Shown: positions 1-30,087 of the stretch, one piece after another
How positions within the stretch are numbered: position 1 is the first letter of the stretch
Layout of the letters: each line of letters opens with the position of its first letter
IMG/VR virus record: IMGVR_UViG_3300020477_000090
Coordinates: 1 to 30,087 of that record
DNA length: 30,087 nucleotides
Source: a virus
Reading direction: 5' to 3' (one strand)
Translations under genes and position numbers: made by a program
The notes under the pieces: generated by a model
The model's input: the letters and a program-made list of their open reading frames with translations, nothing else
The model's database searches: none
Told to the model about the DNA's origin: nothing

Positions 1-2
1 TT

Positions 3-530
3 GAGACCACCCCTGACCGGGTTCTCGAAGATGCCATCCGAACTCTCATTAGAACCAGGACAGATGGATTCATTCCGTGCCTTGGCGTAGTCATCGACCA
101 AGTGAAGGCCCTGATGGGGGGAAGCCACACTGACCGCAGCTACCGCAAGTGCGGAGAGTGCACAGAGCAAGGGGGAAGATACGTTGCCGTCCACTATGAA
201 GAGGCGCCAGAGCGCTTCATGTATCAGAGGGGAAGACCCTTCGTGCATGTCTTTGCTGCACCATGCTCCTGCGATTTCGGCAAAAGAATCTCGGGGCCAA
301 ACCTGGAAGACGTCATCAGGAAACTGAACGAGCGCATTGCTTCAGACGAAACTGTTAGATGTTATTATGTCAGCAGTGCGGGGGGAGACTTGACCAAGGA
401 AGAGAAGACCCTCCACGAGGAGTACCAACAATGGCTTCATCATCGACCAGAACCCACAGACAACCCATACCGGAAGATGCTATCTGCACTATTGCAGGAG
501 CGGCGAGGGTCAACGAGGGGGTCTATCTGA
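3..530 (+). CDS. Zn-finger protein, possible helicase loader or replisome organiser (5' partial)
   Basis: The frame is open from the first bases of the window, so the gene begins upstream; a GTG at 102 is internal and is probably not the start. The visible 175 residues begin with an amphipathic stretch and the segment DGFIPCLGVVIDQVKAL. This resembles the 'FPP.pgei...' helix of phage helicase-loader and replisome-organiser N-domains. A likely zinc site follows, with CGEC at visible residues 50-53 and CSC at 88-90. The C-terminus is charged and helical. It is followed, with overlap, by a small unknown and by a Rad52-like annealing protein, which suits a replication/recombination block. The loader role is inference from a short motif and context; another Zn-binding regulator is equally possible. 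Confidence 0.6.
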   Translation, partial: ETTPDRVLEDAIRTLIRTRTDGFIPCLGVVIDQVKALMGGSHTDRSYRKCGECTEQGGRYVAVHYEEAPERFMYQRGRPFVHVFAAPCSCDFGKRISGPNLEDVIRKLNERIASDETVRCYYVSSAGGDLTKEEKTLHEEYQQWLHHRPEPTDNPYRKMLSALLQERRGSTRGSI

Positions 531-733
531 TGGTGTTGCCATACGGAAGACCGCACATCCACATGCTCATGTTCCATGTCGAGCACAGAGTGTGGGGAGA
601 CATAGCCCAGCAACTTGGATTTGAGGACGCCGAGTCCCTTCCATTCACACCAGAACTTCTCATTGGAGAAGAAGTATACCTACACCCACAACACATAAAG
701 GAACAGTACCATGACCGCACCATCAATGAATAA
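431..733 (+). CDS. Small unknown protein of the replication block
   Basis: This 100-aa protein is not recognised. The ATG at 431 is chosen because GAGGAG (417-422) lies 8 bases upstream; longer readings would lie wholly inside the preceding gene. The reading frame overlaps the Zn-finger gene by 100 bases and the next gene by 23. The middle has a hydrophobic, His-rich stretch (GRPHIHMLMFHVEHRVWGD) and then an acidic part with GFEDAESLPFTPELLIGEE. No domain or catalytic signature is clear. Its position between a putative loader and an annealing protein suggests a DNA-metabolism accessory role, but nothing in the sequence proves it. Confidence 0.6.
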   Translation: MASSSTRTHRQPIPEDAICTIAGAARVNEGVYLMVLPYGRPHIHMLMFHVEHRVWGDIAQQLGFEDAESLPFTPELLIGEEVYLHPQHIKEQYHDRTINE

Positions 734-1337
734 CTCAACACGCACAGTGAAGATAGCCCTTGCCAATGGAAGGCTCTTTGTCGATGGGGGATTCCACCCT
801 CACTTTCAAGAGGCAATCAAAGACAGGCTGGCTGCGCAATTTCACAAGGAAAAAAAGATATGGCATGTCAGCGCAGAACGAAGCGCCGAGCTTGACGAAT
901 GCATCAAAGAGTTCTTTCCGAGCGCAGAGGTCATCGACTATCGAAACGACAAGGCTGCCCCTGCAGTAAAGCCACGAACGCCATCCAGAGAACCCAACTT
1001 AATTGAGAAGCTTCAGAAGGCAGGACACATCTGCAACCTGAAGGGGAAGCAATACATTCTCTTCTCAGGTCTCCTGCAACTGGCCCATGAAAATGGACTG
1101 GAGTCAATCGACACTGAGGTCGTTACGGTAGACCACATCGAACAGACCGCAGTCATTGTCGCGAGGGTAAAGGGGTCAAGGGGTTCTTACACAGGCCATG
1201 GAGACGCAAGCCCACGCAACGTCAGCAAGATGATGGTTCCATCATTCCTTCGAATGGCAGAGACGAGGGCCGTCTGCAGGGCGCTTCGCTTCTACTTGGG
1301 AGTAGGCATGACAGCAAGGGAGGAATTACCCGGCTAA
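711..1337 (+). CDS. Rad52-like single-strand annealing protein with HARP-like N-terminus
   Basis: This 208-aa protein appears to have two parts. Residues 12-72 (NGRLFVDGGFHPHFQEAIK, then KKIWHVSAE and a helix ending EFFP) resemble the HARP-type domain of annealing helicases: a strand, a helix, 'k.W.v', then another helix. Residues 98-208 carry KGKQYILFSGLLQLA, then GHGDASPRNVSKMM and RMAETRAVCRALR. The last two match the 'GDAsP.NV...i....RMAETRA.aRALR' core found in Rad52/Erf-like phage and archaeal annealing proteins. Expected role: binding ssDNA and pairing complementary strands during phage replication or recombination. The start has AGGA 8 bases upstream; a second ATG at 726 is possible. 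The stop overlaps the stop of the convergent late gene. Family assignment is by eye. Confidence 0.6.
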   Translation: MTAPSMNNSTRTVKIALANGRLFVDGGFHPHFQEAIKDRLAAQFHKEKKIWHVSAERSAELDECIKEFFPSAEVIDYRNDKAAPAVKPRTPSREPNLIEKLQKAGHICNLKGKQYILFSGLLQLAHENGLESIDTEVVTVDHIEQTAVIVARVKGSRGSYTGHGDASPRNVSKMMVPSFLRMAETRAVCRALRFYLGVGMTAREELPG

Positions 1338-1795
1338 ACCTTGGTGACAAGAGCCAAAGACTTCCTTAGCTCTTCAAGTTCTTTAGGCGCATACTTGCCC
1401 TGATCGAGAAGGCGCATGTAGATGGTGTTGAGTACGAACTTGCCAGCATTTACACGCGCCTGATCGCTTCCCTTCTTGTTCAACAAGACATGTCCCAAGG
1501 CATTGATGGCAGGTGTCAGCAGTTGGGCAAGCCGTTCGTCCACGTCACCCGATGACAGATCCTTAATGGTTTCGACTTCAGTGTAGACCTGTGGCTCGTA
1601 CTTGCTATAGTAAAGACGGAACGGTTCCTTCTTCAGCCAGTTGGTGATGGTGTTCTTATGAACGCCTACTGCCCTGGCTGTTCTGCTTTTGCTGTGCCCT
1701 TCCTTCAGGAGTTGAGCAGCCTGCAGTTGCTGTACGCTTAGACCAGTGTGAAAGTCTATGACCTTTTTTGATTCAGTCTTCTCATCATCAGACAT
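1334..1795 (-). CDS. HTH DNA-binding protein, candidate terminase small subunit
   Basis: This 153-aa protein has a helix-turn-helix at about residues 20-60: LSVQQLQAAQLLKEGHSKS, then TARAVGVHKNTITNWLKKE. This is the usual 'G.s...iA..lgv...tI..W' pattern. A helical C-domain follows (about 95-140) with LTPAINALGHVLL and DQARVNAGKFVLNTI. That matches the 'R..AAk.iL' helix common in phage small terminases. Known role of that family: recognising the packaging site and loading the large subunit. The start is at 1795, where TGATG overlaps the upstream stop; an in-frame ATG 36 bases earlier gives a longer product but lies inside the upstream gene. It is the last gene of the late operon, unusually far from terL. 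A transcription regulator is the main alternative. Confidence 0.6.
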   Translation of the reverse strand: MSDDEKTESKKVIDFHTGLSVQQLQAAQLLKEGHSKSRTARAVGVHKNTITNWLKKEPFRLYYSKYEPQVYTEVETIKDLSSGDVDERLAQLLTPAINALGHVLLNKKGSDQARVNAGKFVLNTIYMRLLDQGKYAPKELEELRKSLALVTKV

Positions 1796-2070
1796 CAGTA
1801 CACCACATTGACATGGCCGCGCTTCAACCAAACGCCTTCTTCCTTGACGCCCAGGTGAACAGTAGCGCTTTGCTTCCCATCAATGACGTCGCCGTTTGTG
1901 ACTCCGATCACCCTCAAGCCAAACTTGTCTTCCATTTTTTTCTCTATGCTTTTGCTTATTGCATCAAGAGAAAGGGTGTTTTTGTCATGCCGCGCATACT
2001 TGCTGAACTTTATGTCATGACGGACAGACCCAATTCTTACTTGACCACATGTGTAATAACTGTTGGGCAT
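1795..2070 (-). CDS. Small unknown late protein
   Basis: This 91-aa protein is not recognised. The start ATG overlaps the previous stop as TAATG, with AGGAG six bases upstream, so it is probably well translated. It is a mixed alpha/beta sequence: an N-terminal strand-rich part (QVRIGSVRHDIKFSKYARHD), a central amphipathic helix (SLDAISKSIEKKMEDKFGL), then three likely strands ending WLKRGHVNVVY. There is no signal peptide or membrane segment. It sits between a Cys-rich membrane protein and the HTH protein, all joined by stop-start overlaps, so it belongs to the same transcript. No function is proposed. Confidence 0.6.
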   Translation of the reverse strand: MPNSYYTCGQVRIGSVRHDIKFSKYARHDKNTLSLDAISKSIEKKMEDKFGLRVIGVTNGDVIDGKQSATVHLGVKEEGVWLKRGHVNVVY

Positions 2071-2477
2071 TAGATTCTCCTATCGAACAGTTCGATGCAT
2101 TGCTTTTGCTTGTCTTCTTCTTCAAAGGCATTGCATGTTTTGATTATATACGCTTTGTTGATGGTGTTGCTGATGGCTTCGCAACTGCTGGCTTCCGCCT
2201 TGTTGCCAACCACGCCCCGCCCCATCAGGTAGCAGAACATTTCTCTGCATAGCTGCTCGCCATGGGCAGCCAAATAAGCATCTGAACATGGGACAGTCAA
2301 CAAGTCCTGGTTGCTCAGTATCTTCTTCTCTACTTCCAGCTGCTCCTTCGCTGTCTTCTCTTCGACAACCACAACAGGAGGCGTCTCTGGCTTCTTCTTA
2401 GGCCATAGCTTCCATACCGTTCCAACTGCACCAGCCCCGCCAAGCGCACCGGCCAGCATCCACGTCCACCAAGTCAT
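2070..2477 (-). CDS. Single-span membrane protein with six-Cys periplasmic domain (possible lysis accessory)
   Basis: This is a 135-aa protein. The ATG at 2477 is preferred over the TTG at 2489, because GGAG six bases upstream fits it and overlaps the TTG. Residues 3-25 (WWTWMLAGALGGAGAVGTVW) form one membrane segment followed by a basic-Pro stretch (KKKPETPP). The rest is probably outside the cytoplasm and has exactly six cysteines at 64, 77, 82, 99, 115 and 127, enough for three disulfides in a helical domain. It follows a holin-like gene at 14 bases. An inner-membrane spanin-like or other lysis role is possible from topology and position, but the Cys pattern is not that of a spanin I know. 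Confidence 0.6.
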   Translation of the reverse strand: MTWWTWMLAGALGGAGAVGTVWKLWPKKKPETPPVVVVEEKTAKEQLEVEKKILSNQDLLTVPCSDAYLAAHGEQLCREMFCYLMGRGVVGNKAEASSCEAISNTINKAYIIKTCNAFEEEDKQKQCIELFDRRI

Positions 2478-2491
2478 TCGAAACTCCAACT

Positions 2492-2881
2492 TCAGGTTTG
2501 CTCCCGCGCTGCACGAGCAGCAAGCTTTTCCATTTTAAATTCCTTTATCTGTTCCTGAATGTTTCCAATTCCAGACATCATGGCCTCTATCTTCTTCTGC
2601 ATTTCCGTGCTCGTCATAACCAAGCCAGCAATTTTTTCGGCCATTGACATTCTTAGCTGCTCGGATCTGGTCTGCAAGTCAGCAATAACATCATCGTATC
2701 GAGAACGAAGCATGTCTTCTCTTGCCTGCGCCTTCTCGTCCTGTGCTATCTGCGCTTCCCTTGCATCAGACAGTATCCGGTCAAGCTTCGCATCAAGCTT
2801 GTTGTTCTTTAGAATAAGGTACACTGATAGTGCGCCAAGAGGTCCGGCGTTAATCAATATGTCCAGGATAGTCGGGTCCAT
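2492..2881 (-). CDS. Holin-like single-span membrane protein with coiled coil
   Basis: This is a 129-aa protein. The start at 2881 has GGGAGG five bases upstream; the longer reading to 2926 would translate through a terminator-like hairpin and is rejected. Residues 4-25 (ILDILINAGPLGALSVYLIL) form one membrane helix with the 'GP.g.l.vyli' pattern of BhlA/UviB-type holin-like proteins. It is followed by about 90 residues of charged, heptad-rich helix (LDAKLDRILSDAREAQIAQ onwards, and later SMAEKIAGLVMTSTEMQKK). BhlA-type proteins insert in the membrane to aid lysis. It lies just after the fibre genes and before a second membrane protein, a common place for lysis genes. No lysozyme-type endolysin is adjacent. 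Confidence 0.55.
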   Translation of the reverse strand: MDPTILDILINAGPLGALSVYLILKNNKLDAKLDRILSDAREAQIAQDEKAQAREDMLRSRYDDVIADLQTRSEQLRMSMAEKIAGLVMTSTEMQKKIEAMMSGIGNIQEQIKEFKMEKLAARAAREQT

Positions 2882-2892
2882 ATCGCCTCCCA

Positions 2893-2924
2893 AAAGGGGG
2901 AGAGGAGAGCAGCCTCCCCTCCCC
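2893..2924 (-). terminator. Hairpin terminator after the tail fibre gene
   Basis: On the minus strand an 11-bp stem with one mismatch (bases 2914-2924 pairing with 2897-2907) and a 6-base loop is followed by CTTTT. It lies between the stop of the fibre gene and the RBS of the holin-like gene. It would lower expression of the lysis and HTH genes relative to fibre. The U-run is short, so it is likely partial. Confidence 0.5.
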
Positions 2925-2937
2925 ATAATATCATTCT

Positions 2938-4461
2938 CTAAGCTATGTATGCAATAACAACAGCGTCGCCTGCCGTAAGGCCAGCGCCCATTGTGATGCG
3001 AGCATTGCCGCCGCCGCCGCCAGTCAATGACACAGTGTACTCGTCATTGTCCGTTGCCGATCCACCCAATGCAGTCTCATTGCGAAGTTGCAAACCATTC
3101 TTGAAAACCTGAACGTACTTGTCCCAGTTTGCCGAAAGGGGGCGAGCCAAGTCAATGGTTGTCTGATTGGATGATGCGCTGATGGCTTCCTGATAAGGTT
3201 GGAAAGCAAGCTTGGCCAATCCTGTACCATTGTTCTTCAGCCTCAAAGCGTCTGATGCAATCTCAATGCTGGCGTTGTCAACAGCAACATCAAGAGAAAC
3301 GGTGCCACCAAGCGTAACAGCGCCGCCGCCTGTCAAGGCATTGCCCGCAGTAACGGTCATGTTCTGAGCGCTGACGGTTCCAGAAGACACAGAAAAATGC
3401 GAGGCGCTGAACTGAGCAACACCTTTAGCTGACGTAGATGCATTTGCACCAGCAATAGTGACTGTTCCGCCAGACTGCGTAACGGTCATGCCTGAACCAG
3501 AACTGAATGTCAGCGTCTGTCCCAAGTCAACGGCCTGAGCAGTCGAGCCATCTGTAACGGTGATGCCTCTGTTAGCAAGCTTTGAATTGGCAATAGAACC
3601 TTGAAGCATGGCATTGGTTACGCCGTTTGAGTTGATGGTCAGCCCGGAACTGTTCACAAGAGGACCGCCAGACTTCAGCTCAACAGCAGACCCGGCAACC
3701 TTGGCAGCCGTTGTGATCTGAAGAAGCTTGCTGTCTGCAATAGAGCCAGCCAAGTCAGCGTTGGTAATGGATGCACCCAAGCTTAGCTTTGAGTAGGCTA
3801 TGGCTGCACTGTTGGAAACCTGCAGGTTTGTGATTTGTCCATCAGCAACCTTGAGGCCAGAAGCAGAGACAGCAAGCGTAGCGCCATCAACAACTGCACT
3901 GAGGGTGTTGCCGCTTTTCGCCAAACCATTGCCAGCAATGATCTGAGCAGCGCCGGTGAACTGAGTGAAGTTAACAGCCGTCGACCCAAGGGTTACAGCA
4001 TCATTGGTGCAAACCCAGCCGGTATCTGCATAAGAGCTTCCTTCTCGAACAAAGCATGCTGCGCCTGGAAACTCAGACCCGGCATCCATGTCGGTGGAAC
4101 GTGTCATTGCAGAGCCGGAACCAGCCCATACGTAGATCCCGTTCTCGCTTCCGGTAGACTGGGCAGCCACCAATATCCTGTCGCCATTTGAAAGCGTGAC
4201 GCCATCTATTGCGGCAACCCCAGGATTGCTTAATGTCATGTTGGCAGTAGAGCGCACTCGCACACTGTCCTTCCAGTGGAGACCTGCGCTTATGCCATCG
4301 ACATAAGTCTTGTTAACAATGTCATTGCCTGCGCTTGGCGTACCAGCCCATTGCAATGATTGGTTGGAACCAAAATGCCATTGTGACGAATCGGTAAAGT
4401 TTACGTTAGAAGCAGCGAGCGTTGCAGGTTTTACCTGCGCCCCAGAAATTTGAACAGCCAT
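2938..4461 (-). CDS. Tail fibre protein
   Basis: This 507-aa protein is rich in Ala, Gly, Ser and Thr with no Lys/Glu-rich helices, typical of trimeric fibres. Residues 49-70 (VNKTYVDGISAGLHWKDSV) and 86-112 (DGVTLSNGDRILVAAQ, then ENGIYVW) match a module widespread in phage tail fibres. Repeated fibre motifs follow: AIAYSKLSL, DLAGSIADSKL and MLQGSIANSKL (about 225-300), then GGTVTIAG and TLGGTVSLDV beta repeats. The C-terminal 60 residues (YVQVFKNGLQLRNE ... DEYTVSLTG ... GDAVVIAYIA) form a separate beta module also seen in the 86-aa upstream protein. GGAG six bases before the ATG supports the start. Expected role: host receptor binding. Confidence 0.85.
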   Translation of the reverse strand: MAVQISGAQVKPATLAASNVNFTDSSQWHFGSNQSLQWAGTPSAGNDIVNKTYVDGISAGLHWKDSVRVRSTANMTLSNPGVAAIDGVTLSNGDRILVAAQSTGSENGIYVWAGSGSAMTRSTDMDAGSEFPGAACFVREGSSYADTGWVCTNDAVTLGSTAVNFTQFTGAAQIIAGNGLAKSGNTLSAVVDGATLAVSASGLKVADGQITNLQVSNSAAIAYSKLSLGASITNADLAGSIADSKLLQITTAAKVAGSAVELKSGGPLVNSSGLTINSNGVTNAMLQGSIANSKLANRGITVTDGSTAQAVDLGQTLTFSSGSGMTVTQSGGTVTIAGANASTSAKGVAQFSASHFSVSSGTVSAQNMTVTAGNALTGGGAVTLGGTVSLDVAVDNASIEIASDALRLKNNGTGLAKLAFQPYQEAISASSNQTTIDLARPLSANWDKYVQVFKNGLQLRNETALGGSATDNDEYTVSLTGGGGGNARITMGAGLTAGDAVVIAYIA

Positions 4462-4476
4462 TATTTACTCCAATGT

Positions 4477-4737
4477 TTAGCCGCGTTTATAATCAACCAC
4501 AAGCGTATCCACACTTGCCGGTGTCACCGAAAGGGTGAACGTCGTAACAGATGCTTCCGTTATGCTGGCTGCTCTCATACGCAAACCGTTCCAGTAAATC
4601 ATCAGAGAGCCGCTTCGATACACTTCAGGCATCGTGAATGTTGCAGTTTCGCCGTCACATTGGGGGGTCAAGTCAACCGTATAGGTCTTCTGTGACAAAG
4701 TCCCGCCATCGGGACCAAATACGTCATTAATAGCCAT
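4477..4737 (-). CDS. Small fibre-associated beta protein
   Basis: This 86-aa protein is mostly beta strand. Residues 38-86 (PEVYRSGSLMIYWNGLRMR ... TTFTLSVTPASVDTLVVDY) follow the pattern 'v...gsl.v..NGl.l......y.......f.l......gD.l.v.Y'. This is a module found at fibre tips and in neck or appendage proteins. The same pattern closes the 507-aa fibre encoded just downstream, so the two probably arose from one module. It is 3 bases from the upstream gene and 15 from the fibre gene. Likely a virion component that caps or attaches to the fibre. Confidence 0.65.
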   Translation of the reverse strand: MAINDVFGPDGGTLSQKTYTVDLTPQCDGETATFTMPEVYRSGSLMIYWNGLRMRAASITEASVTTFTLSVTPASVDTLVVDYKRG

Positions 4738-4740
4738 GGA

Positions 4741-5139
4741 TTATATTTCCCAGGTAATCGTTACGGAATCTATTGTGCAGGTTCCGGTATTTGTCTTGCA
4801 AAATACATATACCGTTCCACCAAGTACTGACAAGTCAATATCTGCTCGATAGTCTGCCGTTCCAGAAGTCGCAGTAGTCAGACCCACGCTGATGGAACTG
4901 TCCGTATCTGTGACAATGCAACTATCTCCCGCCGCATCTTCCGTAATACGCATCGTAAGTGTCGTTGGGGCAGGTGCAGCGCTCATACTGCTGACCCCAA
5001 TTACAATTCCGTTTAACCGGCCCAAGAAAGAGCCTGATGTTAGAACCAATTCATTGCGCTTGGCTGCGTTAAACGCAGACCCAACTCCAGCCACGTTCGT
5101 ATCATCCCTCTTGTAATGCATTGTTTTTGATGTTCTCAT
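4741..5139 (-). CDS. Small beta-rich virion protein near fibre genes
   Basis: This 132-aa protein is not assigned to a known family. It is beta-rich with many Thr and Ser (FLGRLNGIVIGVSSM, TTLTMRITEDAAGDSCIVT, GTVYVFCKTNTGTCTIDSV), typical of a jelly-roll or beta-sandwich virion domain. AGGAG lies seven bases before the ATG, a strong site. It starts 4 bases after the giant ejection protein and precedes the fibre-tip and fibre genes, so it is most likely a minor appendage or fibre-attachment protein. Four cysteines are scattered with no metal motif. Confidence 0.6.
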   Translation of the reverse strand: MRTSKTMHYKRDDTNVAGVGSAFNAAKRNELVLTSGSFLGRLNGIVIGVSSMSAAPAPTTLTMRITEDAAGDSCIVTDTDSSISVGLTTATSGTADYRADIDLSVLGGTVYVFCKTNTGTCTIDSVTITWEI

Positions 5140-5143
5140 TCTC

Positions 5144-8100
5144 TTACTCCTTGTAACTTTCTGCTTCTTTTTCCAGTTCTTTTATCAAAAGGTCTAATTT
5201 TCTACTATCACGTCTTGCTTTTCTTCGTATTACTTTTGGCGTCTCAACAGCACTTAGGTACCCAAGCCAAGTTGGAATGCTTCTATACCCAAAATATCTG
5301 CCTGGAGTCAACTGAGGAGCGCCTTCTCCTGGACCAGGCATCAAGGGAAGCTTTTCCTTTTCTGCTGCCATGGCTGCTTTTGCTATATCATCAAGACCTC
5401 TTTTCTGTCCTGCCATTAATACCAACAAAGCCCATCGACTGAACTTTAGCTCATCTGCCTTGGTGTTAAATCGATACTGCACTGCATAAGGGGCTGTTCC
5501 TTTTTTTTGAACATATCCAGGCTCAGCATACGTTGGACCTTCAAGCCTTCTGTATTCAAACTTAGACGGAACAATATTAAAGTGAAACATCCTGTCTGCA
5601 ATGCCTTCCTTTTTCACCTTTGGATCTCTAAAGAAATCAAAGGTATCTGTTCCACGCATCCACCATATAATCTCATCTGGAACCTTGCCGCCTATATCGT
5701 TGGGGTCAACCGAATCAAACTCTTTGATTACATGGTCTATTGCGGGGCGCCACTGCCCTTCTTTTGCAAGCTTAACGGCCTGGTTTGTGGCTTTTCCCAA
5801 ATCCAGTCCATTTGCAAATTGATCTAAAGCAAAGTCTGATAAATTGACGTAAGCCTCAAATGCTTCTGCTGCAGGTATCATTGGCCCCATTGACAAGACT
5901 CTTTCGTCTGCAACCAACTCATCCCTGAAGCCAGTAAACCACCGCTTCTTTGTGTCGTCATCACCATACAACCACGCATCTGCATCCTTTTGCATTTCAG
6001 CATTAAACTTTATTGCATTGTAAAGCAGTCCTGGGTTTGTATCTTTCTTGGCTGTTCTAAAAATCCAATTTGCTGTTTCGGCCATGTTCATCATTTTGAA
6101 AGACACGAACATCAAGTAGCGCTGCAAAGCTTTACGTTGGTTTTTATCTACCTGACCATAGTCCAAGATGCTTCTTCTGGCTATCTCTGCTGCAGCAGCA
6201 TGATCGTGACCCTCTTTAAGGGCCTGCCAAAACACACCCTTCCTCACCCAGTTGTCAGCGCCCATGGCAAATTGGGAAAACAAGTTCTTATTTCTGGGAT
6301 CAACATACTTAGACGCAAGCCTTGTCACTTTGCTTTTAGGCTGGCCTGTTATATACATTCCCAACTCATTCATCATTTCATCTGCTTTCTTTGAGTAGTA
6401 AACAACATCCTGCTTGCTCATGCCAGTATGATATTTTGAATACAAATACCTCAAGTCACCTGCAGTATAGGCTCTGCCAAGCTTGTCAGTAAACATGACC
6501 TTATCTGGAGGAGCGCCGGTTATCTTGTTTACAGTATTCATCCATGATCTATTCATTCCACCTTTCAAAACGCCCTTTATGCCAAGGGTTCCTGTTGTGG
6601 ATGCAGCAATGAAAGGCCATGTCAAAATATTTATTGCATTGTATCTGAACCCTGGAATCGGCCATGAACCAGCCAGCATTCCTGTGGCTGTCGTTGTTCT
6701 CGTGCTGTCTATTATTGAATCAAGAACCGAGAGAGCCGCCCGCCCTTCTTGCCTTGCCATGAGCTTATCTGTAAAGGCTTTTAAGTTCTCGCCCGTAATC
6801 ATCTCTTTGAATTTTTTTATCGTGTCTGCATGATCCTTTCCAAACATCATCACTCGTGGGTCATCTGATTTCAGGGTCAGTATGTTTGGCTTGTTTTCAA
6901 CAATGGATCTAAATATATCGTCATTTATCGTTGCCCCTGACGCCTGCCAGAACTGCCTGTATTGATTGAGTAAAGAGCCATAGGCAGTATCAAGCATGCT
7001 GCCATCTTCTTTACCAACACCCAAAAAGGCATCGCTGATCTCTCTTTTTTGTTTTTCTCTAAACTTTTTGGTCAGCTCCTTTCGCCCAAGTCTTTTTGCT
7101 TCTGATGCCCATTTGTCATACTCTCTTCCCAACACTCCCAATGCCTCAGAAGACACAGCATTGATCTCATTTTTGATAGACCTCATGTTAGGACGCAAGG
7201 TACCTTTGCGATCTGTAACGCCTGTTATCCATTGAATTACTTTTCTTTTGTTTGCAGGCGAGATACGATTAAGGCTTTCATAATGGGCCTTAGCCATAGC
7301 TTCGCCAAAGCCTTTGATGAATTCATCTCCAGCCTTTTGCGTTAATCTGCCAGATAGGTATCTGCCTTTTTTGGTTTTATGCATTCCTGTTGGAACTTCT
7401 TCAAGCATTTGTGCAGCAATACCTTCATACTTTTGAATCAACGAAGGAATATCAAGTATCATTCCGCCAGATGCAAGCGGGTCATGAGTCATGTCCATTG
7501 CATATTGAGGGTTCTGATCTAAGAACTGCCGCATTTGCTTTTCAAACACACCTGATGTTCGTGATCGCATCGCCCAAGGGAACAGCGCTCCTGCAGCCGC
7601 CTTTGATCCCCTCATCGTTTGCATGCCCATCCCCTTCAATTCGTCTGGCCTGCGCTTTCCAAGATTTTCAGTAATGAAGTTTAGGTTGGTTAGGTTGATG
7701 TCCATGATATTGCTGGCTTTTGGCGTAAAGACTTTTATCTCTTCTGGAAAAACCATTGCCCCTGGAACAGATCCTTTTTTAGTTACATCATGAAGAAGCC
7801 TATCCTCTTCTAATATTTTTGTAGCAACAGAAGAGTTCCCATAAAAGCTTTGTAGAATTTGTTTCCAAGCATCCAATTTTTCCATATACAACTCAGCATC
7901 AAGAACCAAATCTCTGTACACTGAGTCTGGAACATCGCCTTTCATTTTTGCTATTACAGATGTAATCCTGTTGTAAAGCCTTTCATTGCGTGCTTTCTTT
8001 TCTGGATCAGAACCTCGAAACTTTAATATTTCCAAATAATCTTTGTATGATCCGTTCACATATCGATCAACATAGTCGTCTTTGTTGCTCTTAAACGCCG

Positions 8101-11100
8101 CCTCCTGTGCATCCCAGGTGTCATTGAATATCTTGTCAGCGGCCTTTGCTGTGCCAGCAGTTTTTCGAGCAGCCTTCAGCTCCTCAAGAAACATATCTTC
8201 AATTTTTGGTATAGCGTTCTGCATATCCGTTATAAATCGATCTAAAGCGGGAGCATTACTGGCTCTTCCCTTGTTGAAGATCGACTTCCATTGACCGCTT
8301 GGCTTTGTAACAAGAATATCACCAGCCCTAAGCGGTTCTTCCTTTACTCCAGGCTTCGGCTTTTGTATGTTATTCAACTCTCTAAGCTTGTCTTCTGATA
8401 TGCCAGTTCGCTTTGCAATATCGGCAATAGTTTCGGTTTCAAGCTTTTGTATCTTTGGTTCTTCTCCAAAAGGAGTTGGCTTATAAGGGCCTTTTTCAGG
8501 AAGATTTCTAACCATGACGGACTTCCCACTTGACTTGAACATGTTTGACAACACGCGCCCCACATCCTTAGCTTTCAACAAAGCCCCTGATGGCTGATAT
8601 CCAAGATCACCCTTTCTTCCTGTTTTCCAAAAAGTATCCCTTAAAGGCTGCGGTGTCAGCGCTCGCGTCCATTGCTCTTTGGCATCTGAAACCCTAATGC
8701 CTTTGAAGTGATCAATGGCAAGCCTTTCTGTCAACAGCTCTCTAAGCTTCCAAAACTCCGTATTGTTTATTACTCCCTTGGAAAGCCTGTTAAGCAGGTC
8801 TGCCCAGAAGGTGGACTCTCTTATGATTTCAGGGCCAACCTCATCCACAACAAGGCGCTGCCAAGCCTGTATTTTGTCATCAGGAACAAAATGTTGAATG
8901 TATTTACCACCCGTAGGATCTTGCATATAACCCCACCCTTCCCCAAAATAATCATTCCACTCTCTTCTGTATTTTTTGAATGCCGCTTTAGTCATTCTTT
9001 CTGAAGGAACAAGAACATCACCACCCATGTGAACCATGTCAGTTGGAAAGTAGTCAAGCATTCCAGTTCTCAAATCATTTCGCAATGACTTGCTGGATGC
9101 AAGAATAATGTCAGACATCGATGGAACTTCTTCTTCGTTCCCAAAGAATATCTTATGCAAGTTTCTTGAAGTTCTTTGGTCATTAGGAAGGTCATCATAC
9201 ATCTTTATGATTTTTTCGATATCAGCAGGAGGAAGCTCGCCTTCAATCCTCTTTGCGATATTGATCTTAAAGAGAGCCTTCTGAAGATCCCTATTCAGTG
9301 GCGTTGTCTTTTTTAAAAGATTCAAGTTCTTTTCAGATGCGACTCTGGCTGCATATTCAGCTCTATTCAAAGCCTTGCGAGCCAGTGGGTTTTTTTGCGC
9401 CCCCCTTGTCAAAGCCTGCCAGTCTTCTCTTGCGGCAGCTATGACAAGACCCTCAAGTGTTAGCTCTTTACCTCCTGGAAAACCCATCAACTCTCTTGCT
9501 TCTTGTATGTATCTTGTTACCGTTGGCGTATTGGGAAGACTTTTCAACAGCTCCTTCTCGGGCATCCCGGCATCAGCCATTCTTTTAATTATTGTAGATG
9601 TCGCAACAAGATCACTCATCTCTTCAGTAACTCTATCTACAACCTTGTTATGATGAGCCTCCTTCTTAAAGATCTCCCATAGCTCGCCCTCAGTCCACGT
9701 TCCTTCAAGTTCTTTTCTAACAAGGGATGCTCTGCCCTTATAGCGCCCTTCAAGCATATCATCGACCATATTGACCGTCTGAGAAGTCTTTCTCCACTGT
9801 AATGGATGAGCCATGTTTTTGATCTGCTGCCCAGTCCACATCATCTTTGGGCTTTTCAATCCTTTTCCAACACCTTTTGTCAAGGCCCCTGTTGCTTTCA
9901 GGCCAGCCCTTGTTGCCTTGAAAGGTATGCTGATACCAGTAACAGGCTCGAACATTGACAAGCCTACACCAAGGCCCCATGAAGCTTCTTCACCAAGAAT
10001 GTTATGCAATGGCGCAACCGCTGGCATGTATTCAGGGCCACCTTGGAACAACATCCAGTTCACCAAGGCTTGCCTGACAACATTTCCTCTTGGAGCCTTT
10101 CCAATTATCGGTTGATTCTGTGCATCATAGTTTATGATCTGATGTCTTTTATATGCATCATGCTCTCTTTGAAGCGACTCAGGCAAAAGCTCTGAACTAA
10201 ATGCAGTCCAAACTGCCCCTGGCCCACCCAGACCAAGCCTCATTGTCATACCGAATGGGGTTTCATAAACCGCGCCATCTTCTGTTTTTCGCTGAAGCAA
10301 AGGAGCCGCTGCTTTCAATAAAGTCTTTGGACCTCTGAGCGCAAGATCAAGTTCAACCTCTGGAAGCTCTGCAAGCTTGCTGTACTTCTCATCTATCTCT
10401 GCCTTGATCCTTTCCTCTTTATCGCTCAAGTCTTTTTTCAAGGACAACTTGCGTGTAATCCCCTCCAACCCAAGCTCTCTTTCTCTAAGGGGGTTTAGTT
10501 TCCAAAAGTAACTCTCAAGAAGAGGATCTGATTTTATATTTGGATCAATTCCATGCTTAAAATATTCTTCAAGCTTTGCTGCAGCCTGCTTATCAAGGCG
10601 TTCTGATGTTCTTGTTTTCCCAAACACCTGTGCTGCTTTTATGTCTTCGCTTGCAGATAAAACAGCTTTGTTAATCTCTTCTTGGTAGGGAGACGAAATC
10701 ATTTGCTTAGTAAAAACCTGCTTAAACATTTCCCAGTTGTCTGCAACTCGATACTTGTCTTGTTCTTCATCATAAACAATGCCAAGTTGAGCATCCCTTA
10801 CCTTGCTAAGACCAATTCCTGACTTGCTTTTGTATTCAAATGTATCAGAAAAGTTCTTGGCATTAACGCTTCTTGTCGCATCATATATTGCAACCTGCTG
10901 CGCCTTCTCTGCATCCATTCCTTTTTGTATATTAGCAATCGTTTGAACATGCGCCAGTGCATTTCTCAACCTTACCTTCGCCTCATTAAGCTCTTCAACC
11001 TTGTCTTCCGCTTTCGCTTTTTGTGTTCCTTTTAGGATGTTTATATTCTTATCAGGAACAAGAAGGTCCGTAATGGTTTGCTGAGCGTTGTGATAATCCA

Positions 11101-11914
11101 TATCGGACATTGTTCCCATCACATAAGACTGAGCCAATTGATGCTGCAGCAGTTGAAGATCATCTTTTCCCAGCTCCGTTGGATCATCTCTAAACCTTTC
11201 CATCAATGATGGTGGCTTGATTGCTTTGGTCGGTTCAAGTTGGTATTTGATAGGATCTTTTGCAAACCTTGACGCGGCTTCAGTCGCTTCTGCCAATGAT
11301 GGGGTTAGCTTTCCAGGGATGAATCGATCTAATGTCGTTGTTGTCTGATGAGGCTTTATTTTTTTTAGCGCTTTGTGAAAAGCCTCTTCCTTTGCTCTCT
11401 CTTCAGATTCTTTTACTTTTTTGCTTTGCTCTCTTGAAAGATACTGCTCCTCTTGCTTTTTCATCTCCGTTTGGTTTTTCTGCAAAAGAATATTGCGAGC
11501 TTTAAACAGCTCTATTTCAGTTGGACTTTCAGGGTCTGATGCGCCTATCACCTTGAGAGCTTGTCGTTCCGGCTCTGTTATGTAAGCATCGCTAAGCTTG
11601 CTTCCCTTTATTGGCTTGCCAAGGATTCCAGGAGTTGGCGCTGACCTTGATCTATCCATTTTGTCAAGCCAAAACTGAACCATTGGATTTCTTTTGGCTT
11701 CAACATCCAAGAAAACATCGGTCTTTAAGTCTTGATTCTGCACCGGATCTTGCATCCATTTACGCAAAGCTTCTTCACCATGAACTTCTTTGATCGCATC
11801 TTCAATAGATATGGGACTCCACTCATATTCGCTTGCGTCCTTGATCCCATACAGGGACTCATAGACCTTTAGAACCTCTTTAGGTATTTCTTTGGATGGC
11901 AATGGATAAGACAT
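5144..11914 (-). CDS. Giant internal virion/ejection protein with LysM-like domain
   Basis: At 2256 aa this gene fills over a fifth of the window. It is mostly charged helix. A LysM-like segment lies at about residues 1157-1205 (ETIADIAKRTGISEDKLREL, then RAGDILVTKP), which would bind peptidoglycan. A long hydrophobic stretch is near 1740-1790 (FRYNAINILTWPFIAASTTG). Residues around 1900-1930 (RRSILDYGQVDKNQRKALQR, then YLMFVSFKMMNMAETANWIF) resemble the 'DY..l...er..lrr..pF..f' motif of very large phage virion proteins. It follows 209- and 578-aa helical proteins, matching the order of the T7 inner-core proteins gp14, gp15 and gp16. Probable role: part of the ejected channel that carries DNA across the cell wall. 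I see no lytic transglycosylase, protease or RNA polymerase motif. Confidence 0.8.
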   Translation of the reverse strand: MSYPLPSKEIPKEVLKVYESLYGIKDASEYEWSPISIEDAIKEVHGEEALRKWMQDPVQNQDLKTDVFLDVEAKRNPMVQFWLDKMDRSRSAPTPGILGKPIKGSKLSDAYITEPERQALKVIGASDPESPTEIELFKARNILLQKNQTEMKKQEEQYLSREQSKKVKESEERAKEEAFHKALKKIKPHQTTTTLDRFIPGKLTPSLAEATEAASRFAKDPIKYQLEPTKAIKPPSLMERFRDDPTELGKDDLQLLQHQLAQSYVMGTMSDMDYHNAQQTITDLLVPDKNINILKGTQKAKAEDKVEELNEAKVRLRNALAHVQTIANIQKGMDAEKAQQVAIYDATRSVNAKNFSDTFEYKSKSGIGLSKVRDAQLGIVYDEEQDKYRVADNWEMFKQVFTKQMISSPYQEEINKAVLSASEDIKAAQVFGKTRTSERLDKQAAAKLEEYFKHGIDPNIKSDPLLESYFWKLNPLRERELGLEGITRKLSLKKDLSDKEERIKAEIDEKYSKLAELPEVELDLALRGPKTLLKAAAPLLQRKTEDGAVYETPFGMTMRLGLGGPGAVWTAFSSELLPESLQREHDAYKRHQIINYDAQNQPIIGKAPRGNVVRQALVNWMLFQGGPEYMPAVAPLHNILGEEASWGLGVGLSMFEPVTGISIPFKATRAGLKATGALTKGVGKGLKSPKMMWTGQQIKNMAHPLQWRKTSQTVNMVDDMLEGRYKGRASLVRKELEGTWTEGELWEIFKKEAHHNKVVDRVTEEMSDLVATSTIIKRMADAGMPEKELLKSLPNTPTVTRYIQEARELMGFPGGKELTLEGLVIAAAREDWQALTRGAQKNPLARKALNRAEYAARVASEKNLNLLKKTTPLNRDLQKALFKINIAKRIEGELPPADIEKIIKMYDDLPNDQRTSRNLHKIFFGNEEEVPSMSDIILASSKSLRNDLRTGMLDYFPTDMVHMGGDVLVPSERMTKAAFKKYRREWNDYFGEGWGYMQDPTGGKYIQHFVPDDKIQAWQRLVVDEVGPEIIRESTFWADLLNRLSKGVINNTEFWKLRELLTERLAIDHFKGIRVSDAKEQWTRALTPQPLRDTFWKTGRKGDLGYQPSGALLKAKDVGRVLSNMFKSSGKSVMVRNLPEKGPYKPTPFGEEPKIQKLETETIADIAKRTGISEDKLRELNNIQKPKPGVKEEPLRAGDILVTKPSGQWKSIFNKGRASNAPALDRFITDMQNAIPKIEDMFLEELKAARKTAGTAKAADKIFNDTWDAQEAAFKSNKDDYVDRYVNGSYKDYLEILKFRGSDPEKKARNERLYNRITSVIAKMKGDVPDSVYRDLVLDAELYMEKLDAWKQILQSFYGNSSVATKILEEDRLLHDVTKKGSVPGAMVFPEEIKVFTPKASNIMDINLTNLNFITENLGKRRPDELKGMGMQTMRGSKAAAGALFPWAMRSRTSGVFEKQMRQFLDQNPQYAMDMTHDPLASGGMILDIPSLIQKYEGIAAQMLEEVPTGMHKTKKGRYLSGRLTQKAGDEFIKGFGEAMAKAHYESLNRISPANKRKVIQWITGVTDRKGTLRPNMRSIKNEINAVSSEALGVLGREYDKWASEAKRLGRKELTKKFREKQKREISDAFLGVGKEDGSMLDTAYGSLLNQYRQFWQASGATINDDIFRSIVENKPNILTLKSDDPRVMMFGKDHADTIKKFKEMITGENLKAFTDKLMARQEGRAALSVLDSIIDSTRTTTATGMLAGSWPIPGFRYNAINILTWPFIAASTTGTLGIKGVLKGGMNRSWMNTVNKITGAPPDKVMFTDKLGRAYTAGDLRYLYSKYHTGMSKQDVVYYSKKADEMMNELGMYITGQPKSKVTRLASKYVDPRNKNLFSQFAMGADNWVRKGVFWQALKEGHDHAAAAEIARRSILDYGQVDKNQRKALQRYLMFVSFKMMNMAETANWIFRTAKKDTNPGLLYNAIKFNAEMQKDADAWLYGDDDTKKRWFTGFRDELVADERVLSMGPMIPAAEAFEAYVNLSDFALDQFANGLDLGKATNQAVKLAKEGQWRPAIDHVIKEFDSVDPNDIGGKVPDEIIWWMRGTDTFDFFRDPKVKKEGIADRMFHFNIVPSKFEYRRLEGPTYAEPGYVQKKGTAPYAVQYRFNTKADELKFSRWALLVLMAGQKRGLDDIAKAAMAAEKEKLPLMPGPGEGAPQLTPGRYFGYRSIPTWLGYLSAVETPKVIRRKARRDSRKLDLLIKELEKEAESYKE

Positions 11915-11916
11915 AT

Positions 11917-13653
11917 TTATTTCCGGGGCTTGTTGAACCTATGCCATTTAGAATCTTCTGCGCTACCAATAGTAGTTATCTTCCCCTGTCTTGCTAACTC
12001 ATCTCGTTTTCTCCAAAAGGGACTTTCATCATTTTGCATATATGACCAGTCGAACTCTCCATAGTTATAGGGCTGATCAAGAACAGGTTCAGCTTGACGG
12101 CTTCTTTGATACGCTTCCTTTTCGAGAGCAGTCATGTTATCCCAATCAAGAAGCCCACCTCTTTCGGCTTCTTGGTCAAGCGTTTCTCTTTCAATATTCT
12201 TTTGAACATCAAGATAGGCTTTGGACTCTTTGTCTCGCTGCTCCTTTCCTTGGTTCCACGCATCCAGAATACGTGCAGTTGCAATTGTTTCCACCTTATT
12301 CGCCAAGTCTTGATTTGGAATGTCTCTTGCAACCTGATCATACATTTCCGCTATGTTCAATGGCTGCCCTTCTGAACCAGTTTGCTCCATCATCGCATCA
12401 ACATATTTTGCAGCAGTAACCCACTGCCCACCCAGCTTTGTTGAAGGGGCGCCGTCCTTTTGTTCCTTATACTTCTTGGCTCCCATTAAATGCCCAAGAA
12501 ACTTTTTGAATGGGGCTGGCATCGAGCTTTCTTCAAGAGCTATTGCTCTTTGCTTTGCCCTCTGCATCGCAATCTGTTCCAATGTCTGATCTTCTCTTGT
12601 TAAGATTCCACCAACAACTTCCCTTATGTCTTGTGGCGCTTTTGATGGAGCCATTAAGTTAGCTCTCAATGCATCCGCACTGCGCTGCGCATCTCCTATT
12701 TGTTGTTTGATTTCAACTATTTTTGTCAACTCATCGGCAACTGCAGGAAGATCCTTCTGCACATCTTTGAGCATCTTTTTCAACTCTCTTTGTTGAACAG
12801 CCGCTTCCCATGCAGGCCCCAATCCACTTCTTGCTCTCTTGGCTTCCTTGTCTCTTTCTTTATTCTTTAGTTCTTTATGCTTTGCATCATCTATTCTTTT
12901 TCCTAAATCTCCATCCTTTTCAATAAGAGTAGACAATTTACTTCCAATGCCCGCTAAAACTTTATTGACCTGAACTTCAGCATCTGTCCCACCAAATTTA
13001 CTAATACCATTGTTTCTCAATTTACTATCTACTGATCTAATCAATTGATCATAAGCTCTTTGCGCCTTTGGTTTTCCTTGTATTTTTTCAAACTCTTTAA
13101 CAAGTTGTTTTAAAGATCGACTCGCATCTTTATATCCAGATAGCTGCCCAACATCGATACCCAAGCCATTCTTTAGGGCTGACTCCCAATTTTGACCCTT
13201 TAGACCAGCTTCATTGCCTAACCAAATATCATTTGCATATTGAGCAATAGCAGATGACATTTCTGGACCTACATCATACTGATCGTCAACTTTGTCGTAA
13301 ACTTGATTGACTATTCTTTCAGCATCTTCTCTTGCTTGAACCCTAATTTCTGTTGCTTTTAGTATTAAGCCTCTTATTTTAAGATTATTATTGAATTTTC
13401 CTTTATCTGTTTTAAGGTTTTCCTTTTCAATAGCCTTTTGCAGTCTTGGTATTTGAGCACGCAAAGCTTTTATGTTTGCCATGTCGGCCTTGTACATTGC
13501 AAGCCAAGTCTTTCTTTGTTCTTGCTCGCTCATCTGCTGCTGGGCCATCATTGCTTGGGCCTCAGTATAAGCTTGCGTCACTCTGTTTCTAAGATGACCA
13601 CTATACAGCGCCATAGATGCCGCAAATGGACTCATTGCTCTTTGTTCAGCCAC
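11917..13653 (-). CDS. Internal virion/ejection protein, coiled-coil (gp15-like position)
   Basis: This 578-aa protein is almost wholly helical and charged, with long heptad-rich regions (AQIPRLQKAIEKENLKTDKG, AIEERERAIL-like stretches and RELKKMLKDVQKDL) and no enzyme motif. The GTG at 13653 is chosen because AGGAG (13661-13665) sits seven bases upstream and overlaps the previous stop; the longer GTG at 13680 would overlap the upstream gene. It lies between the 209-aa and 2256-aa proteins with 2-10 base gaps. Size and order match the middle member of the T7-like internal core set. Expected to be packed in the capsid and released into the cell envelope at infection. Confidence 0.65.
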   Translation of the reverse strand: MAEQRAMSPFAASMALYSGHLRNRVTQAYTEAQAMMAQQQMSEQEQRKTWLAMYKADMANIKALRAQIPRLQKAIEKENLKTDKGKFNNNLKIRGLILKATEIRVQAREDAERIVNQVYDKVDDQYDVGPEMSSAIAQYANDIWLGNEAGLKGQNWESALKNGLGIDVGQLSGYKDASRSLKQLVKEFEKIQGKPKAQRAYDQLIRSVDSKLRNNGISKFGGTDAEVQVNKVLAGIGSKLSTLIEKDGDLGKRIDDAKHKELKNKERDKEAKRARSGLGPAWEAAVQQRELKKMLKDVQKDLPAVADELTKIVEIKQQIGDAQRSADALRANLMAPSKAPQDIREVVGGILTREDQTLEQIAMQRAKQRAIALEESSMPAPFKKFLGHLMGAKKYKEQKDGAPSTKLGGQWVTAAKYVDAMMEQTGSEGQPLNIAEMYDQVARDIPNQDLANKVETIATARILDAWNQGKEQRDKESKAYLDVQKNIERETLDQEAERGGLLDWDNMTALEKEAYQRSRQAEPVLDQPYNYGEFDWSYMQNDESPFWRKRDELARQGKITTIGSAEDSKWHRFNKPRK

Positions 13654-13663
13654 CGTATCTCTC

Positions 13664-14293
13664 CTACTTCCAAAAGTCACTAAGCTTCATGTTGCTCAGA
13701 AATGCTCCAGCCCCATCTTCTACATCCTTAGCTGTAGCGCCTTTCCCTGCATACCCTTTAAGCAAATCGATTCTGTGTTGGGCCATCCCAATATCAGTCA
13801 TGCCTTTTCCAAGCGTTCCTGCGCCACCGCTTAAAGCCTGAAGACCAATTAGCCAAGCCTGATCTTTCATTTTCTTCTTCTCTCTGAGAAGCGCCATTTC
13901 GGCTCGTCTCTTTTCTTCTTCTCTTTCAACATCCGCTTTTGCTCGTCGTTCTGCCGAGGCTCTTTCTTTTCCTGCTGCTTCAGTCATGGCTTGAGTTCCT
14001 CTAAAGTAGGCCCCACCACTTATGTCTTGCGCTGATACATCTTGAGACATCTGCTCTCTGGCTTCTCTCATAGCCCCTTGCACTGGGGTCATCTGCTTAC
14101 CAAGCGCTGCACCATAGTCTCCACCCAGCATGTTGATTGCTTCCATGCGCTCCAGCTCTCTAAGGCGCTCTTCTTCTTCTTCGCTTATAGCCCCTTTAGC
14201 CGCTCCCCACGCACTAACTCCTTGTCCAACCGCCCCCAGGCCCGTAAGACCCATGCCTATTTTAGCCATCATTGGTATTGCTGGTGCTGCCAT
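13664..14293 (-). CDS. Internal virion/ejection protein with hydrophobic N-terminus (gp14-like position)
   Basis: This is a 209-aa protein. Residues 8-32 are hydrophobic and Gly-rich (MMAKIGMGLTGLGAVGQGVS), then a long charged helix begins (ISEEEEERLRELERME). A Gln/Ala-rich centre leads to a second highly charged helix (KERASAERRAKADVEREEEK, then RRAEMALLREKKKM). The C-part is Gly-rich (GLQALSGGAGTLGKGMTDIG). This layout is that of the small membrane-inserting ejection protein of podoviruses, such as T7 gp14. AGGAG lies six bases before the ATG. It opens the three-gene ejection block. Function is inferred from composition and gene order. Confidence 0.65.
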   Translation of the reverse strand: MAAPAIPMMAKIGMGLTGLGAVGQGVSAWGAAKGAISEEEEERLRELERMEAINMLGGDYGAALGKQMTPVQGAMREAREQMSQDVSAQDISGGAYFRGTQAMTEAAGKERASAERRAKADVEREEEKRRAEMALLREKKKMKDQAWLIGLQALSGGAGTLGKGMTDIGMAQHRIDLLKGYAGKGATAKDVEDGAGAFLSNMKLSDFWK

Positions 14294-14302
14294 TTCTAAC
14301 TC

Positions 14303-14965
14303 CTATAAATAAAACAACTCTATGCTGACGCCCCATGAGAAGATGGCGCATTGCCCGTTCTCGCTTCTTCCTCGAAGGCCAACACCAAAACTTGTCGCCG
14401 TGCCATCTTCCACCAAAAAGCCTGATGAGTAGCGTGTTCCAGACACATTCAACCCAGTAGTAAAAGTCGTGCCTGCTGTTATCCGATGAGCATCGGACTG
14501 TTCTGGAAACTTGTGCGGGGATGTGTTCTTTTCATTGTCGGACTCTGTAACAATAAATGATAAACCATCAGTATAGCCATCGTTTCTTGATTGCTCTTGA
14601 ATCCACCATTGAAAGAACATAGTCGCTGGCCTTCCTGCATTGACAGTAAAGGTCGTCTCTGGAATGATTAAATATCTTGTTGTAGCCGCGCTTCTTGTCG
14701 AGTTCCATCTGGTAAGAAAGGTGTAGTTAAGAGTCTGCCAAGAATGCTGTTGTCCACCAAAGAGCCCACTGCAGTTGTTTGTAACGGTTGTCTGCGCGTC
14801 GATGACACCCGGCATAATGTGTTTTGTATCTGCCCACTGTGTAGCTTTCAAGTCTCCAGATGAGACACTATGAGAATAATCTTTCATCCCATCTAAGTTA
14901 GATTGCAAGTCAGATGCAGTTAGCGTATTACCCGATGCCCATGTCTTAGTAGGTGTGTATGCCAT
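14303..14965 (-). CDS. Virion structural protein with 'W.sG..LtAsDLq.Nld' N-terminus
   Basis: This is a 220-aa protein. Residues 7-27 (KTWASGNTLTASDLQSNLDG) are a motif shared by many phage structural and fibre-like proteins, where it forms the base that joins the particle. The remainder is beta-rich with many aromatic residues (HSWQTLNYTFLTRWNSTRSA, PATMFFQWWIQEQ, AIFSWGVSIELFYL), suggesting a beta-sandwich. The start overlaps the previous stop as TAATG. It is the last of three coupled genes between the nozzle and the ejection proteins, a place where podoviruses often keep appendage, tail-needle or decoration genes. Exact role unknown. Confidence 0.65.
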   Translation of the reverse strand: MAYTPTKTWASGNTLTASDLQSNLDGMKDYSHSVSSGDLKATQWADTKHIMPGVIDAQTTVTNNCSGLFGGQQHSWQTLNYTFLTRWNSTRSAATTRYLIIPETTFTVNAGRPATMFFQWWIQEQSRNDGYTDGLSFIVTESDNEKNTSPHKFPEQSDAHRITAGTTFTTGLNVSGTRYSSGFLVEDGTATSFGVGLRGRSENGQCAIFSWGVSIELFYL

Positions 14966-15873
14966 TATTTAGCTCTCATAATTATAATAGCAAGTTGGGA
15001 ATTGTAGATTACAATCTCTGGATTATTGGGCTGTGGAGGTGATGGTATTGCAGGAGCCAACGCATCTAAAATATAATTGACCCCCGCAGTTGCACCATAG
15101 ATAGGAAACACCAGCCCACCCGCTTTGAATCTAAACGAAAGTGTCTTGCTTCCAGCTTCGCCCGCAGTAACCGTATGAAACCATGCCCCTGTAGACATCA
15201 ATCTGAACTGTGTTCCAATATCATTTAAAAGAAATGAATAATTGGCAGAAGGAACTGCATCAGTTGGCGCCGTGTTTTCAGCAACAGTCCCGTCATCAAT
15301 AATAGATGCATGATGAATAAAGCATGTTGCATTTGTATTTGTAACTGGCTCACCCACATAACCAACCGGCAATCCTGCCGCCTGAGTAACAAAATTACCC
15401 TGGCCTGGGACTTCGGTATAGCCAGTTCCACCCAAATTCCATTGTAACCATTGAACCCAGGCTGACCTTGACTGAAGCTGTGCTCCCACCAAGTCTACTG
15501 CAGCGCCATTTGTCCAGCTTTTAGATGATTCGGTAAACCAATAAGCTCGAATAACATCACCTTCTGCCAAAGTAATTGCGGCCCCTCCATTCAAATCCAA
15601 TGTGTTCGGCAAGACATTCGTAAAATTGGAATGGGGTATGGTTGTTCCACCTGAACTTCCACAGTTTGCAGACTCCATCAGATACAATTGAAAGCCATTT
15701 CGCCCATTGATTAAAGATGCTGCAGCGAATTGAGGGTTGTCTACACCCGAGTTTCTAACATTGTTTTCATCAATGCTCGTTGTTCCTGTCGCAACGTCCG
15801 AAAACTTTGTGTTCAAAGGAGCAGGATCAAGCTTCGTATCTCTATTAAAGTTGTCATTGTTGATTATGCTCAT
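14965..15873 (-). CDS. Virion structural protein (appendage or decoration type)
   Basis: This is a 302-aa protein. The start at 15873 is the ATGA overlap with the upstream stop, behind AGGAAGGTGGAG; a longer in-frame reading to 15909 lies inside the upstream gene. The N-terminus (MSIINNDNFNRDTKLDPAPL, then NTKF) again looks like a short attachment segment with 'LdpaplN..F'. The body is beta-rich with Gly, Asn and Thr (GFQLYLMESANCGSSGGTTI, GSKTLSFRFKAGGLVFPIYG). No enzyme motif is visible. It shares the attachment-plus-beta-body plan with the gene on each side, so the three probably build one structure. Confidence 0.6.
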   Translation of the reverse strand: MSIINNDNFNRDTKLDPAPLNTKFSDVATGTTSIDENNVRNSGVDNPQFAAASLINGRNGFQLYLMESANCGSSGGTTIPHSNFTNVLPNTLDLNGGAAITLAEGDVIRAYWFTESSKSWTNGAAVDLVGAQLQSRSAWVQWLQWNLGGTGYTEVPGQGNFVTQAAGLPVGYVGEPVTNTNATCFIHHASIIDDGTVAENTAPTDAVPSANYSFLLNDIGTQFRLMSTGAWFHTVTAGEAGSKTLSFRFKAGGLVFPIYGATAGVNYILDALAPAIPSPPQPNNPEIVIYNSQLAIIIMRAK

Positions 15874-16508
15874 CTCCACCTTCCTATGACGAGAGAGCGC
15901 ATTCCCCAAAAGTGCATCTGCACTTTATGAAGCCAGTCTGTTTTCCCTTTGGGTGTCATTTTTGCTCTGATTACAAGCTTACCGGTTCCAGAAGGAGCAA
16001 ATGTATTAGCAAAGAGCCTTACTGTCTGCCAGGGAAGGCAATACTCAAATGTATTTAACAATGGAATCCCATTCCATTCCATTGCCAATTGAACCCCCTT
16101 GTTGTTTATAGTCGGACCATTGACCATGCTGAAATGAACGTTCAAAAATAGATGTGTTACAAACTCAATATACAGCATTCCATCTTTTAGGTTGGTGTAG
16201 TCCTGCTCTACAATATTGATCCATCCGCCATTGTATGTAGAATAAGTCAAACCCCAGAACTCCTTGGATGTATTTACAGGAATGGCGGTATCTGTAAACT
16301 CTGGTGTTCTAAACTCTCCATGATCATTTATATAGACTCTATGCATGGCATAGTCTTCCAGCATTGCCTTAGTAACTGAGTTCTGTGGCAGTTGATTTCG
16401 ATCCAACCCACCATTAAGCGAAGACTTGTGAGCATTGTACTCTTTATTAAACTGCTCATAGTCGGTGATATTATCTGCTCGCGCTTGCGCTTCAGTCCAT
16501 CGTTTCAT
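15870..16508 (-). CDS. Virion structural protein coupled to the nozzle gene
   Basis: This is a 212-aa protein. The N-terminal 50 residues are helical (KRWTEAQARADNITDYEQFN) and contain a linker with LDRNQLPQNSVTKAML, a pattern common at the base of phage fibre-like proteins. The C-terminal 150 residues are beta-rich and aromatic (KEFWGLTYSTYNGGWINIVE, LYIEFVTHLFLNVHFSM, DWLHKVQMHFWGMRSLVIGR), consistent with a jelly-roll domain. ATGA overlaps join it to the nozzle gene before it and the 302-aa gene after it, so the proteins are likely made in fixed ratio. Its precise site in the virion cannot be read from the sequence. Confidence 0.6.
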   Translation of the reverse strand: MKRWTEAQARADNITDYEQFNKEYNAHKSSLNGGLDRNQLPQNSVTKAMLEDYAMHRVYINDHGEFRTPEFTDTAIPVNTSKEFWGLTYSTYNGGWINIVEQDYTNLKDGMLYIEFVTHLFLNVHFSMVNGPTINNKGVQLAMEWNGIPLLNTFEYCLPWQTVRLFANTFAPSGTGKLVIRAKMTPKGKTDWLHKVQMHFWGMRSLVIGRWR

Positions 16509-18589
16509 GTTCTTTTCCCCGTGATCATTCGAGTCCCAGAGGCAGTAAACTCAACTGCATACCCAACAATAACCATGTCATTGGTTGTTGATATCTTAAA
16601 CTGAAAGTGAGAACATGAGCCTTGTGCTATGGGGTACCTGATGGGCGTAGCCAAAGGCTCCTCCCAAGGCGCATCAGAACCTGTTACGACGGTTGCAGTG
16701 TCATAGACGGACTGATCAACATGGTCAGCCCTCTGCATGGTCATTGACGGGCTTGTGGTCCCTGCATAGTTAAAGTCTTTGAAGTACTCCATTGCAATGG
16801 AATTGTTGCCTTGCGTCAGTACATATAGATAGACGTAGTGAACATTCTTCTTTATCGTCTCATCTCCCATATCCATCCAAGGGCTTCGATAGATTGATGT
16901 TGGTGGCGCGTTGTCTACGATGGCTTCATCAACAATGCTCTGCCCCAGACACCTGCGCCTTGATACAACAAATATGCCAGCCTGACTTCCCGCTCCCGCA
17001 TCGGTTCCCTGGTTATGTCCAAAGAAAATGTTTCCAAGATAGTCTCGCGCAAGACACCCAACAGGAAAGCCCTGTCGAACTGAGAAGGCGTTCTTTTCCA
17101 CATGATATACAATACCAAGAGAAGGCAATGGGTTTCCGTCAGCAGGAAAATAGCAATGCCATTCCTGCCATTTGGGAGAGTAGACAGCACAAGCCTTTGC
17201 AATGCAATCGGGATTGATGCGCTCCATCGTTTTAAGCATGTGCGTTGAAACCCTTTTGATTCCTGGACTGTCTGAATATGCCATGTTTGAGCTGATCGAA
17301 TAAACGCCATCGCTTGCCAAGAACACTACCCCTACGCCGGGAATGTTTGTAACAGTGTTGATCGCCCGCGTTCCGACATCTGTAGATATTGGAACGACAC
17401 TGAAGTTAGGGTAGTCACCAGTAATGGCGTCTATCCCATTCTCTCTGAAGACAAGAAGAAAGTTGAAGTATGGATAAAGACCTGTGATGCCACCAACATT
17501 CCTGTTTCCTAACTCTACAAAGCTTAATGCTTCAAACTCATCTGGCTTTACCGGCTTGCTGTAGTGAAGCATGGTGTCATTATCAGCGCCACCATCAATA
17601 AAGAGACAGTCTTTGTAGACTGCACCAAAACGCGATCTTGTTGAAGGCATCGTAACACTTGACGTCAATCCAGGAGCAGTCGACCCCAGGGCGCCATCTG
17701 GAACAGAATCCCACACTGACTCATCCGTATTGTTGTTGATGTCCTTGACGAAGAAGAATTCGGACTCAGTTCCCCCTCCTTCCGCACCATAGTTCTTTGT
17801 TCTATACAGCCGCCTTCCTACTGTACCATCGGGGCCAGTCGGTATTTCTATATATGCTGCATACTTTCTTTTCGAGGCAATGGTCGTCCATGCAATTTCT
17901 TCCGACTCTCCAGACAGAGGCGATTCCGAACCTGCATTGTTGATGTATGACATTCGCCACTTGTACTTGTTCTCTTTTGCATCTGTCGGTATGCCCAGAC
18001 CTGCATCGTCTTCCGGGTCGAAGAATACACAGACATTTTGTCCGATTGACGTTGCTGCAGAAGATGACGTCTCGACCCCCCAAGGATTAGGGGCATCAGG
18101 AATAGTATGCCAACCAAGATCATACTTAAATGGAACATAAGGGGCTATTGCATTCCTATAAAATGGCCATGCAGCATACTTTACAGGACGGTCGTAGCCA
18201 TTCAATATAACCATCCATCTACCATAGGGTACATACTGGGTTGGCGCCTCATTCAATGTTGGCCTGGTTCTGCCGGTTTCTACTGTATGTAAAAACATTA
18301 GAGACTCAACAAGATGGTATAAAGTTCCGCCAGACTCAAAGAGTAAAGTTTGTTGCGACCCCTGATGACGATTAAACATAGCCAATGAATCAATTCTGCC
18401 AAGCGTACTGAATGGCTGAAAGGTTCCTGTAGGTACAGGATAGTACCGCTCGTAACCAATGCGATCATCCCACCCGCCAGTGTACTTGTCCACGGTCCAG
18501 TTGGTTAACTCAGTTGCACCGTCAGTTGCCTGCGGTAGCTTTTCATATAAGCCGCCCAGCGACTTGACTTGTGCTTGAGTATTTTTCAT
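16505..18589 (-). CDS. Tail nozzle protein (T7 gp12-like)
   Basis: This 694-aa protein is beta-rich, the right size for a podovirus nozzle. The core has a repeated beta-propeller look: RFGAVYKDCLFIDGG (320-334), NFLLVFRENGIDAITGDYPN (376-395), DVGTRAINTVTNIPGVGVVF (404-423), LASDGVYSISS. The 'F.enGI.ai.Gd ... GtrA.nt......Gv.fl..dGvy' pattern is typical of nozzle (tail tubular protein B) families. Residues about 205-300 hold an Ig/FN3-like insert (YKWRMSYINNAGSESPLSGE). Its start overlaps the adaptor stop as ATGA, as in other podovirus adaptor-nozzle pairs. Known role: closes the tail and retains DNA until host contact. Confidence 0.75.
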   Translation of the reverse strand: MKNTQAQVKSLGGLYEKLPQATDGATELTNWTVDKYTGGWDDRIGYERYYPVPTGTFQPFSTLGRIDSLAMFNRHQGSQQTLLFESGGTLYHLVESLMFLHTVETGRTRPTLNEAPTQYVPYGRWMVILNGYDRPVKYAAWPFYRNAIAPYVPFKYDLGWHTIPDAPNPWGVETSSSAATSIGQNVCVFFDPEDDAGLGIPTDAKENKYKWRMSYINNAGSESPLSGESEEIAWTTIASKRKYAAYIEIPTGPDGTVGRRLYRTKNYGAEGGGTESEFFFVKDINNNTDESVWDSVPDGALGSTAPGLTSSVTMPSTRSRFGAVYKDCLFIDGGADNDTMLHYSKPVKPDEFEALSFVELGNRNVGGITGLYPYFNFLLVFRENGIDAITGDYPNFSVVPISTDVGTRAINTVTNIPGVGVVFLASDGVYSISSNMAYSDSPGIKRVSTHMLKTMERINPDCIAKACAVYSPKWQEWHCYFPADGNPLPSLGIVYHVEKNAFSVRQGFPVGCLARDYLGNIFFGHNQGTDAGAGSQAGIFVVSRRRCLGQSIVDEAIVDNAPPTSIYRSPWMDMGDETIKKNVHYVYLYVLTQGNNSIAMEYFKDFNYAGTTSPSMTMQRADHVDQSVYDTATVVTGSDAPWEEPLATPIRYPIAQGSCSHFQFKISTTNDMVIVGYAVEFTASGTRMITGKRT

Positions 18590-19869
18590 GTATGAGTCAA
18601 GGGTGTGTACAAGGGCATAGGAGCAATACGGCCATCAACCATGCCGCGTTTAACAAATCTGCGAGGAATTTGCGTAAGGTATCTTTGTTCAAGTCTAATC
18701 ATCTCTTGAGCTGCTTTTCGCTCATATAGGTTTGCCTGTGGAAGATTGTCAAGCTTTACAAATATTTCCTTTAATGCCATGTATCCAAGGATCTGATGGG
18801 AAGCAGAAGGAAACTCAGGCGTGTCATTGTCATTAACCATTGGGTTGGGACGGTACATGTAACGCACTGTTATGTTGTAGTCCTTGTCTTGACGCGGATA
18901 CAATCTGATGCGCTGCTCTGTTCCATCACTTGCAGTGTAAGGCGTTGTTCCAAATTCAAACGAACTGTCAAAGTCTGGATGCGAATACGTTGCGCTATTG
19001 GTTTGTGGATCAATCAAATGTGTAGATATGCTTGACCCACCGGCTGTTGCTGGTATTGCCCTAAACCCTTTATATCCAGAAGTTGTATTTCTTATATAGA
19101 TTTTCCTGTAATACCCGCTTGCGTTGGGAAGGACATCAAACGCAACTGTGAATTGTACATTCGAAAGAGTTACTGCTGTTGGCGACGAAAGCGCAGACTC
19201 CCTTCCCGCAAACACGTATGACATAGCAATGTCAACTGAAGAAGGTGGCTTTGCTGCACCAGCGCCTGCAATTGCTCCAACACTTCTTGGCGTCGTCACA
19301 TGGAACTCATCAGCCGGTATCCAGTAATGAGGAAGATTTACCTCATCTAACGGAAGGTTGTAGTATTCGTCTTCGTATCGAGCAAGCGCAGTAAACATCC
19401 CTGGCTCTTGCGGAGTCAGCGTCATGGAACGCTTTGCTACATTCATGATTGCTACGCAGTCTTGCGGCAAGTCAAGGTATCTGAATTTTATCTTTGCTGA
19501 ATACGCTGTAACAGCAGACAAAGGGGTTGGGACGCCGGTCAAAAATAGTGTGTCATTATCTTTTACCCAGGCAATTGTATACTCAACACCCTCTATCTCT
19601 ATAATTTGACCTTCCCAATGCAATGGAACTGAAGCAAGAGGTCCAAATTTTAGTTCTGATGTTACTACACCAGGAGTTGTAACATCAAGGCTAACATCTG
19701 AATACGCCTTAACTATCTCTTCTTTCTGTGCAAAGGTGAATGGCTTCTCGCTAAATAGCCTGTAGTAGGCATCATTAAGAAGATCAGTAATCTGGTTCCT
19801 GTAGGCTTCAACCGATGGGTCGTAGTCTACAATGTTTGCCACCATGTCTCTAAGATCAACAAGCCGCAT
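18586..19869 (-). CDS. Head-tail adaptor (T7 gp11-like) with inserted FN3-like domain
   Basis: This is a 427-aa protein. The N-terminus (MRLVDLRDMVANIVDYDPSV, then NQITDLLNDAYYRLFSEKPF) is the helical start of tail tubular protein A-type adaptors. Residues 129-147 (FRYLDLPQDCVAIMNVAKR) and 321-395 (IRLYPRQDKDYNITVRYMYR, then PEFPSASHQILGYMALKEIF) complete the adaptor fold. An extra module at about 208-305 (PPSSVDIAMSYVFAGRESAL, then ASGYYRKIYIRNTTSGYKGF) looks like an FN3/Ig domain and makes the protein about twice the length of T7 gp11. AGGTG sits before the ATG. It binds the portal ring and seats the nozzle, whose gene follows by overlap. Confidence 0.75.
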   Translation of the reverse strand: MRLVDLRDMVANIVDYDPSVEAYRNQITDLLNDAYYRLFSEKPFTFAQKEEIVKAYSDVSLDVTTPGVVTSELKFGPLASVPLHWEGQIIEIEGVEYTIAWVKDNDTLFLTGVPTPLSAVTAYSAKIKFRYLDLPQDCVAIMNVAKRSMTLTPQEPGMFTALARYEDEYYNLPLDEVNLPHYWIPADEFHVTTPRSVGAIAGAGAAKPPSSVDIAMSYVFAGRESALSSPTAVTLSNVQFTVAFDVLPNASGYYRKIYIRNTTSGYKGFRAIPATAGGSSISTHLIDPQTNSATYSHPDFDSSFEFGTTPYTASDGTEQRIRLYPRQDKDYNITVRYMYRPNPMVNDNDTPEFPSASHQILGYMALKEIFVKLDNLPQANLYERKAAQEMIRLEQRYLTQIPRRFVKRGMVDGRIAPMPLYTPLTHT

Positions 19870-19882
19870 ATATCACCTTGAT

Positions 19883-19920
19883 AAAATGAAGCCCCCTCCC
19901 ACTGCACGTTAGGAGGGGGC
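19883..19920 (-). terminator. Hairpin terminator between head and tail genes
   Basis: On the minus strand a perfect 9-bp G/C stem (19912-19920 with 19891-19899) and a 12-base loop are followed by TTCATTTTAT. A second small hairpin, GGGTA/TACCC, lies just before it (19923-19937). The position after the capsid and decoration genes matches the capsid-distal terminator of T7-like phages, which lets capsid be made in excess. The interrupted T-run suggests partial termination. Confidence 0.6.
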
Positions 19921-19968
19921 CAGGGTAGAAGATACCCTTCGGTGGGACGAGCCCCCCGTGACGAACTG

Positions 19969-20451
19969 TCAAAAGCTTTTGCGAACCACGACACGCTTGA
20001 GCGTGATACCAGCACCACCCGGAACTGCTTCTGCAAGGATGCCGCAAACAGGAAGCGCCGAGGCAGCCGAAGCAACGTCAACCGTTCCAGCCGTTGAAGT
20101 AGTCTGAAGCAGAGTTCCAATAGCGCTACCGGCGCCACCGTTGTCACCAACAGAGGCATTGCAAACACCACTAATGCATACTTCGATTTTATCTTCAGCA
20201 GCAGTAGCAGCATGCAAGGCGACACCAAAAGCGGGCCTTACGGGCGCAGAGTTTGAGTCTGCTTTATAAACTCCAAGAGTTACATCTCCATCGGCAGTTG
20301 CAGCGATGTCAAAAGCCACCCAATCACCAATAGCAATTACTTCTTTTGCGATAAAGGTTTCAATTTGTCTACGATTTGAAGGTGTAACGCCTCTTGGCGT
20401 TCCGTCTTCATAAACAGAATCCAAGGATTGTAAATAAGTTGCACTAGCCAT
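19969..20451 (-). CDS. Small capsid-associated (decoration-like) protein
   Basis: This is a 160-aa protein. The ATG at 20451 has GGAGA upstream within the gap after the capsid stop; an earlier in-frame start would lie inside the capsid gene. The sequence is beta-rich and Ala/Gly/Val-rich: IGDWVAFDIAATADGDVTLG, VRPAFGVALHAATAAEDKIE, VCISGVCNASVGDNGGAG, ALPVCGILAEAVPGGAGI. The series 'GDwV.f......G.v ... FGvAl.a......i.V...G' recalls the DUF2190-type small barrel found in phage capsid cement proteins. It directly follows the capsid gene and precedes a terminator, so it should be made in amounts close to capsid. The family link is tentative. Confidence 0.6.
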   Translation of the reverse strand: MASATYLQSLDSVYEDGTPRGVTPSNRRQIETFIAKEVIAIGDWVAFDIAATADGDVTLGVYKADSNSAPVRPAFGVALHAATAAEDKIEVCISGVCNASVGDNGGAGSAIGTLLQTTSTAGTVDVASAASALPVCGILAEAVPGGAGITLKRVVVRKSF

Positions 20452-20453
20452 GA

Positions 20454-21503
20454 TTAAGTCTCCGCGTTGAGAAGGACACCGTGTCCAGACAGATTGCTGA
20501 TGCAAAGCTGAGAACGGGTCATAATGTTAGAGGACATAGCAGCGTAACCAGAAATGCGCTCCATTTTACCCATCTCGAAGAAGGCGTCTCTGTCGAAGTA
20601 GACTGAGAAGAGCTTCGAGTTCAGGAAGTACATGGAGATTGGATTTCCACCCACCGCCTCAGTAAAGCCAAGATTTGGTTCGATGTACATCATGGCGCCA
20701 TTATAAAGGATACCAAGCCGTCCGGCAGTTCCCTTCATTTGCTCCATGCTGCTGTATCGTTCCAGCAAAGCCAACGAGTTGCGATACTCTTCATAAGAAA
20801 GAGGAGACGCAAGGATGATATCGATCTCGCCTTCAGGGGCATAGATCGAAGTATTGATCATCAGATTGCTCATTGCCTGCTGACCATTTGCAGGAAAGTT
20901 ACCGCCCGCAGTTGCGGTTTGGTTCTGCCAAGAAGATGTAAATGCTGTCTTGTCAATCCCGCCAACCGTATTTGTTTGGGCACCAAAATTGCCCGACTCA
21001 AAGAATCCAGCAGTATTTTGAGCTTTAGCAGGCCCCCATGCACCAGCAGCAACGACGCCTTCGCCATTGAGGGTGTTGAGTTCAGTCAGAATGGTCGAGT
21101 TTCCAGCGACAGTCTGTCGTTCCCATTCACGCTTGAGCATGCCCATGACGGACTTGAGTCGCGCTTCAGCGATACGGATGACTGCACGGTCGCCCTTGTT
21201 CGAGAGTTGTTCCTTTTCGGTAACAACAACAGGAGCAACAAAGTCACACCAGTCGAAAGAAGCGGTACGCAGTGGGTCTTTAACAGCCAGGTTTACGGAT
21301 TCGTAACCGGTTGCAAGTTGTGTAATAGATGAATGTTCAGTAAGAATAACGGGGTGGTCAACTTTAGAACCGCCGTTAACCTTCTCGACATTTCCAGCCT
21401 TCTGAACGGCGTCGAGTAAAGGTACGGTCCTAAACGTGTTGTCCACTTCCCGGTCTCGCAGAATACGTAAGGTACTCGCAAGAATGTCAAATGACAAAGC
21501 CAT
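20454..21503 (-). CDS. Major capsid protein (HK97-fold type)
   Basis: This is a 349-aa protein. The N-terminus (LRDREVDNTFRTVPLLDAVQ, then KVNGGSKVDHPVILTEHSSI) is typical of capsid proteins of podoviruses and related phages. The middle has an E-loop-like and spine-helix region (EKEQLSNKGDRAVIRIAEAR, LKSVMGMLKREWERQTVAGN), and the C-part has P-domain-type strands (EIDIILASPLSYEEYRNSLA, MMYIEPNLGF, FLNSKLFSVYFDRDAFFEMG). GGAG lies seven bases before the ATG. The 96-base leader (21504-21599) between scaffold and capsid is the longest gap in the late operon apart from the terminator region, and may hold an extra promoter or processing site, though I cannot define one. It follows the scaffold gene as expected. 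Confidence 0.85.
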   Translation of the reverse strand: MALSFDILASTLRILRDREVDNTFRTVPLLDAVQKAGNVEKVNGGSKVDHPVILTEHSSITQLATGYESVNLAVKDPLRTASFDWCDFVAPVVVTEKEQLSNKGDRAVIRIAEARLKSVMGMLKREWERQTVAGNSTILTELNTLNGEGVVAAGAWGPAKAQNTAGFFESGNFGAQTNTVGGIDKTAFTSSWQNQTATAGGNFPANGQQAMSNLMINTSIYAPEGEIDIILASPLSYEEYRNSLALLERYSSMEQMKGTAGRLGILYNGAMMYIEPNLGFTEAVGGNPISMYFLNSKLFSVYFDRDAFFEMGKMERISGYAAMSSNIMTRSQLCISNLSGHGVLLNAET

Positions 21504-21599
21504 GATAAGCTCCAGTTAGAGGTTGCGTTTTGGCGTATCCATTTACGGGGCCTGACCTTCGCGTGTCCTACTGGGGCTACGGTCTATTTAAGTAATACT

Positions 21600-22457
21600 T
21601 TATTTTTGCTGAGATAGCAAGTAATCGTATATTTCTGCAGCCTTCATCCCCTTGGTTTCTGGGGGCGCTGTCATTCCAGCCTTTCTTCCGTTCCCGATCC
21701 TCAGTCCGGCTGCTCGTGCAGCGCGTTTCCTGTTCTCGTCTGCCATCTGACTCTTCTTCGACTCCTTGCGGGATCGCTTGCCATGGACAATCCAATACGC
21801 TTGCTCAAGATTCAAGTTTTTGTCAGCCAACAAAACCTCCTTGACCTCCCCTTTGAATGCTTCGTCTGTTCTCAGCTCTGAGTGTTCATCCATAAACTTG
21901 TTCAACTTGCTTCTGGTGCTCACCTTTTGCTGCTCGGCATACATTGGTTCAAGAACATCCTTCAATCTTTTTGCTACAGCCTTTTCAACATACTTCTTAA
22001 AAGAGTCTGGATCGAAAGGATCAAACTCTTCTCCCGACTCCTCGGAAAGTTCTTGAAGATTCTTATAAGCGTCTGATTCATAAAGGCTTTTCTGCAGCTG
22101 AAGGGCCTTGTCCATTTCAGCTTTGGCCTCTTTTCTTTGCTTAGAAACCTCTTGTGTCTTCTGGGTGTAGTCCTTTCGAAGTGACTGCATGGCACGCTGG
22201 ACTTCCGGGTCTTGTCTTTTATAGATGTCGTTCCATGACTCACCCTCTCTCAGGGCTTCTGCTTCGACCTCCTTTCCTTGTCTCTCGGCTTCAGCGGCCT
22301 TGAGAAGACCCTCTATCCTGTCTTCATAGGTATCCGACTTGGCCGATGGAGCAGCCTCTTCCACTGTGGACGATGCCTCATCCGTTGCTTCAGTGGAAGG
22401 GGCGCTCTCAGTTGTGCTTTCCGCAGTTTCCGTCACTGGGGTATTCGTTTCGCTCAT
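21600..22457 (-). CDS. Capsid scaffolding protein
   Basis: This is a 285-aa protein. The N-terminal 45 residues are low-complexity Ser/Thr/Glu/Ala (TETAESTTESAPSTEATDEA), then charged helix with coiled-coil pattern (TQKTQEVSKQRKEAKAEMDK). The C-terminal 70 residues are basic (GKRSRKESKKSQMADENRKR, AARAAGLRIGNGRKAG), the usual capsid-binding end of scaffolds. The acidic N-terminus, helical body, basic tail, size and position just before the capsid gene all fit. No protease motif is present. Expected role: guiding procapsid assembly, then leaving the shell. Confidence 0.8.
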   Translation of the reverse strand: MSETNTPVTETAESTTESAPSTEATDEASSTVEEAAPSAKSDTYEDRIEGLLKAAEAERQGKEVEAEALREGESWNDIYKRQDPEVQRAMQSLRKDYTQKTQEVSKQRKEAKAEMDKALQLQKSLYESDAYKNLQELSEESGEEFDPFDPDSFKKYVEKAVAKRLKDVLEPMYAEQQKVSTRSKLNKFMDEHSELRTDEAFKGEVKEVLLADKNLNLEQAYWIVHGKRSRKESKKSQMADENRKRAARAAGLRIGNGRKAGMTAPPETKGMKAAEIYDYLLSQQK

Positions 22458-22469
22458 TGTTGCATCCTC

Positions 22470-22946
22470 TTATTGTTTAGCAGCATTTCGCACAAGCTCC
22501 TGCATGTTTTTGTAGTTTTTAATAAATTCGTCCTTTTTTTCCTTACTAGAAAACGTTAGCGTTTTTCCATCAGAAAACTTCACCACCCATGGTCTATCAG
22601 GCACTTCTCCCGTTGCAGTCAGTCCAGCCTCCAAGTTTGCTTTCTCTTTTTTCCTCCTTCGCTCTTCGGCAATCATAGCCCAACGTAATGGACTTTTTCC
22701 AGTCATCACGGCCCCAAAGACATCCCCTAATGTCATGGTAATATTAGAATCTCGGCTCCATTCTGGTCTTGGGAATGCTTTTTCCGATTTAAAATTAGGG
22801 TTCAATCCAGCCGCAATTCGAGCAGATGGGTCCATTTGATCGGTACTCTTTCCAAGCGTTCTTGGGTCGAAGTCTGGATCGTACTTATTTCCCAAGATCA
22901 TTCTCATCATCAGTTCGAGTTCTTCTTTTGTTGGTTCATCAGCCAT
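22470..22946 (-). CDS. Unknown late protein before scaffold
   Basis: This 158-aa protein is not recognised. It starts with an acidic helix (DEPTKEELELMMRMILGNKY), has a Pro/Asp-rich middle (DPDFDPRTLGKSTDQMDPSA, then FPRPEW), a predicted helix with FGAVMTGKSPLRWAMIAEER, and ends with a small beta-alpha unit (DRPWVVKFSDGKTLTFSSKE, KKDEFIKNYKNM). There is no signal or membrane segment. It lies one base after the acidic protein gene and 12 before the scaffold gene. Likely a head-assembly or minor virion protein from position only. The RBS is weak, so translation may depend on the upstream gene. Confidence 0.6.
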   Translation of the reverse strand: MADEPTKEELELMMRMILGNKYDPDFDPRTLGKSTDQMDPSARIAAGLNPNFKSEKAFPRPEWSRDSNITMTLGDVFGAVMTGKSPLRWAMIAEERRRKKEKANLEAGLTATGEVPDRPWVVKFSDGKTLTFSSKEKKDEFIKNYKNMQELVRNAAKQ

Positions 22947-22947
22947 A

Positions 22948-23439
22948 TTACATTCTCTGCATAAATAGTTCTTCGTCTTCGATCACTTCTTCTCCACCGC
23001 CTGGAAGGGGTTCTTCCACGACCGTTTCTTCTTCTACGATCTCTTCTTCTGGGGCCATGTTGCCGGCTATGTATTCCAAGAAAGCCTCTTCTTCTGCAAG
23101 TGCGCCTATGGCACCAGCAAGAACAGCAAGCTCCCTATCGGACTCTACGCCATCGAGTTCGATCAATGTTTCAACTCCAGCAGCATCAGCAGCGCCAGCA
23201 AGCCCTATGATGACATCCACGAACTCTGGTGGAAATACGGTAATGTCTTCTGTAAAAGTAGGATAAAGCGGCATTCCCATTTTGGGTAGGATCTTATTTA
23301 CTTCATCTACCAATTGATTCAAGGCGCTGGCAGAGAACTGACCCCTTGGGGCGCTTCCCATCAAAACATCTGTTGTTATGGCTTCTTGTTCATCTGCAAC
23401 CTGCTCGGCTCCAGCAAGTACTTCTTGTGGTATGGACAT
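22948..23439 (-). CDS. Acidic late protein, unknown
   Basis: This is a 163-aa protein, very acidic, with few basic residues. The first two-thirds are helical and Ala/Val-rich (SIPQEVLAGAEQVADEQEAI, FVDVIIGLAGAADAAGVETL). The C-terminus is a Glu-rich tail (PEEEIVEEETVVEEPLPGGG, then EEVIEDEELFMQRM). GGAGACGAC precedes the ATG. It lies between the zinc-ribbon gene and the pre-scaffold unknown. Acidic small proteins in this part of phage genomes may be assembly chaperones, head proteins or DNA mimics; the sequence does not decide between them. Confidence 0.6.
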   Translation of the reverse strand: MSIPQEVLAGAEQVADEQEAITTDVLMGSAPRGQFSASALNQLVDEVNKILPKMGMPLYPTFTEDITVFPPEFVDVIIGLAGAADAAGVETLIELDGVESDRELAVLAGAIGALAEEEAFLEYIAGNMAPEEEIVEEETVVEEPLPGGGEEVIEDEELFMQRM

Positions 23440-23447
23440 GTCGTCTC

Positions 23448-23843
23448 CTATATGTCATTGCATGGGAACGCAGCGGCAGCGGCCTCTGCACTACTATTGG
23501 TTTTCTTGTAGACTTCGGTAAACTTTTCGACATCCTTCTGATGTTGCTTGTGTTCTTCATGGACTGCGTGCTGATGATCCATTTGCTCTTGCTGTGTTGT
23601 GGGAACAAGTCCCTTTTCCTTCATCAGCTTGTCTCTATGCACGTAGTTTTCCACGTATGTTCCCAGTCCTCGGTCAAAATAGCCTGTCGAATCGCCCCAT
23701 CTGCCTGGGGTGTTGGCCCATAGCGTTATGCATTGCTTCATTTCGCCGCCGCATTCGCATGTTTCCTTGGATTCGTCGTCAAATGAGCGCCACACTTCCG
23801 CTTTTGCGTCACAGTTGGTGCATTTGAAGTCATAAACCGGCAT
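23448..23843 (-). CDS. FmdB-like zinc ribbon protein
   Basis: This is a 131-aa protein. The N-terminus MPVYDFKCTNCDAKAEVWRS, followed by ETCECGGEMKQ, gives CxxC at residues 8-11 and CxC at about 29-31, the pattern of FmdB-type zinc ribbons ('MP.Y.y.C..C...fE....f.......CpCGg'). The rest is polar and His-rich (QMDHQHAVHEEHKQHQKDVE) and helical, ending in an Ala-rich tail. FmdB domains are small Zn folds often called regulators, but their function is mostly unproven. GGAG is seven bases before the ATG, which lies inside the 3' end of the L,D-transpeptidase-like gene (14-base overlap). Zn-ribbon genes of this type are common in phage head modules. Confidence 0.7.
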   Translation of the reverse strand: MPVYDFKCTNCDAKAEVWRSFDDESKETCECGGEMKQCITLWANTPGRWGDSTGYFDRGLGTYVENYVHRDKLMKEKGLVPTTQQEQMDHQHAVHEEHKQHQKDVEKFTEVYKKTNSSAEAAAAAFPCNDI

Positions 23844-24426
23844 TTTCTGGCTCCGTCAATAGGGTATACGTAAAGTTTTTCCACCCTCGTTCGTCTATTT
23901 GCTTTTCGCACAGGTACATGAAGGCATTAAAGTCGGAAAAGTCGGAAAAAACCTGGCATCCGGCGCTGTATTTGTTGACATTTTGCGTAGTTCCACGCCC
24001 TGAACGGTGGATGTTGATGCCATACAGCCCTTCCCGAACAGTGTTCGGTTCCATATTGAAAAAATTGTCTTTATTCGAGTCTCTGAAAACCCTTACTGCC
24101 TTGACTTGCACCAATGCGTCGTACTTCCCTCTATGCTTTCCAATGCGCCACGCTCCTCTGTACTGTCCTGGGCAAAGAATGGCGGTTCCTTCCACCCTTC
24201 CTGGGTTGTTAAGCCAATAAAGCCCTGGATCTGTCGTCACTGGGAACCGTTCTTCTTGCCACAGTCCGTTCTTCTTGTAGCAAACGACAATGGTATCGTC
24301 GTACTTGTTTGGTTCTCCGTGTCGCTTTCTTACACCGATAATGTTCAAGTTCCAGTCGCCATCTTCAAAGACTGCGTAGTCGAGAGAAGCAACATAATCG
24401 AGTATCTTTGGTCTGGGATTTATCAT
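23830..24426 (-). CDS. L,D-transpeptidase-like cell-wall enzyme
   Basis: This is a 198-aa protein. Residues 135-160 contain YGINIHRSG followed by NKYSAGCQVF, giving His140, Ser154 and Cys157 in the spacing of the YkuD-type L,D-transpeptidase/carboxypeptidase active site (H ... S.GC). The upstream strands (TIVVCYKKNGLWQEERFPVT, VEGTAILCPGQYRGAWRIGK) fit that beta-sandwich. There is no signal peptide. In bacteria these enzymes cut or join peptidoglycan stem peptides using the Cys. Here the gene lies between portal and zinc-ribbon genes, joined to portal by an ATGA overlap, so the product may be a virion-carried wall enzyme or the phage's endolysin. No other lysin is visible in the window. Confidence 0.65.
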   Translation of the reverse strand: MINPRPKILDYVASLDYAVFEDGDWNLNIIGVRKRHGEPNKYDDTIVVCYKKNGLWQEERFPVTTDPGLYWLNNPGRVEGTAILCPGQYRGAWRIGKHRGKYDALVQVKAVRVFRDSNKDNFFNMEPNTVREGLYGINIHRSGRGTTQNVNKYSAGCQVFSDFSDFNAFMYLCEKQIDERGWKNFTYTLLTEPENAGL

Positions 24427-26111
24427 TGCGGCAAGAACTGGGCTATGTCTTCAGGAGACGGGTTTTGTCCTGGCGCGAGGCCACCGCTTGACTGCATGCC
24501 AGCCTCTGCAGCGGTTGTCGCGGGAGGTTGCGGAGACATTGGCGCAGACTCCAGATGTTCAAGGAAGGAGTGCGGAAGGTCAAGAAACCGGACTATCTCT
24601 TCGAGAATCTTGTCGGGCGGAACGCCCATCGAGACGAGAGTTGGCAACGCGGCCATGAATTCCTGCTTCTTGATTGCTTCCGATACTGGAGTCGCGCCAG
24701 AATCTTGTGCATAGTAGGTGAAATCGCCTGTCAGATCGTCAGCATTAACGATTGTAGCCTCTCCGGAGAGAACCATAACATCACCTTCATCAGCTAAATA
24801 CAGCTTCATCATTGCAATGTAAATAGACGCTATCCCTTCTATAGTCGAGTCTCTTTCTCTGGCGAGCCTGCCGACCTCAGAAGACGAGTAAGCAGCGAGC
24901 GCTGTTATCTCTGTCGCTGTAGCCCTGGTCGACTCTCCCCTTGTAAATGGAGCCAGAATGGAGCCTCTTTCGAAATCGTTCTGTACTTCAAGCGCATATT
25001 GCTGCAGCTCGTGTGGGACAGGCGTATGTGGAACAGCCATAATGGAGCCAGCAAGTTGTTGTCCAGGCGACAACTCCACTTCTATGAACTCTCCATCGAC
25101 GCCTTGAGTAAGCTTTGCCATGGCTTCCGAGTCAAACACACCTGACTCTACAACCCATTGACGAGCAGCTTTCCGCACCATGGACGCCTGATAAGACCGA
25201 ATAATGTTGTGTTCTTGAACCTGATCGTAGACTCTTCTCAGCGAGGAGTATCCTCTGAGGGGGATATCAGGCTGCCGAGAGTAATACAGAGGCACGATAG
25301 GAGCAATAGGGTGGTTAGCGCTATCCTTAAACGGAATGGCGTTGTACCTCTTTTCCTTGATCTCTCCTTCCGCGCCTTCCGGCATGACAATCCCATCATA
25401 AACAAACTTGTCTCCATTCTTGTAGTCCGGACTCCAGATGACAAGGCGATCATCAGCCAAGTCATAGAACTCAACTATCTCTACGTACTGAAAGTGCGGA
25501 TCTTCGCTTGCTTTATCTTCTCCGCCGTACCCCTTGTCTCTGGCTTCGGACACCATATCCAGGAACCGTATCAAGGGATGAGGAGCAAACTTTTTGTTGC
25601 CATACTTCTTCTTTGCTTCATTCAAAGTAACATAGTAACGGTGGGCCACGAACTTCTGTGCGCCCCAAGAGTGTGCATCAGTATCCACCAAAACATCCCA
25701 AGGAGCAACCGCAGCAATAGAGACGCGCCGAAATGGGTCTGGATGATCATTGGGCACCAACTTCAAAAATGAACAAGGGTAAATAAGCCCGAGTCTTGTG
25801 CTGTCTTCCAGTTGATTTCGGACGCCGCTCAGATAATTGTTGACCAGGGCCTGCACCTTGGCCGCATCCCCTTTTCCCCTCAAGTCTCCTTTAACAACAA
25901 CTGCAGGAGAGCGAGCAAACAGCGAAGCAACATAGCCTTCAATAAACTCATAAGCCCTTGAGGTTTCAATCAGTATCTGATCTGGCGTATGCGCCTTATC
26001 CCAATACCTGCACATGTACGCAGCTCGAAGCTTCCTCAATTCAGGACGCTTTTCATCCCAGTACTTCTTATGAGCAGCGTAATGTTCCTGAACAATCTTT
26101 GGACTGATCAT
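24423..26111 (-). CDS. Portal protein
   Basis: This is a 562-aa protein. It follows TerL with an ATGA overlap and precedes the head-assembly genes, the standard portal position. The sequence fits: N-terminal helix with RPELRKLRAAYMCRYWDK, then SRAYEFIEGYVASLFARSPA, a wing region with AAVAPWDVLVDTDAHSWGAQ, a YVEIVEFYDLADDRLVIW strand pair, a stem/clip region (DIPLRGYSSLRRVYDQVQEH, then NIIRSYQASMVRKAARQWVV), and a C-terminal crown with TRATATEITALAAYSSSEVG. The last 30 residues are Pro/Gln-rich. Expected: a dodecameric ring at one capsid vertex that binds terminase, adaptor and, probably, the ejection core. Confidence 0.8.
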   Translation of the reverse strand: MISPKIVQEHYAAHKKYWDEKRPELRKLRAAYMCRYWDKAHTPDQILIETSRAYEFIEGYVASLFARSPAVVVKGDLRGKGDAAKVQALVNNYLSGVRNQLEDSTRLGLIYPCSFLKLVPNDHPDPFRRVSIAAVAPWDVLVDTDAHSWGAQKFVAHRYYVTLNEAKKKYGNKKFAPHPLIRFLDMVSEARDKGYGGEDKASEDPHFQYVEIVEFYDLADDRLVIWSPDYKNGDKFVYDGIVMPEGAEGEIKEKRYNAIPFKDSANHPIAPIVPLYYSRQPDIPLRGYSSLRRVYDQVQEHNIIRSYQASMVRKAARQWVVESGVFDSEAMAKLTQGVDGEFIEVELSPGQQLAGSIMAVPHTPVPHELQQYALEVQNDFERGSILAPFTRGESTRATATEITALAAYSSSEVGRLARERDSTIEGIASIYIAMMKLYLADEGDVMVLSGEATIVNADDLTGDFTYYAQDSGATPVSEAIKKQEFMAALPTLVSMGVPPDKILEEIVRFLDLPHSFLEHLESAPMSPQPPATTAAEAGMQSSGGLAPGQNPSPEDIAQFLPQ

Positions 26112-27637
26112 GTATTCACCTTCCAGGGAAGTTGCGTCTCCTTCATTTTCGACGCCCTTGTTTTTGAGATTAGCATGTCCATGTGTTTTCGTCTCGCATT
26201 CGTCAATACTCTTCTCGGAATATCACGCATGCATCGATACGCCAAAGCCATTGACATAGCCATGTCATCATGCATCCCCTTCGGCGCTTCTGGCGTAACA
26301 CGCATTACAACCAAAGACCGCAACTCTGCAAGCACCTGCATGTCCAGCGCCGTTATCATCCCGGCCCCCACATACTCTCTCAGCGTCTCATACGCATCCA
26401 GCTTGCTCTTCACCGAAGTAACCCAATCCATTCCCTTATAAGACAACCACAGGTTCTTGTACCCCATGTGGCGCATCCGATAAAGAACAAGATGACCATG
26501 GTTATTGCTCTCACACAAGACCTTCGCATTGTGATACTTCTGTGCCATCTTCACAACCACATCAGCAAAGTCAGTCGGACTGATCTTGTTGTTCCGATAA
26601 TGATACACCGGCTGATGCGTCGATAGACTGACAATCGTAATGGCCGAGTAGTCAGACCCAACCCCTGCAGCAACATCAACACCCATCGCATAACAATCAG
26701 ACTCTATCGGCTCTTCGTATACCCGGTCACGATCCGTAAACGGCAAAGCCTCAATAGCCAGCAAATCATCTGCATCAAAGTAAGTCGAACTCGCAAAGAA
26801 GAAAGCATCGTCCATGCATGCCGGATACTCCCTTCGAAACTTCTCTTTCCCCAACGTCGCTATCTGCTGCCTTCGCCAGTACAACTGCTCATCATCCAAA
26901 CCATAACGGTTCCCCAAAGCCTCTTCTTCATCAGTCCTTTTAAACCTGCGCGGAGCAGGCATCCGGTAACGCTCATGTTCCCACCACCAGAACGTCACCA
27001 GATGCCAGCCATTCTCAGGACAACCCTGCACCAAACGATGAAAGGCATCCCCGCTCATGTTGGCCGTACTCTCAATAATGATCTGCCCTTCTCCAACTGT
27101 GGCCGTCACCTGAGCCAACAACTCACCAGGATCATCATAAAAAGCAAACTCCGACAAATGAGCAGCAGTCAACGTAAAGCTTCGCGTCCCTCCCTTCGAT
27201 CCAGCAGTATACGAACAAAGCGTAGCTTCCGTATCTGCAAACTCCAACGTCGTAGAATTATCAACCCGCAACTCTCGATGCAACAACTTCGGAAGACTCT
27301 GAAGCAACGTATTGTCCATCTTCCGCAAATGCTTCGCTGACCTGTCATGAAAGCTTATCACCCCAAACTTGACAGGGTCGTCAGTTTTATAAACCTGCCA
27401 CAAAGCATAAGCCCGTAACAAAGTACTCACACCAATCTGACGAGGCTTCAAAACAATCACTCGCTTCCGGTTCTGAACTTCCTCCAACAACCGCATCTGC
27501 TCAAGATTAGGCTCGAAACGAACACGCTTGGAACTCGCCTTGTCCGGTATCCACAACATCCGTATGAACCGCTCCGGATCACCAAAGATAACTCCCATCT
27601 GCTTCCGTAAGTCATCAGGCAAATCAGCTACTCTCAC
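26108..27637 (-). CDS. terL: Terminase large subunit
   Basis: This is a 509-aa protein. The ATPase has Walker A KPRQIGVST (64-72), the Walker B strand FTLTAAHLSEFAF with catalytic Glu163, and coupling motif IIESTAN (187-193). The nuclease domain has D321 in MGVDVAAGVGSDYSAI, E376 in VLCESNNHG and the D457/D458 pair in MHDDMAMSMALAY. The GTG at 27637 is the likely start, since GGGAGG lies five bases upstream; an earlier GTG at 27664 has no SD and would read through it. It is the first gene of the late operon. Role: ATP-driven DNA packaging and cutting of concatemers. No small terminase gene lies next to it. Confidence 0.9.
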   Translation of the reverse strand: MRVADLPDDLRKQMGVIFGDPERFIRMLWIPDKASSKRVRFEPNLEQMRLLEEVQNRKRVIVLKPRQIGVSTLLRAYALWQVYKTDDPVKFGVISFHDRSAKHLRKMDNTLLQSLPKLLHRELRVDNSTTLEFADTEATLCSYTAGSKGGTRSFTLTAAHLSEFAFYDDPGELLAQVTATVGEGQIIIESTANMSGDAFHRLVQGCPENGWHLVTFWWWEHERYRMPAPRRFKRTDEEEALGNRYGLDDEQLYWRRQQIATLGKEKFRREYPACMDDAFFFASSTYFDADDLLAIEALPFTDRDRVYEEPIESDCYAMGVDVAAGVGSDYSAITIVSLSTHQPVYHYRNNKISPTDFADVVVKMAQKYHNAKVLCESNNHGHLVLYRMRHMGYKNLWLSYKGMDWVTSVKSKLDAYETLREYVGAGMITALDMQVLAELRSLVVMRVTPEAPKGMHDDMAMSMALAYRCMRDIPRRVLTNARRKHMDMLISKTRASKMKETQLPWKVNT

Positions 27638-27700
27638 ATAAGCCTCCCAAAGGCAGCATAGCACGTTGTGAGGGGTAATAAAAATTTGCCCGAATTTAGA

Positions 27701-27745
27701 GGGGGGTCCCCCTGCGGGGGTGTTCTCCCCCTGTGGGGGAGGGGG
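27701..27745. repeat. Cluster of alternate GC-rich hairpins
   Basis: CCCCC-TGC-GGGGG (27708-27720) and TCCCCC-TGT-GGGGGA (27726-27740) are two adjacent perfect stems with 3-base loops. A G-run before the first (27701-27706) and after the second (27741-27745) can pair with the same C-runs, so several exclusive folds are possible. In the terL transcript it would lie in the 5' leader if the promoter is further upstream. Confidence 0.6.
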
Positions 27746-27760
27746 TCGGCATTGGGTCCA

Positions 27761-27799
27761 CCGAACACCGTTCGGGAAAGGGAACCGAACACTGTTTGG
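27761..27799. promoter_or_regulatory. Two tandem operator-like palindromes, 24-bp period
   Basis: CCGAACACCGTTCGG (27761-27775) is a perfect 6-bp inverted repeat with a 3-base centre. CCGAACACTGTTTGG (27785-27799) is the same site with two changes. Both are followed by GGAAAGGG or AAAAGGG, so the whole 24-base unit is repeated. Two-fold symmetric sites on about two helical turns are typical of dimeric repressor or activator binding. The cognate protein is not known. Confidence 0.55.
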
Positions 27800-27838
27800 A
27801 AAAGGGCCTTCCCTTCATCCCTGGGATACAACCTTCTG

Positions 27839-27879
27839 TCTCTCCCTCCTTCCTCTTTTTCCAGAGGACGAGGGAGAGA
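27839..27879. repeat. Compound hairpin
   Basis: TCTCTCCCTC (27839-27848) pairs perfectly with GAGGGAGAGA (27870-27879). Inside it CCTCT (27852-27856) pairs with AGAGG (27863-27867) around a 6-base loop. There is no T-run on either side, so it is more likely an RNA-processing or protein-binding structure, or a host-type intergenic palindrome, than a terminator. Confidence 0.5.
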
Positions 27880-27905
27880 GACCCTACCCCATCCCTCCAC
27901 CTTCA

Positions 27906-27915
27906 TCATTGTCAA
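27906..27915 (-). promoter_or_regulatory. Possible -35 element of a late (leftward) promoter
   Basis: The minus strand reads TTGACAATGA, which contains a perfect sigma70-type -35 hexamer. No good -10 lies 16-18 bases downstream (GGATGGGG there; TAGGGT is too far). An activator or a non-standard sigma factor would be needed. The same ten bases occur on the plus strand at 28071-28080, facing the other way. Confidence 0.3.
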
Positions 27916-27967
27916 CGCCCCAACCCATCATCCGCCCTAACCGGTGGTCGGTGCGTTTGAGTGTCGG

Positions 27968-27994
27968 ATTGTGTTCCGTTTCACTGCACACAAT
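27968..27994. promoter_or_regulatory. Spaced inverted repeat
   Basis: ATTGTGT (27968-27974) and ACACAAT (27988-27994) form a perfect 7-bp inverted repeat around 13 bases. It could be an operator or a small stem-loop in the control region. Short length means chance is not excluded. Confidence 0.35.
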
Positions 27995-28070
27995 GTATCT
28001 TCTCCGCACAAGGCTTCATATTATTTTCACAGCCTTGCTCTTCAATCTGAATTATTTTGCTCCGCCTCTG

Positions 28071-28104
28071 TTGACAATGACAATGCTCTGATGTACCTTA
28101 GAAT
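28071..28104 (+). promoter_or_regulatory. Possible early (rightward) promoter
   Basis: TTGACA at 28071-28076 is a perfect -35. At 17-base spacing the -10 is only TACCTT (28094-28099). A better hexamer, TAGAAT (28099-28104), is at 22 bases, too far for sigma70 alone. It lies 40-70 bases before the first early gene, so an early promoter here is plausible but may need an activator. Confidence 0.4.
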
Positions 28105-28115
28105 ATGCATTGCTT

Positions 28116-28127
28116 TTGATGCATCAA
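28116..28127. promoter_or_regulatory. 12-bp perfect palindrome before the first early gene
   Basis: TTGATGCATCAA is a perfect palindrome with no spacer, placed between the putative -10 and the RBS of the 67-aa gene. It fits an operator for a dimeric repressor. It ends two bases before AAGGGACA, an arrangement repeated with other hairpins at two later early genes. Confidence 0.45.
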
Positions 28128-28141
28128 CCAAGGGACACCAA

Positions 28142-28345
28142 ATGACTGAAGCCGAATTAAAAAAGCGAATTGAAGAGCTGCATCGTGTATGCTCCACCAT
28201 TTATGAGGAGATACTGGAAGAGTCTGGCAGAGGTTGGAAAACAGATCGCGCCTATGTTGGCATTCTCCAACACAGGCTAAACATAATGGAAGGCATACTT
28301 GAGGGATATGAAGAACAACTTGCAGCGAAAGAGGCGACCAAATGA
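28142..28345 (+). CDS. Small early coiled-coil protein
   Basis: This is a 67-aa protein, first of the rightward early block. The ATG at 28142 follows AAGGGACA with a 5-base spacer; the open frame runs further upstream but through the control region without an RBS. It is nearly all helix: MTEAELKKRIEELHRVCSTI, then YEEILEESGRGWKTDRAYVG and a third helix NIMEGILEGYEEQLAAKEAT. This is likely a small helical bundle or dimer. No family is recognised. It overlaps the next gene as ATGA. Confidence 0.6.
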   Translation: MTEAELKKRIEELHRVCSTIYEEILEESGRGWKTDRAYVGILQHRLNIMEGILEGYEEQLAAKEATK

Positions 28346-28596
28346 GCATTGATTTTCCACATTGGATTCAAGTCAACGAATCGCTGATAACTTTCAAATC
28401 AAGCGGAACTCTACCCGATGGCGTCGGATACATCACAATCGACATTTCACAGGCAGAATACGCTCACATTGCATACCTGCAATCTCCTATGGCCCTCGTC
28501 TACAATGGCGTCGTCTATGGACGTTCATCGTACAACTCTGACAAAATGGAGGTAGTGTACCGCACCGACAAACCAACAGCGACAGCCATTCGTTGA
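28342..28596 (+). CDS. Small early protein, unknown
   Basis: This is an 84-aa protein starting inside the ATGA overlap, with GAGG seven bases upstream. It is predicted to be mainly beta: SLITFKSSGTLPDGVGYITI, then AYLQSPMALVYNGVVYGRSS and KMEVVYRTDKPTATA. It is likely a small single-domain cytoplasmic protein. No known motif is seen. Its stop codon lies at the base of a nested RNA hairpin that precedes the next gene. Confidence 0.6.
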   Translation: MSIDFPHWIQVNESLITFKSSGTLPDGVGYITIDISQAEYAHIAYLQSPMALVYNGVVYGRSSYNSDKMEVVYRTDKPTATAIR

Positions 28597-28644
28597 TTGG
28601 CTGATATCGCCTTGGCTACGGTCAAGGCCATGTCACCCAATCAA
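28593..28644 (+). ncRNA. Nested RNA hairpin at an early gene junction
   Basis: TTGATTGG (28593-28600) pairs with CCAATCAA (28637-28644), and inside it GCCTTG (28609-28614) pairs with CAAGGC (28623-28628). The outer stem includes the stop codon of the upstream gene and ends directly at GGGACA. It may control mRNA processing or translation; it could also be a structured element of unknown kind. Confidence 0.45.
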
Positions 28645-28668
28645 GGGACACAAACCAAGGAACAACCA

Positions 28669-28752
28669 ATGCTATTCTGGATAGCCCTATCACTTATCAT
28701 TCTAACAGCCATCATCGTCAGCCATGGCGACATCTGGAGACCAGCACAATGA
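28669..28752 (+). CDS. 27-aa single-span membrane miniprotein
   Basis: The ATG at 28669 has AAGGAACA five bases upstream, and the stop overlaps the next start as ATGA, so it is in the operon's usual packing. Residues 2-18 (LFWIALSLIILTAIIVS) are a single hydrophobic helix, with a short polar tail HGDIWRPAQ. Such tiny membrane peptides in early phage blocks can act on host membranes or block other phages, but nothing here fixes the role. The good RBS and overlap support a real gene despite its length. Confidence 0.55.
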   Translation: MLFWIALSLIILTAIIVSHGDIWRPAQ

Positions 28753-29153
28753 AACATGAAACCAAAGAACAAACCATCAAAAGGGAAGCGGATAAATTGC
28801 GTCAACGCATGGCCCCATACCAAGACGTCGAAGCGCTATGGGACTCAATTGAACAATGGCTAACGCTCGCCTATGGTGCCGAGATTGCAGCATCAATCGT
28901 CTACCTTGCAAAGCTTGAAAAAACAATGCTTGGTGCAAGGTTTGATTCAAATGGCTACGTTTTCACAGTGAACCATGACCCATACATGGAGGGAAAACGG
29001 GTCGTCTATCGGCGAAGCGCACAGTTTCAAGACTGGGTTTATGGCGAAGACAGGGCAGAGCGCATCGCCAAAGAACTTCAAGACAAATTATGTGAGTCTC
29101 GACTCACTCCCATGACATGGGCCGAAGCAATCAAAGAGACACCAGCAAGCTAA
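28749..29153 (+). CDS. Early protein, unknown
   Basis: This is a 134-aa protein starting in the ATGA overlap, with GGAGA nine bases upstream. It has an N-terminal charged helix (TKEQTIKREADKLRQRMAPY), a central helix (LWDSIEQWLTLAYGAEIAAS), then strands (RFDSNGYVFTVNHDPYMEGK, RVVYRRSAQFQDWVYGEDRA), and a closing helix. It is soluble, with no recognised family or catalytic motif. It is probably one of the small host-takeover proteins typical of such blocks, from position only. Confidence 0.6.
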   Translation: MKHETKEQTIKREADKLRQRMAPYQDVEALWDSIEQWLTLAYGAEIAASIVYLAKLEKTMLGARFDSNGYVFTVNHDPYMEGKRVVYRRSAQFQDWVYGEDRAERIAKELQDKLCESRLTPMTWAEAIKETPAS

Positions 29154-29180
29154 CCAACACACCACACCACACCACAACAA

Positions 29181-29198
29181 GACCGGGCTCGCCTGGTC
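29181..29198 (+). repeat. Small hairpin before an early gene RBS
   Basis: GACC-G-GGC-TC-GCC-T-GGTC folds into a 7-bp stem with one internal mismatch. It ends directly at AAGGGACA, three bases before the ATG of the 130-aa gene. This repeats the hairpin-plus-AAGGGACA layout seen at 28116-28141 and 28593-28650. Confidence 0.4.
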
Positions 29199-29209
29199 AA
29201 GGGACAACC

Positions 29210-29602
29210 ATGAAAAAAGCAACATTCGAATACACAACAATCTCAAATGCAATCAACATGTCTCGAGACAAAGAGACGGTGAGAGAACTTAACGTATGCG
29301 TGATTAGCAAGGGACGCATCATAAACCCCATCACGGCCAGATGGTACATGGGCCGAAGCAAGTCGGCATCGGTAGTCTATTGCTCGCTCTGGATTAGCGG
29401 CTCATCTATCTACCTCGGTGGTCATGGAAAGGCCGGGGGCTATGGATGCTGCAAGTTCAGTGCGGCATTCGCCGAGGCATTGAGAAGCGCAGGTGTCAAC
29501 ACCATAGAATGTTCAGGCCGAGGTATGTCCACCGTCAGAGAAGCCATGATATCCATCTGCAAAGGCCTTGGGTTCAACGGAAAAGTCACCATCATAAGCT
29601 AA
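29210..29602 (+). CDS. Early protein, unknown
   Basis: This is a 130-aa protein. The ATG at 29210 follows AAGGGACA by three bases; the longer reading would overlap the previous gene. Strand-helix pattern: ELNVCVISKGRIINPITARW, then SASVVYCSLWISGSSIYLGG, a Gly-rich turn HGKAGGYGCCKFSAAFAEAL (helix), AGVNTIECSGRG, and a last helix-strand ending GKVTIIS. It is probably a compact alpha/beta domain. The GYGCCKFSAAF segment looks conserved in style, but no family is certain. It has five cysteines without a metal-site spacing. Confidence 0.6.
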   Translation: MKKATFEYTTISNAINMSRDKETVRELNVCVISKGRIINPITARWYMGRSKSASVVYCSLWISGSSIYLGGHGKAGGYGCCKFSAAFAEALRSAGVNTIECSGRGMSTVREAMISICKGLGFNGKVTIIS

Positions 29603-29640
29603 CCATCATCACACACAACACAACAAATAGGAACACCATC

Positions 29641-29973
29641 ATGACAATCCACAAAGAAACACTGACGAAAAGCATATCAATAGGTAACAATCTCACTCTT
29701 CAGGCTTGGGTTCTGCATTATCCCGGCCACCCACATAGGACATGGACTGAATACCGAATCACCAGCGAACATGATCTGCTTCACACCTCAAAGAATATTT
29801 TTGAGTCGCTCGAATACATAGGCGCAAAGGTCGATGGTCTTGAATGGCATGTGGGAGAACTGACCAGACAAAGAAACGAATACATTAAAAAATCGGTGCA
29901 CTACTTCTCTGCTATCCAGAAATACAGCATGCTATTAGACGGCTACATCATCAACACAGAGGCAACAAAATGA
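29641..29973 (+). CDS. Early protein, unknown
   Basis: This is a 110-aa protein. The ATG at 29641 has TAGGA nine bases upstream. The first half is beta-rich (SISIGNNLTLQAWVLHYPGH, then PHRTWTEYRITSEHD). The second half is helical (NIFESLEYIGAKVDGLEWHV, then TRQRNEYIKKSVHYFSAI). It ends ...EATK and overlaps the next start as ATGA. The same EATK ending closes the 67-aa early protein, but this is too short to mean homology. No function is proposed. Confidence 0.6.
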   Translation: MTIHKETLTKSISIGNNLTLQAWVLHYPGHPHRTWTEYRITSEHDLLHTSKNIFESLEYIGAKVDGLEWHVGELTRQRNEYIKKSVHYFSAIQKYSMLLDGYIINTEATK

Positions 29974-30087
29974 AATTGGAAACATACCTCGGAGATTTTT
30001 CCCAACTAATCATGGACATTGAAAACGAAATCGTCAAGCCATGTGAAGACATGTCATGCGATGGGGATTGCAAGGGAGGTATTCACT
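29970..30087 (+). CDS. Early protein, unknown (3' partial)
   Basis: The gene begins at the ATGA overlap, with AGAGG seven bases upstream, and runs off the window after about 39 residues. The visible part is a helix (MKLETYLGDFSQLIMDIENE) followed by a Cys-rich stretch with cysteines at about 27, 32 and 36 (KPCEDMSCDGDCKGG), which could be part of a metal site. The rest is outside the window. Confidence 0.5.
   Translation, partial: MKLETYLGDFSQLIMDIENEIVKPCEDMSCDGDCKGGIH

Follow-up and report, generated by a model that had tools for sequence, protein, structure and literature searches.

A repeated, probable start motif and a stable predicted hairpin among the early genes of an uncultured tailed phage

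We describe two elements from the early region of an uncultured tailed phage. One is an AAGGRACA motif, which we read as a lineage-typical Shine-Dalgarno or start-associated motif that may double as a recombination joint. The other, here called hairpin 2, is, as far as its predicted fold and comparison with relatives go, a genuine structure that lies between the second early gene's stop codon and the next leader.

Gene order and promoter region

The window, i.e., the whole stretch of DNA that was analysed, is a linear IMG/VR record of 30,087 bases. Its minus strand carries the structural genes, with portal and terminase at 26108-27664, and small genes are found on the plus strand from 28142 on; we use the term early for the latter on the basis of gene position and orientation only. 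Terminase relatives among viral contigs are a sister phage, L002 (16 kb), then L003 (91%) and L004-L012 (near 80%), and a terminase search in genomes found no host. The proteins of the early genes at 28342 and 28749 matched the sister contig only in our searches. The features are as follows:

28071..28104, plus strand: likely early promoter (TTGACA 28071-28076, spacer 17, TACCTT 28094-28099)
28077 and 28099-28104: alternative promoter boxes (ATGACA at 28077, spacer 16, TAGAAT 28099-28104), a 10/12 match, in number not above shuffles
28116..28127, no strand assigned: palindrome 1, TTGATGCATCAA (RNA form also ATGCAttgcttttgaTGCAT), weak
28130..28137, plus strand: AAGGGACA, putative Shine-Dalgarno/start motif of the gene at 28142
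28142..28345, plus strand: first early gene, 67 aa, without family match
28342..28596, plus strand: second early gene, 84 aa, its stop codon (28594-28596) inside the left arm of hairpin 2
28589..28648, plus strand: hairpin 2, predicted stem of 3+8+6+8 pairs with single mismatches G.G, C.C and C.C and a 4-nt loop
28654..28660, plus strand: ACCAAGG joint, breakpoint of the 230-bp one-gene difference to L002
28657..28664, plus strand: AAGGAACA, putative Shine-Dalgarno/start motif of the gene at 28669
28669..28752, plus strand: 27-aa gene, without family match
29181..29198, plus strand: hairpin 3, GACCGGG-CTCG-CCTGGTC, modest
29199..29206, plus strand: AAGGGACA, putative Shine-Dalgarno/start motif of the gene at 29210
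29210..29602, plus strand: 130-aa early gene, phrog_7028, unknown function

The promoter stretch overlaps a recurrent motif, TGTTGACAATGA (28069-28080), and TGT[AT]GACAATGA also precedes the first early genes in L005, L007 and L008. In these three phages it often occurs twice before early genes, with the copies ~30-45 bases apart, and in L005 and L007 one copy lies within a hairpin loop. Possible roles are those of an operator or an extended -35 element. The product of the 27-aa gene, judged from its hydrophobic sequence, is probably a membrane peptide.

A probable start motif before early genes

The window contains three copies of AAGGGACA and no more, all of them on the plus strand (28130-28137, 28643-28650 and 29199-29206), versus 0.99 copies expected, and at least three copies are reached in 5 of 100 shuffles. 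These are the places already named in an earlier note on this DNA, and the wider search that it proposed added none within the window. The copies at 28130 and 29199 each have an ATG at Shine-Dalgarno distance, and the copy at 28643 has none: it begins 26 nt 5' of the ATG at 28669 and belongs to the right base of hairpin 2. Since AAGGAACA at 28657 fills the Shine-Dalgarno place here, the 28643 copy is not the ribosome-binding copy of its gene. When all likely gene starts are read, the sequences before the early starts are AAGGGACAccaaATG (28142), AAGGAACAaccaATG (28669) and AAGGGACAaccATG (29210), while late genes instead start behind GGAG/AGGAG-type motifs.

In each of the three leaders, 3-4 nt separate the end of the motif from the ATG, which places a purine core, AAGGA or AAGGG, at Shine-Dalgarno spacing (usually about 5-10 nt from the start codon). 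The universal anti-Shine-Dalgarno sequence, from which we infer the pairing, pairs with AAGGA, and with AAGGG by using one G-U pair; AAGGAACA has five Watson-Crick pairs to it. The earlier note had doubted that AAGGGACA is a Shine-Dalgarno sequence, a doubt that gives way before the right distance, the alternation with AAGGAACA and the AAGGA-type motifs in relatives' leaders. The most likely role of AAGGGACA is that of an ordinary motif for ribosome binding at early genes, and the Shine-Dalgarno reading, taken alone, is in our judgment highly probable; as a translation signal alone, the motif is ordinary. A start site for a phage polymerase at GGGACA, also raised in the note, is unlikely because the regions upstream of the three sites have only CAA in common. 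The RNA polymerase family PF00940 (RNA_pol) matched none of 12 records, all of which are fragments in which a control search was likewise unmatched.

At the same place, relatives have AAGGAACA, AAGGACAA, AAGGAAAA or AAGGAGCA, in A/C-rich leaders with AAGGA-type motifs. The pattern AAGGRACA..ATG gives 12 matches in 14 records (versus 2 for the reversed control), where the sister phage and near-identical pairs are counted among the records and three of the matches fall in the unrelated-looking L034/L035 or within a gene of L007. The phage L036 repeats AAAGAAAGGTCACTGTC-ATG 5' of its own genes. Comparison of the leaders of the window phage, its relatives and L036 thus suggests that each phage repeats one favoured leader. 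In L036 (5809-7436), which to go by the contig name is from the same sample, the phage's own start leader GAAAGGTCACTGTC-ATG is repeated at several genes.

Of the layouts described so far, the closest is that of cluster K mycobacteriophages, which have start-associated sequences (SAS) with a 13-bp consensus, GGGATAGGAGCCC, and extended SAS with 17-bp inverted repeats whose consensus is common to the sites of a genome (PMC3203893). As in these phages, the window has a Shine-Dalgarno motif that is repeated in one orientation just 5' of non-structural gene starts, with an inverted repeat directly upstream at some sites; the Shine-Dalgarno core of SAS lies 3-7 nt before start codons, and the motif of three early genes in the window agrees with this placing. 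In contrast to the cluster K consensus, the window motif is AAGGRACA and has few copies, and its stems 1-3, unlike the extended SAS, are unrelated in sequence, with only one of the three significant. Because neither the consensus nor the common inverted repeats match, the window motif is not a member of the SAS.

A one-gene difference that ends in the motif

The window and its sister L002 are 99.89% identical across 12.5 kb, and L002 has an extra 230 bases that amount to one small gene (MRQGIYVSAND...). Identity reaches 28660 when followed from the left and 28654 when followed from the right; the overlap, the ACCAAGG that belongs to the start motif, is the joint. One phage has gained a gene or the other has lost one, most simply through recombination of two copies of the leader. 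In mosaic phage genomes, boundary sequences are short common sequences at gene borders where content changes. The ACCAAGG joint likewise is a short common sequence at a changing gene border, but differs in that it is the start motif itself, found in a 99.9%-identical pair. We propose that AAGGRACA and its short A/C-rich spacer form a Shine-Dalgarno-type start motif repeated before the lineage's early genes. Such short and similar copies could recombine with one another, which would add or remove single genes while leaving translation of the next gene unharmed.

Fold and relatives of hairpin 2

Hairpin 2, with 25 pairs and three 1x1 mismatches, lies between early genes in a stretch that is presumably transcribed early, and its right base contains part of the AAGGGACA copy at 28643-28650. 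Its predicted fold has -28.4 kcal/mol, versus -13.5 (sd 2.6) in shuffles, of which 0 of 200 are as good; the z value is -5.8 on 61 nt and about -5.5 to -8 overall, and the hairpin is the best-folding 70-nt stretch of the 30 kb window (rank 1 of 2,502). Owing to G-U pairs, it is more stable on the transcribed strand than on the other, both in the window (-33.3 vs -27.4) and in L006 (-28.8 vs -25.1). In both phages it starts on the upstream gene's stop codon (...AIR-stop in the window, ...SIR-stop in L006), and the leader 3' of it is unstructured. Rfam 15 has zero matches in 28000-30087, even at E <= 5.

A pattern search for hairpin 2 found L002, L005 and L006 only, plus one chance-like match; by our own estimate, about one chance match is expected. 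The homologue in L005 and L006 is 76-77% identical over 66 nt, and scores 84-87 bits in a hairpin 2 model that was built from these same sequences. Searched with this model, 31 loci and 16 records yielded no other convincing copy, and hairpin 2 is absent from L007, L008 and L040. L011, with 14 bits, was unconvincing and is not counted. The chance-like pattern match in L034 reads FLDWV..RPCHP in one frame, and the corresponding window frame has no start codon, so we rejected a coding remnant.

Between the window and L006, 19 pairs are invariant, two are compensated on both sides and three are lost, with two loop-proximal pairs not comparable; in addition, one position that is C.C in the window is a gained G-C pair in L006 and L005. 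L005 and L006 differ from each other at two positions, both in the loop. This level of covariation is reached by 53 of 500 shuffles, the data holding only two independent versions of the hairpin. The proteins encoded upstream of hairpin 2 show no similarity between the window and L006, and the gene 3' of it differs among the window, L002 and L006, which indicates that hairpin 2 marks a border of changing gene content.

Hairpins 1 and 3

Hairpins 1 and 3 are close to chance and are not seen in relatives. The fold of leader 1 is equalled or beaten by 28% of shuffles, and palindrome 1 is identical in the sister L002 only; it is possibly a DNA operator directly downstream of the promoter. The fold of leader 3 is matched by 2-5% of shuffles, or 16-25% with longer flank, and the L036 orthologue (60% identical) of the gene behind hairpin 3 has no hairpin upstream. 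An adjoining stem as good as that of leader 1 is found at 25-35% of early-region positions, and comparable values are 6.7% for the outer stem of leader 2 alone and 0.6% for leader 3. No hairpin of this kind precedes the early genes at 28342, 28749 and 29641. Among 42 early leaders of seven phage records, four are beyond z -4 (the window's 28669, its sister copy, and 4361 and 6734 of L007), and hairpins are therefore not a general part of these leaders; the L006 homologue of hairpin 2 has z -3.4 when cut to 75 nt.

The earlier note had described the three leaders as one layout of hairpin plus AAGGGACA, with structure being selected. The motif copies and stems are where it placed them, but they do not form a single unit, given that the Shine-Dalgarno distance is kept in leaders 1 and 3 only and that fold strength varies widely. 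Selection for structure is plausible for hairpin 2, in view of its z value, the L005/L006 homologue, the two compensated pairs and the loop-only differences between L005 and L006, and is not borne out for the other two hairpins. The layout is absent from other early genes, yet one stem carries compensated changes; the two observations that were jointly to speak against the proposal thus point in opposite directions.

Interpretation of hairpin 2

Early genes of T7-like phages are transcribed as a polycistronic message with RNase III processing stems between them. Hairpin 2 is likewise a long imperfect stem between early genes, followed by the next leader, and agrees on sequence grounds with the form of such sites (an imperfect intergenic stem of ~20 bp or more). 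The explanation that we tentatively favour joins the Shine-Dalgarno reading of the motif with a role of hairpin 2 as a processing or end-protecting stem within a polycistronic early message. Its duplex is long, has few mismatches and resembles the RNase III sites of T7; it might accordingly be cut by host RNase III, and would separate the fate of the upstream message from that of exchangeable downstream genes. It is possible, if rather unlikely, that hairpin 2 acts instead as a DNA element (a small mobile inverted repeat, an operator, or a site of replication or recombination). A DNA-level role is conceivable because the inverted repeat is nearly perfect, with the other strand also scoring 37-44 bits in the model, and the flanking genes differ in the window, L002 and L006 as at an exchange point. 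However, the stem is stabler on the transcribed strand through its G-U pairs, the cassette breakpoint lies outside it in the start motif, and it has a single copy per phage, with none in the other phages or plasmids searched; the single pattern matches seen in genomes and in further viral contigs resemble chance matches. We rejected a mobile repeat, with zero copies in the phages, plasmids or genomes searched.

A transcription terminator or attenuator behind the second early gene would suit a very stable hairpin directly after a stop codon, but is improbable, as no T-run follows (CAAGGGACACAAACC, with CAAGGGACAC next), the terminator scan does not list hairpin 2, and the downstream gene has no evident promoter of its own. 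That hairpin and AAGGGACA were selected as one cassette, e.g., as the target of a translation regulator that binds a start-associated sequence and its extended inverted repeats, is suggested by the distance of 0-2 nt between AAGGGACA and the end of a stem at each of the three sites and by such pairs in cluster K mycobacteriophages (PMC3203893); we consider it very unlikely, with stems 1 and 3 near chance and no common sequence among the stems, three other early genes without stems, relatives without stems 1 and 3, and the site 2 motif away from the ribosome-binding place. Least probable of all is that everything is chance plus a common Shine-Dalgarno variant. The motif is short and stems 1 and 3 are weak, but for hairpin 2 chance is largely refuted, since it is far beyond shuffles and common to a relative with different flanking genes. 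A further reading, which we consider rather improbable, sees in hairpin 2 a structured RNA new to science and belonging to an uncultured phage group; it would shield the first early genes from a slot whose gene can be exchanged, with the adjoining motif as the joint for single-gene cassettes. If the explanation that we favour is right, it would be a clean natural example of small early genes being swapped between phages, in which 99.9% identical genomes are one gene apart and the difference ends in a ribosome-binding motif beside a conserved structured spacer. It would also account for the common leaders among one phage's early genes, and offers a testable processing stem.

Other stems

A strong inverted repeat (z -5.2) lies at 27829-27898, where the terminase gene is separated from the early genes. 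L007 has a different, very strong intergenic stem, AAAGGGTAGGACAT...ATGTCCTACCCTTT (5615-5765, minus strand), which precedes the gene that starts at 4361 of the early strand. It follows a stop codon and is itself followed by an A/C-rich AAGGAAC leader (ACACACACAACAAAGGAACG), is unrelated to hairpin 2, and is fully unchanged between L007 and L042 (10680-10832). We count its position, which is comparable to that of hairpin 2, in favour of our preferred explanation. At early-strand positions 6661-6734 of L007, a stem CCTTATTGTGTTGTGG...CCACAACACAATAGGGG with TGTAGACAATGACA in its loop is followed by TTTTTT directly 5' of the ATG, and looks like an attenuator.
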